A DNA stretch of 60,756 nucleotides from Verrucomicrobiia bacterium (GCA_019634625.1 JAHCBA010000040.1:1-60756); one strand, 5' to 3'; positions 1 to 60,756 are shown, counted from the stretch's first letter. Program-made: numbers and translations. The notes: a model not told the origin generated them from the letters alone.

Positions 1-385
1 GACTTTTCATCCGACCGCTGTTGCCTGGATTCAAGGTGTAGGTGACCTCGATGTTGCCGGGAAGTCCGCCGGCATAGGTGGCTTCCAGCATCAGGGCGGG
101 GATTGGAAGGCCGAAGGTCATCCACTGGTAGGAGAACCGGGCGGGATCGATGCCGGTGCCCGACCAGGCAAAGTGGATCTCCGACTGGTTCATGGGCTCA
201 GAGAAGATGAAGCTGAGAGTCGTCCCAGGAACCTGGAGTTGCTCGGTTGTGGGGCCGGCGAGCAACTCGGGTTGGGCCTGGGCGGAGAACGGGAGCCAGC
301 CGGCGAAGGCGACGAGGAGGCTCAGGAACGGCGTGTGGAATCGGGAAGACGTACGGATCCGTTGCACGGATCGAGAGGCGGCCAT
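1..385 (-). CDS. Secreted protein with SbsA-type Ig-like domain, 3' part cut by window edge
   Basis: Reading the minus strand from an ATG at 385 gives 128 residues that stay open to base 1, so the gene is truncated by the window. Residues 1-38 form a signal peptide: basic start (MAASRSVQRIR), hydrophobic core (FLSLLVAFAGWLPF) and an AQAQ cleavage region. The following segment, with FIFSEPMNQSEIHFAW, fits a bacterial SbsA-like Ig domain, where a conserved 'F S x P M' strand is usual; such domains are beta-sandwich modules of exported proteins. The full length and any downstream domain lie outside the window. It is transcribed divergently from the BrkB-family gene. Function beyond secretion is unknown. 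Confidence 0.6.
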   Translation of the reverse strand, partial: MAASRSVQRIRTSSRFHTPFLSLLVAFAGWLPFSAQAQPELLAGPTTEQLQVPGTTLSFIFSEPMNQSEIHFAWSGTGIDPARFSYQWMTFGLPIPALMLEATYAGGLPGNIEVTYTLNPGNSGRMKS

Positions 386-476
386 CGGGCATCGGATTTC
401 AACCAAAATCGAATCGGGTCCGGCCGGCGGGTCCGGCTGATTCGTCTGGTTTTGGGCGGGTGCCGGCTCCGCCGCT

Positions 477-501
477 ACAGCCCGCCGCGGGGATGCGCCG
501 G
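477..501 (+). repeat. 25-bp remnant matching the MITE-like element at 7881-8153
   Basis: Bases 477-501 match 8063-8087 inside the MITE-like element at 24 of 25 positions. Neither terminal inverted repeat is present here, so this looks like a decayed fragment or a shared core module. It lies in the 180-bp divergent intergenic region between the Ig-like gene and the BrkB-family gene. Confidence 0.45.
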
Positions 502-565
502 AGCGATGGAAAGGCGGGGTGTCGTGGCTGGTGCCGGAGAAAGGGATGCGCTAGGAGTGGGCCTC

Positions 566-2332
566 ATGTTCCAGCGGTTGCGACGGGAGGTCAGGACGCT
601 GCTCATTGAAGAGGAGCAGGGCGAGCAGCAGGGCAACGCGCCGTGGTGGCGGCAGGCGGTGCGGTTCTGGGTGATGGTGGGGCAGAGCTTCGTGGGCAAC
701 CGATGTCCGGTGCGGGCCACGGCGCTGGCCTACTCCTCGCTGCTGGCGTTCATCCCTCTTCTGGCGGTGGTGATCGGCATTTCGACCAGTTTGTTGAAGA
801 ACGATGAAGCCCGGATACGCGGCTGGATCGACGACGTGCTGGTCAACCTGGTGCCGCAGTTGATGAAGACCGAGGAGTTCGCCGATACGAAGGACACGGT
901 GGTGTCGTACATTCTCAGCACCATCGACAACGTGCAGAGCGGGACGTTGGGGACCACGGGCATGATCGCGTTGCTGGTGTTGATCCTGTTCATGCTGTCG
1001 CGGGTGGAGGAGACGATGAACGACATCTGGGGGGTGTCGCAGGGGCGGTCCTGGTACGCGCGACTGGTGAACTACTGGGCGGCCATCAGCCTGGGACCGG
1101 TGCTGATATTCGCGGCGATCGGGTTTTCCACGTCGCTGCGGCTGGGTCCCATCCGGCCGGGGAATCCCGAGTTCACCTCGGCGTCGCTGCGGGATGCGGC
1201 GTCGCTGGCGGCGCAGTTGAAGGCGCCGGACGACGCGGTATCGGCGTATCTGCGGGGGAGGTTGTCCCGGGAGACGGCGGGGGTGTTGGAGGGATGGAGT
1301 GGGGAGGGGCGGCTTCCGGAGGCATTGCGGGCGCAACTGGTGGCGGAGTTGAATGCGGTGGTGGCGGGGGACTCGATTTTCGAGAGCAACCGGTTTGCCG
1401 GGGTTCGGTTGCGGCCGGGGACCGAGCGGGCGGTGGGCGAGGCGGGGGTGGCAGTGGCGGAGGGGATCCCGGTGGCGCGACGGAACCGGTTGTTGCTGGA
1501 GGATGCGTATCCGGCCCAGGTGGTGCGAATGGACCGGAACTGGATCGAGCGGTTGCCGGTGGTGGGCACGATCCTGATCGCGCTGGTGCCCATCCCGCTG
1601 TTGGGCGGGGCGTGCGCGTTGTTTTATGCGCTGATGCCGAACACCCGGGTGCAGTGGCGGGCGGCGTTGGTGGGCGGGTTGGTGGCGGGGGTGTTGTGGT
1701 ATTTGAACAACGAGCTGGGGGTGCGTTTCGTGACCGAGGCAACCCGCAACCGGGCGATCTACAACAGCCTTGCCGCGGTGCCGGTGTTCATGGTGGGGCT
1801 CTATTTCTTCTGGATGCTGCTGCTTTTCGGGGCGCAGGTGGCCTACACCTTTCAGAACCGGCACAGCTACCTGGCGGCGCGGCGGGTGGACCGGGTCCAC
1901 CAGGCGGGACGGGAATTTGTGGCGTTGCGGATTCTGATCGAGACGGCGCGGGATTTTGTGCGCGGCGCGCCGCCGCCCTCGCTGGGGGTTCTTGCCGAAC
2001 GGCTCGAGGTTCCCGGTCAACTGGTGAGCCAGACCCTCGCTGTGCTGCGCAGGACGCGGTTGCTGGTGGAAGTGAACGGGGGCGAACCGGCGTATGTGCC
2101 GGGGCGCCCTTTGGAGACCATCCGGGTGGCCGACGTCCTGGAGGCGATGCGGCGGGGTCTGGGGAGCCAGTTTCCGACGAGGTCGGATGAGGGACGGAAG
2201 ATCGCCGAGGGGGTGTTGGCGGACGTGACGGAAGCGGAACAGGAGGCCGGAGGCCGGACCCTGGCGGAGTTGGTGGAGGGAATCGGGGCGCGGCGGGGAT
2301 CGGGCGGGGGACGGTTGGAGGGGGGGGCGTGA
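566..2332 (+). CDS. YihY/BrkB-family inner membrane protein with C-terminal winged-helix-like domain
   Basis: This 588-aa integral membrane protein belongs to the YihY/virulence factor BrkB family, formerly misnamed RNase BN; its transport role is not settled. Early residues carry the family signature region around RATALAYSSLLAFIPLLAVV, then a helix-rich core and a terminal membrane block around FMVGLYFFWMLLLFGAQVAY. Between the third and fourth membrane segments there is a large soluble insertion of about 130 residues, longer than in ordinary 280-430-aa members. The last 150 residues (FVALRILIETARDFV onward) look like a winged-helix domain, as seen in long family members. I place the start at the ATG at 566, preceded by GGAG; the reading frame is open further upstream but is low-quality there. 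It is divergent from the Ig-like gene. Confidence 0.8.
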   Translation: MFQRLRREVRTLLIEEEQGEQQGNAPWWRQAVRFWVMVGQSFVGNRCPVRATALAYSSLLAFIPLLAVVIGISTSLLKNDEARIRGWIDDVLVNLVPQLMKTEEFADTKDTVVSYILSTIDNVQSGTLGTTGMIALLVLILFMLSRVEETMNDIWGVSQGRSWYARLVNYWAAISLGPVLIFAAIGFSTSLRLGPIRPGNPEFTSASLRDAASLAAQLKAPDDAVSAYLRGRLSRETAGVLEGWSGEGRLPEALRAQLVAELNAVVAGDSIFESNRFAGVRLRPGTERAVGEAGVAVAEGIPVARRNRLLLEDAYPAQVVRMDRNWIERLPVVGTILIALVPIPLLGGACALFYALMPNTRVQWRAALVGGLVAGVLWYLNNELGVRFVTEATRNRAIYNSLAAVPVFMVGLYFFWMLLLFGAQVAYTFQNRHSYLAARRVDRVHQAGREFVALRILIETARDFVRGAPPPSLGVLAERLEVPGQLVSQTLAVLRRTRLLVEVNGGEPAYVPGRPLETIRVADVLEAMRRGLGSQFPTRSDEGRKIAEGVLADVTEAEQEAGGRTLAELVEGIGARRGSGGGRLEGGA

Positions 2333-2591
2333 AGGGCGTGAATTTCGCGCCTATTGCGTGGACGTCGCGCGACCGGGAGTCCCCATGAGCAGCGCGCTCC
2401 GTGGAGGAGGACAACGGCAGGCGCCGAGCCGGAGGCGTTCAGGGGAGTGGAGCATGCATCGAGGGTTCGCCTTCTGACGCCTGCGCTTCCAAGGAGTTAC
2501 GGTGGCGCATCTTCGGGGCGGGCGATGTCATCCCGGCGAAGAGGAAAAGCGGGTGGAAGGTCTGGCACGCGAACTGCGAGGGGGAAATCCG
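2333..2591. other. Intergenic region without recognised gene
   Basis: Between the BrkB-family stop and the promoter of the prepilin-like gene I see no convincing coding frame, RNA or repeat. Short open frames here have Arg/Gly-rich shadow-like composition. Confidence 0.4.
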
Positions 2592-2620
2592 TTGACACCC
2601 GGAAGGGGGTCTCCTAAAAA
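2592..2620 (+). promoter_or_regulatory. Candidate sigma-70-type promoter of prepilin-like gene
   Basis: A perfect TTGACA at 2592-2597 is followed after 17 bp by TAAAAA at 2615-2620 (4 of 6 matches to TATAAT). It ends 27 bp upstream of the ATG at 2648. The spacing is ideal and the A-rich -10 stands out in GC-rich DNA. No experimental support. Confidence 0.45.
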
Positions 2621-2647
2621 CCCCGCACCGCTTAACCATATTTGCCA

Positions 2648-3397
2648 ATGAACTCACTCCGTCAGCGCGCCAAGCGCGCATTCACCCTGATCGAGCTTCT
2701 GGTCGTCATCGCCATCATCGCGATTCTGGCCAGCATGCTCCTCCCCGCGCTCGCCAAGGCGAAAGCCAAGGCCGTGCGGATCAAGTGCGTCAACAACCTC
2801 AAGCAGATCGGTCTGGCGTTCCGCGTGTTCGGCACCGACAACGGGGATCGCTACCCGATGCAGGTGTCCACCAACGAAGGTGGCTCGGCGGACTGGTTGC
2901 CCGTCGCTGCGACGGGGGGTGCTGAGTTCACTTGGCGTCACTTCTGGGTGATGTCCAACGAGCTGACCACGCCTCGTATTTTGATCAGCCCGGCCGACTC
3001 CGACCGGTACGACGCCACGAACTTCACGGACATGGCCGTGAACAACAAGGCAAAGACTCGGTCCATCAGCTATGGCGTGGGGATCAACGCCGACGAGACC
3101 CGGCCGCAGATGATTCTGTCCGCCACCCGCTCGATCACATGGGATGGCCAGACGCCGTTTGCGTACAACAGTGCCAAGTCGGTCCGCGGCAACATCCCGA
3201 CGCTCAACGCGGCGCAACAGGGCAAGGTCAAGACCCTGCAGTGGGACGAGAAGGCGATGCACCAGAACGCGGGCAACGCGGCCCTGTCGGACGGCTCGGT
3301 GCAGCAGCTCACCTCCGCCCGTCTCCGCGAGACGATCCTGAACTCGGGCGACACCGACAACAACTACTCGCAGCCCGGCAAGAACGCGGCGCAGTAA
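2648..3397 (+). CDS. Prepilin-type N-terminal cleavage/methylation protein (orphan pseudopilin-like, DUF1559-like)
   Basis: This 249-aa protein starts with a short basic leader ([11 protein letters not shown]) and the class III signal [20 protein letters not shown], which a prepilin peptidase would cleave before F and methylate. The remainder is an extracytoplasmic domain ending in the family's short 'H...N...DG' signature ([18 protein letters not shown]). Such proteins occur in many copies in Planctomycetes and Verrucomicrobia and resemble GspG/GspH pseudopilins, but no secretion genes adjoin this one. I chose ATG 2648; a TTG two codons upstream (2642) is possible. It has its own promoter and terminator, so it is probably monocistronic. 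Specific role unknown. Confidence 0.85.
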
Positions 3398-3446
3398 GAT
3401 TCGGTTTCGAGGAACGCTTACAGCAGTCCTACATCACCACCCAGAG

Positions 3447-3478
3447 AGCGCCCCGGACAGCCGGGGCGCTTTTTTTTG
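3447..3478 (+). terminator. Rho-independent terminator after prepilin-like gene
   Basis: A perfect 10-bp GC-rich stem (3447-3456 with 3461-3470), loop ACAG, followed by eight T residues. It lies 50 bp past the prepilin stop. Confidence 0.9.
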
Positions 3479-3938
3479 TCGCGGTGAGGATGATGAAAAT
3501 AATAGGTCAGGCTCAAAGATGATGACGCGGGGCTTCATTCGAAAATGCGCATTTCAGGGACTCGTGGCGGACGGTAAACAAAAACAAACCTGACGATTTG
3601 TCGCCTTCTACCAGGAGGGATTGCGTGGGGGAGCCAAGGAACATCCTGCGGATCCCAGTGGATGTTCCAACGACGGCATGGAGGGGGGCCTCTTGATCTC
3701 AAATCCGATTCGCGGATTTCTTCTAATATCTTTATAGCGTACTACTTATAGTTTGAATATGCCTTCAGTGGCGGGGGGGGGCCTGCCGATAGCCAGAGTG
3801 GTGAAATGGCGGATCGCCCCGGCGGCGCCGCACCCGGGTGCGGCATTGGGAGGCTGGTGGCGATGGAGGTTCAACTTCGGGTCGGCCCCATTCAGGCGGC
3901 GGGTGGCTTCTTCTTCTGATATTGCGAAAGGACTGCGT
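3479..3938. other. AT-richer intergenic region with small inverted repeats
   Basis: This 460-bp stretch contains a palindrome AAATGCGCATTT near 3545 and a 7-bp stem AAATCCG/CGGATTT around 3700-3720, followed by AT-rich DNA (TAATATCTTTATAGCG) that probably carries the promoter for the beta-helix gene. An in-frame upstream extension of that gene (from about 3753) exists but has no signal-peptide or family character, so I treat it as untranslated. Confidence 0.4.
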
Positions 3939-6900
3939 ATGAACTCCTCTGGCTGCGTTTCGGATCGGCAGGGTTTGTTGACGAGTGGGGCAGGTGGAAG
4001 CTCCGGGGGTGCGGCGTCCGGGTCGAAGCGGGGAGGGTTGGCGTGGGTCTGGGGACTGGTTGGGATCCTGGGCCTGGGGTGGACCGCAGGCGCGGCCGAG
4101 GTGGCGGGGACGATTGCGTCCGCGACCACATGGCGGGCCGCGGACGGGCCGATTGAGGTGACGGGTGCGCTGACGGTGGCGGAAGGGGCGGTGCTGACGG
4201 TGGAAGCGGGGACGACGGTGCGATTCCGGCAGTACACCATGCTGGTGGTGCGGGGGCGGTTGGAAGCGGTGGGCACGGAGGCCGAGCCGGTACGGTTCGA
4301 GGGGACGCAGGCGTTGGCTGGTTGGTGGCGGGGGATTCAACTGTGGGAGGGCGGGTCGGCGCTGTTGGAAGGATGCCGGGTGGCGCACTCGGGTTACTGG
4401 GACGGGGTGGGAGTCATGCAGGCGGGGAGTGGGGCGCTGACGTTGCGGCGGACGGTCGTGGAGGAGGTTGCGGGCGACGGACTGAGGCTGGGTGCGGGGT
4501 ACGGGGCGCTGGTCTCGGGAGAGAACCTGTTCCGGAACAACGTGCGCGGGGTTCGATTGGGAACGGGGGCGTCGTGGGACGATGTCACGTCCACGTTTGC
4601 CGGGAACCAGGTGGATGTGCATGTGGACGGGGGCGGGTTGGACGGGGAGGTGGTGTGGGGACTGAACGCGGCGTACTCGCTGTATCTGGCGGGTGGCGTG
4701 ACGGTGGGGGAGGGGGCGCGGTTGACGGTTCGGGCGGGGACGGTGGTGAAGTTCGGGCAGTACGGAGCGATGTGGGTGGATGGTCTCCTGGAGGCGCGGG
4801 GCACGGAGGAACGGCCCATCCGGATGACCGACTGGCGGGACGACACGGTGGGGGGGGATGCGAACGGGGATGGGAACGCCACGACGCCGGGGCCGGGTTG
4901 GTGGCGGGCGTTGTTTGTTCGGAACAACGGTTCCGCGGTCCTGACGCACGGGAGCCTGCGTTACGCGGGGTACTGGGACGGGGCGGGGCTGCACAAGAGC
5001 GGCGCGGGCACGCTGACCCTGGACCGGTGGGAAGTGGGGCAGGTGGGGGGGCACGGGATGCGGGTGGATGGGAGCACGGGGGCCACGGGCATTGGGAACA
5101 CGACGTTCACGGGGAACACGCAGTCGGGTCTCCATGTGAAGGCCAGCGACGTGACGGCGGCGGGCTGCACATTTGCCGGCAACGGGCACTACGGGGTTCT
5201 TCAGGAGGCATCCGACGGGTTGGATAATGCGTTGCAGACCTTTGGGGAGAACGGGCTGGGGAGTGTGGGGGTGCAGGGGGGAACGATGGGGCGGGATGTG
5301 ACCTGGGCACGGGGGGGAGGGGCGGGATTTGTCATTGCGGCGCTGGGGACGATCACGGTGCCGGAGGGGCGAACGTTGACAGTCCTCCCCGGGGTGGAGG
5401 TGCGGTTTGCGCCGTACACCGGGTTGCGGGTGGAAGGCGGGCTGACCGCAGTGGGCACGGGAGGGGAACGGATCGCGTTTGTGGGGCGTGAGGCGACGGC
5501 GGGTTGGTGGCGTGGCATGGCGTTGGCCGGGGCGCAGGCGTCGCGGCTCGAGCATTGTGACGTGGCGCACGGCGGCTATTGGGACGGGGTGGGGATTGCG
5601 GTGACGGGAGCGGGGGCATTGACCTTGCGCGACACGGTGTTGCGGGACCACGGCGGGGACGGGTTGCGGTTGCCGGCGGGGTATGGGTTGCTGGATTCGG
5701 CGCGCAACACCTTTCGGAAATGCGTGCGCGGGGTGCGGTTGGGGCTGGGCGCCTCGTGGAGGGATCAGACTTCCGCGTTCCTGGGGAACAACGTCGATCT
5801 CCAGGTCGAGGCCGGGACGTTGACGGGGCCGGTGGTGTGGGGATTGCAGCCGGAGCGGTCGATGCATGTGAGCGGCAGCATCACGGTGGGGGAGGCGGCG
5901 CGGTTGACCGTCCTGCCCGGGACGGTGTTGAAGTTTGCCACGTACACGGGGCTTTGGGTGGACGGGCAGCTGGAGGCGCGGGGCCGTGCGACGCTGCCGA
6001 TCCATTTCACGGATTGGCGCGACGACACGGCGGGGGGGGATGCCAACGGGGACGGGGCCGGGACCTTGCCGGCGCCGGGGAACTGGCGGGGCGTGTTCGT
6101 TCGGAACGCGGGTTCCGCCGACCTCGAGCACGCGACCCTGCAGTACTCCGGGTACTGGGATTCGGTCGGCCTGCAGAAGACGGGGACCGGGGACCTGACG
6201 CTCCGGGCCGTGGCGGTTCGGAAGGTGGCGGGCGACGGGGTGCGGGTGGATGGAAGCGGTGGGACGGTGCGGTTGGAGGGATGCGAACTGACGGACAACC
6301 GCGTTGGGCTGATGGTTCGAAACCGGGAGGTGCCGCTGGTGCTGGGTCCGTGTGGGATCTGGGGCAACACCGAGTTTGGCGTGCGGAATCAGGGTCCGGC
6401 CGAAGTGGATGCCCGGAGCGCGTGGTGGGGGGATCCCACGGGTCCGCGCCATGCGGCCCTCAATCCGGGCGGTCTGGGGAATGCGGTGAGCGACCGGGTC
6501 TGGTTCGAGCCATGGCGGTTGGAGTGGACGGACGATCCTGGGGAACGGCCGGCGATCGAGGCCGGGCCGTCACTGCGGGAGGCGCGGATGGGACACCACG
6601 TGGCGACGTTGGATGACGGGAGGGTCATGGTGTTTGGGGGGCATGGGACGGGGTTCCGTGCGTTGAGCAGTGCGGAGTCGTTTTTGCCGGGCGCCGGCGA
6701 GGTGTTGGTGCAGGGGATGCGGCACAGCCACGACATGGCGGTCTTTGCGCGGTTGGCGGATGGCCGGTGGCTGTTGGCGGGCGGGAGCGCGGACCTGGGG
6801 ATTCCGCGGTATGCCGCGGCCGAGGTGTTTGATCCGGTCTCCGGCGGATTCGCGTCGGTTGGGGACCTGGTGCGGTTTCGGAGCGGGGCTGGATCGGCGG

Positions 6901-7880
6901 CCTTGAAGGACGGGCGGGTATTGGTGGCGGGGGCCTGGTGGACGCATAACGACGCGCACACCCGGGCGGAGTGGTTCGATCCGGGCGCGGGCGGGTTCGT
7001 GCCAGCCGGCGCGTTGAACCATCCGCGGGCGTATCCGGTCGTGCTGCCCACGGCGGATGGGGGTGCGGTGGTGCTGGGAGGGACGGGGGTGCAGGGGGGC
7101 GCGATGGTGACCGCGGTGGAGCGGTTCGATCCGGAAACGGGCGGGTTTGAGGTGGTGCGCGCGGAGCTATTTGAAGGGGAGGCGGGATGGGGACTGACGC
7201 AGGATACGCGGGCGATTGTGGATCAGCGGATGGAGGACGGCCGGTATCTGCTCCTGGCGCGCCGGACCGAGGGGGGGGTGACGCGGCACCGGTTGTTCAC
7301 GTTTGATCCGGCGCATGCGACGGTAGTGCCGGTGGCGACCGAGCCCGGGTTGCCCGACAGCACGGAGGCCTCGTTGTGGCCGCCGGTGTTGGATCGCGGG
7401 CGCGGGGTGGCGCACCTGCTGGCACAGGTCAGCGGGGTGGCGGGAACGTCGATCCGGCTGTTGAGCGTCCGGCTGGCGGACTGGAGCTGGACCGACTCGA
7501 TTGGCACGCAGCCGATCGAGCCGGCGTATGTGCTTTCGGGCGTGGGGATCGCGATGTTGTCGGATGGGCGGCTGTGGGTGACGGGTGGATCGGAGGATGG
7601 CAGTAATTTCCGGCCGGTGGCGCACACCTTCTTCCTCACGCCCCGGGGGGTGGGTCCGGTCGGGGTGCCTGCCTTGCGAGTCACCCGGGAGGGGCCGGGC
7701 CGGGTTTGGATCGACTGGGAGAATGCGGGTGGGGCGTACGTGCTGGAATCCTCGACGGATTGCGAGCGATGGACCCCTGTGTTGGCCGACCCGGTGGCGG
7801 CGGAGGGGAGGATGGGGGTGACGGTGGACACGGAGGGTGCGGTACGTGTGTACCGGCTCCGGTCCGCCACGGCTCGCTAA
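3939..7880 (+). CDS. Large secreted right-handed beta-helix protein fused to a Kelch-like propeller
   Basis: The 1313-aa product begins at ATG 3939 with an AAAGGA Shine-Dalgarno sequence nearby. A Ser/Gly-rich leader precedes a hydrophobic segment (LAWVWGLVGILGLGWTAGAAE) that fits a long signal peptide. From about residue 50 to 870 there are two successive copies of a roughly 400-residue beta-helix unit, each with marker strings such as GWWRG, SGYWDGVG or GGYWDGVG, and VRGVRLG.GASW. About residues 880-1230 show Kelch-like blades (MGHHVATLDDGRVMVFGGHG, then DGRVLVAGAWW and LSDGRLWVTGGS). The last 70 residues form a small beta-rich tail (YVLESSTDCERWTPV) common at the end of verrucomicrobial exported proteins. 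Probably a surface or secreted carbohydrate-binding or structural protein; no catalytic residues recognised. Confidence 0.75.
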   Translation: MNSSGCVSDRQGLLTSGAGGSSGGAASGSKRGGLAWVWGLVGILGLGWTAGAAEVAGTIASATTWRAADGPIEVTGALTVAEGAVLTVEAGTTVRFRQYTMLVVRGRLEAVGTEAEPVRFEGTQALAGWWRGIQLWEGGSALLEGCRVAHSGYWDGVGVMQAGSGALTLRRTVVEEVAGDGLRLGAGYGALVSGENLFRNNVRGVRLGTGASWDDVTSTFAGNQVDVHVDGGGLDGEVVWGLNAAYSLYLAGGVTVGEGARLTVRAGTVVKFGQYGAMWVDGLLEARGTEERPIRMTDWRDDTVGGDANGDGNATTPGPGWWRALFVRNNGSAVLTHGSLRYAGYWDGAGLHKSGAGTLTLDRWEVGQVGGHGMRVDGSTGATGIGNTTFTGNTQSGLHVKASDVTAAGCTFAGNGHYGVLQEASDGLDNALQTFGENGLGSVGVQGGTMGRDVTWARGGGAGFVIAALGTITVPEGRTLTVLPGVEVRFAPYTGLRVEGGLTAVGTGGERIAFVGREATAGWWRGMALAGAQASRLEHCDVAHGGYWDGVGIAVTGAGALTLRDTVLRDHGGDGLRLPAGYGLLDSARNTFRKCVRGVRLGLGASWRDQTSAFLGNNVDLQVEAGTLTGPVVWGLQPERSMHVSGSITVGEAARLTVLPGTVLKFATYTGLWVDGQLEARGRATLPIHFTDWRDDTAGGDANGDGAGTLPAPGNWRGVFVRNAGSADLEHATLQYSGYWDSVGLQKTGTGDLTLRAVAVRKVAGDGVRVDGSGGTVRLEGCELTDNRVGLMVRNREVPLVLGPCGIWGNTEFGVRNQGPAEVDARSAWWGDPTGPRHAALNPGGLGNAVSDRVWFEPWRLEWTDDPGERPAIEAGPSLREARMGHHVATLDDGRVMVFGGHGTGFRALSSAESFLPGAGEVLVQGMRHSHDMAVFARLADGRWLLAGGSADLGIPRYAAAEVFDPVSGGFASVGDLVRFRSGAGSAALKDGRVLVAGAWWTHNDAHTRAEWFDPGAGGFVPAGALNHPRAYPVVLPTADGGAVVLGGTGVQGGAMVTAVERFDPETGGFEVVRAELFEGEAGWGLTQDTRAIVDQRMEDGRYLLLARRTEGGVTRHRLFTFDPAHATVVPVATEPGLPDSTEASLWPPVLDRGRGVAHLLAQVSGVAGTSIRLLSVRLADWSWTDSIGTQPIEPAYVLSGVGIAMLSDGRLWVTGGSEDGSNFRPVAHTFFLTPRGVGPVGVPALRVTREGPGRVWIDWENAGGAYVLESSTDCERWTPVLADPVAAEGRMGVTVDTEGAVRVYRLRSATAR

Positions 7881-8153
7881 GAGCCTGTCTGAAAACTGGA
7901 AGGGGCCCTGTTGTCGCGGAAAAGGCCGGATGACGAGGCGCGAGGAGGGAGCCTGCCCGCCAGCGGTCTGTGACCGAGGAGCAACGAAGCCAGCCGGCCT
8001 TTTCCGCGACAACCCTTCGGGCGACGGTCCTTTCGGCCTGGGCCTGCGTTGGCTCGACCGTGACAGCCCGCTGCGGGGATGCGCCGGCCTCGCCGCCTTG
8101 GCCCAGGCCAAAACCCCTCGTCGCAGGGCCCCTTCCAGTCTTCAGACAGGCTC
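7881..8153. mobile_element. 273-bp MITE-like non-coding element with 30-bp terminal inverted repeats
   Basis: Bases 7881-7910 and 8124-8153 are inverted repeats matching at 29 of 30 positions. A second, perfect 19-bp inverted repeat lies inside (7911-7929 with 7994-8012). No transposase is encoded. The element starts directly after the TAA of the beta-helix gene and ends 21 bp before the stop of the convergent prepilin-like gene. I see no clear target-site duplication. A 25-bp piece recurs at 477-501. Confidence 0.7.
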
Positions 8154-8174
8154 CAAGCCGCGGCCAGGCCCGGA

Positions 8175-8984
8175 TCAGGGGAGGTGCGGGGTGTTGTCGC
8201 GGTTCCAGCGTCGGGCGACGCGCTCGCGGGCGCCGCGGTCGCGGTGAAGTTGGGCGGCGAGGTCGAGGCGGCGTTCGCTGGTCACGTGGCCGTCGCAGAA
8301 GAGGATATTGGCGCGCTGGTTGTGATGATCGAGGGGCCACTGACGTTCCTCGTACATACCGATGAAGCCGCTCCAGTCGCGGTCGCCGCGGCGTTTGAGG
8401 TCCCAGTTGCTGTCGCCGAGGGCGATCATGTCGGTGGGATTGCGGACGGCGGACGGTTTGGTTTCGCCATAGACGGGGTCGCCCTTGTACACGCCGAGGC
8501 CCTGGTTGGGAACGAGACCGGCGTAGGCGCCCCAGACATTGTAGCCGTAGCTCATGAAGCGGGTGCCGCCGGGGACGAGACGGATCTCATCGGCGAGGTA
8601 GCCGTCGGAGGCGGGGAGCCCGCTGCCGAAGGTGACCTTCCATTGGGCCTCCTCGGGGGCGGACGGGCATTTGAAGAGATCCACGCCACGGCCGGACCCG
8701 ATGTGTTCCCGCAGTTGGGAGGGCCAGATCCAGGAGGCATCGCGGGGATCGATGCCGACCGGATAGTGGCCGTGGTCATCGGAGAAGGTGAAGAGGGCGA
8801 TGCCCATCTGGCGGAGGTTGCCGATGCACTTGACGGATTTGGCCTTGGCCTTGGCGCGGCCGAGGGCGGGGAGGAGCATGCTGGCGAGGATGGCGATGAT
8901 CGCGATGACGACGAGGAGTTCGATGAGCGTGAAGGCCGGGGAGGCGCGGCGCGGCAGGCTGGGGTGGGATGAAGAGGGGCTCAT
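8175..8984 (-). CDS. Prepilin-type N-terminal cleavage/methylation protein (second copy)
   Basis: A 269-aa orphan pseudopilin-like protein. Its 17-residue leader ends in an Ala before the same [20 protein letters not shown] segment as the gene at 2648, followed by LPALGRAKAKAKSVKCIGNLRQMG. Near the C terminus, WPLDHHNQRANILFCDGHV carries the H...DG signature. The first 60 residues are nearly identical to the other two copies in the window while the exported domains diverge, which is typical of this expanded family. The ATG at 8984 is the only good start. The gene converges on the beta-helix gene with the MITE-like element between them, and an interspersed repeat lies 45 bp upstream of its start. 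Confidence 0.85.
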   Translation of the reverse strand: MSPSSSHPSLPRRASPAFTLIELLVVIAIIAILASMLLPALGRAKAKAKSVKCIGNLRQMGIALFTFSDDHGHYPVGIDPRDASWIWPSQLREHIGSGRGVDLFKCPSAPEEAQWKVTFGSGLPASDGYLADEIRLVPGGTRFMSYGYNVWGAYAGLVPNQGLGVYKGDPVYGETKPSAVRNPTDMIALGDSNWDLKRRGDRDWSGFIGMYEERQWPLDHHNQRANILFCDGHVTSERRLDLAAQLHRDRGARERVARRWNRDNTPHLP

Positions 8985-9028
8985 GGCTGGGATGAGACCG
9001 GGCGGGGGGAAAGGTCGTCAAGCGGCAC

Positions 9029-9104
9029 TTCGGAGGGCCGGGTTCCACGAGGCTGCAAGGGTGTGGAGCGTTGGGTTGAGGACTCGCAGAGTTCGTCCCT
9101 CCGG
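9029..9104. repeat. Interspersed repeat family A, copy 1
   Basis: This roughly 76-bp sequence recurs with few mismatches at 48929-49004, and its second half again at 49394-49434. Shared core: GAGGACTCGC-GAG-TCGTCCCTCC. It lies in the 373-bp gap between the prepilin-like gene and nuoH; the rest of that gap shows nothing recognisable. Confidence 0.75.
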
Positions 9105-9357
9105 CTCGCTGCCGCCTGACCCACGACTCCGGGATGCACGGGAACGGCAGGGATTACGAAAATGTTCTTCTCGATGGGAGGGGGATCATTGGAGAGTGGG
9201 TGCGCCGGTGATTGGAGTTCGAGACCCGTGAGGAGACGCATGGAAGTCGAGACGCAGACCAGACCAGGGGATGGCACCGAGGGGATGCGCGCGGCAGATC
9301 GGTGGCCGGGGAGCGGTGGCCCGGGTGGAAGCGCGCGTGGCGCGGTCGGAACGGGCC

Positions 9358-10539
9358 ATGGCTGAGCGACTCGACCAGATTTTCGTGACCCTGCTGCACG
9401 GGGTGGCCGGGTGGTTTCCGGAGCCGTTGCGGGGGACGGTGACGTTGGTGTTGAGTTTGGGGGCGATGGCGGGGGCGTTCGGGCTGTTGTTCGGGTTGGT
9501 GACGGTGATCGAGCGGAAGGCGATCGCGCGGATGCAGAACCGGCTGGGGCCGAACCGGGTGGGGCCTTACGGGTTTTTTCAGTTCGTGGCGGACGGCATC
9601 AAGACGCTGACCAAGGAGAACATCGTCCCGAAGACGGCGGACCGGGTGGTCTTTTTCCTGGCGCCGCTGGCGCTGCTGGTGCCGGTGTGGCTGACGTTCC
9701 TGGTGCTGCCATTCGGCCGGAACATGGTGATTCTGGATCTGGATGCGGGGCTGCTGTTCTTCTTTGCGGCGGGGGCATCGACGGAGCTGGCGGTGTTCAT
9801 GGCGGGGTGGGCGAGCCGGAACAAGTACTCGTTGCTGGGGGCGATGCGGGCGATCGCGCAGATGTTGAGTTACGAGGTGCCTTTCATCCTTTCGACGGTG
9901 GGGGTGATCATGGTGGCGGGCTCGCTGTCGACGGTGCGGATTGTGGAGGCGCAGGCGGCCGGGGCGGGGGAATGGCTGGCGAACTGGAATGTGTTCACGC
10001 CGTGGGGACTGGCGGCGTTCCTGGTGTTCCTGCTGGCGGCGTTTGCGGAGTCGAACCGGTCGCCGTTCGATCTGCCGGAGGGGGAGTCGGAGATTGTGGC
10101 GGGGTATTTCATCGAGTATTCGGGGTTCAAGTTCGCGATCTTCTTCATGGCCGAGTACCTGGGGATGTTCGCCAGCAGTGCGATGGCGGTGACGTTGTTT
10201 CTGGGGGGGTGGACAGCGCCGGTGTCGTTCCTGGAGTGGGTGCCGTCGTGGATGTGGTTTTTCGGGAAGCTGGGGGTGTTGATCGCGCTGTTCATCTGGG
10301 TGCGGGGCACGACGCCACGGCTGCGGATGGATCAACTGATGGACTTTGCGTGGAAGTTCATGCTGCCACTGGCGCTGGTGATCCTGCCGGTGGTGGTGGT
10401 GTGGGATGTGCTGGGGCGCGGATGGCTGGGCTGGCTGGTGTGCGGCCCGATCCTGGCGGCGGCGTATGTGCTGCTGGGCCGGGCCCTGGCGGGGCGGCGC
10501 CGGGTGCGTCCGCGAACGTACCGGTACGCGACCGGCTGA
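9358..10539 (+). CDS. nuoH: NADH-quinone oxidoreductase subunit H
   Basis: NuoH is the membrane subunit that connects the quinone-reduction chamber of respiratory complex I to the antiporter-like pumps. The 393-aa product shows the family signatures MQNRLGPNRVGPYG (residues 59-72) and the acidic quinone-chamber loop SPFDLPEGESEIVAGYF (near residue 235), with about eight membrane helices. I start at the ATG at 9358 because the family N terminus begins there; the frame is open back to 9271 with Arg-rich, unlikely sequence. It is first in a compact operon. In the usual order nuoI follows nuoH, but here nuoJ starts 4 bp after the stop, so nuoI and all peripheral-arm genes must be elsewhere if present. 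Confidence 0.93.
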   Translation: MAERLDQIFVTLLHGVAGWFPEPLRGTVTLVLSLGAMAGAFGLLFGLVTVIERKAIARMQNRLGPNRVGPYGFFQFVADGIKTLTKENIVPKTADRVVFFLAPLALLVPVWLTFLVLPFGRNMVILDLDAGLLFFFAAGASTELAVFMAGWASRNKYSLLGAMRAIAQMLSYEVPFILSTVGVIMVAGSLSTVRIVEAQAAGAGEWLANWNVFTPWGLAAFLVFLLAAFAESNRSPFDLPEGESEIVAGYFIEYSGFKFAIFFMAEYLGMFASSAMAVTLFLGGWTAPVSFLEWVPSWMWFFGKLGVLIALFIWVRGTTPRLRMDQLMDFAWKFMLPLALVILPVVVVWDVLGRGWLGWLVCGPILAAAYVLLGRALAGRRRVRPRTYRYATG

Positions 10540-10543
10540 ACCG

Positions 10544-11065
10544 ATGAGCCCGCTCTTCTATCTGCTGGCGGCGATGACCCTGGGGGGGGCGGTGGCGGCG
10601 ATGACCCTGCGCAACCCGGTGCATTGCGCGCTGTGCCTGGTGGTGACGTTTGTGGGGCTGGCGGGGGTGTTTCTCGGGTTGGGCGCCGAGTTTCTCGGGC
10701 TGGCGCAGGTGCTGGTTTATGTCGGGGCGGTGGCGATTCTGCTGGTGTTCGTGCTGCTGCTCACCCGGAGCGAAGATGGCGAGACGCCGTCGCGATGGCA
10801 GGAAGGCTGGCGCTGGGGTGCGGCGGGGGGGGTGGCGGTGACCCTGGTGCTGGTGGCGGTGGTGCTGCGTCCGGGACTGGCGGTGCGGGAGGTCCCGGCC
10901 GAGCGGCCAGGGGTGGTGGATCTGGGGGAGGCGCTGATGACGGACTACGTGCTGCCGCTGCAGGTGGTCGGGGTCCTGTTGACGGCGTCGATGATCGGCG
11001 CGGCGATTATTGCGTTGAGGCCGAGGGGTGGAGGCGCGGGACGCCGGGACGGGAGGGACGGATGA
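10544..11065 (+). CDS. nuoJ: NADH-quinone oxidoreductase subunit J
   Basis: A 173-aa protein with five predicted membrane helices, including the characteristic EFLGLAQVLVYVGAVAILLVF helix, whose pi-bulge region takes part in coupling in complex I. The length is normal for NuoJ. The start at ATG 10544 lies 4 bp after the nuoH stop, and the stop overlaps the nuoK start (ATGA), so translation is probably coupled. The C terminus ends in a Gly/Arg-rich tail. Confidence 0.92.
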   Translation: MSPLFYLLAAMTLGGAVAAMTLRNPVHCALCLVVTFVGLAGVFLGLGAEFLGLAQVLVYVGAVAILLVFVLLLTRSEDGETPSRWQEGWRWGAAGGVAVTLVLVAVVLRPGLAVREVPAERPGVVDLGEALMTDYVLPLQVVGVLLTASMIGAAIIALRPRGGGAGRRDGRDG

Positions 11066-11373
11066 ACCCGATCGTGCCGCATCTGGTGCTGGCGGTGCTG
11101 TTGTTTGCGATCGGGATGACGGGAGCGCTGCTGCGGCGGAACGCGATTCTCACGCTGGTGGGGATCGAGTTGATGCTGAACGGGGCGAATTTGAGCTTTG
11201 TGGTGTTCTGGCGGTTTGGTCCGCATCCGGACCCGCACACGGGGGTGATGTTTGCGTTGTTTTCGATTGCGGTGGCGGCGGCCGAGGCGGCGGTGGGACT
11301 GGCGTTGATCATCGCCTTGTTCCGGCATCGCCGGACGACGGCGCTGGAGATGGCGGACAGCATGCGAGGCTGA
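11062..11373 (+). CDS. nuoK: NADH-quinone oxidoreductase subunit K
   Basis: A 103-aa subunit with three membrane helices. It keeps the buried glutamates of the proton path: one in LVGIELMLNGANLSF and one in AVAAAEAAVGLALII. Length matches the family (about 100 aa). It overlaps nuoJ by 4 bp at its start and abuts nuoL with no gap. Confidence 0.93.
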   Translation: MNPIVPHLVLAVLLFAIGMTGALLRRNAILTLVGIELMLNGANLSFVVFWRFGPHPDPHTGVMFALFSIAVAAAEAAVGLALIIALFRHRRTTALEMADSMRG

Positions 11374-13413
11374 ATGAACGGGACGGCGAGCCATGTGATG
11401 TGGATACCGCTGCTGCCGCTGGTGGCGGCGGCGGCGATCGCGCTGATGCCGCGTCGGATGACGCGGTGGGCGATGGGACTGGCGATCGGGTCGATGGTGG
11501 GCGCGCTGGTGCTGTCGGTGGCGGCGCTGGTGGGGACGCTGGGCTGGGAATCGGCGGGTCCGAGGTTCACGAACGTGCCGTGGTTTCCGGTGGGGAGCGG
11601 TCAGGTGTCGCTGGGGATCCTGTTGGATCCGCTGGCGGCGATCATGCTGACGATGGTGAGCGGGGTGGGGCTGGCGATCTTCGTGTTCAGCGTCGGGTAC
11701 ATGGCGCACGACGACAACGCGACGCGGTTCTTTGGATTTCTGGCGTTGTTTGCGGCGGCGATGCTGGGGCTGGTGATCGCCAACAGCCTGCTGCTGCTGT
11801 TCCTGTGCTGGGAGTTGATGGGGCTGGCCTCGTACCTGCTGATCGGGTTCTGGTTCCAGCGCCCGGCGGCGGCGGCGGCGGCGAAGAAGGCGTTCATCGT
11901 GACGCGGATCGGGGATTTGGGATTGTTTCTCGGGATGCTGTGGTGGTTCCACGAGGCGGGGACCCTGTTGTTTTATGATGGGGGCGAAGGCTGCCTGGAG
12001 GGTCCGGCGCTGGCGGGGATGACGGCGACGATGGTGACGGGGTCGTTGAGCGTGGCGACGGCGGTGGCGCTGCTGTTGTTTGTCGGGGCCATCGGGAAGT
12101 CCGGGCAGGTGCCGCTGCATGTGTGGTTGCCGGACGCCATGGAAGGGCCGACGCCGGTGAGTGCGTTGATCCATGCGGCGACCATGGTGGCGGCCGGGGT
12201 GTTCCTGATGGCGCGGGTGTATCCGCTGATGACGGGCGGTCTGGGGGTGACGCTGGGGGATGGGGGGGATGCGGCGTTGGTGGCGATCACCTGGGTGGGG
12301 GCGGTGACGGCATTTTTCGCGGCGTTGGTGGCGGTGGGGCAGAGCGATCTGAAGCGGATCCTGGCGTATTCCACGGTGTCGCAGCTTGGCTACATGTTCG
12401 TGGGGTTGGGGACCGGCGGGGTGGGGGTGGCGATGTTCCACCTGGTGACCCATGCGGTGTTCAAGTCGCTGCTGTTCCTGGGGGCCGGATCGGTGATCCA
12501 CGGGTGCGGGGACGAGCAGGACATCCGGCGGATGGGCGGGTTGCGGCGGTGGATGCCGGTGACCTTTGCGACCTATGCGGTGGGGATGATGGCACTGGCC
12601 GGGGTGCCGCTGTTCTTCTCGGGGTTCTGGAGCAAGGACGAGATCCTCCACGAGGCGTGGCTGTGGGAGCCGAGCCGATGGCCGTTTGTGCTGGGATTGG
12701 CCGGGGCGGTGCTGACTGCGTTTTACATGACCCGTCAGGTGGCGACGGTGTTTTTCGGGCCGTACCGGGGCGGGGGAACGGCGGTGCATGAGAGTCCGGG
12801 GGTCATGACCGTGCCGCTGGTGGCGCTGGCGGTGGGGGCGGTGGGGCTGGGATTTCTGGGAACGCCGGCGTGGCCGTGGTTCCAGGCGTATCTGGCGGGG
12901 AACCCGGTGGTGTTCGATGCGGGGCGGCTGGGGGAGGCGATCCCGCTGATGCTGGTCTCGACGGGGGTGGTGGCGGTGGGGATCGGGGCGGGGTGGTGGG
13001 CGTATGGGCGGACCCCGCGCCGCACGGTTGAGGCGGCGGATCCGCTGGAGGCGAGGGTGCCGCGGGTGTTCGGGGCATTGCGCGACCGGATGTGGGTGGA
13101 CGAGTTGTATGAGGTCACGTGGGTGCGGGGTCAGCGGTGGGTGGCGTCCGGGGTGGCGTGGCTGGACCGGTGGGTGATCGGCGGGTTGGTGGCGGGGACC
13201 GGGGCGCTTTTCCGGGGTGTGGCGGTGTTGGCGCGCTGGATGGACGAGAGGGGGGTGAATGCCGGGTTTGACGCGGGGTGCGCCGGGACGCGGCGGGGTG
13301 GCGCAGGCGTGTCACGGCTGCAGGGCGGCCGGGCGCAGCGGTATCTGAGTGCGATGGCGCTGGGAGGCGCGGTGCTGGTGGGGGTCCTGGTGTGGGGGTT
13401 GAGAACCGGATGA
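11374..13413 (+). CDS. nuoL: NADH-quinone oxidoreductase subunit L, with lengthened C-terminal lateral-helix region
   Basis: NuoL is the distal antiporter-like pump, whose long lateral helix runs along the membrane arm. The 679-aa protein keeps the TM5 glutamate (FLCWELMGLASYLLIGFW) and the TM7 lysine in GAIGKSGQVPLHVWLPDAME, plus PTPVSALIHAATMVAAG. It is about 65 residues longer than E. coli NuoL (613 aa). Much of the excess falls before the last helix, where two 'D....V..G' type segments (WLDRWVIGGLVAG and MDERGVNAGFDAG) precede the usual LQGGRAQRYL. A longer lateral helix would be expected if an extra pump module is present, which fits the two nuoM genes downstream. Confidence 0.92.
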   Translation: MNGTASHVMWIPLLPLVAAAAIALMPRRMTRWAMGLAIGSMVGALVLSVAALVGTLGWESAGPRFTNVPWFPVGSGQVSLGILLDPLAAIMLTMVSGVGLAIFVFSVGYMAHDDNATRFFGFLALFAAAMLGLVIANSLLLLFLCWELMGLASYLLIGFWFQRPAAAAAAKKAFIVTRIGDLGLFLGMLWWFHEAGTLLFYDGGEGCLEGPALAGMTATMVTGSLSVATAVALLLFVGAIGKSGQVPLHVWLPDAMEGPTPVSALIHAATMVAAGVFLMARVYPLMTGGLGVTLGDGGDAALVAITWVGAVTAFFAALVAVGQSDLKRILAYSTVSQLGYMFVGLGTGGVGVAMFHLVTHAVFKSLLFLGAGSVIHGCGDEQDIRRMGGLRRWMPVTFATYAVGMMALAGVPLFFSGFWSKDEILHEAWLWEPSRWPFVLGLAGAVLTAFYMTRQVATVFFGPYRGGGTAVHESPGVMTVPLVALAVGAVGLGFLGTPAWPWFQAYLAGNPVVFDAGRLGEAIPLMLVSTGVVAVGIGAGWWAYGRTPRRTVEAADPLEARVPRVFGALRDRMWVDELYEVTWVRGQRWVASGVAWLDRWVIGGLVAGTGALFRGVAVLARWMDERGVNAGFDAGCAGTRRGGAGVSRLQGGRAQRYLSAMALGGAVLVGVLVWGLRTG

Positions 13414-13432
13414 AGGACAGGACGCACCCGCG

Positions 13433-14998
13433 ATGAATCTTCCGTGGCTCAGTCTGATGACGTTCGTCCCGCTGGCGGGGGCGGTGGTGGTGGTGTGGGC
13501 GGGTCGTGGCGGGGGTTGCGGCGCAGGGGGTGGCGGGAAGGCGCGGCTCCTGGCACTGGCTCTCCATGGGGTGGTGCTGGCGATGACCCTGCGGGTGGCG
13601 GCGGGCTACGAGGTGGACGGTGTGGGCATGCAATGGGTCGAGCGGCACGCCTGGGTGCCGTCGCTGGGGGTGGAGTATCACCTGGGGATCGACGGGCTGG
13701 GTTTGGTTGCGGTGCTGCTGGCGGCGGGGGTGCCGTTGCTGGCGGCCCTGGTTTCTGGACGGGCGGCGGCGGGGAGGGAAGGGTTGTACCATGCGCTGCT
13801 GCTGGTGTTGCAGGGGGGGCTGTTCGGGACGTTCACGGCGCTGAACTTCTTCCATTGGTTTCTGTTCTGGGAGGTCAGCCTGGTGCCGGCGTATTTCCTG
13901 GTGCGGCTGTTCGGGGGGGAAAGGGCGGGGGCGTCGGCCTTTCAATTCTTCGTGTACACCATGGTGGGGAGCGTGGCGCTGCTGCTGGCGTTTCTGGCGT
14001 TGCGGGCGGCGGGCGGGAGTTTTGATTTTCTGGAACTGGCGGCGATGGGGCGGTCGGGGGAGCTGGCGCGGGGATTGGCGGAGCGGGTGCCGTGGGCGGG
14101 GACGGGCGAGGGATTGGCGATGGTGGTGTTCGGCGGGGTGCTGCTGGGGTTTGCGGTGAAGGTGCCGTTGTGGCCGTTTCACACGTGGCTGCCCGACACC
14201 TACACGGCGGCGCCGGCGCCGGTGACGATGGTGCTGACGGGGGTGATGTCGAAGATGGGGGTGTACGGGCTGTTGCGACTGGGGCTGCCGATATTTCCGG
14301 ACCAGTTCCGGGCGGCGCAGGGGGTCTTGGTGGGGCTGGCGCTGGTGACGGTGGTGTGGCCGGCGCTGGCGGCGCTGGCACAGACGGATTTCAAGCGGGT
14401 GTTCGCCTATTCCTCGATCAACCACCTTGGGTACTGCCTGCTGGGGATGTTCGTGGTGACGCCGGGGGACTGGGGAGAACGGTGGGCGGACGGCGTGGCG
14501 GCGCCGGCGTTGAACGGGGTGCTGTTTCAGATCCTGAACCACGGATTGATTGCGGCCACGTTGTTTGCGTGTGTGGAGGTGTTCGAGCGGCGCACGGCGG
14601 GGCTGCGGGAGATGGACCGGTTTGGCGGGTTGCGCCGGGTGGCGCCGGTGTTCTGCGGGTTGATGGGGGTGGCGGTATTTGCGTCGCTGGGGTTGCCGGG
14701 GCTGAACGGCTTTGTGTCCGAGTTTTTGATCTTCAAGGGTGTGTTTTCGGCGGCGCCGTGGGTGGCGGCGGCGGGGTTGGTGGGGGTGCTGGCGACGGCG
14801 ATCTTCCTGGTGGGGATGATGGGACGGCTGTTCCACGGGCCGTTGGGGGCGGGGTGGGCGGGGTTTGCCGACCTGACGCTGGCCGAGCGGGTGCAATTGG
14901 GGATTCCGGTGGGGCTGATGCTGGTGCTGGGGGTGTTTCCGCACTGGATGTTGCGGCTGACCAATCCGACCGTGGGCCAGTTGATCGGGGGCCATTGA
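13433..14998 (+). CDS. nuoM: NADH-quinone oxidoreductase subunit M, first copy
   Basis: A 521-aa antiporter-like pump. Conserved charged residues are all present: the TM5 glutamate in FWEVSLVPAYFLVRLF, the TM7 lysine Lys243 in GFAVKVPLWPFHTWLPD, and the TM8 lysine in GVMSKMGVYGLLR. ATG 13433 lies 19 bp after the nuoL stop. It is followed without a gap by a second, clearly different nuoM, so this is a paralogous pair within one operon. Confidence 0.92.
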   Translation: MNLPWLSLMTFVPLAGAVVVVWAGRGGGCGAGGGGKARLLALALHGVVLAMTLRVAAGYEVDGVGMQWVERHAWVPSLGVEYHLGIDGLGLVAVLLAAGVPLLAALVSGRAAAGREGLYHALLLVLQGGLFGTFTALNFFHWFLFWEVSLVPAYFLVRLFGGERAGASAFQFFVYTMVGSVALLLAFLALRAAGGSFDFLELAAMGRSGELARGLAERVPWAGTGEGLAMVVFGGVLLGFAVKVPLWPFHTWLPDTYTAAPAPVTMVLTGVMSKMGVYGLLRLGLPIFPDQFRAAQGVLVGLALVTVVWPALAALAQTDFKRVFAYSSINHLGYCLLGMFVVTPGDWGERWADGVAAPALNGVLFQILNHGLIAATLFACVEVFERRTAGLREMDRFGGLRRVAPVFCGLMGVAVFASLGLPGLNGFVSEFLIFKGVFSAAPWVAAAGLVGVLATAIFLVGMMGRLFHGPLGAGWAGFADLTLAERVQLGIPVGLMLVLGVFPHWMLRLTNPTVGQLIGGH

Positions 14999-15001
14999 GT
15001 G

Positions 15002-16501
15002 ATGCTATTGACCTGGACCATCTGGATTTCGCTGATCGGGGCGGCGGCGACCACGGTGCTGGGGCGTGGGCGACCCGGGCTGGCGCGGGGCCTGGCGCTG
15101 GGGGTGTCGCTGGCGGGCCTGCTGCTGGCGGGCTGGGGGGCGTTGTCGATGGGGGTGCCGGACGGGGCGGTGACGCTGGCACGGGTGCCGTGGATTCCGG
15201 CGCTGGGGATCGAGTTCCACCTGGCGGCGGACGGGGTGAGTCTGGCGTTGCTGCTGTTGACCGGAGTGGCGGCGGTGGCCGGGGTGTTGTTTTCGTGGAA
15301 CGTCGAGCGCGGGGCGAACGCCTTTTTCGGGCTGTACCTGCTGTTGATCGGCGGGGTGTACGGGGTGTTTCTGAGCCAGGACCTGTTTCTGTTTTTCGCG
15401 TTCTACGAACTGGCCATCGTGCCGAAGTACTTCCTGATCGCGATCTGGGGATCGACCCGACGGGAGTACGGGGCGATGAAGCTGGCGCTGTATTCGTTTG
15501 TGGGGAGCGCCATGGTGCTGGTGGGGATTCTTGCGATCTATGTGGCGGCGGGGCAGCAGACCTTCGACCTGGTGCGGTTGTCCGAGGCGGGATTGACCGC
15601 GGCGTTTCAGGGGTGGGCGTTTCCCCTTGTGTTCGTGGGGTTCGCGATTCTGGCGGGGTTGTGGCCGTTCCACACGTGGGCGCCGACGGGGCATGTGGCG
15701 GCGCCGACGGCGGCGTCGATGCTGCTGGCCGGGGTGGTGATGAAGCTGGGGGCGTATGGGGCATTGCGGGTGGCCATGGCGCTGATGCCGGAGGGGGCGC
15801 GGCTGTGGGGGCCGGCGGTGGCGACGCTGGCGGTGGTGGGGATTGTCTATGCGGCGCTGGTGGCGCTGGTGGAACGGGATTTCAAGTTCGTGATCGGGTA
15901 TTCGAGTGTGAGCCACATGGGGTTTGTGCTGCTGGGACTGGCGGCGGCCACGCCGCGGGGGATGTCGGGGGCGGTGTTGCAGATGGTGTCGCACGGGGTG
16001 ATTGCCGGGCTGCTGTTCGGGGTGGTGGGGCGGATGGTGTATGACCGGACGCACACGCGGGAGCTGAGTGTGCTGGAGGGGTTGCGGCTGGCGCGGGCGC
16101 TGCCGTTTGCGGCGGTGACCTTCACCCTGGCGAGCGTGGCGTCGATGGGGCTGCCCGGGTTCAGCGGGTTTGTGGCCGAACTGCAGGTGCTGATGGGGAC
16201 GTGGCAGGCCTATCCGTGGGCGGCGATGGCGGCGGGCCTGGGTGTGGTGCTGTCGGTGGCCTTCACGCTGCGGGTGCTGCAGCGGGCGTTTTTCGGGGAG
16301 TTGGGCGCGGCTGGGGACGTCGGTGGGGGCGGGATGGAGCCGATGCCGCCGATCACCTGGGCGGAGGGGGTTGGGGCGGTGCTGCTGTTGGGGACGAGCC
16401 TGGCGATCGGGCTGTTTCCGCAGGGCTGGATTGCGCGCATTGACGCCGGGCTGGCGTCGCCGGTGTTCGGGGCGCTGCGAACGACGATGGGGTGGCCATG
16501 A
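15002..16501 (+). CDS. nuoM: NADH-quinone oxidoreductase subunit M, second copy lacking the TM7 lysine
   Basis: A 499-aa NuoM paralogue. It keeps the TM5 glutamate (FAFYELAIVPKYFLIAIW) and the TM8 lysine (AGVVMKLGAYGALR). At the TM7 position where the first copy has Lys243, this copy has Leu217 (GFAILAGLWPFHTWAP). ATG 15002 follows a GTG at 14999 that directly abuts the previous stop; either could start translation. The C terminus overlaps nuoN (ATGA). Sequence identity with the first copy looks moderate, so the duplication is old. The pairing of two nuoM genes is the hallmark of the '2M' complex I variant described in some bacteria. Confidence 0.9.
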   Translation: MLLTWTIWISLIGAAATTVLGRGRPGLARGLALGVSLAGLLLAGWGALSMGVPDGAVTLARVPWIPALGIEFHLAADGVSLALLLLTGVAAVAGVLFSWNVERGANAFFGLYLLLIGGVYGVFLSQDLFLFFAFYELAIVPKYFLIAIWGSTRREYGAMKLALYSFVGSAMVLVGILAIYVAAGQQTFDLVRLSEAGLTAAFQGWAFPLVFVGFAILAGLWPFHTWAPTGHVAAPTAASMLLAGVVMKLGAYGALRVAMALMPEGARLWGPAVATLAVVGIVYAALVALVERDFKFVIGYSSVSHMGFVLLGLAAATPRGMSGAVLQMVSHGVIAGLLFGVVGRMVYDRTHTRELSVLEGLRLARALPFAAVTFTLASVASMGLPGFSGFVAELQVLMGTWQAYPWAAMAAGLGVVLSVAFTLRVLQRAFFGELGAAGDVGGGGMEPMPPITWAEGVGAVLLLGTSLAIGLFPQGWIARIDAGLASPVFGALRTTMGWP

Positions 16502-18009
16502 ATTACCTCGAACTGGGGCGACTGGCGGTTCCGGAGGCGCTGTTGGTGGTGACGGCGCTGGTGGCGCTGGGCGTGGATCTGGCCGGGCGGCCGGGGGGGG
16601 AGGGGCCGGGCGACGAGGGGGCTTGGGAACGGCGGGCGGGGCGGGTCCTGGGCATCGGTGTGGCGGGGTGCGTGCTGACGCTGGGCTGGCTGGTGGCGAT
16701 GCGCCCCGAGGGGGCGTTGCCCGGGGGGATGTTTGTGAGCGACGCCGTGACGCGCTGGGTGCGGGCGGCGCTGGTGAGCCTGACCGCGGGGACACTGTTG
16801 TTGTCGTGGCGGATGCGGTTCACGCCGCACGTGGGGGAATACGTGACGGTGGTGCTGCTGGGGACGGTGGGGATGATGTGGGTGGCGGCTGCGGAGAACG
16901 TGCTGATGCTGTTCCTGGGGCTCGAGCTGGCGAGCCTCTCGTTGTACATCCTGACCGCCTTCGACAAGCGGGATCCGGCGTCCACGGAAGCGGGGTTGAA
17001 GTATTTCCTGTTCGGGGGGATGGCCGGGGCGTTTCTGCTGCTGGGGTTGAGTTTCCTGTACGGGGCGACGGGGGCGATCGAGTTCCGGGCGATGGCGGCG
17101 GGGCTGGCCGGGGCGGGAGACTCGCCGCTGGCGCTGGCGGGGCTGGCGCTGGTGCTGGTGGGGTTGGGGTTCAAGGTGGCGGCTGCGCCGTTCCATTTCT
17201 GGGCGCCCGACGCCTACCAGGGGGCGCCGACGCCGGCGGCGGGATTGATGGCGGCGGGGGCGAAGGTGGCGGCGCTGTTCATTCTGGCGAAGTTCGCGGT
17301 GGTGGGGCTGGGCACGCTGGCCGGGGACGGGAGCTGGGCGGGGTTGCGGGCGGGATGGGCTCCGCTGCTGGGTCTGGTGGCGGCGGTCTCGATGGTCTGG
17401 GGGAACCTGGCGGCGCTGGCGCAACGGAACGTGAAGCGTCTGCTGGCCTATTCGGCGGTGGCCCATGCGGGGTACGCGCTGGTGGGTGTGATGGGAGGGG
17501 GCGCCGAAGCGGTGGCGGCGGTGACGTTCCATGCCGTCACCTACGCGCTGACCACGCTCGGGGCGTTTGGCGTGGTGGGGTTGGTGGAGAAGGCGGCGGG
17601 CGGTTCGGAATTCGGGCACTTCGCGGGTCTGGCCCGGAGGGCACCGGGGCTGGCGTTGTGCCTGGCGGTGTTCGTGCTTTCGCTGGCGGGGATTCCTCCG
17701 CTGGTGGGATTCTTCGGGAAGTTCTACCTGTTCGCGACGGCCCTTGGGGGTGGGGACGGCGGCATGGGGCTGCTGTGGCTGGTGGCGCTGGGCGCGGCGA
17801 CCACGTGCGTGTCGTTTTACTACTACCTGCGGCTGTTGAAGGAGGTCTTCGTCAGCGAGCCGGGGACGGCCGGGTGGGAGGGTATGGCGGGAGGCGGGGT
17901 GGAACGTTGGACCGTAGGGGCGGCGGCGACGGGGGTGGTGGCGGCCGGTTGCCTGCCGGCGGTGCTGCTGGAACCGCTGCGGGTGGGGTTGGTGGCGCTG
18001 GGGCTTTGA
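16498..18009 (+). CDS. nuoN: NADH-quinone oxidoreductase subunit N
   Basis: A 503-aa antiporter-like pump adjacent to NuoK in the complex. It keeps the TM5 glutamate (FLGLELASLSLYIL) and lysines in GLGFKVAAAPFHFWAPDAYQ and AAGAKVAALFILAK. ATG 16498 overlaps the stop of the second nuoM. This is the last gene of the nuo cluster; the following gene starts 126 bp downstream and is unrelated. Confidence 0.92.
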   Translation: MNYLELGRLAVPEALLVVTALVALGVDLAGRPGGEGPGDEGAWERRAGRVLGIGVAGCVLTLGWLVAMRPEGALPGGMFVSDAVTRWVRAALVSLTAGTLLLSWRMRFTPHVGEYVTVVLLGTVGMMWVAAAENVLMLFLGLELASLSLYILTAFDKRDPASTEAGLKYFLFGGMAGAFLLLGLSFLYGATGAIEFRAMAAGLAGAGDSPLALAGLALVLVGLGFKVAAAPFHFWAPDAYQGAPTPAAGLMAAGAKVAALFILAKFAVVGLGTLAGDGSWAGLRAGWAPLLGLVAAVSMVWGNLAALAQRNVKRLLAYSAVAHAGYALVGVMGGGAEAVAAVTFHAVTYALTTLGAFGVVGLVEKAAGGSEFGHFAGLARRAPGLALCLAVFVLSLAGIPPLVGFFGKFYLFATALGGGDGGMGLLWLVALGAATTCVSFYYYLRLLKEVFVSEPGTAGWEGMAGGGVERWTVGAAATGVVAAGCLPAVLLEPLRVGLVALGL

Positions 18010-18135
18010 GGGGGGACGTTGACTGGGTTCAGCCGAGCAGGTCGGCGACGGCGATGTGAAGTCCGGGGAGATGGACCGTCCGATTGGGCTTGCGCTCGGC
18101 GGGGCGTTGGAGAAGTTGCGGCCCGGTTTTTCGTC

Positions 18136-19149
18136 ATGCTGGAAACTCTGCTGGAATCCTGGATGGAGATGCTGCCTTTGTGGGGCTTGCTTCTGGTGAT
18201 CGTGGCCATGTTGTTTGTCCTGGCCAAGGGGGCGGATCTGCTGGTGGAGGAGGCGGTGACACTGTCGATCCGGTGGGGGGTGCCGACGCTGGTGGTCGGG
18301 GCCACGATTGTCAGTCTGGGCACCACGTTGCCGGAGACCGCGGTGTCGGTGGCGGCGGCCCTGGGGGGACGTCCGGATCTGGCGCTGGGGAACGCGGTGG
18401 GATCGATCATCTGCGACACCGGGCTGATCCTTGGGCTTGGGGTGCTGCTGGGGACGATACCGCTGGAGCGGGGCATTCTGGAGCGGCAGAGCTGGATACA
18501 GTTGGGGGCGGGATTGCTGCTGATCGCCTTGTGCATGCCGTGGAGTTCTCCGGCGACCGTGTTCGAGACAGGGGGGAGACTGCCGCAGTGGGGGGGATGG
18601 CTGCTGGTGCTGCTGCTGGTGTTGTATATCGGAAAGACGATCCAGTGGGCGCGGCAGTCCGGGGACACGGAGGTGCCGGATGTCGATTCGGGGCGCAGCG
18701 GTTGGGTGCTGGTGAAGCTCGGGGTGGGGATTGGACTGGTGGTGTTGTCCTCGAAGGTGCTGATTCCGTCGGTGGAGGAGTTTGCCGAGAGGCTGCATGT
18801 GCCGAGGAGCGTGATTGGGGCGACGCTGGTGGCGTTTGGGACGTCGTTGCCGGAACTGGTGACGGTATTGACATCGGTGCGCAAGGGGCATGGCGCCCTG
18901 GCTCTGGGGAATGTGATTGGGGCGGACATTCTGAACGTGTTGTTTGTGGCGGGGACGGCGGCGGCGGTGACGCGCGGGGGACTGGAGGCGGAGCCGCGGT
19001 TCTTCGTGCTGCTGTTTCCGGCGATGCTGGGGATCCTGTTGGTGTTCCGGGTGTCGGCGATACTGTCCGGGGATCGGCTGCGGAAATGGACGGGCTGGGT
19101 GTTGTTGGGGGCGTATGCGGCGGTGACGTTGCTGTCGTACCGCCGGTGA
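18136..19149 (+). CDS. Calcium/sodium antiporter family protein (CaCA superfamily, YrbG-like)
   Basis: A 337-aa inner-membrane cation exchanger with the internal duplication of the CaCA family: alpha-1 repeat GATIVSLGTTLPETAVS...GNAVGSIICD and alpha-2 repeat GATLVAFGTSLPELVT...GNVIGADILN. The central Asp-rich linker (DTEVPDVDSG) separates the halves. These proteins exchange Ca2+ for Na+ or H+; ion specificity cannot be read here. ATG 18136 gives the family-typical short N terminus before the first helix. It lies 126 bp after nuoN and is probably separately transcribed. Confidence 0.85.
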   Translation: MLETLLESWMEMLPLWGLLLVIVAMLFVLAKGADLLVEEAVTLSIRWGVPTLVVGATIVSLGTTLPETAVSVAAALGGRPDLALGNAVGSIICDTGLILGLGVLLGTIPLERGILERQSWIQLGAGLLLIALCMPWSSPATVFETGGRLPQWGGWLLVLLLVLYIGKTIQWARQSGDTEVPDVDSGRSGWVLVKLGVGIGLVVLSSKVLIPSVEEFAERLHVPRSVIGATLVAFGTSLPELVTVLTSVRKGHGALALGNVIGADILNVLFVAGTAAAVTRGGLEAEPRFFVLLFPAMLGILLVFRVSAILSGDRLRKWTGWVLLGAYAAVTLLSYRR

Positions 19150-19199
19150 GTTCGCGCTGGCGGCTGGTGCCGGGTTGGATGGCCGGGTAGAGTGGGCGC

Positions 19200-19973
19200 A
19201 TGAGTGCGAATCCATCGGGCAGGGCGGGGGGGGAGTCCGTGGCGGGGGGCGGGCGACTGCCGGTGCTGGCTTTGGTGTCGTTGGGGTTGGGGGTGCTGGG
19301 GATGGTGACGAGTGTGATTGTGGTGGGGGCGGTGTTCGGGGTGGCGGGGTTGGTTGCCGGCGGGGTGCATCTGCGGCGGGGCACGGGGCCGCGCGGGTTG
19401 GGCTGGGCCGGGGTGACGACCTCGGGGCTGGCGGTTGGGCTGGGTTTGGCGTTTGCGTTGCTGTTTGCGGGGATGGGGTCGCAGATCGCGGGGATCCGGT
19501 CATTGGGGGCCTCGGGATTCGAAGCGTGGCACGGCAGGGTGGCGCCGGACTTCGAGGTGACGACCCTGGATGGGCGGACGATGCGATTGGAGAGTCTGAA
19601 GGGGCGCCGGGTGATTTTGGATTTCTGGGCCACGTGGTGTCCGCCGTGCGTGAAGGAGATTCCGCATTTCATCCGGCTGCACGAGGAGTATGGGGAGGGG
19701 GAGTTGGTGATTTTGGGGATCAGCGGGGAGGATGAATCGGCATTGGAGACGTTTGTCCGGACGCGAAAGATCCCGTATCCGGTGGCGTCGGCGGATGGGG
19801 CGGGGTTGCCGGCTCCGTTTTCGGAAGTGCGGGCGATTCCGACCACGTTCTTCCTGGACCGGGAGGGGATCATCCGGCACGTCGCGGTGGGGTATCACGA
19901 TCTGGCCAGCCTGCGGGCGCAGGTGGAGGGTGCGGGGCGGCCCATGGCAACGAGGGATGGGGGCGGGCGATAA
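19200..19973 (+). CDS. Membrane-anchored TlpA-like thiol-disulfide oxidoreductase
   Basis: A 257-aa protein in two parts. Residues 20-100 hold two or three membrane helices resembling a DUF4190-type segment (LALVSLGLGVLGMVTSVIVV; LAVGLGLAFALLFAGMG). Residues 110-250 form a TlpA/ResA-like thioredoxin fold starting APDFEVTTLDGRTMRLESLK, with the redox pair in DFWATWCPPCVKEIP and the cis-Pro region AIPTTFFLDREG. The catalytic domain should face the periplasm and reduce or isomerise thiols. The start follows the antiporter stop by 50 bp; a glycosyltransferase follows within about 50 bp. Confidence 0.85.
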   Translation: MSANPSGRAGGESVAGGGRLPVLALVSLGLGVLGMVTSVIVVGAVFGVAGLVAGGVHLRRGTGPRGLGWAGVTTSGLAVGLGLAFALLFAGMGSQIAGIRSLGASGFEAWHGRVAPDFEVTTLDGRTMRLESLKGRRVILDFWATWCPPCVKEIPHFIRLHEEYGEGELVILGISGEDESALETFVRTRKIPYPVASADGAGLPAPFSEVRAIPTTFFLDREGIIRHVAVGYHDLASLRAQVEGAGRPMATRDGGGR

Positions 19974-20019
19974 GGGGCCGATGGGAAGGGCAGACGGGGA
20001 GAGGGGCGATCAGGCGGGT

Positions 20020-21162
20020 ATGCGATACTTGATGTTGAACTGGCGGGATCCGCGGAATCCGCTGGCGGGCGGCGCGGAGCGGGTGACGCTGGCCTTCATG
20101 CGCGGATTGGTGGAGCGGGGGCACGCGGTGGACTGGTACACGTTCGCGTTTCCGGGTGGGGCGGAAGAGGAGTGGATCGACGGGATTCGAGTCCGGCGGG
20201 GGGGAGGGGTTGGGACGGCGATTGTGGGGGCGATACGATGGGTGCGACGGCAGCCGCGGTACGACCTGGTGATCGACCAGCATCACGGGCTGCCGTGGTT
20301 TGCCCCGTGGTGGTGTGGGACGCGATGTCTGGCGTACATCCACGAGGTGCTGGGGCCGATCTGGGACGCGTTTTACCGGTGGCCGAAGGGCGCCCTGGGG
20401 CGATGGCAGGAGCGATGGACGCATCGGTTGTACGGGCGGGTACCGTTCTGGGTGCCGTCGGAGTCCACGCGGCGGGCCTTGCAGCGGCATGGGGTGAGGG
20501 AGATTACTGTTCAGCCGAACGGGTTGGATGTGGAGCCGCTGGGGGAATTGCCGGTGAAGCGGGTGGAATTGCCGTGGCGCCTGGTGGCGGTGTCGCGGTT
20601 GGCGCCGAACAAGCGGGTGGAGCACGCCATCCAGGTGGTGGCTTTGCTGCGGGGGCGCGGATTTCCGGCGGAACTGACGGTGGTCGGGGGCGGAATGATG
20701 GCGGGAAGACTGAGGGCGATGGCGACCGGGATGGGGCTGGAGGGGGCGGTACGGTTTGTGGGGTATCAGTCCGAGGCGGGAAAGCTGGACTGGCTGCAGC
20801 GCGCGCACCTTCTGGTGCATCCGTCGGTACGGGAAGGCTGGGGATTGAACGTGATGGAGGCGAACGCGATGGGCACACCGGCGGTGGTGTACCCGGTGGA
20901 CGGGTTGGTGGACTCGACGGTGGACGGGGTGACCGGGGTGGTCTGCCGGGGGGAAACACCGGAGGCGATGGCGGACGGGGTGGCATGGGCGATGGGCGGG
21001 GCTGGGCGGTATGAGGGGCTGCGGGAGGCGGCGTGGCGGCGGTCCGGGGAGTACCGGTGGAAGCGGGTTTTGCCGGAAGTATGCGGCTGGTTGGAGGCCT
21101 GTGCGGGGGCTGAACAGGATACGGGGAGGAAATGGGTTGACACTCGCGGGCCGGCGGCTTAG
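20020..21162 (+). CDS. Glycosyltransferase family 4 protein
   Basis: A 380-aa GT-B glycosyltransferase. The N-terminal acceptor domain includes NPLAGGAERVTLAFMRGL, and the C-terminal Rossmann domain has LVAVSRLAPNKRVEHAIQV, the nucleotide-sugar-binding EX7E stretch (REGWGLNVMEANAMGTPAV) and the start of a G-rich loop. It would transfer an activated sugar, probably in exopolysaccharide assembly, given the barrel, Wzc-like and Wza-like genes just downstream. I favour ATG 20020 (MRYLMLNWRDP); ATG 19981, 13 codons upstream, is also in frame. A candidate TTGACA for the next gene lies across its 3' end. Confidence 0.85.
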   Translation: MRYLMLNWRDPRNPLAGGAERVTLAFMRGLVERGHAVDWYTFAFPGGAEEEWIDGIRVRRGGGVGTAIVGAIRWVRRQPRYDLVIDQHHGLPWFAPWWCGTRCLAYIHEVLGPIWDAFYRWPKGALGRWQERWTHRLYGRVPFWVPSESTRRALQRHGVREITVQPNGLDVEPLGELPVKRVELPWRLVAVSRLAPNKRVEHAIQVVALLRGRGFPAELTVVGGGMMAGRLRAMATGMGLEGAVRFVGYQSEAGKLDWLQRAHLLVHPSVREGWGLNVMEANAMGTPAVVYPVDGLVDSTVDGVTGVVCRGETPEAMADGVAWAMGGAGRYEGLREAAWRRSGEYRWKRVLPEVCGWLEACAGAEQDTGRKWVDTRGPAA

Positions 21163-21165
21163 AGA
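21137..21165 (+). promoter_or_regulatory. Candidate promoter of exopolysaccharide barrel gene
   Basis: TTGACA at 21137-21142, a 17-bp spacer, then TAGAGA at 21160-21165. It overlaps the stop codon of the glycosyltransferase and ends 55 bp before the ATG at 21221. The -35 match is perfect, the -10 match weak. Confidence 0.35.
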
Positions 21166-21220
21166 AGACGCACTTTTCAGCGACTCTAACTCGGGTTAAC
21201 TGACAAGTTTCCAGCCATTT

Positions 21221-22447
21221 ATGAAGAACATCCTCTCGTCAGCGGGCATGGCGGCAGCGGCCGTCGTTGGTTTTCAGACGACCTGCGCGGCTCAAACCGT
21301 CACCGTCGATGAATCGAAGTGGTGGACGGTAAGCGCGGCGCTTCGCGGGTTTTACGACGACAATTACCTGACGGCGCCGAAGGGGGGCGAGCGCGACAGC
21401 CTCGGAATCGAGGTGCGCCCTGGCCTGGATGTGGGTCACAAGGGGGAGCAGTACATCGTGAAGCTCTCGCTGTTGTACTCGGGCCGCTGGTTTGAGGACC
21501 GGAGAGACGACAACTGGGATCACACGTTCATCGCGGATCTGGCGGGCGAGTATCAGCTCAACCCGAGCCATGTGCTGCGGTTGAACGAGACGTTCACGTA
21601 CACCAGCGAAGGCACGCTGCTGGATCAGGGCGGTCCGATCACCTCTCCGCTGCGTTCGGACGGGAGCAACATCCGGAACGTGGTGGACGGGCGGTATGTG
21701 GGGCAGTTGAACTCGTTGATCGGGTTGGAGTTGGGCTACCAGAATACCTGGTACAGCTACGAGGAGGACGGCCCGGGGAGCTATGGCGCGCTGTTGGACC
21801 GATTGGAGCACCTGTTCCGGGCGGAGACGCGATGGACGTTGACGCCGACTCTGGCGGGCATTCTGGGGTACTGGTACGAGGACGTGAACTTCACCGGGGA
21901 TCAGTTCATTGCGCCTGGTTTGATGTCCGACGCGCGCAACAGCTACTCGCACTACATCGTGGGCGGTGCGGACTACACGGTGTCGCCGAACTGCTTTGTT
22001 TCGCTGCGGGGCGGTGCGCAGAACGTGCATTACGACAATCTGGTGCCGAAGCAGGACGACTGGAATCCGTTTGCGGATGTGAGCACCACGTTTGAGTATC
22101 TCGAGGGGAGCTATTTCCGGGCGGGAGCCAAGTATGGGCGCAACCGGACCGACGTGGTGACCGCACTGGATCAGGAGGCGGTGACGTTCTACGGGTTGGT
22201 GAACCACAAGCTGACGGAGAGCCTGACGGCACGGGCGTCGGGGCAGATCCAGATGGGCGAGTTCAGCGGTGGCGCATCGGACGGGGTGGACGAGAATCTG
22301 TACGTGGCAGGCATCAGCTTGTCGTACGACATCAACCGTTACCTGGCGGTGGAGACGGGATACAACTACGACCGGCTGGACTCGGATTTCGCGTCGCGAA
22401 CGTTCACCCGCAACCGGGTGTTTCTGGGCTTGCGCGGACAGTTTTGA
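21221..22447 (+). CDS. Outer-membrane beta-barrel protein of exopolysaccharide locus
   Basis: A 408-aa protein with a signal peptide (MKNILSSAGMAAAAVVGF...CAAQ). The rest consists of alternating amphipathic strands rich in Tyr, Trp and Gly and ends with LGLRGQF, a terminal Phe typical of beta-barrels inserted by Bam. It resembles the outer-membrane beta-barrel proteins (BBP2-like) found next to Wzc/Wza genes in Verrucomicrobia. Probable role: surface exit or anchoring of the polysaccharide. A hairpin with a T-tract separates it from the Wzc-like gene. Confidence 0.75.
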   Translation: MKNILSSAGMAAAAVVGFQTTCAAQTVTVDESKWWTVSAALRGFYDDNYLTAPKGGERDSLGIEVRPGLDVGHKGEQYIVKLSLLYSGRWFEDRRDDNWDHTFIADLAGEYQLNPSHVLRLNETFTYTSEGTLLDQGGPITSPLRSDGSNIRNVVDGRYVGQLNSLIGLELGYQNTWYSYEEDGPGSYGALLDRLEHLFRAETRWTLTPTLAGILGYWYEDVNFTGDQFIAPGLMSDARNSYSHYIVGGADYTVSPNCFVSLRGGAQNVHYDNLVPKQDDWNPFADVSTTFEYLEGSYFRAGAKYGRNRTDVVTALDQEAVTFYGLVNHKLTESLTARASGQIQMGEFSGGASDGVDENLYVAGISLSYDINRYLAVETGYNYDRLDSDFASRTFTRNRVFLGLRGQF

Positions 22448-22484
22448 TCCGGGCGAGATCGTTGCTTGATTTGACGTGTTGTCG

Positions 22485-22524
22485 GAGGGAGGCTGGATGC
22501 CACGTCTAGCCTCTCTCTTTTTTT
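22485..22524 (+). terminator. Rho-independent terminator flush against the next start codon
   Basis: A 10-bp stem (22485-22494 with 22508-22517; one G-U pair) followed by seven T at 22518-22524. The next base is the A of the ATG of the Wzc-like gene, so the T-tract replaces the usual Shine-Dalgarno space. It may terminate the barrel transcript and partly attenuate the kinase gene. Confidence 0.75.
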
Positions 22525-24696
22525 ATGGATAACTTCAAGGCGCCCGAGCCGGCCGAGGCGAAGCTTCACTTTCTCGATTACTGGCGGATCATCCGGATTC
22601 GGAAGACCGTCATTATCGCCGTGTTCCTCCTGGTGGTGATCACGACCACGGTCGTGACCTATATGCTGCCGGAGACGTTCATGAGCTGGACACGGATCAA
22701 GGTCGAGAAGGACACGGCGGACATACCGTTGTTGGGACAGATCATGCCGTCCGGGCCGCCCGATCCGTTCTTCCTGCAGACCGAGTTCGAGGTGATCCAG
22801 TCGAAGACCAACCTGTACCAGGTGATCGAGGATCTGGACCTGAACCAGAAATGGTCGAAGGACTATTTGAGTTCGGGGACGTTGAGGACGCAGGAGACGT
22901 TCGAGATTCTGCGGAACAAGATCGATGTGCGTCAGTACCGGAACACCACCCTGATCGAGATCCGGGTGTACAGCCGGAACAAGGCCGAGGCGGCGCAGAT
23001 CGCGAACAAGATTGCGCAGGTGTACCGGAACACGCGGTTGAGCGAGCGGCAGGAGATGTCGGACCGCGGGATTGCGACGATCCAGAAGACCTTGGAGGAG
23101 AAGCGGGGTTCGGTGGAACGGGAGCAGGAGGAGCTGGATGAATTGCGGGAGCGGCACCAGATCACCGACATGATGCTCGACGCCTGGAGTTCCGGGACGA
23201 TGGAACAGGAGGCGGTGCGCAAGACCGAGGGGTTGCGCATGGACAGCATGCGGATGCTGGTGCGGGTGCAGTCCACGCTCGACAAGCTGAAGAGTCTGGA
23301 TCCGGCGAAGCTGCGACATGCGCTGCCGACGGTGACTCCGAACGAGATTCAATTGATCGAGCTGTTGCAGCAGGAGAGCCAGGCGCGGCAGCAGTTGGTG
23401 GCGCTGACCACGACCTTGGCGGACAACCATCCGGACGTGGTGCGGGTGTCCCGGTTGTTGGAGCAATTGGACCGGGAGATCGAGGCACGGATCGAGGGAG
23501 TCCTGATCGGGTACGAGGCGCAATTGTCGGCCTATCAGAATGAATTGGCGGCCCTTGAAGGCATCGTGTTGCAGGCCAAGCAGGAGGATTTGCGGCGGGC
23601 CAAGGATTACCGGGAGTATTTCCTGAAGAAGCGCAAGCTGGAGAACGAGAAGCTGATGCTGGACGTGCTCAGCCGGAAACTGGCGTCGGAGACGTTCGAC
23701 CGGGCGGTGCCGCGTCAGTCGCTGGTAACGATCATCGACCATGCGGAGGAGGGGTTGAAGCCGGTGAAGCCGAACATCCCGCTGAATATTGCCTTCGGGG
23801 TGATTGTGGGCTTGGTGGTGGGCATTGGTCTGGCGTTCTTCATCGAGTATCTGGACACGTCGGTGAAGACCATCGACGACGTGGAACGGGCATTGCAGGC
23901 GCCGGTGCTGGGGGTGATTCCACAGAATGTGGGGTCGCTGCTGGAGGAGGGGCCGGACAGCCCGCATGCGGAGGCTTACCGGGTGTTGCGGACCAACGTG
24001 CTTTTCACGAGGAAGGACGAGACCTTCAACACCATCACCATTGTCAGCGGCGGCGCGGGCGAAGGGAAATCGACGACGCTGTTCAACCTGGCGGTGGTGT
24101 TCGCGCAGAACGGGCACCGGGTGCTGGTGATCGACTCCGATCTTCGGCGGCCGAGCATGCACAGGTTCTTCAAGGTGTCGAATTCGGTGGGCATCACGAA
24201 CTGCCTGCTTGGGCAGAAGAAGCTTGAGGAAGTCATTCAGACGAGCACGTTGCCGACGCTGGACTTTCTGCCGAGCGGCAAGCTGCCGAGCAGTTCGATG
24301 GGCATTCTGAGTTCGCAGCAGATGAAGGATCTGATTGCGGAGGTGAAGCGCCGGTACGATTTCGTGTTCTTCGATTCGCCGCCGATCATGGGGGTGAGCG
24401 ACGCGGTGGTGCTGGCCAGCGAGGTGGATATTTCGCTGCAAGTGATCCAGTACCGGAAGTATCCCCAGGCGATGACCATCCGCGCGAAGCAGATGGTGTC
24501 CAAGGTGGGCGGGTACCTGGTGGGGATTGTCCTCAACAACATCAACATGTCGCAGGACGAGAACTACTACTACTACAGCGGGTACTACTACGACTACTAC
24601 CAGAGCCGGAACAAGGACGAGGGCTCGGGAGAGGACGAGACGAAGAAAAACGGCTCGGGCGACGGCTCGAGGATCGAGCTGAAGAAGAAGTATTGA
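22525..24696 (+). CDS. Polysaccharide chain-length determinant / tyrosine autokinase (Wzc-like)
   Basis: The 723-aa inner-membrane protein controls polymer length and export through cycles of tyrosine phosphorylation. Residues 10-60 hold the first Wzz segment (LDYWRIIRIRKTVIIAVFLL). A long coiled-coil periplasmic part follows (residues 130-400), then a second membrane helix (IAFGVIVGLVVGIGLAFFIEYLD). The cytoplasmic kinase has Walker A SGGAGEGKST with Lys515, Walker A' VLVIDSDLRRP and Walker B FVFFDSPPIMG. The C terminus carries the tyrosine cluster ENYYYYSGYYYDYYQ used for autophosphorylation, followed by a charged tail. No Shine-Dalgarno sequence precedes the ATG because of the abutting terminator. 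A Wza-like lipoprotein gene follows after 13 bp. Confidence 0.92.
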   Translation: MDNFKAPEPAEAKLHFLDYWRIIRIRKTVIIAVFLLVVITTTVVTYMLPETFMSWTRIKVEKDTADIPLLGQIMPSGPPDPFFLQTEFEVIQSKTNLYQVIEDLDLNQKWSKDYLSSGTLRTQETFEILRNKIDVRQYRNTTLIEIRVYSRNKAEAAQIANKIAQVYRNTRLSERQEMSDRGIATIQKTLEEKRGSVEREQEELDELRERHQITDMMLDAWSSGTMEQEAVRKTEGLRMDSMRMLVRVQSTLDKLKSLDPAKLRHALPTVTPNEIQLIELLQQESQARQQLVALTTTLADNHPDVVRVSRLLEQLDREIEARIEGVLIGYEAQLSAYQNELAALEGIVLQAKQEDLRRAKDYREYFLKKRKLENEKLMLDVLSRKLASETFDRAVPRQSLVTIIDHAEEGLKPVKPNIPLNIAFGVIVGLVVGIGLAFFIEYLDTSVKTIDDVERALQAPVLGVIPQNVGSLLEEGPDSPHAEAYRVLRTNVLFTRKDETFNTITIVSGGAGEGKSTTLFNLAVVFAQNGHRVLVIDSDLRRPSMHRFFKVSNSVGITNCLLGQKKLEEVIQTSTLPTLDFLPSGKLPSSSMGILSSQQMKDLIAEVKRRYDFVFFDSPPIMGVSDAVVLASEVDISLQVIQYRKYPQAMTIRAKQMVSKVGGYLVGIVLNNINMSQDENYYYYSGYYYDYYQSRNKDEGSGEDETKKNGSGDGSRIELKKKY

Positions 24697-24709
24697 GGGA
24701 CGATCTGGT

Positions 24710-25348
24710 ATGTGGCGGAAACAAGCGAAGGCATCGATGGATTGGGCGGGGCGTCTGGCGGTCGTGGGATTGGCCGTCTGGCTGGCCGGGTGCGGGCAAC
24801 CGGGGACCGGGACGACCGGCGGGGCGCGACAGGGGGCCCGGACAGGGAATACGGAAGTCTTCACGGACACCTTGCGGAAGGGGGACATGGTCGAGGTGCG
24901 ATTCTCGGGGAGTGCCTCGCCCCCGACGGACATTGAGGAACGGATCAAGGACGACGGGACCATTTCGCTGCCGCTGGTGGGGGCGATTGTGGCCGAAGGG
25001 AAGACGGACGGTCAGTTGCAGCGGGAGATCCACGAGGCCTTCGTGCCGCGTTACTACCGGCAGTTGACCGTGACGGTGAGGTCGGAGTATCGCGTGTTCT
25101 TCGTGGACGGGGAGGTTCGTGGGCCGGGCCGACTGCCCTACGCGGGACAGTTGACGGTGCTGCAGGCGATCGCCTCAGCGGGGGGGTTTACGGACTTCGC
25201 GGCACGGCGCCGGATCGAGTTGGTGCGGCGCACCGGGGAGAAGTTCGTGATCCACGGGGACCGGGCGAAGGACAACGCACAACTGGATCTGCCGGTGTTT
25301 CCGGGCGACAGGATCTACGTGCCGCGACGCAGTCCATTCGGGGGTTGA
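24710..25348 (+). CDS. Polysaccharide export lipoprotein (Wza-like, SLBB domain)
   Basis: A 212-aa lipoprotein. The signal peptide ends in a lipobox LAGC (near residue 27). Residues 50-130 match the Poly_export domain (LRKGDMVEVRFSGS; DDGTISLPLVGAIVAEGKT). Residues 135-205 are an SLBB-like unit (VFFVDGEVRGPGRLPY; LQAIASAGGFTDFA; VFPGDRIYVPRR). It would form the outer-membrane or periplasmic export conduit that docks onto the Wzc-like kinase encoded 13 bp upstream. It is shorter than E. coli Wza (about 380 aa), as is common in this phylum. ATG 24710 is chosen; an internal Met at residue 10 is less likely because the basic n-region would be lost. Confidence 0.88.
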   Translation: MWRKQAKASMDWAGRLAVVGLAVWLAGCGQPGTGTTGGARQGARTGNTEVFTDTLRKGDMVEVRFSGSASPPTDIEERIKDDGTISLPLVGAIVAEGKTDGQLQREIHEAFVPRYYRQLTVTVRSEYRVFFVDGEVRGPGRLPYAGQLTVLQAIASAGGFTDFAARRRIELVRRTGEKFVIHGDRAKDNAQLDLPVFPGDRIYVPRRSPFGG

Positions 25349-25401
25349 GCATGCATCGGCGAATGGCGAATGGCGAAACGGTTCCCACAGGGGAGGCGTG
25401 A

Positions 25402-25812
25402 ATGTCACGCCGGTGGCCGGTGTTTGGATTGACGGTGACGGGTCCTGGTGTTGCGGAGCGTTGGGTTCCGATGACGCGGGACCCGTTTGTTATAGGGCGG
25501 GGGGTGCAGGTGGACCTGCGAATGGACGGGGCTGGAGTCTGGGACCGTCATGTGGGATTCGAGATGGACCGGGGGGAGGGCCTGGTGGCGCGGTGCCAGG
25601 AAGGGGCGGTGGTGATGGTTGAGGGGCGGCCGTCAGAAAGGCATCGGGTTCGCAACGGGGACGAGTTGATGGTGGGGGCCTTCCGGGTGCGGGTAAGTCT
25701 GGCGCCGGCGCGACGACGTTCGGTGAACCTTTGGGAAGGGCTGTTCTGGAGCGTGTTTTTGGGGGTGGTGGTGGGACAGGTGGGATGGGGCTGGTGGCTG
25801 GTGCAGGGGTAG
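25402..25812 (+). CDS. FHA-domain protein with C-terminal membrane anchor
   Basis: A 136-aa protein. Residues 10-105 resemble a forkhead-associated domain: PFVIGRGVQVDLRM, then VWDRHVGFEM, then VRNGDELMVGAFRVRVSL. The usual Ser before the RH pair is Asp here. Residues 112-134 form one membrane helix (LFWSVFLGVVVGQVGWGWWL), so the protein is probably tail-anchored with the FHA domain in the cytoplasm. FHA domains bind phosphothreonine; the position 53 bp after the Wza-like gene suggests signalling coupled to the export module. The start ATG 25402 has a good GGAGG sequence. Convergent with the PVC cytochrome gene. Confidence 0.65.
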   Translation: MSRRWPVFGLTVTGPGVAERWVPMTRDPFVIGRGVQVDLRMDGAGVWDRHVGFEMDRGEGLVARCQEGAVVMVEGRPSERHRVRNGDELMVGAFRVRVSLAPARRRSVNLWEGLFWSVFLGVVVGQVGWGWWLVQG

Positions 25813-25826
25813 GCGGATGGGAGGGT

Positions 25827-28802
25827 TCAGTTGACGCCCCAGCGGGTGTTCTTCAGGAAGGCCAGGAGGTCGGCGAGTTCCTGGCGGGTGAGTTGTTCAT
25901 CGAGCCCTGAAGGCATCGTGCTGACGGGGGAAGGCGTCAATTCGGCGAGTTCGGACCGGGGAATGCGGACATCTGCGCCGGGACCGATGCCGAGGACGAT
26001 TTCGTCGGCGGTTTCGCGCCGCAGGACCCCGGAGTGCATTTCGCCGCGAGCGTCCACCGCGAGCCAGGGTTCATAGCTGCGGACGAAACTGGCACTGGGA
26101 AAGAGGACGGCTTCGAGGAGGTCGCGGTCTGTCCGGACGGTGCCGATGGAGGTGAGGTCGGGGCCGAGGTCGCCGCCGAGGTAGCCGAGTCGATGGCAGG
26201 CGGCGCAGGCGGCCTGGGGACTGTTGAAGATCGCCTGACCGCGCCGGATGTCGCCAGCGAGAGACTGGATTTCGGCGAGGAGGGTGTCGAGACGCAGGGA
26301 GTCTTCGGAGGCGTCGAAGCGATGGGTGGTGAGGAGGGTTTCGGCTTCGAGGCGGATGGCATCGGGGAAACGGGCGAGGTGGGGTTGAAGATCTTCGGGA
26401 CGGAGGGAGCGCAGGGCCTTGGAGTTGGACAGGGCGGTCAGCAGGGAACGGCCGAGGAGCAGATCGCCTCCGGGGGCAAAGGCGGCGAGGAGGCGGGGGA
26501 GTTCGAGGGGCCCGACCTGGGCGACCGCGGGAATGAGGAGGTTGCGCTGCTCGGCAGACGTGCCAAGGCGGGCGAGGGCAGTGGCTGCGGCGAGGCGTTC
26601 TGTGGCAGGTCGATCCGGGGCGAGGGAGTTGTTCAAGACGGCAAACTCGGTCTCGCCAAGGGTCGCGGCCGGGGGGAGGGCGGCGAGGGCGTCCAGGCGG
26701 AGGGAGACGGGGAGGGCGGGGTGGCGGACCAGGGAACGGAGGGCTTCGGTGAGTCGGGGGGCGCCTTCCCGTGGGAGGGTCAGGCTGCGGGCCGCGTGGA
26801 CGGCGGCCTGGCGCACGGTGTCAGGGCTGTCGGAATGGTGGAGGGCGGAGGCGATGGCCTCGATCCAGGATGCGGGGGGTTCCTTCAGGCGGGCGTTGGC
26901 GACGGCATGCAGGGCGGCCCCGCGGGTGGCCGGCAGCACGCGGTCGTCGGCAAGGAGGCCGGCGATGAGGCGTTGTCCTTCCGGGCTGGAGACAACGAGC
27001 GGGAGGAGGGAAGTTCGGCGTTCGCGCTCCGCTGGATCGAGGTCGGTGCGATCCAGTTCCCTGTCCACGAAGGCTGCGAGTTGGGGGCTCCATTCAGGGT
27101 GGCGTCGGGCGACCCAACGGGCGGTGATGCGAAGGGGATCGGAGGCGGCGACCAACGCAGGGAGGACGTCGGAGGGGAGAAGTCCGCTCGCGGGGATTTG
27201 TTCCAAGGACAGGAGGGCGGCGCGTTGGGCGAGCGGGTTGGCGGCATTCAGGAAGGGGCGCAAGGCGGGGGCATCAGCGATCTCGATGAGGGCGTAGAGG
27301 AGGCTGTGTTCGAGGAAGCGATCGGCAGTGCCGAGCCGGGTGATGGCCTCGATGAGGATTGGAACGGCATTCCGGTCGCCCATGCGCCCGAGGCCCTCGG
27401 CGGCGACGCGGGCCAGACGGGCGGCATCGGAGGACGCCGTGGCCCTGGGGATTTCACGGGCGAGGGTCTGGCGGAAGCGGGGGGCGTCATCGGGTTGAGC
27501 GCGGAGGGCGAGGCGCTTCAGGGCCGCGATTTCGGAATTGGGAGCGAAGGAAGGGGGTTGAACGAGACGGGCGAAGGCGGCGGCCCGGTCGGATGGCGTG
27601 GGGAAGGGGAGTTCGGGGGAGGCGTCAGGGCGATGGGCCCGGATGCGATAGATGGCCCCGAGGACATCGGATTTGGCGAGTTGGGAGCTGGGGCAACAGA
27701 GCTTGTACCAGCCGCCGGTATCGACGACGAGGAGGGAGCCGTCGGCGTCCTGGAGGACATCGGTGGGGCGGAAGTCCGGGTGATTCGAAGTCAGGAAGTC
27801 GCTGTCTTCGGTGGTGTAGGTCGAGCCGTGGGGCTGAAGGACATGACGGGTGACTTTGCGGAGGTTGAAGAGGGTGGCGAAGAGGTTGTCGCGATAGGCC
27901 GGGCCGAAGGCGTCGCCCTCGTAGCGGGTGAGGGCGCAGGCGGCGGCGGGGCCAAAGTGGGTCATGGCGGGTAGGAGATCGCCAGTGCGGAGGACGACGG
28001 GTTCCTCGACGGCGTCGTTGGCCTTTCCGAAGACGCCGCCATAGACGGCGTGGGCGAGGCCGTCGCGACGGCCGGGCTGGCTCAGGTCGATGAAGGTGCT
28101 GATGAGGATGGGTTCGCCCTCGGAGGTGAAGGCGACCTGGACCGGATTGTCCATGCCGCCGGAGAGCACGACTTCGAGTCCTGAACCATCGGGGTGGGCA
28201 CGGAAGATGTGGGCGGCGCGGTCTCGGATGGGGCGGCCGCGATGGTCCTGGAGGTCGAGTCGGGCGAATGCGCCCTTGGTCCAGTAGAGCATGCCCTCGG
28301 GGCCGAGGTAGGGGCCGTGAACATCGTTGGCGCAGCCGGTGAGGACCTGGCCCTGGTACCATTCCTCGCGGCGATCGGCGACGCCGTCGCCGTTGGTGTC
28401 GGTGAAGCGCCAGATGCTGGGAGGGCCGGCGACGTAGACCGAGCCATTGTGCCAGAGGCAGCCCTGCGGGAACATGATGCGGTCGGCGAAGACCGAGGTG
28501 CGGTCGAAGCGGCCGTCGCCGTTGGTATCTTCGAGCCGCAGGAGGCGGCTGCGGGGATCTTTGAGTTGTTCGGACGGGGGCAGGTTGGAGCCGGAGGATT
28601 CGGTGACATAGAGGCGGCCCTCGGGGTCGAAGCTGGCGGAGACGGGGCGGGCCACGAGGTTGGGTCCGGCGGCGAGTTCGATGGAGAACCCGTGGGGCAG
28701 GGTAAATTGGTGACCATTGAGGGGGAAATCGGCGGCGCTGAGGGCGACGGAAGCGGCGAGGGGAGGAAGGGCCCGGAGAAGAGGGAGGCGGAAGGGCATC
28801 AT
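25827..28802 (-). CDS. PVC-type propeller/HEAT/c-type cytochrome protein
   Basis: The 991-aa exported protein has the architecture found almost only in Planctomycetes and Verrucomicrobia. Residues 1-24 are a signal peptide. About 25-400 form a sorbosone/glucose dehydrogenase-like beta-propeller (FSIELAAGPNLVARPVSASF; DTNGDGRFDRTSVFADRI; CANDVHGPYLGPEGMLYW). About 420-800 are HEAT-like helical repeats. The C terminus has one covalent heme site, CAACH (in QAACAACHRLGYLGGDLGPD), followed by a distal segment ending in a conserved LTRQELADLLAFLKNTRW. It is probably periplasmic and may oxidise sugars or alcohols with electron transfer to the heme; the substrate is unknown. The ATG at 28802 is followed directly by a second Met. 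Monocistronic. Confidence 0.88.
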   Translation of the reverse strand: MMPFRLPLLRALPPLAASVALSAADFPLNGHQFTLPHGFSIELAAGPNLVARPVSASFDPEGRLYVTESSGSNLPPSEQLKDPRSRLLRLEDTNGDGRFDRTSVFADRIMFPQGCLWHNGSVYVAGPPSIWRFTDTNGDGVADRREEWYQGQVLTGCANDVHGPYLGPEGMLYWTKGAFARLDLQDHRGRPIRDRAAHIFRAHPDGSGLEVVLSGGMDNPVQVAFTSEGEPILISTFIDLSQPGRRDGLAHAVYGGVFGKANDAVEEPVVLRTGDLLPAMTHFGPAAACALTRYEGDAFGPAYRDNLFATLFNLRKVTRHVLQPHGSTYTTEDSDFLTSNHPDFRPTDVLQDADGSLLVVDTGGWYKLCCPSSQLAKSDVLGAIYRIRAHRPDASPELPFPTPSDRAAAFARLVQPPSFAPNSEIAALKRLALRAQPDDAPRFRQTLAREIPRATASSDAARLARVAAEGLGRMGDRNAVPILIEAITRLGTADRFLEHSLLYALIEIADAPALRPFLNAANPLAQRAALLSLEQIPASGLLPSDVLPALVAASDPLRITARWVARRHPEWSPQLAAFVDRELDRTDLDPAERERRTSLLPLVVSSPEGQRLIAGLLADDRVLPATRGAALHAVANARLKEPPASWIEAIASALHHSDSPDTVRQAAVHAARSLTLPREGAPRLTEALRSLVRHPALPVSLRLDALAALPPAATLGETEFAVLNNSLAPDRPATERLAAATALARLGTSAEQRNLLIPAVAQVGPLELPRLLAAFAPGGDLLLGRSLLTALSNSKALRSLRPEDLQPHLARFPDAIRLEAETLLTTHRFDASEDSLRLDTLLAEIQSLAGDIRRGQAIFNSPQAACAACHRLGYLGGDLGPDLTSIGTVRTDRDLLEAVLFPSASFVRSYEPWLAVDARGEMHSGVLRRETADEIVLGIGPGADVRIPRSELAELTPSPVSTMPSGLDEQLTRQELADLLAFLKNTRWGVN

Positions 28803-28913
28803 GGGCGTGAGGATGCGGGGAGGGAATCAGGGGGGCAAGCAAGGGGCGGAAGGAGGGGGGGGAGAGAGATTTCGCCCCGTCGATGGCGGGGGAACTGCCG
28901 GACCGGGCGCGAA

Positions 28914-28957
28914 AATGGCCCTAAACTGCGTGCATGTGCACGCAGTTTAGGGCCATT
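28914..28957. repeat. Perfect 21-bp inverted repeat (44-bp palindrome)
   Basis: Arms 28914-28934 and 28937-28957 are perfectly complementary around a 2-bp centre. The core is CTGCGTGCA-TG-TGCACGCAG. A related core, CGTGCATATGCACG, occurs at 29018-29031 with a shared AGTTTA flank. Both lie in the 333-bp divergent region between the PVC cytochrome gene and the FIST gene; the rest of that region shows nothing else recognisable. Confidence 0.85.
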
Positions 28958-29017
28958 CCGTGGTGAGCCGGGGTTGCCTGGCCGGGGAGGGGGGGGAGGC
29001 AAAATCGACTGAATCAT

Positions 29018-29031
29018 CGTGCATATGCACG
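29018..29031. repeat. 14-bp perfect palindrome related to 28914-28957
   Basis: CGTGCATATGCACG is a perfect palindrome. The following bases AAGTTTAAG match the right flank of the larger palindrome (CAGTTTAGG) at most positions, so the two are probably copies of one element. It sits 105 bp upstream of the FIST gene start. Confidence 0.7.
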
Positions 29032-29135
29032 AAGTTTAAGTTGGTTCTTGGGGCGGTGGGTTTGGATGAGCAAGGGGAGGGAGGGGCAGGCGCCGATTTA
29101 CGGGGTGGGCGGCAGCGCCTACCGTGGAGGGCATC

Positions 29136-30350
29136 ATGAGCGAGCGACAGCGGTCCATTGCGGATGTGGTGAAGGGGCCTTTTGACGAGGGGGCTTTGCG
29201 GGAGCGGATCGAGGGGGCGCGGGCTTTGTTGGCGGAGGAGCGGTGCGATCTGGCGCTGGTGTATGTGAGTGCGGACTTGATGGGGCAGTCGGGGGAAATT
29301 GTGGAGATGGTGCAGGTGCATGGGCGGGCGCGGTTGCTGGCGGGTTGCAGCGGGCTTGGGGTGTTGGGGAACGGGGAGGAGGTGGAGGAGGGACCGGCGC
29401 TGGCGTTTGCGCTGCTGCGATTGCCCGGGGCGCGGTTGGTGGGGGCGCATGTGACCGCGGGGGATGTGGAGGCGGGACTGGAGCCTGAGGGGTGGCGGGA
29501 ACGGTTGGGGACGGGTGTGGACGAGACGGGGGGGTGGCTGGCTTTTGGGGATCCGTACAGTCTCGATGCGGAATCGTGGCTGCGGCAGTGGAACGAGGCA
29601 TTTCCCGGGGTGCCGATGGTGGGTGGGCTGGCCGGGGCGGGGGCCGGGGTGACGCAGACGCAACTGTATTTGAACCAGCGAGTGTTGACGGAGGGGGCGG
29701 TGGTGGTGTCGGTGGGAGGCGAGGTGGGGATCGAGGCGATCGTCTCGCAGGGGTGCCGACCGATCGGGAAGCCGTGGACCGTGACCGGGGCGGAGCAGAA
29801 CCTGATTCACCAGATTGGGAATCTTCCGGCGTTGACGGTCTTGCAGGAGACGTTCGACGGGCTACCGGCGCGGGACAAGGAGCGGGCGAGGGGCAACATC
29901 TTCGTGGGGTTGGCGGTGAACGAGTATCAGGAGGAGCATCGGCGCGGGGATTTCCTGGTGCGCAATCTTCTGGCGGCGGATCCGAATTCGGGGGTGGTGG
30001 CGGTGGGGGCCCGGGTGCGGATCGGGCAGACGCTGCAGTTTCAGTTTCGGGACGGTGGGGCGGCGGACGAGGATCTGGTGGAGTTGATCGAGGGGGTGCG
30101 GCGGCGACTGGCGGGGCGGGAGGTGCATGCGGCGTGCCTGTGCAGTTGCGCGGGACGGGGTGCGCAATTGTTTGGGCGACCGGACCATGATGCAGGGGCG
30201 GTGCATCGGGGGTTGGGCGGGGAGGTGCCGTTGGCGGGATTCTTCGGCAACGGCGAGATCGGTCCGGTGGGGGGGCGGAATTTTCTCCATGGGTACACGG
30301 CGGCTGCCGCACTCTTCGTGTCGCATGGTGACCGCGACATCGCATCCTGA
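29136..30350 (+). CDS. FIST-domain protein (FIST_N plus FIST_C)
   Basis: The 404-aa cytoplasmic protein has a FIST N-terminal domain (residues 20-210: DLALVYVSADLM, LLAGCSGLGVLGNG, VPMVGGLAGAG) and a FIST C-terminal domain (about 225-385: VLQETFDGLPARDKERARGN, FLVRNLLAADPNSGVVAVG, LCSCAGRG, PLAGFFGNGEIGPVGG). FIST is a predicted small-ligand sensor found in signalling proteins; stand-alone versions like this are common in many phyla. No output domain is present. I use ATG 29136; a GTG four codons upstream is possible. Its last 26 bp overlap trmB. Confidence 0.88.
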   Translation: MSERQRSIADVVKGPFDEGALRERIEGARALLAEERCDLALVYVSADLMGQSGEIVEMVQVHGRARLLAGCSGLGVLGNGEEVEEGPALAFALLRLPGARLVGAHVTAGDVEAGLEPEGWRERLGTGVDETGGWLAFGDPYSLDAESWLRQWNEAFPGVPMVGGLAGAGAGVTQTQLYLNQRVLTEGAVVVSVGGEVGIEAIVSQGCRPIGKPWTVTGAEQNLIHQIGNLPALTVLQETFDGLPARDKERARGNIFVGLAVNEYQEEHRRGDFLVRNLLAADPNSGVVAVGARVRIGQTLQFQFRDGGAADEDLVELIEGVRRRLAGREVHAACLCSCAGRGAQLFGRPDHDAGAVHRGLGGEVPLAGFFGNGEIGPVGGRNFLHGYTAAAALFVSHGDRDIAS

Positions 30351-31008
30351 AGTGCCCTCTCCCGAGGTGGCCGCCCCTCCGGCGGAGGATTCCCTGATCT
30401 ACCGTCCGGCGACGTGGTTTGCCCCGTTGGAGATGGGGGCGATGTTTGGGGTGCCGCGGCCGTTGGAGGTGGAATTGGGGAGCGGGGACGGCTCGTTTCT
30501 ACTGGCGTGGGCGACGGCGCATCCGGAGCGGAACTTCATCGGGATCGAGCGCCTGCTGGGCCGCATCCGGAAGCTGGACCGGCAGGGGCGCCGGGCGGGG
30601 CTGGGGAATCTTCGGGGGCTGCGGATCGAGGCGGCGTATGCGCTGGAGTATCTGCTGCCGCCGGAGAGTGCGGAGGCGGTGCATGTGTATTTCCCGGATC
30701 CGTGGCCCAAGCGGCGGCATCACAAGAACCGGCTGATCAACGAGGGATTTCCGGGGCTGGCGAACCGGGTGTTGAAGGCGGGCGGGGTCGTCCATTTGAG
30801 GACGGATGATGGGGCGTACTTCGAGCGGATGCGGGAGGTGTTTGAGGGGGAGGGGGGCAGGGGGATGTTCGAGGAAGTGCCGACGCCGGAGGGGTTGGTG
30901 GCGGTGACGACGGATTTCGAGCGGGAGTTTCTGGCGCGGGGGATTGCCACGCGGCGGGCGAGTTACCGGAAGGTCGGGGGGGGGGTCGAGGGGTTCCGGG
31001 CGGGTTGA
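30325..31008 (+). CDS. trmB: tRNA (guanine-N7-)-methyltransferase
   Basis: TrmB methylates G46 in the variable loop of tRNAs using S-adenosylmethionine. The 227-aa product has the SAM motif PLEVELGSGDGSFLLAWA, the acidic IGIERLLGRIRK strand, the tRNA-binding signature YFPDPWPKRRHHKNRL and the terminal region around TDFEREFLARG. ATG 30325 lies inside the 3' end of the FIST gene in a different frame; the methyltransferase fold starts about 45 residues in, so the first part may be a flexible extension. Convergent with the holin-like gene. Confidence 0.92.
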   Translation: MVTATSHPEVPSPEVAAPPAEDSLIYRPATWFAPLEMGAMFGVPRPLEVELGSGDGSFLLAWATAHPERNFIGIERLLGRIRKLDRQGRRAGLGNLRGLRIEAAYALEYLLPPESAEAVHVYFPDPWPKRRHHKNRLINEGFPGLANRVLKAGGVVHLRTDDGAYFERMREVFEGEGGRGMFEEVPTPEGLVAVTTDFEREFLARGIATRRASYRKVGGGVEGFRAG

Positions 31009-31023
31009 GTTGAGGGAGGGGGA

Positions 31024-31449
31024 TCAGACGTCGATGACGGGGCCGCTGCCGGGGGGGCCGCGTCGGCGTGGGGGTGGGGGGCGACGGTCGGAGGCATCGA
31101 GACCGAGTACGCCCCCCACGAGCCAGGTCACGATGCTGATGACGGCGGCGCCGCCGAGGGCGGACCAGAAGGAGGCGACGAGGAAGGGTTTGACGAGCCA
31201 GCCGACGAAGGCGAGGAGGGCGGCGTTGATGACCCAGAGGAAGAGGCCGAGGGTGAGGACGACCAGTGGGAGGCTGAGGAGGGTGAGGAGGGGGCGGACG
31301 AAGGCATTGAGGAATCCGAGGAGGAGGGCGGCCACGGCGAGACCGGTCCAGGAACGGCATTCGAGGCCGGGAACGATCTGGGTGGCGACGAGGACGGCGA
31401 GCGCCGTGATGCCCCATCGGAGGAGGAAATGGCGGGCTTGGAAGGGCAT
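31024..31449 (-). CDS. Small membrane protein of the phage-holin 4_2 / YvlD-like family
   Basis: The 141-aa protein has four membrane helices (WGITALAVLVATQIV; LAVAALLLGFLNAFVRPLL; LVVLTLGLFLWVINAALLAF; AAVISIVTWLVGGVLGL). The NAFVRPLL followed by LTLGLFLWVINAA pattern is typical of the family, which despite its name is a widespread chromosomal membrane protein of unknown role. A Pro/Arg-rich cytoplasmic tail ends the protein. It is last in the minus-strand run accA-manA-TPR, 5 bp after the TPR gene. Confidence 0.8.
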   Translation of the reverse strand: MPFQARHFLLRWGITALAVLVATQIVPGLECRSWTGLAVAALLLGFLNAFVRPLLTLLSLPLVVLTLGLFLWVINAALLAFVGWLVKPFLVASFWSALGGAAVISIVTWLVGGVLGLDASDRRPPPPRRRGPPGSGPVIDV

Positions 31450-31454
31450 GGCGG

Positions 31455-33329
31455 TCAGCGGATGGGGGAGGGGTCGGGGGTGGGGAGGAGGGATTCCAGC
31501 CGCTGGATCTGGGGTGGCAGGAGGTGGGAGGGGTCGATGTGCCGGGCGGCGCCGGCGGCCTCCGGAGCGCGGCCGAGGGCCTGATGGACCTCGACCCAGG
31601 CGAGGTGGTAGTTGGCGGCGGCGGGACCGGTGAGGCGGGAAGCCGGGATGCGTTGCAGCCGGGTTTCGGCTTCGGCGGCGCGTCCATTGCGGACGAGGGC
31701 AAGGGCGTGGTTGATGGAAAGTCCGACGGCGTGGGGGCGTCGGCTGAGGGCGTTGAAGGTGAGCTGGAGGGCTTCGGCCGGGTTTTCGCCGGTGATGAGG
31801 AGCAGGGCGGCGCGGTTGTTGGTCCAGAGGTCGCTTCCGGGCTGGACACGGAGGAGGCCTTCGACGGCACGGGTGAGTTCGGCCACGTCCTTGACCTCGT
31901 AGGCGAGGGCGAAGAGTTCGGTCCAGAACTCCGCCTCGTCCGCAAAGGCGGTTTCGTTGTTGCGGAGAAGCTGGAGTCCCCAGGTGGCGCGGTGGTGGGC
32001 GCGGAGGCCGGAGGCGAAGCGGGTGGCGGCTTCGACGGTTGGTGCGGGGAGATGGGCAATTTCCCGGGCGAGGGTATCCGCCTCGGCACTGCGTCCTTCG
32101 GCATGGGCGACGCGATATTCGGCCCAGACGACTTCGGGGAAGACGGGGTCGTTGCGGCTGCTGCGACTGTGCAGGTCGGTGGCCAGACGCCGCAGGTCGT
32201 TCCAGCGTCCGGCCCTGGCGAGGAGGTCAAAGTGGAGTTTCCAAATTCCGCTGGCGAGGCCGTAGCGGGTGGCGTGGCGTTCGAGGAAGGCGAGGGCCAT
32301 GTCGTCGAGGTCCAGCGAGGTGAGGGTTTCGAGGTAGTGGAGGGCGACCGTTGCATCGCGGGGCAGGGGGGCGGCGTAATCCCGGGCGCGATGGCGGGCT
32401 TCAGGGGCGCGGTCTTCGGCGGCGAGGGCGCGCCAAAGGTCGGCATGATCGGCGACGGAGGCGGCACCGTCGGCATCGAGCCGAACGAGAGCGCGTTCGA
32501 AATCGGGCACGGAACGGCGCTGGACGGCGACGCGGGAGAGGAGGCGGGCCGCGCGGATTCCGATGGGCCCGGGCTGGGACACGGCGTGCCGGAGGCGATC
32601 GAGGGAGGAGAGGCCGGTGGAGGTGGTGTCGGTGACGGCCAGTCCCGCGTCCCGGTAGAGGGTCATGACGGGATCGGAAGTCCATGAGTGGCCGTGGCGT
32701 TCCCAGAAGGTGTCGAAGGCGCGGTAGCGGCCGGCGGCGAGGAGGGAACGGGCGTGGGCGCGGGCGACGGCATCGTCGAGGTCCGCCAGGGGTTCGGTCA
32801 GGTGGAGGGCGAGGTGGGGACGTCCGAACTTTTCGAGGATATCGGCGGCGAGGGGGACGTCGGCACGGTTGGTGTGGGTGAGGGCCATGAGCCAGGAGAC
32901 GCTGACCAGGGCGAGGACGGGGTCGCTGACCTCTGTGCGGGGTTGGTCGTGGAGGAAGGCGAGCAGGGCGCGATGGGTACGGACATCGGCGAAGTTATTG
33001 GCGAGGGCGCTGCGCCAGGCGTAGAGGGCCTCGGCAGGGCGGTGGGCGCGGGAGGCTCGTTGCGCGGCGCGGGAGAGGGACTTCACCTGGAGGAGATCGA
33101 TCCCGCTGACCCGGATCAACGGCCCGGAAAAGTCGTGTGGCGTGGTGCGCCAGATGCGGGGGACTCCGAGGGCGACGAGGAGGGCGATGAGCGCCATGCC
33201 GGAGAAGAGGACGAGGAACAGGCGGTCGTGCCGGAGGATCCGGAACAGTTGGAACCGGCTGAGGCGCCGGTGGAGCCAGCTACGGCGGACACGGCGGCCA
33301 CCGGCTTGAGGGGGGTGCCGGGGGTTCAT
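31455..33329 (-). CDS. Membrane-anchored TPR-like repeat protein
   Basis: A 624-aa protein with a basic cytoplasmic N terminus (about 35 residues) and one membrane helix (LFLVLFSGMALIALLVALG). The rest is all helical, with Ala/Arg/Leu-rich repeats of TPR character (AQRASRAHRPAEALYAWRSA; WTNNRAALLLITGENPAEAL; ANYHLAWVEVHQALGRAPEA). No enzymatic motif is visible. TPR arrays scaffold protein complexes; the partner is unknown. It lies 7 bp downstream of manA and 5 bp upstream of the holin-like gene, so all are probably cotranscribed. Confidence 0.65.
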   Translation of the reverse strand: MNPRHPPQAGGRRVRRSWLHRRLSRFQLFRILRHDRLFLVLFSGMALIALLVALGVPRIWRTTPHDFSGPLIRVSGIDLLQVKSLSRAAQRASRAHRPAEALYAWRSALANNFADVRTHRALLAFLHDQPRTEVSDPVLALVSVSWLMALTHTNRADVPLAADILEKFGRPHLALHLTEPLADLDDAVARAHARSLLAAGRYRAFDTFWERHGHSWTSDPVMTLYRDAGLAVTDTTSTGLSSLDRLRHAVSQPGPIGIRAARLLSRVAVQRRSVPDFERALVRLDADGAASVADHADLWRALAAEDRAPEARHRARDYAAPLPRDATVALHYLETLTSLDLDDMALAFLERHATRYGLASGIWKLHFDLLARAGRWNDLRRLATDLHSRSSRNDPVFPEVVWAEYRVAHAEGRSAEADTLAREIAHLPAPTVEAATRFASGLRAHHRATWGLQLLRNNETAFADEAEFWTELFALAYEVKDVAELTRAVEGLLRVQPGSDLWTNNRAALLLITGENPAEALQLTFNALSRRPHAVGLSINHALALVRNGRAAEAETRLQRIPASRLTGPAAANYHLAWVEVHQALGRAPEAAGAARHIDPSHLLPPQIQRLESLLPTPDPSPIR

Positions 33330-33336
33330 GGGGTCA

Positions 33337-34344
33337 TCAGGGGCCGGGGGAAGGGGCGTTTCCTCCGGGGGTAGCGATCAGCCATTCGGCGTCTGAGACG
33401 ACTTCGAGGCGGGCCTGGCGGAGGCAGGCGGGGAGGAGGCAGAAGTCACCGGGATGGAGATGTTCCGTTACGGGGAGCGGGGTGGCGGCTGCGATTTGAA
33501 TGGTTCCACGGACGATGCCGAGGACGGTGCAGCGATGGAGGGGGAAGGTGTCCCGGGCGCCGGCGGGGCCTTTGCGGGCGTGGACGGCGAAGGATGGATG
33601 TTGGGCCAGGTGGCGGACCGAGCATGGGCCGTGGGCCTCCCAGGTGTGGGGCAGGAGGGAGGGCTCGATGTCCTGGAAGTCGATACTGGCAAGGGATTCG
33701 CGGACATGGAGGGGGCGGGGATGGCCGTCGAGGCCGGGCCGGTTCCAGTCGTGAACGCGGAAGGTGGTGTCGGAGTTCTCCTGGATTTCGAAGAGGACGA
33801 GACCGGCGCCGAGGGCGTGGACACGTCCGCTGGGGAGGAACATGGCGTCGCTGGCGCGGACGGGGAGGCGATGGAAGCAGTGGGCGACGGAACCGTCGGC
33901 GAGGCGGCGTTCGAAATCCTGGCGGGAGGTACCGCGGCGGAGGCCGACGAGGATTTCGGCACCGGGATCGGCCTCGGTGAAGTACCAGAGTTCGGTTTTG
34001 GGTTCACCACCCAGTTCCGCGGCGCGGTGGGCGGGGGGATGGACCTGGAGGGAGAGGATGTCGCGGGCGTCGAGGATTTTGACGAGAAGGGGAAAGCGGC
34101 CGGAGACGGGAAGGGCGTCTCCGAGGAGGTCACGGGGGTGCCGGGTGAGGAGGTCGTCGAGCGACTGGCCGGCGAGGGGGCCGTTGGAGACCACGCTGGT
34201 GGCATCGGGGCGATGGGCTATTTCCCAGGATTCGCCGATGGGCTCGTGGGTCGGGAGGGGACGATGGTAGAGATGGGCGAGACGATGACCGCCCCAGACG
34301 CGTTGCTGGTAGATGGGGTGGAAGCGCAGGGGATACCCGACCAT
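33337..34344 (-). CDS. manA: Mannose-6-phosphate isomerase, class I
   Basis: Interconverts mannose 6-phosphate and fructose 6-phosphate, feeding GDP-mannose or central metabolism. The 335-aa protein has the cupin metal ligands in LSLQVHPPAHRAAELG, the catalytic region GEPKTELWYFTEADPGAEI and the downstream EIQENSDTTFRVHDWNR signature, which together define the short type I (Firmicutes/Verrucomicrobia-like) isomerases. The start codon overlaps the accA stop by one base, showing translational coupling. Its product could supply mannose units for the polysaccharide locus upstream in the window, but that link is inference. Confidence 0.9.
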   Translation of the reverse strand: MVGYPLRFHPIYQQRVWGGHRLAHLYHRPLPTHEPIGESWEIAHRPDATSVVSNGPLAGQSLDDLLTRHPRDLLGDALPVSGRFPLLVKILDARDILSLQVHPPAHRAAELGGEPKTELWYFTEADPGAEILVGLRRGTSRQDFERRLADGSVAHCFHRLPVRASDAMFLPSGRVHALGAGLVLFEIQENSDTTFRVHDWNRPGLDGHPRPLHVRESLASIDFQDIEPSLLPHTWEAHGPCSVRHLAQHPSFAVHARKGPAGARDTFPLHRCTVLGIVRGTIQIAAATPLPVTEHLHPGDFCLLPACLRQARLEVVSDAEWLIATPGGNAPSPGP

Positions 34345-35387
34345 CAGCGGACCTCGTTGGGGACCGGATTGGGGGCGGGGGTGGCTGGGGAGGATCGTTC
34401 GTCAGGGGCCGGCGGGTTGGCGCGGCGGCGGACGGTATGGTGACCGATGGAGCGGAAGCGTTGGTAGCGGCGCTGGAGGCGTTCGGGTTCGGGGAGGGCG
34501 AGGAGTTCCTGGAGGTGGCGGAGGAGGGTGGCTTTGAGGGCGGTAGCGGCGGCGGCGGGGTCGTGGTGGGCGCCTCCGGCGGGTTCGGGGATGACTTCGT
34601 CCACCAGTTTGAACTCGAAGAGGTCGCGTCCGGTAATGCGGAGGGCCTCGGCGGCCTGGGGGGTGGCCTTGCGGTCCTTCCAGAGGATCGCGGCGCAGCC
34701 TTCGGGACTGATGACCGAGTAGTAGGCGTTTTCGAGGATGAGGACGCGATCGGCGACGCCGATGCCGAGGGCCCCCCCGGAGCCGCCTTCGCCGATGACG
34801 GCGCTGAGGACGGGGACACGGAGGCGCATCATTTCGCGGAGGTTGACGGCGATGGCTTCGGCGATGTGGCGTTCCTCGGCGCCGACGCCGGGGAAGGCGC
34901 CTGCCGTGTCAATGAGGGTGACGATGGGGAGTTGGAATTTGTCGGCGAGGCGCATGAGGCGGAGGGCCTTGCGATAGCCCTCGGGGTGGGCCGAGCCGAA
35001 ATTGCGGAGGATGTTTTCCTTGGTGTCGCGGCCCTTTTGGGTGCCGATGAGCATCAGGCGGTGGGGACCGAGTCGGGCGAAGCCGCCGACCATGGCGTGG
35101 TCATCGGCGAAGAGCCGATCGCCGTGGAGTTCGGAGAACTCGGTGAAGGCGAGGCGGGCGTAGTCGAGGAAGTAGGGGCGTTGGGGGTGGCGGGCGAGCT
35201 GGACACGCTGCCAGGCGGAGAGGTTGGCGTAGATCTGGCGGCGGGTTTCCGCCAGCTTGGCCTCGATCACCTGCATTTCGTTGTCCAGTTGGAGGCCGAG
35301 GGGATTGGCCTGCTGGGCGCGCCGCAACTCCTCGAGCTTGAGCTGGAGTTCGATGAGCGGCTTCTCGAAGTCGAGATGATGCTTCAT
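34344..35387 (-). CDS. accA: Acetyl-CoA carboxylase carboxyltransferase subunit alpha
   Basis: AccA with AccD transfers the carboxyl group from biotin to acetyl-CoA, the first step of fatty-acid synthesis. The 347-aa protein starts LDFEKPLIELQLKLEELR and has the CoA-binding and oxyanion regions GTQKGRDTKENILRNFG, LIDTAGAFPGVGAEERHIAE and VIGEGGSGGALGIGVADRVL, then YSVISPEGCAAILWKD. About 30 residues of Pro/Ala-rich tail extend beyond E. coli AccA (319 aa). It lies 55 bp downstream of the sialate esterase and overlaps manA. Confidence 0.95.
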   Translation of the reverse strand: MKHHLDFEKPLIELQLKLEELRRAQQANPLGLQLDNEMQVIEAKLAETRRQIYANLSAWQRVQLARHPQRPYFLDYARLAFTEFSELHGDRLFADDHAMVGGFARLGPHRLMLIGTQKGRDTKENILRNFGSAHPEGYRKALRLMRLADKFQLPIVTLIDTAGAFPGVGAEERHIAEAIAVNLREMMRLRVPVLSAVIGEGGSGGALGIGVADRVLILENAYYSVISPEGCAAILWKDRKATPQAAEALRITGRDLFEFKLVDEVIPEPAGGAHHDPAAAATALKATLLRHLQELLALPEPERLQRRYQRFRSIGHHTVRRRANPPAPDERSSPATPAPNPVPNEVR

Positions 35388-35442
35388 CGCGTTTCGCAGG
35401 ATAGGGGGACGCGACGGCTCCCGGCAACGTCGGTTTTTGGCG

Positions 35443-37029
35443 TCAGGGCTTGCGAGCCGTGGTCAGGGGGAAGTCGTCGGTTCGGAATGGCGAGGCGGGA
35501 AGCCCTTCGCGGTTGAAGAGATTGACGACGGGGAAGTCCGCCCAGCCGAACCGGACCGCGACCGGCTGGGGGATGGACGGGTGTGACACCTCGACGGTCG
35601 TCCGGCCGGTCACCTGGGCGTTGGCCCAGACCCATTGGTGGTCAGGACCGCAGATTTGGAAGCCTTGCAGCCCCTCGCCCCGGACTTCGAGGCCGGTTCC
35701 GGTCTGGTCGAAGCGGATGCGGGCGCGGCCTTGTGAGAATCGCGCCGAACGGAGGAGGGGCCCTCCGGCGACGAGTCGTTCGCCGTAGGCGATGGAGCGG
35801 GCGGCCAGGGCGAGACGTTCTCCGACCGGGCGCTTTTGGGAGGGATGGATGTCGTCCTTGTCGCCGACATCGGTAATGACGGCGAGGCCGACGCGGGGCA
35901 GGACCCGGGTGGCGATGCCTTGGGCTTCGCGCAGTTCGGCCCAGTCGCTTTCCACGGGGTGGGCGGTGATTTCGTCGAGGGATCGATTGCGGTTCCTGTC
36001 CCAGGGGGCGAGTTGGACCGCGAGGAACGGGAAGTCGCCTTGGGCCCAGTCGTGGCGCCAGTTTCGGATGAGTGTTGGGTAGAGGCGGGCGTATTGGTCG
36101 GCGCGGCTGGCGTTGGACTCGCCCTGGTACCAGATGGCACCGGCGATGGCATAGGGCAGGAGGGGATGGATCATGCCGTTGTAGAGTTCGGCTGGTTGCC
36201 ATCCGGGAGTGGGGCGGGGTTGGGACGGGGATTGGTCCTCGGCACGCAGGCGGGCGGTTTCTGCTTCCCAAGCCACAAGTTGGTCCTGGAAGCGACGGCG
36301 GGCGGCGAGGTGGGGATTCAGGATGTCGAGACGAAACTCGTCATGCTCCCACATGGCATCTTCGCGGATCCAGACTTCGGCCGGGGAGCCGCCCCAGGCG
36401 GTCTGGATCAGGCCGATGGGGACGTCGCGGGCGGCTTCGAGGGCCGCGCCGAAGAAATAGGCCACCGCCGAGAAGTCGCGGACGGTTGCGGGTTGGCAGG
36501 GTTGCCAGCGGGCGGCGACGTCGTCCACGGGCGACTCGGCCTTGAGTTTTGGAACCTTGAACAACCGGATATGCGGATGAGTGGCGGCATCGATGGCGGG
36601 TTGAGGGTTTTCGCTGCGGTGCATGGGCCATTCCATATTGGACTGGCCGCTGCAGATCCAGACCTCGCCCACCAGGATGTTGGTCAGGACGACGGTGTGG
36701 TTGCGGCCGCGGACGGTGAGGGTGTCGGGTCCGCCGGCGCGTTGCCGGGGGAGTTGCAGGTGCCATCGTCCATCGGCGGCAGGGATGGCCTGTTGGGTGT
36801 GCCCGCGGAACTCGACGGCCACCGATTCGCCGGGTTCGGCCCAACCCCAGACAGGAATGGGGGATTTCTGTTGGAGGACGGCATGATCGGTGAAGAGCCC
36901 GGGCAGGCGGATGTCGGCGAGGATGACGGGAGTGGTAAGAAGAAGAGCGGCGGCGAGTGCGGGGGCGCCGGCGGGCAAGCGGAGGGGAGGCACGGGATGA
37001 GGACAGGGCATGGAGGGTGGCGGCGTCAA
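35443..37029 (-). CDS. Sialate O-acetylesterase-like SGNH hydrolase
   Basis: A 528-aa secreted esterase of the family that removes O-acetyl groups from sialic acids or plant/algal polysaccharides. After a signal peptide (residues 12-38; ALAAALLLTTPVILA) come a beta-rich N-domain (LFTDHAVLQQKSPIPVWGWA), the catalytic Ser block VWICSGQSNMEWPM, the Trp/Gly block IGLIQTAWGGSPAEVWI and the Asp/His pair in DVGDKDDIHPSQKRPVG. All expected catalytic residues are visible. The start is ATG 37029 or the Met at residue 6. It is first in the minus-strand series that continues with accA. Confidence 0.88.
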   Translation of the reverse strand: MTPPPSMPCPHPVPPLRLPAGAPALAAALLLTTPVILADIRLPGLFTDHAVLQQKSPIPVWGWAEPGESVAVEFRGHTQQAIPAADGRWHLQLPRQRAGGPDTLTVRGRNHTVVLTNILVGEVWICSGQSNMEWPMHRSENPQPAIDAATHPHIRLFKVPKLKAESPVDDVAARWQPCQPATVRDFSAVAYFFGAALEAARDVPIGLIQTAWGGSPAEVWIREDAMWEHDEFRLDILNPHLAARRRFQDQLVAWEAETARLRAEDQSPSQPRPTPGWQPAELYNGMIHPLLPYAIAGAIWYQGESNASRADQYARLYPTLIRNWRHDWAQGDFPFLAVQLAPWDRNRNRSLDEITAHPVESDWAELREAQGIATRVLPRVGLAVITDVGDKDDIHPSQKRPVGERLALAARSIAYGERLVAGGPLLRSARFSQGRARIRFDQTGTGLEVRGEGLQGFQICGPDHQWVWANAQVTGRTTVEVSHPSIPQPVAVRFGWADFPVVNLFNREGLPASPFRTDDFPLTTARKP

Positions 37030-37419
37030 GGCCTGGGTCTGCTGCCGCCTGAATCCGGAACGAGCCTGCAGACGTGAGGATTCTTGGGCTTACCGGGAGC
37101 TTCGAAATAAAAAGCCAGTCTATTTACAGTTGACGACAACAATATAGAAAGTCAGGCTCATAGTTAGTTGACCATGACGGAGTGACGGAGGGGGCAGCGC
37201 GGGCAGTTGCAGTTTGGGGTTCGGGGGGGGCGAGGGGGGCGGCAACGTCATGATGCCTGGTTTTGCTGAGTGGCTTTGCTGAGGGACGTTGAGCATGAGG
37301 ACGCGCACAGGGGGGGATGATTAATATTGTATTGAGTGATGGATGGAATCAGTGGTTCTTAATTCTTTGGGCGGTGCAAAAACAAACGATTGACGGTCAG
37401 GCGGGGAAGGGTACTCTGT
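37030..37419. other. AT-rich divergent intergenic region
   Basis: No coding frame is supported. Base composition drops sharply around 37100-37160 and 37320-37385, suggesting promoters for the divergent genes. A weak -35/-10 pair (TTGACG at 37390, TACTCT at 37412, spacer 16 bp) precedes the structured leader described next. Confidence 0.35.
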
Positions 37420-37604
37420 GCGCGTTGTTTGCGAGTGCTCTTTGGACAAGCGGTAAAAAATGGCTGAGACAGTGACGTAATACAGATTTCCGGAGTTGTG
37501 CGGGTGCACACGATTCCGGCATCCCCATCAGCCTACTTGCACCTTGGATTCGACATTCCCCGGGCCCCGGCGGTCTCCCTCAGACTGCGGGGCCCGGTTT
37601 TTTT
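37420..37604 (+). ncRNA. Candidate structured leader RNA or small RNA ending in a terminator
   Basis: About 185 nt with no reading frame of its own end in a strong terminator. The region includes a hairpin at 37490-37519 (CCGGA/TCCGG outer stem, TGTGC/GCACA inner stem). A weak promoter match precedes it. The coupled ATP-grasp/alr/transferase operon begins 138 bp after it on the same strand, so it could be a riboswitch or attenuator, or an independent sRNA. It does not match T-box, TPP, cobalamin or 6S consensus features that I can recall. Confidence 0.35.
37560..37604 (+). terminator. Strong Rho-independent terminator with no upstream gene
   Basis: A 9-bp GC stem (37560-37568 with 37589-37597) continues into a 7-bp inner stem (37570-37576 with 37582-37588, one G-U), then seven T. 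The nearest upstream gene is on the other strand, so the terminated transcript must be a leader or small RNA. Confidence 0.9.
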
Positions 37605-37742
37605 GTCTATTGGGTTCTGGAAATTGCGCTGGGTTCGGGCGGGCAGAGTGCGTTGGGAGTCAAGCGAACCGGTTGGTGAACAACTGTCGTCCGAAAGACC
37701 TTTCCGGCGTGTGGACAGGTTTCTAGCGTTGGTGCGCGACGT

Positions 37743-39014
37743 ATGGAAGTGGCTGTGCCGACGCCGATTCGGGCTTGGGTCATGGGCATCGGGGCCTTCA
37801 CCCAGGGCCTGCTGCGTTGCCTGCGGGAGGACGGAGCGGAGGTGGCTGCGTACCTGACGCGGGACTATGGGCATTGGGGACCGCGCCAGGAGGGGAGGAC
37901 GTGGTCGATCGACGAGGTGGCAAACCCGTGCGACCTGGTGCGGCGGGAGCGTCCGAACCTGATTGTGCCGATGTCGATCGAATGGGCATTGCGGTCGTGG
38001 ACGGAGGAGTTTCTGGCTTTGGGTCCGGCGCTATTGTGTCCGACGGGTGAGGGGTTGCGATTGGAGCGGGAGCGGGATTATGCGCGTCGGCTATGCGAGG
38101 AGGCTGGGATTCCCTTTGCGAGGGCGGTCCGGGTGGGGTCACGTGGGGAGGCGGAGGTTCTGGTGCGGCGGGAGCAACGGCCGTATGTGATCAAGAATCC
38201 GCTGTGTTCGCCGACCAGCCCGATCCACACGGTGGTCTGCGACACCTGGGAGGACACGCTGGCGTGGTTGGGGCGGATGGACGACAGCGAGGGGATTTTC
38301 TTGCAGGAGAACCTGGGTCGTCGCGAGGCGGGGCACATTGCGCTGGTCAGCGATGGGGAGATCCACTCGCTGGTGACGAACCAGGAGTACAAGCGGGCGT
38401 TCGATGGGAATCTGGGAATGGTGGCGGGGGCGCCTCTGGGGGGCCTGGTGGAAAGGGATCCGGAAGATCGCCATGGATTGGCGCGGCAGCTGTTGCATCC
38501 GCTGCTTCCCTGGTTTCGCGAGGTGAAGTATCGCGGGCCCGTCCAGGTGACCGCGATTCTGCATGACGACCGCTGGCACGTGATTGAGTACAACGTGCGG
38601 CTTGGGGTGACGTGCGGCCCGTTGATCGGGCGGATGCTGGCGAATCCCGTGGAGACATTTTGGAGGTGTGCGAAGGGATTTGGGTTGGCGCCGCGGTGGC
38701 GGCCGGAGGCGCGATTCGGGTGCAGTCTGACGCTGGCTGGGTACGGGTATCCCTTCACGCAATTGGCCGGGCCGCGGGTGCCCGTCGTGACCGAGGGAGC
38801 GCCCACATGCGACGTGTGGTGGCAGGAGGTGGCGGGGCGCGAGGATGGGGGGCTGGAGGCGACGGGTCATCGTCTTGCCGATGTGGCGGCCGTGGCGGGG
38901 ACCCTGGGGGAGGCGATCGATTGTGTGTACGAGAACATCCGGAGGATCCGTTCGATGGGGAGCTATTACCGGACGGACATTGGGCGGTCGCTGTGGCCGC
39001 CGGGCCATCCATGA
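37743..39014 (+). CDS. PurD-like ATP-grasp ligase
   Basis: The 423-aa protein has the layout of an ATP-grasp enzyme related to phosphoribosylamine-glycine ligase (PurD). It has an N-terminal Rossmann-like part (IRAWVMGIGAFTQGLLRCLR), a nucleotide-binding lysine region (RPYVIKNPLCSPTSP), the strand GIFLQENLGRREAGHIALV, the PurD-like NQEYKRAFDGNLGMVAGAP and the metal-binding HVIEYNVRLGVTCGPL. PurD itself has 'EFNARFGDPE' there, so the acceptor side differs. ATP-grasp enzymes join a carboxylate to an amine via an acyl phosphate; the substrates here are unknown. It is first in a three-gene operon and its stop overlaps the alr start. Unlikely to be the purine enzyme, given its divergence and context. 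Confidence 0.8.
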   Translation: MEVAVPTPIRAWVMGIGAFTQGLLRCLREDGAEVAAYLTRDYGHWGPRQEGRTWSIDEVANPCDLVRRERPNLIVPMSIEWALRSWTEEFLALGPALLCPTGEGLRLERERDYARRLCEEAGIPFARAVRVGSRGEAEVLVRREQRPYVIKNPLCSPTSPIHTVVCDTWEDTLAWLGRMDDSEGIFLQENLGRREAGHIALVSDGEIHSLVTNQEYKRAFDGNLGMVAGAPLGGLVERDPEDRHGLARQLLHPLLPWFREVKYRGPVQVTAILHDDRWHVIEYNVRLGVTCGPLIGRMLANPVETFWRCAKGFGLAPRWRPEARFGCSLTLAGYGYPFTQLAGPRVPVVTEGAPTCDVWWQEVAGREDGGLEATGHRLADVAAVAGTLGEAIDCVYENIRRIRSMGSYYRTDIGRSLWPPGHP

Positions 39015-40201
39015 GCCAGGACATTGTCGCCGCGTGCAGGGAGGCGTCCGGGAAGGAGTTCCCGAAACCGGGATTGAGAAGGGTTTCGGCGTGGGTGGAG
39101 GTGGACCTGGCGGGGTTGGGGCGGAACGTGGCGTTGATTCGGGCCGATCTGCCGGCGGCGGTGGGTCTCATGTATGTGGCGAAGGACGACGCTTATGGAC
39201 TGGGGGCGGTGCCGGCGGTACGCACGGTGCTGGGGGCGGGGGGGGATTCGGTGGCGGTGGTCACTCTGGACGAGGCGGCGGAATTGCGGGCTGCGGGCAT
39301 TCGGGCGCCCATCCTATTGATGGGGGAGCGGCTGGAGGAGGAATGGCCCGACGTGCTGGAACTCGATCTGGAACCGGCGATCGGGTCGGTGGCGGCGGCC
39401 GAGGCGTTGAACCGACTGGCCACGCGCATGGGGCGGCGGGTGGCGGTTCATCTGAAGATCAACACGGGGATGAACCGGTTCGGGTTTCCATGGCGCGAGG
39501 TGGAGCAGTGGAGTGTGCGGCTGGCGAGGCTGGACCGGTTGGAGGTTGCGGGGGTGTTCGGGCATTTCGCGCAGAGCGACGAGCCGGACAAGACCTATGC
39601 GCGGACGCAGTCGGGGCGATTTGAGGGCTGCCTGGATCGGTTGCGGGAGGCTGGGATTTCTCCGTGCCGGCGGCATCACGCCAATTCGGGTGGGGCGCTG
39701 GAGTTGCCCGAATCGCATTTTGACCTGGTCCGGGTGGGGATTCTGGCGCACGGGGTTTATCCGTCCGCCTCGTGTCGGCGGGTGGCGGGTTTGGAACCGG
39801 TGATGACGGTGAAGGCGCGGGTGGTGGCGGAGCAGCCGGTGGATCCGGGCGACAGCGTCGGGTATGGCATGCGATGGACGGCGACGCGGCGGAGCCGGAT
39901 CGGGGTCATGCCGGTGGGGTATGGGGATGGGTATCCGCGGTTGCGGAACGAGGGGCGGGTGTTGATTCGGGGTCGGTATGTGCCGGTGGTTGGGGGGGTG
40001 ACGATGGATGCGCTGATGGTGGATCTGACGGAGGTGCCGGAGGCGGGGGTGGGGGATGAGGGGGTGCTGATGGGGCGACAGGGCGGGATGGAGATCACGC
40101 CGTATGAGTTGGCGCGGTTGAAGCGGAGTGTGCCGTACGAGATCCTGCTGGGTTGGCGGCATCGGCTGCCGCGGGTGTATCTGGAGGGGGGGGGTGCATG
40201 A
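39011..40201 (+). CDS. alr: Alanine racemase
   Basis: PLP-dependent interconversion of L- and D-alanine. The 396-aa protein keeps the Schiff-base lysine Lys58 (MYVAKDDAYGLGA), the catalytic tyrosine Tyr285 (SVGYGMRWTA), substrate-side segments INTGMNRFGFPW and HHANSGGALELP, and the GVTMDALMVDLTEVP strand (usual MDQ is MDA here). There is an N-terminal extension of about 25 residues before the barrel. ATG 39011 overlaps the ATP-grasp stop, and the stop overlaps the next start. Whether it is the housekeeping racemase or a dedicated copy for this operon cannot be told from this window; the tight coupling argues for the latter. Confidence 0.9.
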   Translation: MSQDIVAACREASGKEFPKPGLRRVSAWVEVDLAGLGRNVALIRADLPAAVGLMYVAKDDAYGLGAVPAVRTVLGAGGDSVAVVTLDEAAELRAAGIRAPILLMGERLEEEWPDVLELDLEPAIGSVAAAEALNRLATRMGRRVAVHLKINTGMNRFGFPWREVEQWSVRLARLDRLEVAGVFGHFAQSDEPDKTYARTQSGRFEGCLDRLREAGISPCRRHHANSGGALELPESHFDLVRVGILAHGVYPSASCRRVAGLEPVMTVKARVVAEQPVDPGDSVGYGMRWTATRRSRIGVMPVGYGDGYPRLRNEGRVLIRGRYVPVVGGVTMDALMVDLTEVPEAGVGDEGVLMGRQGGMEITPYELARLKRSVPYEILLGWRHRLPRVYLEGGGA

Positions 40202-41037
40202 AGGTGTTGTGTTCCGAGGTGGGGCACGACTATGGGCACTACCTGTACCCGTATGTGCTGTGGGGCTATCTGGAGCCGGGCGAGACGCCGGCGGACGCAT
40301 TGGCGTCGGGATTCATGCCGGGGACACCGGAGATGGACCGGTGGTACATGGTGCGCCAGATCCGGGTGGGATTGGAGGGATGGGCTCCCAGTTCCGAGAA
40401 CCGGCGGGTGTTGCGTCGGACCGAGGGTTGGCGATGCGAGTTGGTGGAGAAGGGGGCCTTTGGGGACACGGCGGAGCGACGGGCCGGATGGCTGGAATAT
40501 GCCGCCGGGAAATGGGGTGTGGGGATCATGACGCCGGAGCGGTTGGACCGGCTCATGGGGGGGCCGGTGGTGAGTCATCTATTTCATTGCACCGAGGGGG
40601 GGACCGGGGAGGAGGTGGGGAGTGCTCTGGTGTACTGCGAACCGCCGAGGGCGGCGTTTTATTACTATGCCTTTTACCGGCGAACCCCGGAAACCAAGCA
40701 CTACGGGATGGGGATGATGGCGCGGGCGGTCGCGCAGTTTGCGGCGGCGGGATACGAGCACCTGTACCTGGGGACCTGCTATTCGGAGCGGGCGTTGTAC
40801 AAGGCGCAGTTCGAGCCGCTCGAGTTTTGGAACGGGTGCCGGTGGTCCGGCAACGGGCGGGAATTGAGGCACTTGGTACGGCAGGGGCTTCCGGAGGGCC
40901 GGCACCGGCTGGAGACCGCGGAGTTCCGGGATTTCCAACCGGGGCCGCTGGCGGAACTGGCGCGGGAGTCCTGCGTCCGAATTGATCCGGCGATCAGGCC
41001 TCGACCGACTCGCCCGGGGCGGGGTCCAGCACCTTGA
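40198..41037 (+). CDS. Arginyl-tRNA-protein transferase-like (Ate/Bpt-like) GNAT-fold protein
   Basis: A 279-aa protein whose C-terminal half (about residues 140-225) resembles the acyltransferase domain of Ate1/Bpt: ALVYCEPPRAAFYYYAFYRR, YGMGMMARAVAQFAAAGYEH, LYLGTCYSERALYKAQFEP and LEFWNGCRW parallel the family's 'YLYLGYWI..C.KMxYKAxFxPxE...W'. Upstream, GWAPSSENRRVLRR parallels the 'F.pS..qRRvlRR' stretch. The N-terminal Cys cluster of true Ate1 is absent. Such enzymes move an amino acid from a charged tRNA to an acceptor amine. Coupled (ATGA) to alr. Its end overlaps the 3' end of the convergent MBL gene by 44 bp. Function is inferred and could be a simple N-acyltransferase instead. Confidence 0.65.
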   Translation: MKVLCSEVGHDYGHYLYPYVLWGYLEPGETPADALASGFMPGTPEMDRWYMVRQIRVGLEGWAPSSENRRVLRRTEGWRCELVEKGAFGDTAERRAGWLEYAAGKWGVGIMTPERLDRLMGGPVVSHLFHCTEGGTGEEVGSALVYCEPPRAAFYYYAFYRRTPETKHYGMGMMARAVAQFAAAGYEHLYLGTCYSERALYKAQFEPLEFWNGCRWSGNGRELRHLVRQGLPEGRHRLETAEFRDFQPGPLAELARESCVRIDPAIRPRPTRPGRGPAP

Positions 41038-42370
41038 TTCGGGGATGGCGCCGGGCCAGGGCGTCCTTGAACCAGGCCCGGGCGTCGTCTTCGCCGTGGC
41101 CGACAATGACCACGCGGGGGGAGACGGTGCCGACGAAGTCGAGGAGTTCGTCGCGGTTGGCGTGGGCGGTGAGGTCGAATTCCCGGACTTCGCAACGCCG
41201 GGTGACGTCGCGGTCCTGGGGTCCGAGGTTGAGGGTGTCGCCGTGGGCGCTGGCGCGGAGGATGCCGGCGGGGGTGGCGGGATCGGCGTAGCCGACGAAG
41301 AAGATCCCGTGGCGTTCGTCGTCGAGCATGCGGAGGGCGAGTTCGTGGGCGGCGGTATTGGGGTTGAGCATGCCGGAAGTCAGGACGAAGAGGCGCCCTC
41401 CGCCGAGTTTCATGGACTCCCACTGGCGGCGGCCGAGGACCTGGAGGTCGAGGGCCTCGGTGAGGGCGAGGTTGCTGTGATGGCGGTGGGTGCGGTGGGC
41501 CTGGAGATCGTAGATTTCGGTGAAGACCCGGCCGAGGCCACCGATATAGACTGGCTGTCGGGGGAGGCGGCCGGAGTCCATGAGGAGGGCGATCAGGGCG
41601 AGGATTTCCTGGGAGCGGCCCAGGGCGAAGACGGGTATCAGGACCGAGCCATTGCGTTCCTGGACGGCGCGGATGGCCTGGGCGAGCGCCTCGATTTCCG
41701 CCGCGCGGCTGAAGTCCGGCGGGACTTCGCGTCCGCCGCGGGTGGTTTCGAGGATGAGCACATCGGCTTTGGCATCTTCGAAGCGGGCACCTTTGAGGAG
41801 GGTTTGGTCCTGGAAGGACACGTCCCCGGAATAGAAGAGGGTTTGGTGGGCTCCACGGACCATGACGCCGGCCGAGCCGAGAGCATGGCCGGCGTCGAGG
41901 AATTCGAGGGTTGGGGATTGGAGGGCGCGGCGGGTGCGGGTGGGGCCCGCCCAGTCAATTTCGCGATTGTAGCGGAATCCCTGAAAGACGGCTTCGAACT
42001 CGTCCACCTCATCGTGGGTGAAGAGGGGGTAGTCCTTGACGCCGAGTTCGTCGCGCTGGCGGAGCATGACATTGACCGAATTGTGGAGAACGCGGCTGAC
42101 GATGAAGTAGCTCAGTTCGGTCATGAGCACGTGGGCCTTGGGGAAGCGCCGCATGGCGACGGGGAGCGAGCCGACGTGATCGTGGTGACAATGGCTGATG
42201 GCGATGGCGTCGAGGTCGTCGCCATCGATCTGGTCGTAAAGGGGGAGGGCGAGGCGACCTTCGCGTTTGGGGTGGAGGCCGGCGTCGAGGAGGAGGCGGT
42301 GATCCTCGAGTTCCACCAGCCAGGCGGATGCGCCGATATCGCTGGCGGGATTGAGGTTGGTGATCCGCAT
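40994..42370 (-). CDS. MBL-fold RNA-processing exonuclease-like protein (beta-CASP)
   Basis: A 458-aa metallo-beta-lactamase-fold hydrolase. Metal ligands are in AISHCHHDHVGSLP (His60, His62, Asp64, His65), the later His/Asp in DAGHALGSAGVMV and FYSGDVSFQD, and the C-terminal His in VVIVGHGEDDARAW. Between them a beta-CASP-like insertion includes SVLIPVFALGRSQEILALI and LFVLTSGMLNPNTAA. This layout matches the CPSF73-like/RNase group that cuts RNA. I start at the Met of MRITNLNPASDIG (42370); an upstream Met at 42406 is in frame. Convergent and overlapping with the Ate-like gene. Confidence 0.85.
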   Translation of the reverse strand: MRITNLNPASDIGASAWLVELEDHRLLLDAGLHPKREGRLALPLYDQIDGDDLDAIAISHCHHDHVGSLPVAMRRFPKAHVLMTELSYFIVSRVLHNSVNVMLRQRDELGVKDYPLFTHDEVDEFEAVFQGFRYNREIDWAGPTRTRRALQSPTLEFLDAGHALGSAGVMVRGAHQTLFYSGDVSFQDQTLLKGARFEDAKADVLILETTRGGREVPPDFSRAAEIEALAQAIRAVQERNGSVLIPVFALGRSQEILALIALLMDSGRLPRQPVYIGGLGRVFTEIYDLQAHRTHRHHSNLALTEALDLQVLGRRQWESMKLGGGRLFVLTSGMLNPNTAAHELALRMLDDERHGIFFVGYADPATPAGILRASAHGDTLNLGPQDRDVTRRCEVREFDLTAHANRDELLDFVGTVSPRVVIVGHGEDDARAWFKDALARRHPRIKVLDPAPGESVEA

Positions 42371-42554
42371 GGGGTGGATCCTCACCGGGTGGCGGTACGA
42401 GCCCAACTTTTTTTCGATGTCCTTTGAACGTCTTTCAATCGTAGGCGTCGAAGTTTTCGGAGTTGTTTGGGTTCGCCCGCGGGGCGGGATTCGCTGCCCG
42501 TCCCGCGGGTTTCACACCGCAAAGTCCGCTAGGTGTTGTTGTTTGGGTTGTTGA

Positions 42555-42588
42555 GTCGAGGCGGGTGTCGCGAGGCGCCCGCCTCGAC
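42555..42588. terminator. GC-rich hairpin between TPR lipoprotein and MBL gene
   Basis: A perfect 11-bp inverted repeat (42555-42565 with 42578-42588) with a 12-base loop, 19 bp beyond the stop of the minus-strand lipoprotein gene. No long T-tract on either side, so termination may be inefficient. Confidence 0.5.
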
Positions 42589-42606
42589 TTATTGTCGGGT
42601 GCGGGT

Positions 42607-43518
42607 TCATCGGCCGGGTCGGGATTGGGTGGATTGGAGTTGCCGCAACCGATTCTCGGCGGCTTGGAGGGAGGGTTCGATTCCGAGGTTCCGCAGATTC
42701 TCAACGGCTTGGGAGAGAAGCCATTCGGCTTCATCGAGGCGGTTTTCGGTGTCGGCGAGGGTGGTGCCCAGACCTGCCATGGCCAGGGCGATGCCGGGCA
42801 GGTTGCCGAGGGCCTGGTATCGGCGAAGGGCGTCCCGCCAGGCGGCTTCCGAGGCAACTGGGTCGCCCTGTTGGAGCAGCGCACGGGCCTGGGTCAGGCG
42901 CACGGCGGCAAGGCCTTGGGCATCGTTGAGGCGGGCGAAGAGCGACTCGGCTTCGGACAGTTCACGGAGGGCGGCGTGGGCCTCCTGTTGATCGAGGAGA
43001 GAACGGGCCGCCTCATGAGCCAGAATGGCTTGGGCTGGAGGGTCGGGTTCGGAGCGCCGGGGCAGGAGGCGATTCAGGCGAGGGATCGGGGAGGCATCGG
43101 GCAGGGTTGATTCCAACTGCACAAGGGCGAGCTGGTTGCGCCACCAGGCGTTGGTCTGGCCGGTCCGTTGATTGAGGGAGGCGGCGTTTTCGAGGAGGGA
43201 GCGGGCGTCCTCCCATTGGCCCAGCTCCCGGCGGCAGACGGCTTCGTTGTGCCAGGCAACGGCGAGGGGGATGGGCTGATGGAGCCATTGGAACTGGAGG
43301 GCGGCCCGTTGCCACCAGGCGGCGGCGCCGGGCCAGTTTTGGGCGGCCTGCAGTTGGGCGGCCTGACTGGCCAGGCGGTCGGCGTCGGCGAGGGCACGCG
43401 GAGGCGGTTCTTCCGGGGGGCGACTGGCACAACCGAAGGTGAGGGACGCGACGAGGAGGCTGGCCAGGAGGCGTGTGGGCGGGGGCATCGCCGGACAGGA
43501 CGGGAGGCGGGGCTTCAT
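42607..43518 (-). CDS. TPR-containing lipoprotein at the end of the Mla-like operon
   Basis: A 303-aa protein. The signal peptide ends in a lipobox around LTFGC (Cys near residue 30), followed by a helical protein with TPR-like repeats (AVAWHNEAVCRRELGQWEDA; RLTQARALLQQGDPVASEAA; GIALAMAGLGTTLADTENRL). I start at MKPRLPSCPAMPPPT (43518); the frame extends upstream into the MlaD gene but without signal character. Its ATG sits 2 bp after the MlaD stop, so it is probably cotranscribed with the lipid-transport genes and may be its outer-membrane component. That role is inferred from position only. Confidence 0.7.
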   Translation of the reverse strand: MKPRLPSCPAMPPPTRLLASLLVASLTFGCASRPPEEPPPRALADADRLASQAAQLQAAQNWPGAAAWWQRAALQFQWLHQPIPLAVAWHNEAVCRRELGQWEDARSLLENAASLNQRTGQTNAWWRNQLALVQLESTLPDASPIPRLNRLLPRRSEPDPPAQAILAHEAARSLLDQQEAHAALRELSEAESLFARLNDAQGLAAVRLTQARALLQQGDPVASEAAWRDALRRYQALGNLPGIALAMAGLGTTLADTENRLDEAEWLLSQAVENLRNLGIEPSLQAAENRLRQLQSTQSRPGR

Positions 43519-43519
43519 C

Positions 43520-44662
43520 TCAGCGGAAGGGGCGGTCGAGGCTGGGGGGCAGGGCGCTCTCGACAGGTGGGTTGGTGGCCGGGCGGAAGGCGGAACGGAG
43601 GAGCCAGTGTCGTTGAAGGCCGCGGATCGTGTCATCGGCACCGGTGACCAGGGACGATACCTCGCCGAGGACGAGGCTGTTGGCGTCCACCTGGCGACTG
43701 AGGTTGCTGGTGACGAGGGCGACGTTGTCGAGGGTCATGGCGATGCGGCGGGTGAGGTCGAGCATCTGCTGTTCGCTGGTTCGCAGGAGGGACGTGGTCT
43801 GATCGAGCATGGCGTCCATGCCGGCGAGGGCGTCATCGACCTGGGCCTGGAGATTGGTGGTGAGGAGCATGCGGCCGACGGCGCCGTCTTCGGATTCGAG
43901 CCGGCCGGCGATGCCCTGGACGTGCTGGAGGGTGGGTTGGAGATGGGCGATGGCGAGGTTGGCATTCGAGGTCGCGGCCACGGTTTGGGCGAGGACGGCG
44001 GCGACCTGGTCAGTCAGGGGCGGGAGGGAGGAGGCGAGGGCGCGGACGATCTGTTCGGCCTGCTGGGCGATGGACGGGGTTTCGTCGGTGAACAGCCAGA
44101 CCCCGTTTTTCGAGTCACGGAGGGGCACGGGGATGGGTTCCTGGGCATCGGGACCGGTCCAGGGTCTGCCCTCGGCGTCCTTGTCGCTGAGGATTTCGGT
44201 ATCCTCGAAATGGGGTTTGTGCCAGACGGTGGCGAGGCCGTTTTCGCCGCGGGTGACCTCGATGTAGCGGGATCCGAAGAAGTCGGCGGAGACGACGCGG
44301 ACGCGGGAATCGGACCAGATGTAGCCGAAGTAGGGTTCCCAGACCTCGAACTTCACGAAGACGTTGAAGTTTTGTTCGATGAACCAGGGATCGGGGGGGC
44401 TGGCCTCGACCTGAAGGATGCGGCCGACGTCACGGCCGAGGAGGCGGACCGGGTCACCGGCTTTGAGGCCGGTGGCATCGGTGGTGTAGCAGTAGTAGGG
44501 GATTTTGTTGACGAACCACCCGCGTCGTTTGCCGGTATCGCGGAGGTAATAGGCGAAGACGGCGGCCATGAGGAGGGCGGCGAGGGCGACAAAGAGGCCG
44601 ACCAGCCGCTCGACCCGGGTCATGCGGGTTCGGAGTTGCGGGGTGAGGTCCTGCAGGGCCAT
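43520..44662 (-). CDS. MlaD-family substrate-binding protein (MCE domain)
   Basis: A 380-aa protein with a short cytoplasmic N terminus, one membrane helix (VGLFVALAALLMAAVFAYYL) and an MCE domain (residues 50-145; YYCYTTDATGLKAGDPVRLL, VGRILQVEAS, SADFFGSRYIEVT). After about residue 190 comes a long coiled-coil helix (SIAQQAEQIVRALASSLPPL; LLRTSEQQMLDLTRRI) that may form a tube across the periplasm. Such proteins ferry phospholipids between membranes. The MCE domain has an insertion of about 35 residues (WHKPHFEDTEILSDKDAEGR). It lies 10 bp after the MlaF-like gene. Confidence 0.85.
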   Translation of the reverse strand: MALQDLTPQLRTRMTRVERLVGLFVALAALLMAAVFAYYLRDTGKRRGWFVNKIPYYCYTTDATGLKAGDPVRLLGRDVGRILQVEASPPDPWFIEQNFNVFVKFEVWEPYFGYIWSDSRVRVVSADFFGSRYIEVTRGENGLATVWHKPHFEDTEILSDKDAEGRPWTGPDAQEPIPVPLRDSKNGVWLFTDETPSIAQQAEQIVRALASSLPPLTDQVAAVLAQTVAATSNANLAIAHLQPTLQHVQGIAGRLESEDGAVGRMLLTTNLQAQVDDALAGMDAMLDQTTSLLRTSEQQMLDLTRRIAMTLDNVALVTSNLSRQVDANSLVLGEVSSLVTGADDTIRGLQRHWLLRSAFRPATNPPVESALPPSLDRPFR

Positions 44663-44672
44663 GGGGAGAGGG

Positions 44673-45437
44673 TTAAGGGATGCTTGCAGAATTGGAAGCC
44701 GACCCGTCGGGCGGGGGGTGCGGGGGTGGGTTCTCGGTGACCTGCCAGCAGCGGTCCTGCACGAAGGCGTGACGGGTGGCCCAAGGGGACCAGGGTTCGG
44801 CGTCGGAACAGGCGAGGATCAGGGTGGAGGGCATGGGGATGTCGGCGTTGCCGCGAAGGAGATGAGACCACCAGGTGCGATCTTCCGGACCGAGGCCGCT
44901 GACGGGGTCATCGAGGATGAGGAGTCTGGGTTCGAGGGCGAGGGCGCGGGCGAGGGCGACACGTTGGGCAATGCGGCGGGGCAGTTCGCCTGGGAGCCGG
45001 CCTGCGAAGGGGGTGAGTTCCAGGGCCGACACCAGGCGGGAGGTGCGGGCCACCCAGTGTTCGAAGCTGCCCCGGCCATGGTAGCCGAGGGGCAGGGCGA
45101 TGTTTTCCGCCACGGTAAGATTGCGGAAGAGGCGACCGCCCCCGGAGAAGACCAGGCCGACCTGGGAGCGGTGGGCAACGCGTTCGCGTTCGCCGAGGGT
45201 GGCGAGGTTCGCCCCGAAGAGGCGGTGGCTGCCGCGGGGCGGGCGGACCAGGCCGGCGGCGACGCCGAGGACGCTGGATTTTCCGGCGCCGGAGGGGCCG
45301 GCGACGAGCCAGCGGTCGTGTTCGAGCACGGTCCAATTGACGGTGCCGACGAGGACCTGATCGGGATCGCCCGGAGGCGGGACATCGACGTCGTGGAGTT
45401 CGACGAGGGGCGTGGGGGAAGGGGATGCGGCGCCCAT
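44673..45437 (-). CDS. MlaF-like ABC transporter ATPase with altered catalytic residues
   Basis: A 254-aa ATPase with an intact Walker A (GPSGAGKS, residues 47-54), a weak signature (LPGELPRRIAQRVALARAL, usual LSGGQ-type) and Walker B RLLILDDPVSGL. Three catalytic positions differ from active ABC ATPases: the Q-loop Gln is Ser98 (LVFSGGG), the catalytic Glu is Asp177, and no H-loop His is seen in TLILACSDAE. A Pro-rich C-terminal tail follows. Its neighbours MlaE and MlaD identify it as the energising subunit of a lipid transporter; the changes suggest reduced or unusual ATP hydrolysis. ATG 45437 is 4 bp from the MlaE stop. Confidence 0.82.
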   Translation of the reverse strand: MGAASPSPTPLVELHDVDVPPPGDPDQVLVGTVNWTVLEHDRWLVAGPSGAGKSSVLGVAAGLVRPPRGSHRLFGANLATLGERERVAHRSQVGLVFSGGGRLFRNLTVAENIALPLGYHGRGSFEHWVARTSRLVSALELTPFAGRLPGELPRRIAQRVALARALALEPRLLILDDPVSGLGPEDRTWWSHLLRGNADIPMPSTLILACSDAEPWSPWATRHAFVQDRCWQVTENPPPHPPPDGSASNSASIP

Positions 45438-45441
45438 GGGT

Positions 45442-46326
45442 TCAGAGGAAGGAGCGGAGGACGAGGAAGGCGACGTCGAGGACGAGGCAGAAGGCCAGGC
45501 TGTGGGTGACGGCGCGGGTGGTGGCTTCGGGGACCTGTTCGAGTCGAAGCGGGCGGGAGAGGCCCTGGTAACAGGTGACGACGGCCAGCGTGGCGCCGAA
45601 GGCGGCGCTCTTGAGGATCAGGACCAGGAAATCGGCCCAGGTCAGGGCGCGGGCGATCTGGCCGAGGTAATCGGCGAGCGGGAGCGGGACATCCTGGGCG
45701 AAGCAGAACAGGTAACCGCTGAGGAGGGTACCGATGAGAAAATACACGGTGAGGCAGAACACCGAGATGGCCAGACCGATCACCCGGGGGACCACGAGGA
45801 GGTGCACGGGATCGATGCTCAAGGCCTCGAGGGCTTCGACTTCGCCGGTGGCGCGCATGGTGGCGAGTTCGACGACGGTGGCGGTGCCGACACGGAGGAG
45901 GACGAGAAGTGCGGCGGCGAGGGGGGCGAGTTCGCGAAACAGGGCGACGACCACGACGGTTCCAAGGACATTCTGGGCCCCGATCTGACGGAGGAGCACG
46001 GCGGCCTGGCCGATGAGGATGACTCCGGCCACGAGGGAGAGGAGTGCGGTCAGGGGGAGGAGTCGAAGGCCGCTGTAGCGGATCTGCGCCCAGATCAGGG
46101 GATGCACGATGGCGCGGGCGTGGGTGAACTTGGTGAGGGTTGTCGCCAGCACGATCAACCCGAACGCCGTCAGCCGGCGGAGGGTCGTCCACCCCGACAC
46201 CAGCGGCCGGAGCAGCAGATCCAATCCGGCATCGAGCCCGCGCAGCACACGGGAGTCCGGTTCGGAGCGGATGCCTTCTTCCCTGGGCACGGGGGGACCG
46301 TAGGGGACGGGTTCCCGGGCGGTCAA
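45442..46326 (-). CDS. MlaE-family ABC transporter permease
   Basis: A 294-aa inner-membrane permease of the lipid-asymmetry (Mla) type. The conserved core includes SGLRLLPLTALLSLVAGVIL, FRELAPLAAALLVLLRVGTA, VVELATMRATGEVEALEALS, DPVHLLVVPRVIGLAISVFC and a final helix pair. An N-terminal extension of about 45 residues lacks features. It is the first clearly Mla-type gene of the minus-strand operon mlaE-mlaF-mlaD-lipoprotein, 37 bp after the C39 peptidase gene. Confidence 0.9.
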   Translation of the reverse strand: MTAREPVPYGPPVPREEGIRSEPDSRVLRGLDAGLDLLLRPLVSGWTTLRRLTAFGLIVLATTLTKFTHARAIVHPLIWAQIRYSGLRLLPLTALLSLVAGVILIGQAAVLLRQIGAQNVLGTVVVVALFRELAPLAAALLVLLRVGTATVVELATMRATGEVEALEALSIDPVHLLVVPRVIGLAISVFCLTVYFLIGTLLSGYLFCFAQDVPLPLADYLGQIARALTWADFLVLILKSAAFGATLAVVTCYQGLSRPLRLEQVPEATTRAVTHSLAFCLVLDVAFLVLRSFL

Positions 46327-46362
46327 ACGCGGGTGAACGGGGGGTGAGGGGAGAGGGGAGCG

Positions 46363-47418
46363 CTACCGGCTGAGAACGGGAAAGGCGCGGGCGGCCGGTT
46401 CGGGGGCGATGAGGTAGGCGAGCCGGTGCGAGGCATTCCAGGCGGCGTCCAGGTGGCCGCGTTGATAGGTGCGGCGGACGCGCTGGCCTTCGGACAGGCG
46501 GGCCCAGGGATCGTTGGTGACGACGTCACCGGATTCGGTGAAGCCCACGGCGATGACGAGGTGACCGCCGTCCGGGCGCCGGGGTTCGCCGCGGAGCATG
46601 GGGGCATTGACGGAGAGGACGACGGGGATGCCGGCGAGGACGAGTTGCTCGAGGTCCCGAAGGTCGCGCAAGCGGAGGGCGGAGGCGCGCAGGCCGGGGA
46701 TGGAACCGGCGTAGGCGGTATTGAAGGGCCAGTTGCCGGTGCCGGGCCAGCCGGGGTCGTGGACGCCGCGGGCGACTTCGGGGACGTCGCGATCGAGATC
46801 GGGCTGGTCCCGTTGCCTGGCCCACCAGGCGAGGATCATCGAGACGGAGGTCGGGCTGCACCAGGCGCGGCCCTCGGGGTAGGAGACCTGCGAACGTTCG
46901 GGGACATCGAGGACGGTTCCCCAGGCTTGGGTGAGGGCGGGGCGGCCGGCGGGTGGGCGGGTGGTGTCGCACAGGGACGCCGTGATCCAGCGCAGGCGGT
47001 CCGGGTGCCGGGCCAGTTCGCCGGACAAGGTGAGGCGGAGGCGCAGGGCATGGGCGGGTTGGCGGAGGACCAGGGTGTCCGTTTTCACCTCGGCGAAGGC
47101 ATCGCGCTGGCCACGGACGCTGGTTCGTTCGAGGGGCCCATGGGTATCGGGAGACCAGTGGCCCAGATGGTAGAAACGGGCGGGGCCCCCGGGGCCGACC
47201 GGTTGGGCTTCGATGGAGAGGCCGGCGCCGTCGGCGGGTGCGATGTTCCAGGAGACGACGAGTTCGTTCCAGGCGGCCGCCGTGGTGATGAGGGGCGACA
47301 GGAGGACGACGCCTTCCGGAGATTGGTTTGAATCAGGCCACTCGAAGGCGCGGGTCCAACCGAGCGTGACTGGCATCGCGTCCGGGATGGCATCGGACGC
47401 GGCTGGAGACGGATGCAT
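46363..47418 (-). CDS. Exported C39-family (C39_2) cysteine peptidase-like protein
   Basis: A 351-aa form from ATG 47418. The C-terminal half is a papain-like C39_2 domain with the Cys in EGRAWCSPTSVSMILAWWA (Cys187), the His in DGGHLVIAVGF and the Asp in VVTNDPWARL. The first 150 residues are beta-rich and unassigned. The frame continues upstream of 47418 with RRPPIAAILLLSLASM, a good signal-peptide core, but I find no ATG, GTG or TTG for it, so the true start is unclear (rare ATT start, frameshift or sequencing error). Possible role: cleavage of an exported peptide. It precedes the Mla-like genes. Confidence 0.7.
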   Translation of the reverse strand: MHPSPAASDAIPDAMPVTLGWTRAFEWPDSNQSPEGVVLLSPLITTAAAWNELVVSWNIAPADGAGLSIEAQPVGPGGPARFYHLGHWSPDTHGPLERTSVRGQRDAFAEVKTDTLVLRQPAHALRLRLTLSGELARHPDRLRWITASLCDTTRPPAGRPALTQAWGTVLDVPERSQVSYPEGRAWCSPTSVSMILAWWARQRDQPDLDRDVPEVARGVHDPGWPGTGNWPFNTAYAGSIPGLRASALRLRDLRDLEQLVLAGIPVVLSVNAPMLRGEPRRPDGGHLVIAVGFTESGDVVTNDPWARLSEGQRVRRTYQRGHLDAAWNASHRLAYLIAPEPAARAFPVLSR

Positions 47419-47523
47419 GGAGGCAAGGGAGAGCAGCAGAATGGCAGCGATCGGGGGCCGCCGGGGTGCCGGAGCCGGCGGGAGGCCGGGGCCAATTGAC
47501 CGTGGGGCGGGGATCTGGCGAAG

Positions 47524-48117
47524 GTGAGCCCTGTGCTGGTTGCGTTTCACAAGCCGTGGGGGGTGTTGTCGCAATTCACGGCGGACGGGTCGAGCCATCG
47601 CACGCTGGCGGAGTTTGGGTTGCCGGCGGGGGTGTATGCGATCGGGCGGCTGGATGCGGATTCGGAGGGGTTGTTGTTGTTGAGCGACGAGGCGCGATGG
47701 ACCGGGCGTTTGCTGCCTCCGGAGCGGGCCCATCCGAGGCGGTACTGGGTGCAGGTCGAGGGCATACCCGACGACGGGGCGCTGGGGCGGCTGGAGGCGG
47801 GGGTGATGGTGCAGGGGCGGCGCACGTTGCCGTGCCGGGTGTGCCGTTTGGAGCCGGCTCCGATGGTGGGACCGCGTGAGCCCCCGATCCGGTTTCGGAA
47901 GTCGGTACCCGATTGCTGGCTGGCGGTGGATTTGGTGGAGGGGCGAAACCGCCAGGTGCGCCGGATGACGGCGGCGGTGGGGTATCCGACGCTGCGGCTG
48001 ATTCGGGCGCGGATTGGGGCGTTCGAGCTGGGGAGCCTGCCGGCCGGGCAGTGGCGGGTGCTGGTGCGGGAGGAGGAGGGGGAGGTCCTGCGGCGGCCGG
48101 TGGTCACCACCACATGA
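47524..48117 (+). CDS. rluE: Pseudouridine synthase, RluE-type
   Basis: A 197-aa enzyme of the RsuA/RluE family converting a uridine of rRNA to pseudouridine. Motifs: [33 protein letters not shown] with catalytic Asp44, and [22 protein letters not shown]. It lacks an N-terminal S4 domain, as RluE does. The start appears to be GTG 47524 with AAGG just before it; a GTG three codons later is the alternative. The 3' end overlaps the convergent prepilin-like gene by 14 bp. Confidence 0.85.
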
Positions 48118-48856
48118 AGTTCGGGTCCGGGGCGGGGGACCAGATCCACGGGTCCATCTGGTTGGGCGGCGGGAAGCGGTAGAACTCGATGTGACCGTCG
48201 CCGAAGAGCATGTTGAAGCGGCTCTTGCCGCGGTCATTGTGCCAGATGCTTCGGGGGTTGGTGTTGCCGCGGTTCGAGTGCCATGGCCAGTCGCCCTGGA
48301 TGATCTTGTTGGCCGGGCTGCGGGCGATTTCGGAGGTTTTGATCGGGGTTCCCTGGGGCGTGCCGCGCATGGCCGGATTGCTGTCGCCGGTGACATGCTT
48401 CACCCGGAAGGCGTCCACGGCCCAATTGACGAGGTAGCTGTTGCCGTACTGGAGGAAGCAATTGGTCTGGAGGCGGGTATTGCGGAAGATGTCCCCCTTG
48501 TCGGCGGGGCAGCGGAAGATCTCGATGGAACCGGTGTATCGGTTGAGGGGGCGGTTGGAGGCGGCCACGAAGACGTCGTAGGTGCCGTCCTTGCCTCCGG
48601 TCGAGGCCCAGTCGGGATGGACGGGGAACCAGTCGCCGTTGTCATCGGCGTAGAGGAAGAAGGCGATGCCGATCTGTTTCTGGTTGCTGGCGCACTTCAC
48701 CTGGTTGGCCTTGACCTTGGCCCGGGCCAGGGCGGGAAGGAGCATGCTGGCAAGGATCGCGATGATGGCGATGACGACCAGCAGCTCGATCAGCGTAAAG
48801 CCGTCGCGGGGCCGGGACACGGGGGGCTGCATGGCGGAGTTCGTAATCCGGTCCAT
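48104..48856 (-). CDS. Prepilin-type N-terminal cleavage/methylation protein (third copy)
   Basis: A 250-aa pseudopilin-like protein with leader [19 protein letters not shown], the identical [20 protein letters not shown] segment, [20 protein letters not shown] and a C-terminal [12 protein letters not shown] corresponding to the family's DG signature. The second Met (48832) is an alternative start that gives a shorter leader. It has the same N-terminal block as the genes at 2648 and 8984, with a divergent exported domain. The upstream region carries repeat family A, as for the 8984 copy. Role unknown. Confidence 0.85.
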
Positions 48857-48928
48857 CAGCAGGCGTCAAGCTTCACCGGCGTGCATCCCGGAGTTGTGGG
48901 GAGAGGTGCGAACTTCGCCAGGCATCGC

Positions 48929-49004
48929 TTCGGAGGGCCCAGTTCCACGAGGCCGCAACGGTGTGGAGCGATGGATGGAGGACTCGCGGAGCTCGTCCCT
49001 CCGG
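48929..49004. repeat. Interspersed repeat family A, copy 2
   Basis: Near-identical to 9029-9104. It lies 73 bp upstream of the start of the minus-strand prepilin-like gene, as copy 1 lies 45 bp upstream of another. Part of a 699-bp gene-free region filled with repeats. Confidence 0.75.
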
Positions 49005-49036
49005 CGTGAAGCTCACGGGGTGGGATCGGAGGGACC

Positions 49037-49105
49037 GTTGGGTGTCCACGCTTCAGCGTGAGCCTCCCAAATCCGCGCCGACACGCTAAAGCGTGCACAC
49101 CCAAC
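49037..49105. repeat. Long imperfect inverted repeat
   Basis: Arms 49037-49060 and 49082-49105 match at 22 of 24 positions; each arm itself contains a small palindrome (CACGCTTCAGCGTG; CACGCTAAAGCGTG). The spacer is 21 bp. It could fold as a strong hairpin. No gene is encoded. Confidence 0.75.
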
Positions 49106-49176
49106 AGAGTCCGACCCAGCCGCTGCCCCCCCCACGTCCCCGCCCTGCCAGAGCACCTCAGACTCTTGCAGCAGGC

Positions 49177-49222
<46 letters not shown>

Positions 49223-49393
49223 CAATCGCCCCCCCCAATTCCCATGCGGAATGGGAGGTCCGAACAGGATCGAACCCATCGGGCCAGCCATGAGGCGACG
49301 CTGAAACGGTGTGCCTGCGCGTCGAGGACGAGGACGAGTACGAGTACCGCCCTTCGGGCTGAGTACGAGGAGGGGGGAGGGGGAAAGGGAGTG

Positions 49394-49434
49394 GTGCAAT
49401 GGATTGAGGACTCGCGGAGCTCGTCCCTCCGAAG
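49394..49434. repeat. Interspersed repeat family A, partial copy 3
   Basis: Carries the second half of the repeat (GAGGACTCGCGGAGCTCGTC, then CCTCC). It is in the same orientation as copies 1 and 2. Confidence 0.7.
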
Positions 49435-49530
49435 GGTGAGATGGGGGTGCGCGGCGAGTTGACGCGATTGTAACTTATCCGTGTCCGGCCTGACGTTGTT
49501 GGGCGGAGGCTGCCTTTGGGAGGGTGGGGC

Positions 49531-49547
49531 GCTTGACCGGGTCAAGC
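49531..49547. promoter_or_regulatory. Palindrome just upstream of a start codon
   Basis: GCTTGACCGGGTCAAGC is an 8-bp perfect inverted repeat with a 1-bp centre, ending 8 bp before the ATG at 49556. It covers the expected Shine-Dalgarno position, so it could be an operator or an mRNA hairpin limiting translation. Confidence 0.4.
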
Positions 49548-49555
49548 GCGATACC

Positions 49556-50809
49556 ATGCCGGAAGTCCTGATGATCCTGGGTTTCATGCTCGCCGCCTAC
49601 GCGGTGGTGGGCAACGACTCCATCCAGACCCTGGGGACGTTTCTCTATTCCAATTCGCACCGGCCGTGGTGGACGCTTTGGCTGTTCACCGGGTCTGTGA
49701 TGGTGGTGGTGGTCTTCCACGGATGGCATCGGAACGACGGTGAACCTTCCTACCGGCGGCTGAACACGCTTTACGAGAAGGCGGTTCCCCTTGGGGAATC
49801 GCGGCGGGCGCTGGATCTGGCCGTGGATGCGCTTGCGCGTGATCCGGAGCAGGTCCGGGTGCTGGGGGAACTCCGCGATTTGGACGCTGAACTGGCGCGG
49901 GCCCGGGACACGTTCATCCACCGCCCTGAAGGCATTGATGCCGCCCTGGTCGAACTGGATCGCGCCCTTGACCTTGTGCGCAGCGAACTGGAGGCGCTGG
50001 ATGTGATCCATCCGCAGAAGGTCGCCCTGACGCAGGTGGTGAGTTCGGTGGAGGCGGCCCGGAACCGGATGAGCGAACGCCGTGATGTGGATCAGTACAT
50101 CGACTGGACCTATCTGCTGCCGCCGATCGCCCTCTTTCTGCTGACCCGGATGGGCTTTCCGGTCAGCACCTCGTTCCTGGTGCTGATCACGTTTCAGCCC
50201 GAGGTGCTGGGCAGCATGCTGACGAAGTCCCTGATGGGGTACCTGATTGCGTTTGTGTCGGCGGTGCTCGCCTACTCGCTGGCGTTCCGCACGCTGGAGG
50301 CGCGCTGGCGGCGGGAGGGCGAGGCCGGCATCCGGCCGGTCTGGGTGGGGCTGCAATGGACCTCGACGGCGTTCCTGTGGTCGATGTGGCTGGTCCAGGA
50401 CATGGCGAACATCTTTGTGTATTTGCCGCGCCGGCCGTCGTGGTCGTGGATGTTGTTTGCGGTGGCGTGGATGCTCGGGGTTCAAGCGTTCATCTACGCG
50501 ACACGGGGTGGCCGGATCCAGAAGGTGGTCACGAGCAAGACCAACACGCACGACATCCGGTCGGCGACGATCGTGGATCTCATCTACGGGATTGTGCTCT
50601 TCATTTTCAAGGTGTGGAGCAATGTACCGATGAGCACGACCTGGGTGTTTCTGGGGTTGCTGGCGGGCCGGGAGATTGCGTTTGCGAGTGCGCGCGACGC
50701 GGTCAATCCCCTGCAGCGCGCGCTCAAGCTGGGGCGCAAGGATCTGGTCAAGGCGGGATTTGGACTCGGTGTGAGTGTGGCGATGGCCTACCTCATCAAC
50801 CATCTGTGA
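49556..50809 (+). CDS. Multi-pass membrane protein of unknown function (weak PiT-like resemblance)
   Basis: A 417-aa protein with about ten hydrophobic segments. The N terminus (MILGFMLAAYAVVGNDSIQT) carries a 'GND' motif, and the second half has GFPVSTSFLVLITF, recalling the repeated halves of inorganic phosphate transporters, but overall similarity is too faint for assignment. Between the halves is a cytoplasmic helical region of about 110 residues (LNTLYEKAVPLGESRRALDL...) that may be a coiled coil. The start at ATG 49556 follows the palindrome; the frame is open further upstream through repeat DNA. Alone between the repeat region and the convergent FG-GAP gene. Confidence 0.6.
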   Translation: MPEVLMILGFMLAAYAVVGNDSIQTLGTFLYSNSHRPWWTLWLFTGSVMVVVVFHGWHRNDGEPSYRRLNTLYEKAVPLGESRRALDLAVDALARDPEQVRVLGELRDLDAELARARDTFIHRPEGIDAALVELDRALDLVRSELEALDVIHPQKVALTQVVSSVEAARNRMSERRDVDQYIDWTYLLPPIALFLLTRMGFPVSTSFLVLITFQPEVLGSMLTKSLMGYLIAFVSAVLAYSLAFRTLEARWRREGEAGIRPVWVGLQWTSTAFLWSMWLVQDMANIFVYLPRRPSWSWMLFAVAWMLGVQAFIYATRGGRIQKVVTSKTNTHDIRSATIVDLIYGIVLFIFKVWSNVPMSTTWVFLGLLAGREIAFASARDAVNPLQRALKLGRKDLVKAGFGLGVSVAMAYLINHL

Positions 50810-50849
50810 GGCTGGGGGATGAGGCTGGATTGCCGAACGGCAGGGGCCA

Positions 50850-53800
50850 TCAGGGCCGTCCGGGCGGGACGGGGTGGGCGTCGGGTCCGATCACCAGTTC
50901 ACGGGTGCCGGGGGGGACGGGGGTGACGGTTTCGCGTCCTCCGGGCCAGCGGACGCGGAGGGCGGTCGGGGGTGTGGGAGTGGCGAGGACCTGGACGGCG
51001 GCGTTCTGGGAAGCGAAGCCGGAGCCGGCGAGGATGGGGCGGGCGGGGCCGCTGCGGTCGCCGAAATCGAGACGGAGCACGGCGCCGATGCCGGCGGGAT
51101 TGCGGGGTGGGCCCTGGAGCCGGACACGGAGGCCGGGGCGGGCGATGCGGTTGCGGTAGAGTTTCACCTCGGCGGCGTTCTGGGCGATGGCCAGATCGAT
51201 GCGTCCGTCGCGGTCGAAGTCGGCGAGGGCGAGGCCGCGCTGTTCGCCCAGGACGCGGATGCCGGAACGGCGGGCGGGGACGGCTTCGAGACGGCCTGTG
51301 CCATGGCCACGGAGCCAGAGGCCGAGGCCGGCGTCGATGCGGGCGGTTTCGGGGTGGGTGCCGAAGAAGTTCTGAGCGAGTACGACGTCCTCATGGCCAT
51401 CCCCATCGAGGTCGGCAATGGCGACGCCGAAGGCGGGGGCGAACTGGGCTTCGCGGGGCAGTTCGACCGGTTGGAAGCCGCGTCCGGTATTGAGGAACAG
51501 GGTGGACGCCAGGGTGGTGACGGTGACGCGGCGGGAGAGCGGGAGGCGATCCCCGAGGACCTGTTCGAGGGTGGCTTCGGAGTAGGCGCGATGACTGGCG
51601 AAGCGCTCGAAGAGGAAGGGCATGGAGCGGGCCAGCGGCTCGAACTGGCGTCTTGGGGCGAGGGTGGCGCCGACGTATTCGGTCTCGATGATTTCGGTGA
51701 CGCCGGGCTGGGCGAGTTGCCCGAAGACGAAGGTGAGGGGCTGGCCGGGGGAGGCGCGATAGGGACTGTTGTGGCCCCAATTGGCGGCGACGAGGTCGAG
51801 GCGTCCATCGCCATTGAGATCGCCGACGGCGATGCCGCGCCACCAGCCGGTGTGGGAGGCGAGGCCGAGTTCCGCAGTGATTTCCGAGAGGGCGCCGCGC
51901 TGAAGTTTGAACACACGGATGGGTCCCCATTCGCAGGCGAGGATCAGTTCCGAAAAGCCGTCGCCATCGAGGTCGGCCCAGACGGCGGCGTGGACGATGC
52001 CGAGGTTTTCGAGGAGGACATTGTTGCGGGTGTCGGGTTGCCAGCGGGCGCCGTCATGGCGGAAGAGACGGGAGGGAGCGCCGAGGGGATAGGCGCCGGG
52101 GACGACGCCGCCTCCGACGAAGAGGGTGAGGGCGCCGGAGCCATCGGGATCGCCGAGGGCGAGCGTGCTGGCGGTGGCCATGCCGGGCGGCAGATCGGAA
52201 TCGGGGGCGAGGCGTCCGGCATCGAGGCGGAAGCCGAGGGCGGCGCGGTCGAGCTTCTGTTCGTAACCGGTGAGCGCCATGAGAAGGCGCGGGGCACCTG
52301 AGGGATCGCGCCATCCGAGGAGACCGGCGGTGTCGTCGGGAACCGGATCGGGTGCGGGACCGGGCCAGGGGGAGAACCCGCCGCGGGTATCGTTGCGATA
52401 GATGCCCGGACTGCCGCCCCGTCCGGAGCCGACGACGAGGTCGTCCCAGCCATCGCCATCGAGGTCGAACCAGGCGAGACCGGGGCCGAGCTGGCTGAGC
52501 TGGAAAGGGAGGAGGGGTTGACGCTGGTAGTCGTCGAAGTCGATCTCGTGATGGCGGGCGCCGAGGCGCGGTGAGACGTCTTCGAAGGCGGGCGGTTCGG
52601 GTTCGGGCGGCGGGGGGGCGGGGCGGGTGTTGGAGGCCTCGGCGATTTCGTAGAGGCGGTTGGGCCGGACGTCCTCGAGGGTGGTGACGCGCCCGGAGCG
52701 CCAGCGGATTTCGAGGCTGAGATGGGTTGGGTTGGGGCCGGTGGCGAAGGCGAGGAGGGGATCGGATCCGGAGAGGTAGCGTCCGCCGGCGACCACCTCG
52801 GTGGTCTGACGCGGCACAGGGCCGCCGACGAGCGTGACCTGGGCACCGATGGCCTGGGTGTTGGGCGGGGCGCCTTGGAGGCGGACGGCGAGGCGATGGG
52901 CGGGACTTTGGCGACGGAAGAGTCCGACCGGGGCGTTGAGGCGGTTGACCACGAGGTCGGGGAGGCCATCGCCGTCGAAGTCGGCCATGGCCATGCCGTG
53001 ATGGATTCCCGGGAGGTCGAGTCCCCATTCTGCCGTGCGCTCCTCGAAGCGGGTTCCATCGACATTGCGGAAGGCGCCGACGGGCAGGTCGAGGGGCGGA
53101 TAGAGGCGGTAATGTTCCATCAGTTCGCGGGTGAAGGATTCCTGGCGTTCGCGTTCGGAGCGGAATCCGGTGCGTGGCCGCTGGCGGGACTGGATCTCGC
53201 GTTCGGCGTCGTAGTCCTGCACGTCGCGGAAATGTCCGGCGCCGATCAGGACGTCCTCGTAACCGTCGAGATCCACATCGGCGAAGATGACGGCCCAGGA
53301 CCAGTCGGAGGCGGCGATGCCGGAAGCGAAGGCGGTTTCGGCGAAGGAACCGTCGCCGCGATTGAAGTAGAGGGTATTGCGGAGGACCTGGGGACGATCA
53401 TGGAAGACACCGGCACGGGGGGCGGCGGGTGTCTGGGCCATGAGCTGGCGTTTCCGCATGGCGGGGAAGCGGCTGAGCATGTCCACCACGAGAAAATCGG
53501 GATGGCCGTCGCGGTTAAGATCGGCGAAATCGACGCCCATCGAACTGGCGCTGATCTTGCGAAGCGCGGACGGGCTGGCGGCGCGGAAGCGACCGTGTCC
53601 GTCATTGAGCCAGAAGCGGTCGGGGGTCCAGTAGTCGTTGCAGACGTAGAGGTCGGGGGCGCCATTGCCCGAGACATCGCGGAAGGTGGCGGAGAGGCCC
53701 CAATCGAGTGGGGGTTCCGCCAGCGGTTGGCCATCCTCGTCGAGGAAGGTGCCGTCGGTCCAGGAGGCAGGGCGGAAGCGACCGGAGCCATCGTTGAGGA

Positions 53801-54596
53801 GCAGGCGATCCGGCTGGCCGCATTCTTCGAGACGCCCGTTGAGGATGACGAACCGGTTGGTTTCGGCGCCGGGCAGGATGGGGCGGCCGCCGACCATGGA
53901 GAGATTGACCCGTCCACGGTCCCGGATGTCGTCGGGGCGGTAGTGGGTCACGTAGAGATCGAGGGTGCCGTTGCCATCGATGTCGGCGAGGGCGAGCGTG
54001 GTGGGCCCGGCACCGGAGGGGCCGACGGGAGTGGCGATGCCGGCGGCGGCGGTGGTTTCGGTGAAATGGCCGTGTCCGTTGTTGGTGAAGGAGAGGACGC
54101 CCTGGCGGTTGACGGCGAGGAGGAGGTCGAGGTGGCCGTTGCCGTTGAGGTCGGCGAAGACGGCGCCGCGGGTTTCGGGGATGACGCGATCGAGGCCCGA
54201 GCCGGCGGTGACGTTTTCGAAGCGCCAGTTGCCGAGGTTGCGATAGAGGGCGTTGGTGCCGCCGAGGTGGGCGAGGAAGAGGTCCGGGAGGCCGTCGCCA
54301 TCGATGTCCCCGGCGGCGACTCCGGCCCCGTTGTAGAGGACCCGGTTGGCGGCGCCGCTCCACTCGTCGAGGTGGTTGGTGAAGGCGAGGCCGGTGGATT
54401 CGGGGGGCAGGAGTTGGAATCCGGTGGGCGAGGAGGGATCGACGGAGAGCGGGCGCCAGCGATGGGTGGGTTCGACGGTCCAGCCTGGATCCGCGCGGAG
54501 CGGCAGCGGCAGCACCCATGGCAGGGAGGCGACGAACACCGGGAGGCAACCGAGGGTGAGGAAGCGGGCGCGGCACGTGGCGGCGATGCGGGTCAC
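50850..54596 (-). CDS. Giant secreted FG-GAP/VCBS repeat protein with two ASPIC/UnbV domains
   Basis: From a GTG at 54596 the product is about 1248 aa; the frame is open to an ATG at 54722. From the GTG, residues 1-35 fit a signal peptide (FLTLGCLPVFVASLPWVLPL). The body has many calcium-binding FG-GAP units with 'D.DGDG..DL' loops (GDIDGDGLPDLFLA; ADLNGNGHLDLLLA; ADIDGNGTLDLYVT). An ASPIC/UnbV-like domain lies near residues 600-690 (HRLAVRLQGAPPNTQAIGAQ) and another at the C terminus (LRVRLQGPPRNPAGIGAVLR), so the protein is two CRTAC1-like halves in tandem. Probably a surface or secreted adhesin or polymer-binding protein; no enzyme motif found. Confidence 0.8.
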   Translation of the reverse strand: MTRIAATCRARFLTLGCLPVFVASLPWVLPLPLRADPGWTVEPTHRWRPLSVDPSSPTGFQLLPPESTGLAFTNHLDEWSGAANRVLYNGAGVAAGDIDGDGLPDLFLAHLGGTNALYRNLGNWRFENVTAGSGLDRVIPETRGAVFADLNGNGHLDLLLAVNRQGVLSFTNNGHGHFTETTAAAGIATPVGPSGAGPTTLALADIDGNGTLDLYVTHYRPDDIRDRGRVNLSMVGGRPILPGAETNRFVILNGRLEECGQPDRLLLNDGSGRFRPASWTDGTFLDEDGQPLAEPPLDWGLSATFRDVSGNGAPDLYVCNDYWTPDRFWLNDGHGRFRAASPSALRKISASSMGVDFADLNRDGHPDFLVVDMLSRFPAMRKRQLMAQTPAAPRAGVFHDRPQVLRNTLYFNRGDGSFAETAFASGIAASDWSWAVIFADVDLDGYEDVLIGAGHFRDVQDYDAEREIQSRQRPRTGFRSERERQESFTRELMEHYRLYPPLDLPVGAFRNVDGTRFEERTAEWGLDLPGIHHGMAMADFDGDGLPDLVVNRLNAPVGLFRRQSPAHRLAVRLQGAPPNTQAIGAQVTLVGGPVPRQTTEVVAGGRYLSGSDPLLAFATGPNPTHLSLEIRWRSGRVTTLEDVRPNRLYEIAEASNTRPAPPPPEPEPPAFEDVSPRLGARHHEIDFDDYQRQPLLPFQLSQLGPGLAWFDLDGDGWDDLVVGSGRGGSPGIYRNDTRGGFSPWPGPAPDPVPDDTAGLLGWRDPSGAPRLLMALTGYEQKLDRAALGFRLDAGRLAPDSDLPPGMATASTLALGDPDGSGALTLFVGGGVVPGAYPLGAPSRLFRHDGARWQPDTRNNVLLENLGIVHAAVWADLDGDGFSELILACEWGPIRVFKLQRGALSEITAELGLASHTGWWRGIAVGDLNGDGRLDLVAANWGHNSPYRASPGQPLTFVFGQLAQPGVTEIIETEYVGATLAPRRQFEPLARSMPFLFERFASHRAYSEATLEQVLGDRLPLSRRVTVTTLASTLFLNTGRGFQPVELPREAQFAPAFGVAIADLDGDGHEDVVLAQNFFGTHPETARIDAGLGLWLRGHGTGRLEAVPARRSGIRVLGEQRGLALADFDRDGRIDLAIAQNAAEVKLYRNRIARPGLRVRLQGPPRNPAGIGAVLRLDFGDRSGPARPILAGSGFASQNAAVQVLATPTPPTALRVRWPGGRETVTPVPPGTRELVIGPDAHPVPPGRP

Positions 54597-54722
54597 GGCA
54601 CCATGAGGGGGCAGAGGTTGCGGATCGGGGAAGCAGAAAAAGGACCGCCATGAAGGTCCGGCGCAGGAGGGATGGATGCGGCGCAGTCGTGGTGGGCGTG
54701 GTTCGGTCACGGCTACCGACAA

Positions 54723-55282
54723 AGTCGCTGAGGGAAGGTGGAGGGGGCTGAAGCTGCAGCCGAGGGGCTATGGAGCTGACGAGAAGGGCCTGCTGGACGG
54801 CGCTTTGGAACGGAGGAGGCCTCGTCGAGCCCCGATTTCGCGGCTTTCGAGGAAGGCATTGGGCTCGCAAGCCGGATTGGATTGCGTGGACGGAGAGATC
54901 AGAGCGCCTGTGGGCATGGCCGGGCGGACCCACGATCACTCGCGCGTGGTCCAACCCTGATCGCCGGGTAAGCCCGTCCGAGAAAAGCGGATTCACCACG
55001 AAGCGCACGAAGGACACGAAGAGGGCAAAGATCGTTCCGGTCGCTCGCATCCGCTACGGTTCGATCCTGATCGGCCTTTCGATAGCGCAATTGCCTTCGT
55101 GGGCTTCGAGTCCCTCGTGGCTTCTTACGCGGCGATTTGGGTCCATATGTTGGGCTTGAACGGCTGTGAGGCGGGGCGCACGCTGCGTGGACCCCACCCG
55201 CCATGCTGGAGAGCCTCGACCTCCTGCCTGGGTTCGCTGTGATCGACGCTCTGGCGAGGCTTGACGGGAACCCACTGCACCG
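54723..55282. other. Intergenic region with degenerate repeat
   Basis: About 560 bp with no supported gene. An inverted pair of CACGAAG-type repeats lies at 54991-55125; otherwise nothing was recognised. Confidence 0.4.
54991..55125. repeat. Inverted pair of degenerate CACGAAG repeats
   Basis: The left arm (54991-55021) reads ACCACGAAGCGCACGAAGGA plus CACGAAG; the right arm (55093-55125) is an imperfect reverse complement. About 70 bp of non-coding DNA lies between. Such repeats are familiar as flanks of small genes in related phyla, but no gene remains here. Confidence 0.55.
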
Positions 55283-57028
55283 ATGCGAATCAACTGTCAT
55301 GCTCATGTCTTCACCTTCCGGTCCCTGTTCACGGAAGCGACCCTGGCGGTGCTGTTGCGGCGCATCTCGCGCGAGCGATGGCCCGAGTTTGTCGTCGAGG
55401 CCGTTTCCAAGCTCCTCAAGAAGCTCATTAAAGGGGACTACCTGAGCGAGGACGAGTTGCTGAGGGAGCTGGTGGGCGCCTTCCGGGTCTCGAGCCGGTT
55501 CAAGAAGTATCTCGGCAGTCTGAACCGGGCCGTCCCGGCGGACATTTCGCTGGTGGTCCAGGGAGACATCGACGGCCTGGCCGCCGGGGCGCTGCGGGAC
55601 ATCCTGCGAAGGATCGGCGACCTCGTCACGGAGAACGAGGACGCGGAGAACCGGACGCTGAACGACCTGATTGCCTTTCTGGCGTTGGGCATCCAGCCGG
55701 GCGTCGAGCGGGTGGCGCGGCGCCTGATGGATCTAAGCGGCGACGGGACCGGCGTCGTGGCGTTGACGCTGGACATCACCAACGGGGACAAGGCGGATGC
55801 CGAGGTTTTCCGGCGCCAGGTCCGGGACACCTCACGGGCCGCCCTGGCGTACCCGGGACGGTTCTTTCCGTTCATTGCGGTCAACACGCTGAGGAAGGAC
55901 CACTACGCGATCATGGAGACCGCGCTGACCTCCCAGGGCTATGTCGGCGTCAAGCTCTACCCTTCCCTGGGCTACCCGGTCGGGGACAGCCGGATGAGGC
56001 GTGTGTTCGAGTACTGCGAGGCGCATGCCGTCCCCATGCTGATGCATTGCAACAAAGGGGGATTCTACGGGACGGAGGCCTCCATCCAACAATGCGATCC
56101 GGGGCACTGGCCGGGGATTCTCAAGGACCATCCCGGGCTGAAGATCTGTTTCGCCCATTTCGGGGGCGAAGAGAACCTGTTGGGCGAAGGGATTCCGACG
56201 GGAAGCTGGACGGACGTCATTCTGACGCTGATGGGCGATTACGAGGGGGTATATGCCGACATGGCCTTCCACCTCTCGCCGATGAAGGGGGGCGAGTTAG
56301 AGAGCCGATACTTCCGCAATCTCGAGGGCCTGATGCGCGAGGACCCTTACAGGGATCGCATATTGTTCGGCAGCGATTTTTTTCTCAGCCGGGTCCGCGT
56401 TCGGGAGGACAATCACTGGCGCTATTTCGAGTCGAAGTTTCGCGATGCGGACTTCGACCGCATGACCCGGGCGAATCCGGTGCGCTACCTGGGTCTTCCG
56501 GGCGGGAGTGGGGGCGCGGTCGCACCGAACATCGCGCGGTATGTGGACTTCATCGCCGCGCACAGCCGGGAGGTGGGGGAATTGCCGGCGCCCTGGCTCG
56601 AGAAGGCGGTCAGGAGCCGCCATGGCGACGTGCGGTTCACGGTGAATCCCTGGGGGCTGCAGTGGAGCATCAACAACGATGCCCATTACTACGCATGGCA
56701 GTATTTCCGGACGATGATGCGGGCCGAGGATGCCGGGTTGTCCTTCAATCAGGCTGGCCGGTTGATCGTGCGCCAGTTGAAGGGCTGGCCGACGGAACAG
56801 GTGGACCGGACGATTCGTGCGGGACGCCTCCGCGAGCATGCAGCGTCCATGCATCTGTCCCTGGTGAACGCCCATAACGGCCCGGGGGCGAAGCCCGAAC
56901 CCGGGGTGACCCGGAAACGGGCGGAGTCCGTGCTCGCGGGGTTGTTGGGCAACGGGGAGACCCTGCTGGCGGAGTTCGGGGAGGTGGTGGACGGGTTGTA
57001 CCGGTTCAAGCGGGAGGAGCGAACATGA
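55283..57028 (+). CDS. Metal-dependent amidohydrolase family protein
   Basis: The 581-aa protein is a TIM-barrel amidohydrolase of the amidohydrolase_2 type. It has an N-terminal HxH (MRINCHAHVF; His6, His8), strand-4 region YVGVKLYPSLGYPVGD, a His in VPMLMHCNKGGFYGT, another in KICFAHFGGEENLLG, and the Asp in DRILFGSDFFLSR. The family usually has 300-400 aa; here an insertion at residues 20-140 (helical, ELLRELVGAFRVSSRFKKYL) and a C-terminal extension of about 150 residues enlarge it. Substrate unknown. Its stop overlaps the start of the next gene, so the two products are made together. Confidence 0.8.
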   Translation: MRINCHAHVFTFRSLFTEATLAVLLRRISRERWPEFVVEAVSKLLKKLIKGDYLSEDELLRELVGAFRVSSRFKKYLGSLNRAVPADISLVVQGDIDGLAAGALRDILRRIGDLVTENEDAENRTLNDLIAFLALGIQPGVERVARRLMDLSGDGTGVVALTLDITNGDKADAEVFRRQVRDTSRAALAYPGRFFPFIAVNTLRKDHYAIMETALTSQGYVGVKLYPSLGYPVGDSRMRRVFEYCEAHAVPMLMHCNKGGFYGTEASIQQCDPGHWPGILKDHPGLKICFAHFGGEENLLGEGIPTGSWTDVILTLMGDYEGVYADMAFHLSPMKGGELESRYFRNLEGLMREDPYRDRILFGSDFFLSRVRVREDNHWRYFESKFRDADFDRMTRANPVRYLGLPGGSGGAVAPNIARYVDFIAAHSREVGELPAPWLEKAVRSRHGDVRFTVNPWGLQWSINNDAHYYAWQYFRTMMRAEDAGLSFNQAGRLIVRQLKGWPTEQVDRTIRAGRLREHAASMHLSLVNAHNGPGAKPEPGVTRKRAESVLAGLLGNGETLLAEFGEVVDGLYRFKREERT

Positions 57029-58032
57029 CGTCTTCGAAATGGGCCCGGGCATTTCCCGGAACGGCGGGCCGACGACAAACGGGCGGAGTCGTGGGCGGCC
57101 TGCTGGTGGGAATCCTGGGCTGGGCGGCGGAGGTGCCGGAAGCCCGGGAACACCTGTGGAACCACGATCTGGATTTGAGGCCCGCCTTGCTGGCCGGGTC
57201 CGGAGACACCGACTGGGCCGGGGCCCTCCGGTGGCGCGGGAGAGCCAGTTACGATCATTCCCCGTGGCACGGTCCCTGGGTGGCGTTTGCCAGTGCGACC
57301 ACGCGGGGCACGGTGGCGACGCATGCCCGCGCGCATTCGGAGAACCTGACGGCGGACCTTGGTCTGGGCGGCGCCGTGCAGTTGCAGCGGGCCGCTGAGT
57401 TGGGAGATTCCCCTCCGACCGAAAGGGATGCCGACGCCCCGGCGACCGGCGCCCCGGCCGGCGGGGGATTCCGGTGGGGCCGGATCGAACTGAGCGCACG
57501 GATCGGGGTGGAGAGCGACCAGGCGGTTCGGAATGCGGCGCTGAGTTACGGACCGCAGATCGGGTATTTCCACAACAACGAGGATGGCCTCTGGCCGCTG
57601 GTTCCGTCCCTGTTCATCGATCTCCAGCAGGTGGATCTGCTCCGGTCGGACTACTACGAGGGTCTGGGTCTGGACGGGAGGGATTCGTCCCGGCGCCTGT
57701 CGGTGATTGCCTCCTGGCAACTGCCTCTCGGGACATGGCTGTCGGCGGAGAACCGGCATGTCCAGGCGCTGGGCGCGGTCGCCAACCTGCGCTACACGGT
57801 GGCGGCTGGGACGCCCGAGCTGATCGAGGCGCGGCGCGAGGATGCGTCCCTCTACGTCGAGGCCGGACTGAACTACGACCTGAGCCGGTTTCAGGTGCCG
57901 TGGGTGAGGAACGTCCATGTCACCGTGGGACACGGTCGCCTGCCCCAGGTGGCGGACGAACGGACCCAGGTGTTCCTGGGGGTGACCCTGGGCTGGGACA
58001 AGCCCGGGACCCGGAGGCCGCACCGGCTGTGA
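57025..58032 (+). CDS. Putative exported beta-rich (outer-membrane-like) protein coupled to the amidohydrolase
   Basis: A 335-aa protein of unknown family. The N terminus is basic with a hydrophobic stretch (VVGGLLVGILGWAAEV) that may be a signal peptide. The remainder alternates hydrophobic and polar residues with many aromatic positions (ALRWRGRASYDHS, LSYGPQIGYFHNNED, LFIDLQQVDLLRSDYYEG, VFLGVTLGWDK), suggesting beta strands as in outer-membrane barrels. A Pro/Ala-rich loop lies near residues 125-150. It overlaps the amidohydrolase stop by 4 bp. Followed by a hairpin shared with the convergent gene. Confidence 0.55.
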   Translation: MTSSKWARAFPGTAGRRQTGGVVGGLLVGILGWAAEVPEAREHLWNHDLDLRPALLAGSGDTDWAGALRWRGRASYDHSPWHGPWVAFASATTRGTVATHARAHSENLTADLGLGGAVQLQRAAELGDSPPTERDADAPATGAPAGGGFRWGRIELSARIGVESDQAVRNAALSYGPQIGYFHNNEDGLWPLVPSLFIDLQQVDLLRSDYYEGLGLDGRDSSRRLSVIASWQLPLGTWLSAENRHVQALGAVANLRYTVAAGTPELIEARREDASLYVEAGLNYDLSRFQVPWVRNVHVTVGHGRLPQVADERTQVFLGVTLGWDKPGTRRPHRL

Positions 58033-58037
58033 GGAAG

Positions 58038-58065
58038 AAAAAAGCCGGACCCGAAGGTCCGGCTT
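58038..58065 (-). terminator. Rho-independent terminator of the LamG-containing gene
   Basis: A 9-bp stem (58043-58051 with 58056-58064) around loop CGAA. On the minus strand it is followed by six T (58043-58038), which fits termination of the gene ending at 58110; it may also stop transcripts from the plus-strand gene. Confidence 0.85.
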
Positions 58066-58109
58066 GGCGAGGACGGAATGGCGCGGAGCAAGGCTCCGCG
58101 GGTCACGGG

Positions 58110-60756
58110 CTACGGGGAGACCGTGCGATAGAACTTGGCGGCGTCGCCGGCCGGCTCGGTGAGCGGGCTGGTGCCGACGGCGTCGGTCCAGGGACCGGCG
58201 GCGGAGGGGGCGGTCTGGAGACGGCCGGCGTCCCAGGTGACGGTGATGTTCCCGGCGGCGGCACCGATGGTGAGGGTGCTGCTCTGGGCGGGCGGTTCGA
58301 GGACCACGCTGGTCAGGGGCTGGCCCTGCTGGCCGGCGGCGAAGACCTTCTGGACTTCGTCGGCGGTGAGGCCGCGGGTCCAGAGGCCGAGGTCATCGAG
58401 GCGACCGACCATCAGGTTCGGGAAGCTGAAGTCGGGTTCGGGGTCCTCGATCCCGGCAAGCGGGTCGATGTTGAGGCGGGCGCCCATCGAGAGGTAGGGG
58501 ATGGCGGGCGCGTTGATGGCGGTGATGTAGTCGGCCGAGCCCACCTGGGTGCCATTGACGAACAGCCGGAGCTGGGCGCCATCGGCGCTCATGGCGATGT
58601 GCTGCCAGGAGCCGAAGGTGAAGGCGTCGGCGGCGGTGACCCGCACGATGTTGGGTCCGGCCCCGATGGCGCCGGTGAGGCGGGTGATGCCGTCGTTCTG
58701 GTTGACGACGAGGCCGAGTTCGAACTGGCCGGCGCCGAGGCCCACGCCGAGGGCGCCCTGGGCATTGCGGACGATGGCGACGTCGGTTCCGGTTTCGCTG
58801 AGGTTGACCCAGCCGGAGACACTGATTTCGCGGCCGGCGCGGGGATAGCTTGGGACGAACACGTAGGTGCCGCCGTCGAGGGACAGGGAGTTGGCGACGC
58901 GCCCGGCGCCCCAGCTCGGGGAGCCGATGACCTCACCGGCCTGACCGCCGGTGGCGGCATTGGCGGCGGTGGCGCCAGCGGACTCATCGAATTTCCAGTA
59001 GCCCACCAGGTCGGCGGCGATGTCGTATGCGGACACGCGGACCGAGACGCTGCGGCTGACCACGCTGCCGCCGGGATTGAAGATGGCGACGTTGTAGATG
59101 CCGTTGTCGTCCTCGCTGAGGGAGGAGAGGGACAGGGTTGCCGAGGTGGCGCCCGAGACGTTGCCGCCGTCGGGGAGGTTGCGGCCGTTCTTGCGCCACT
59201 GGTAGGTGAGGTTTTCACCGGTGGCGGTGACGGAGACGGAGGCGGTGCCGCCGGCCGGACCGATGGAGGGTTGCGGCTGGGCGGTGATGACCGGCGGGGC
59301 GCCTGCGGGCGTGGCATTGAGGATCAACTGGACGGCATTGACCGGGGCGCCGCGGTCGAAGCCGGTGGTCAGGGTGTTCCAGGTGAGGGTGACCACGCCG
59401 TTGGCGGGCTGGACATTGTCGAAGCGGACGTAGGTGGCGAGGCTTCGGTTATTGGGATCCTTGCTGATGCCGCGATAGAAGCCGGGGGCGGCGTTGTACT
59501 CGTCGGCATTGATGACGCGGACGTTGTAGGTTTCGGAGGCCTGGCCGGTGACGGTGTAGTCGGCGTCCTGGAACTGGAGCGGGATCCCGACGAAGTAGGC
59601 GATCACCGCGTGGTTGCCGGCGGGGACATTGGCGAAGGTGATGGAGCCTTCGGTGCCGGGGTTGGCGTGATTGAGGCCGTTCAGCATGCGCTGGGTGCTG
59701 GAGGCGTCGCCGGTACCGGAGCCCCAGGTGCCGGAGCTGGCCCATTCCACCGTGATGTTGGAGGGGGCGTTGCTGCTGTCCACGACCGGGATGGGCGGTT
59801 CAGAGAAGTCGTCGGGGAGGAATCCTCCGCCCGTGCCGGTGGCATTGATCCAGTAGGCCTGGGGATGGAGTCCGGCGACGTCGGTTTCGTTCATGAGCGT
59901 CGGGCTGCCGTTGGCGCCGCCGCCGCGGAAGGAGATGCCGATGCTCCGGGTGGCCGAGGGGGTGAAGAGGACGGCCTGGACGGGGAGGCTGACTTCGCAG
60001 CCGCGGATCTGAACGGTGTAGACATTGTCCGCATTGGCGGCGGTCACCGGCGGCGTGGTGTAGGAGGCGCTGGTGGCGCCGGGGATGGGCTCGCCATTCA
60101 CGTGCCACTGGAGGGGCCACGGGCCGTTGACGGTGGTGAAGAAGGTGGCCGAGGCATCGGGGAGGACGAGGGTGTCCACGGGCTGGACGAGGAAGCGGGC
60201 GCGGTCGCAATCGACGGCCGTGGTGGCGGCGAGGAGTTCGACCTCGGCGATCTGCATGCAGCAGGTGTTGGGGGCGGCGGTGGCCAGCACGGTCCAGCGG
60301 TAGTGCTTGTAGGACGTCTTGTTGGGGAAATAGAACTCCTGGACCTGGAACCGCGCGGTGAAGTCCGGGATGTCCTCGAGGGTGACGATTTCCTCCCAGG
60401 TGCCGGAGTTGAACGACTCGATGACGTCGTCGTTGGAGCCCTCGAGGAGGACGATGCGGGGATCGCGTTCGGGGGCGTCATTGGCGGACTGCATGGTCAG
60501 GCCGATCACCGTGGTCGCTCCGACCGACGGGGTGACGACGAAGCCGGAGGGGGAGAAGCCATTGACGGCGCCGTCGCGGCCGGAATCGAAGTTGAGGTAT
60601 TTGGTCGGCTGATTGTCGATGGCGTTGGCGACGCCTTCGGAGCCGGGGCTGTTGGCCGAGGAGGCGAGGATGGTGTCGCCGGGCTGGGTGACATCCTGGG
60701 GTGCTCCGGTGCCGAGGAGTTCGACCTCGGCGATCTGCATGCAGCAGGTATTGGGG
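58110..60756 (-). CDS. Large secreted LamG/Ig-like/discoidin-like protein, 5' part cut by window edge
   Basis: About 880 residues are visible; the frame stays open to the right edge. Order from the visible N side: two copies of a discoidin-like unit ending in PNTCCMQIAEVELL (the first mostly outside the window), an Ig-like segment (FLVQPVDTLVLPDASATFF), an Anbu/PEP-type beta domain with DVAGLHPQAYWINATGTGGG, an immunoglobulin-like domain (LTYQWRKNGRNLPDGG; DDNGIYNVAIFNPGGS), and a LamG/concanavalin-like domain (LVGYWKFDESAGATAANAAT; GRLDDLGLWTRGLTADEVQK). The last 70 residues are the verrucomicrobial tail (LQTAPSAAGPWTDAVGTSPL). It is probably a secreted carbohydrate-binding protein. Confidence 0.8.
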   Translation of the reverse strand, partial: PNTCCMQIAEVELLGTGAPQDVTQPGDTILASSANSPGSEGVANAIDNQPTKYLNFDSGRDGAVNGFSPSGFVVTPSVGATTVIGLTMQSANDAPERDPRIVLLEGSNDDVIESFNSGTWEEIVTLEDIPDFTARFQVQEFYFPNKTSYKHYRWTVLATAAPNTCCMQIAEVELLAATTAVDCDRARFLVQPVDTLVLPDASATFFTTVNGPWPLQWHVNGEPIPGATSASYTTPPVTAANADNVYTVQIRGCEVSLPVQAVLFTPSATRSIGISFRGGGANGSPTLMNETDVAGLHPQAYWINATGTGGGFLPDDFSEPPIPVVDSSNAPSNITVEWASSGTWGSGTGDASSTQRMLNGLNHANPGTEGSITFANVPAGNHAVIAYFVGIPLQFQDADYTVTGQASETYNVRVINADEYNAAPGFYRGISKDPNNRSLATYVRFDNVQPANGVVTLTWNTLTTGFDRGAPVNAVQLILNATPAGAPPVITAQPQPSIGPAGGTASVSVTATGENLTYQWRKNGRNLPDGGNVSGATSATLSLSSLSEDDNGIYNVAIFNPGGSVVSRSVSVRVSAYDIAADLVGYWKFDESAGATAANAATGGQAGEVIGSPSWGAGRVANSLSLDGGTYVFVPSYPRAGREISVSGWVNLSETGTDVAIVRNAQGALGVGLGAGQFELGLVVNQNDGITRLTGAIGAGPNIVRVTAADAFTFGSWQHIAMSADGAQLRLFVNGTQVGSADYITAINAPAIPYLSMGARLNIDPLAGIEDPEPDFSFPNLMVGRLDDLGLWTRGLTADEVQKVFAAGQQGQPLTSVVLEPPAQSSTLTIGAAAGNITVTWDAGRLQTAPSAAGPWTDAVGTSPLTEPAGDAAKFYRTVSP

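What the first reader, a model, noticed from the sequence alone, without database searches (positions are those of the whole stretch)
37743..41037. Coupled operon of PurD-like ligase, alanine racemase and Ate-like aminoacyl-tRNA transferase
Seen: three genes joined by ATGA overlaps, encoding an ATP-grasp enzyme related to PurD, an alanine racemase with intact Lys58 and Tyr285, and a protein resembling the acyltransferase domain of arginyl-tRNA-protein transferases. Known: ATP-grasp ligases form amide bonds, and Ate/Bpt enzymes use charged tRNA as amino-acid donor. Inference: the set could build a small peptide or amino-acid conjugate containing D-alanine, or modify a cell-wall or protein amine. 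I know of no described pathway with this combination.
Basis: partly seen in the sequence, partly recalled or inferred. Interest (0 to 1): 0.8.

Follow-up and report, generated by a model that had tools for sequence, protein, structure and literature searches.

The report
Racemase, ligase, tRNA-dependent transferase gene trio
Many uncultured Verrucomicrobiota keep the same three genes together (a racemase that makes D-alanine or a similar D-amino acid, a repurposed purine-pathway ligase, and a relative of the enzyme that moves amino acids from tRNA onto proteins), which looks like an undescribed small pathway that joins amino acids to an unknown molecule.

Summary
Three genes at 37743-39014, 39011-40201 and 40198-41037 (+ strand) are joined by two ATGA overlaps and encode a PurD-like ATP-grasp ligase, an alanine-racemase-family enzyme and an ATE1-like protein. 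The set is conserved. Of 320 genomes of the order (Verrucomicrobiota; relatives are named Limisphaerales, Pedosphaera or subdivision 3), 131 have the ligase, 142 the transferase and 116 both; in 77 the two are neighbours in this order, a racemase-sized gap apart. No fourth gene is conserved. The racemases form one clade, apart from stand-alone Alr; catalytic residues are invariant, but the Tyr354-type specificity gate is lost in 66 of 66. The ligase has PurD's fold and ATP site, but two of three glycine contacts and the phosphoribosylamine-side motifs are changed; a canonical purD lies elsewhere. The third protein's model matches ATE1 best (Z 17.1 over the whole chain), then MprF, FemX and streptothricin aminoacyl-tRNA-dependent synthases, above ordinary GNATs. 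Best reading: racemase makes a D-amino acid, ligase amidates it onto an unknown amine, and the ATE1-like enzyme adds a residue from charged tRNA. Genes, folds and linkage are shown; substrates and product are inferred. No published pathway with this combination was found.

The parts
37743..39014 (+). PurD-like ATP-grasp ligase (423 aa), family distinct from purD
   Evidence: PurD fold (Z 38.2 to 2yw2) with ATP-grasp residues invariant; glycine-contact and PRA-side motifs changed
39011..40201 (+). Alanine-racemase-family enzyme (396 aa), triad-specific clade; catalytic Lys58 and Tyr285
   Evidence: TIGR00492 320 bits; 17 triad Alrs form one group with 100/100 support; Tyr354-equivalent lost
40198..41037 (+). 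ATE1/Bpt-like predicted aminoacyl-tRNA-dependent transferase (279 aa) without the N-terminal cysteine motif
   Evidence: AlphaFold model pLDDT 92.6; best matches ATE1, MprF, FemX, Sba18/Sbb17
39011..39014 (+). ATGA stop/start overlap ligase-alr
   Evidence: read directly
40198..40201 (+). ATGA stop/start overlap alr-ATE-like
   Evidence: read directly

Best explanation
A self-contained three-enzyme amide-forming module. (1) The racemase makes a D-amino acid, most likely D-Ala. (2) The PurD-like ligase activates its carboxylate with ATP to an acyl-phosphate, as PurD does with glycine, and joins it to an unknown amine that is not phosphoribosylamine. (3) The ATE1-like enzyme transfers an L-amino acid from aminoacyl-tRNA onto the free alpha-amine, giving aminoacyl-D-Ala-NH-R, a non-ribosomal conjugate made without NRPS. 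Shown: gene set, linkage, family, fold and residue conservation. Inferred: order of steps, identity of the D-amino acid, the tRNA donor and the acceptor amine.
For: Conserved triad: 42 of 80 loci in the same order, 1 permuted (alr-ate-ligase), 6 more with alr-ate; 116 genomes with both ligase and ATE-like, against 15 and 26 with one only and 163 with neither (Fisher p about 1e-43, not corrected for kinship). Where ATE-like is unlinked, the ligase is still present in 15 of 28 genomes and always next to a triad-type alr. Only these three genes are conserved in the flanks. Protein distances of the three correlate at r 0.81-0.89 (permutation maximum 0.26). Ligase: ATP-site residues and carboxylate-binding Arg286 invariant, Asp212 to Glu215, Glu292 to Ser/Cys291. 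Racemase: catalytic residues invariant in 66 of 66, separate clade. ATE-like: Z 17.1 to human ATE1 over residues 1-276, then MprF, FemX and Sba18/Sbb17, with ordinary GNATs at 12.4 or below; invariant N68-R69-R70 and R73 in the helix that matches the basic helix used for the tRNA acceptor stem (PMC10115844), and invariant K202 placed like FemX Lys305. Ddl and canonical purD are present, so the ligase replaces neither.
Against: No substrate, product or phenotype is known. Ligase occurs without ATE-like in 15 genomes (nine of them of one family, f2), and ATE-like occurs without ligase or any alr in 12 of 28 genomes checked, so the three need not act in one linear path. In 16 of 18 triad genomes the triad Alr is the only TIGR00492 racemase, so it may also serve peptidoglycan. 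Loss of the Tyr354 gate leaves the amino acid uncertain. The FemX-Lys305 equivalence rests on range offsets, not on a residue-by-residue superposition.
Confidence: 0.45

Rival explanations
1. Cell-envelope modification: the ligase and the ATE-like enzyme attach D-Ala and an aminoacyl group to a peptidoglycan precursor, lipid or polysaccharide amine, as FemX or MprF do.
For: Next-best structural matches are MprF and FemX; the triad alr clade mostly replaces the stand-alone Alr that feeds peptidoglycan.
Against: No envelope, lipid or Mur gene is conserved beside the triad; Ddl-family match in all 58 relatives; no signal or membrane segments were seen by eye in the three proteins.
Confidence: 0.22
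2. The alr is only the housekeeping racemase; ligase and ATE-like are unrelated passengers of a mobile or conserved operon.
For: It is the sole TIGR00492 Alr in most triad genomes; ligase-alr and ATE-like can be unlinked.
Against: Ligase orthologue and triad-type alr are found together in every one of the 15 unlinked cases, even though ATE-like is elsewhere; the triad Alr is a separate clade that coexists with a stand-alone Alr in G019 and G043 and lacks the Tyr354 gate; a permuted order keeps the three together.
Confidence: 0.15
3. Protein N-terminal tagging: the ATE-like enzyme is an ordinary N-degron aminoacyl-transferase and the ligase-alr pair does something else.
For: ATE1 is the best full-length structural match; ATE-like occurs alone in some genomes.
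Against: Canonical N-terminal cysteine motif not conserved in the 64 members, window protein below the ATE_C cut-off and far below every arginyltransferase equivalog cut-off; strong co-occurrence with the ligase.
Confidence: 0.12
4. The ligase is a second GAR synthetase (true PurD).
For: GARS_A and GARS_C over Pfam cut-off; PurD fold.
Against: TIGR00877 82 bits against a cut-off of 288; canonical purD at C2:135025 (471 bits); NTGGMG and GDPE motifs replaced.
Confidence: 0.02

Closest known systems
PurD, glycinamide ribonucleotide synthetase (TIGR00877; PDB 2yw2)
   Same: Whole fold (Z 38.2, 398 residues), ATP-grasp residues, carboxylate-binding Arg
   Different: About 21% identity; Asp212 to Glu, Glu292 to Ser/Cys, phosphoribosylamine-side motifs replaced; below the equivalog cut-off; coexists with a real purD
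Alanine racemase Alr (TIGR00492)
   Same: Over cut-off; Lys/Tyr catalytic pair, PLP-binding and other active-site residues invariant
   Different: Separate clade; Tyr354-type gate lost in 66 of 66; S284G, A59D and Q334A signature substitutions against stand-alone Alrs of the same order
ATE1 / Bpt arginyl- and leucyl-tRNA-protein transferases (PF04377; PDB 8tzv, 7wg1)
   Same: Full-length fold match, basic tRNA-binding helix, YK..F motif
   Different: No conserved N-terminal cysteine motif, 279 aa only, 14% identity, operon with ligase and racemase
FemX/MurM and streptothricin aminoacyl-tRNA-dependent synthases Sba18/Sbb17 (PDB 9wqy, 9wqx); review PMC12945691
   Same: aa-tRNA-dependent GNAT-fold amide formation on non-protein amines; Lys305-like Lys202 inferred
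   Different: Closer to ATE1 than to FemABX proteins; a word search of the review finds no arginyl-type enzyme, ATP-grasp or racemase

Membership tests
PurD (GAR synthetase) | Score over the TIGR00877 equivalog cut-off | tested here: not met
   82 bits against 288
PurD (GAR synthetase) | PurD fold and ATP-grasp catalytic residues | tested here: met
   Z 38.2 to 2yw2; E108, K151, E195, K217, E282, N284 invariant in 39 sequences; Lys103 is Arg111 and Glu185 is Gln188
PurD (GAR synthetase) | Glycine contacts Asp212, Arg287, Glu292 (PMC8880213) | tested here: not met
   Only Arg kept (R286); Glu215 and Ser/Cys291 instead
PurD (GAR synthetase) | Makes GAR from phosphoribosylamine and glycine | not testable with these tools
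   Needs an assay; a canonical purD exists in the genome
Alanine racemase (Alr) | Score over the TIGR00492 cut-off | tested here: met
   320 bits against 168
Alanine racemase (Alr) | Catalytic Lys/Tyr, Arg136, His166, Arg219, Met312 equivalents | tested here: met
   Invariant in 66 triad Alrs
Alanine racemase (Alr) | Tyr354-type gate typical of alanine-specific bacterial Alr (common, not defining: Gln or His in some true Alrs) | tested here: not met
   0 of 66 Tyr, against 11 of 14 stand-alone Alrs; role from PMC4517790
ATE1/Bpt aminoacyl-tRNA-protein transferase | ATE fold | tested here: met
   Z 17.1, 255 residues, model 1-276, rmsd 3.9 to 8tzv
ATE1/Bpt aminoacyl-tRNA-protein transferase | PF04377 / NCBIfam arginyltransferase cut-offs | tested here: not met
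   Window protein 15.6 against 25 bits, 26.3 against 267 bits; a few relatives just pass PF04377
ATE1/Bpt aminoacyl-tRNA-protein transferase | N-terminal cysteine (zinc-finger/Fe-S) motif and ATE_N domain | tested here: not met
   No conserved cysteine pair in the N-terminal part of the aligned family; no ATE_N hit among 64 members
ATE1/Bpt aminoacyl-tRNA-protein transferase | Uses charged tRNA | not testable with these tools
   Only inferred from fold and basic helix N68/R69/R70/R73
FemABX | Double GNAT domains around a substrate cleft | tested here: inconclusive
   FemX matches model 30-214 at Z about 13; domains not tested separately

The most novel reading that the evidence does not exclude
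An undescribed, widely kept Verrucomicrobiota pathway in which an ATE1-family enzyme has left protein tagging and builds a non-ribosomal D-amino-acid-containing conjugate together with a PurD-derived amide ligase and a dedicated racemase.
Probability: 0.4. Interest if true: 0.85.

Novelty: new variant of a known kind. Interest (0 to 1): 0.68.

Why it matters
If right, it adds an ATE1-type enzyme to aminoacyl-tRNA-dependent small-molecule assembly (so far FemX-like GNATs, CDPSs, LanB-like and aaRS-like enzymes), shows PurD repurposed as an amide ligase, and gives three small soluble genes that can be expressed and assayed at once. About 40% of the sampled genomes of a large, mostly uncultured order carry the ligase, so the product is probably of general use to these bacteria.

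Tried and rejected
Ligase as Ddl substitute: rejected, Ddl over cut-off in 57 of 58 relatives, triad and non-triad alike. Ligase as PurD: rejected. Ordinary GNAT acetyltransferase for the 40198 product: ranks below ATE1, MprF and FemX. A fourth pathway gene: none found; recurring neighbours (RecG, Dus, ABC exporter, ROK, ArgS, DUF1549/1553) are confined to a few loci; ArgS near four loci is not taken as evidence for an Arg donor. Genes inserted between ligase and alr in L145, L165 and L179 have no Pfam match. A ~940-aa gene beside some unlinked ATE-like genes: no Pfam match, shared synteny only. Plasmid search for ligase or ATE-like: no match. Literature: no paper combining these parts. Sequence profile of the ATE-like family against PDB sequences: no match, so that assignment rests on folds and weak NCBIfam/Pfam hits.

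Full report
The ligase runs 37743-39014, the racemase 39011-40201 and the third gene 40198-41037, all on the + strand, with ATGA overlaps at both joints. They form an isolated directional unit. The genes on both sides (sialate-O-acetylesterase-like, accA and phosphomannose isomerase to the left; a beta-CASP metallo-hydrolase and an MlaD/ABC/MlaE set to the right) are on the other strand, and the metallo-hydrolase gene (40994-42406) overlaps the end of the third gene convergently.

Families. The first protein passes the Pfam cut-offs for the PurD ATP-grasp and C domains but is far below the purD equivalog cut-off (82 against 288 bits). The second is an Alr (320 against 168 bits). The third only weakly resembles arginyltransferases. 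The genome holds a canonical purD at C2 (471 bits) and no second TIGR00492 racemase.

Conservation. Among 58 relatives, ligase orthologues (48-73% identity, E below 1e-100) occur in 18 genomes and ATE-like orthologues in 20. Clustering all ORFs around these loci leaves only the three genes as widely shared. A scan of GTDB contigs found 197 relatives; the best 80 are nearly all named as Verrucomicrobiota (some lake MAGs are called Akkermansia, which is doubtful, and a few only 'bacterium'). Of these 80, 42 carry ligase-alr-ATE-like in the same order and strand, one has alr-ATE-like-ligase (L143), six have alr-ATE-like, and 31 have ATE-like alone. Of 28 genomes of the last kind, 15 have the ligase elsewhere, each time with a triad-type alr directly beside it; 12 have neither ligase nor any Alr. 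Across 320 genomes of the order, 116 have both ligase and ATE-like, 15 ligase only, 26 ATE-like only and 163 neither. In 77 the two are neighbours on one strand with a median gap of 1271 bases, the size of alr. Pairwise protein distances of the three families correlate at 0.81-0.89. In the phylum at large only five of 388 sampled genomes have close ATE-like orthologues, so the set is centred on one order. Within the window's own genus, three of four other genomes have only a more distant ATE-like (about 50% identity) and one has none, while the closest triad found among the 58 relatives is in another family (ligase 73%, ATE-like 62%), which suggests that the window's copy was acquired as a unit (inference).

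Racemase. Seventeen triad Alrs form one side of a branch with 100/100 support against 14 stand-alone Alrs of the same order. Two genomes (G019, G043) have both kinds; in the other 16 triad genomes the triad Alr is the only one over cut-off. Catalytic and PLP-contact residues are invariant in 66 triad Alrs, but the position equivalent to Tyr354 is never Tyr (Leu 30, Ala 10, Ser 6, others), against 11 of 14 in stand-alone Alrs. Tyr354 controls substrate selection in Alr, and its loss broadens specificity (PMC4517790). So D-Ala is likely but not certain.

Ligase. The model (pLDDT 88.2) matches PurD structures at Z 32-38 over about 400 residues. In PurD, glycine is held by Asp212, Arg287 and Glu292 (PMC8880213); counting along the alignment with the Aquifex enzyme 2yw2, these are Glu215, Arg286 and Ser/Cys291 here (invariant, invariant, 37 of 39 Ser). 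The NTGGMG, GDPE and GPDNPL segments of PurD are replaced. A carboxylate can thus still be activated at the same place, but amino-group recognition and the acceptor side differ. Glu to Ser makes room next to the glycine site, which would suit D-Ala (speculation). All 58 relatives have a Ddl-family match, so it is not a missing Ddl.

Third protein. The model (pLDDT 92.6, 64 sequences) aligns with human ATE1 over residues 1-276 (Z 17.1, rmsd 3.9), then with MprF, FemX and the streptothricin synthases Sba18/Sbb17 (Z about 12-16); acetyl-CoA GNATs follow at 12.4 or less. ATE1 binds the tRNA acceptor stem by a basic helix of its GNAT domain (PMC10115844); the SSENRRxLRK helix here carries invariant N68, R69, R70 and R73. 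FemX relies on Lys305 (PMC12945691); the aligned range (model 214 to chain 317) puts invariant Lys202 there, if that end is ungapped. The N-terminal cysteine motif of ATE1/Bpt is not conserved in the family.

Mechanism. The simplest model that uses all three: racemase, then ATP-dependent amidation of the D-amino acid onto an amine, then capping of its amino group from aminoacyl-tRNA. The separate ligase-alr pairs suggest that these two act together and that ATE-like acts on their product or on an alternative substrate. Everything after family and fold is inference. Rivals (envelope modification, housekeeping alr with passengers, protein N-terminal tagging) are given with tests.

Novelty. A search of open papers found no description of the combination; most subscription papers were not searchable. 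aa-tRNA-dependent amide formation is a known kind, so this is filed as a new variant of it.

Noticed in passing
window 37560-37604: Perfect 10-bp GC-rich inverted repeat (CCGGGCCCCG...CGGGGCCCGG) followed by seven T on the + strand, at the end of an AT-richer stretch (37080-37560) with no clear gene and no Rfam match; looks like a terminator of an unknown short transcript upstream of the triad.
   Followed up: partly
58 relatives: About 20 of 58 genomes of the order have no TIGR00492 alanine racemase over cut-off although all have a Ddl-family match, including nearly complete ones; their D-alanine source is unknown.
   Followed up: no
L150, L155, L123, L132: Unlinked ATE-like genes in some lineages lie next to genes for DUF1559/N-methylation pseudopilin-like proteins; possibly chance, since these are abundant in the phylum.
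   Followed up: no
L233, L234, L235 (G176, G191, G215): A second ATE-like subfamily (about 27% identity, FDKKRRYHQR motif) in another family of the class, nearly full length, without ligase or alr beside it.
   Followed up: partly
L248, L250, L251: A third group of ATE_C-like proteins (MDxLWxxGWRHFGPxF) in relatives, also without the N-terminal cysteine motif.
   Followed up: no
L118, L127, L129 and others: Several lake metagenome records titled Akkermansia muciniphila carry this order's genes and are probably misnamed.
   Followed up: no
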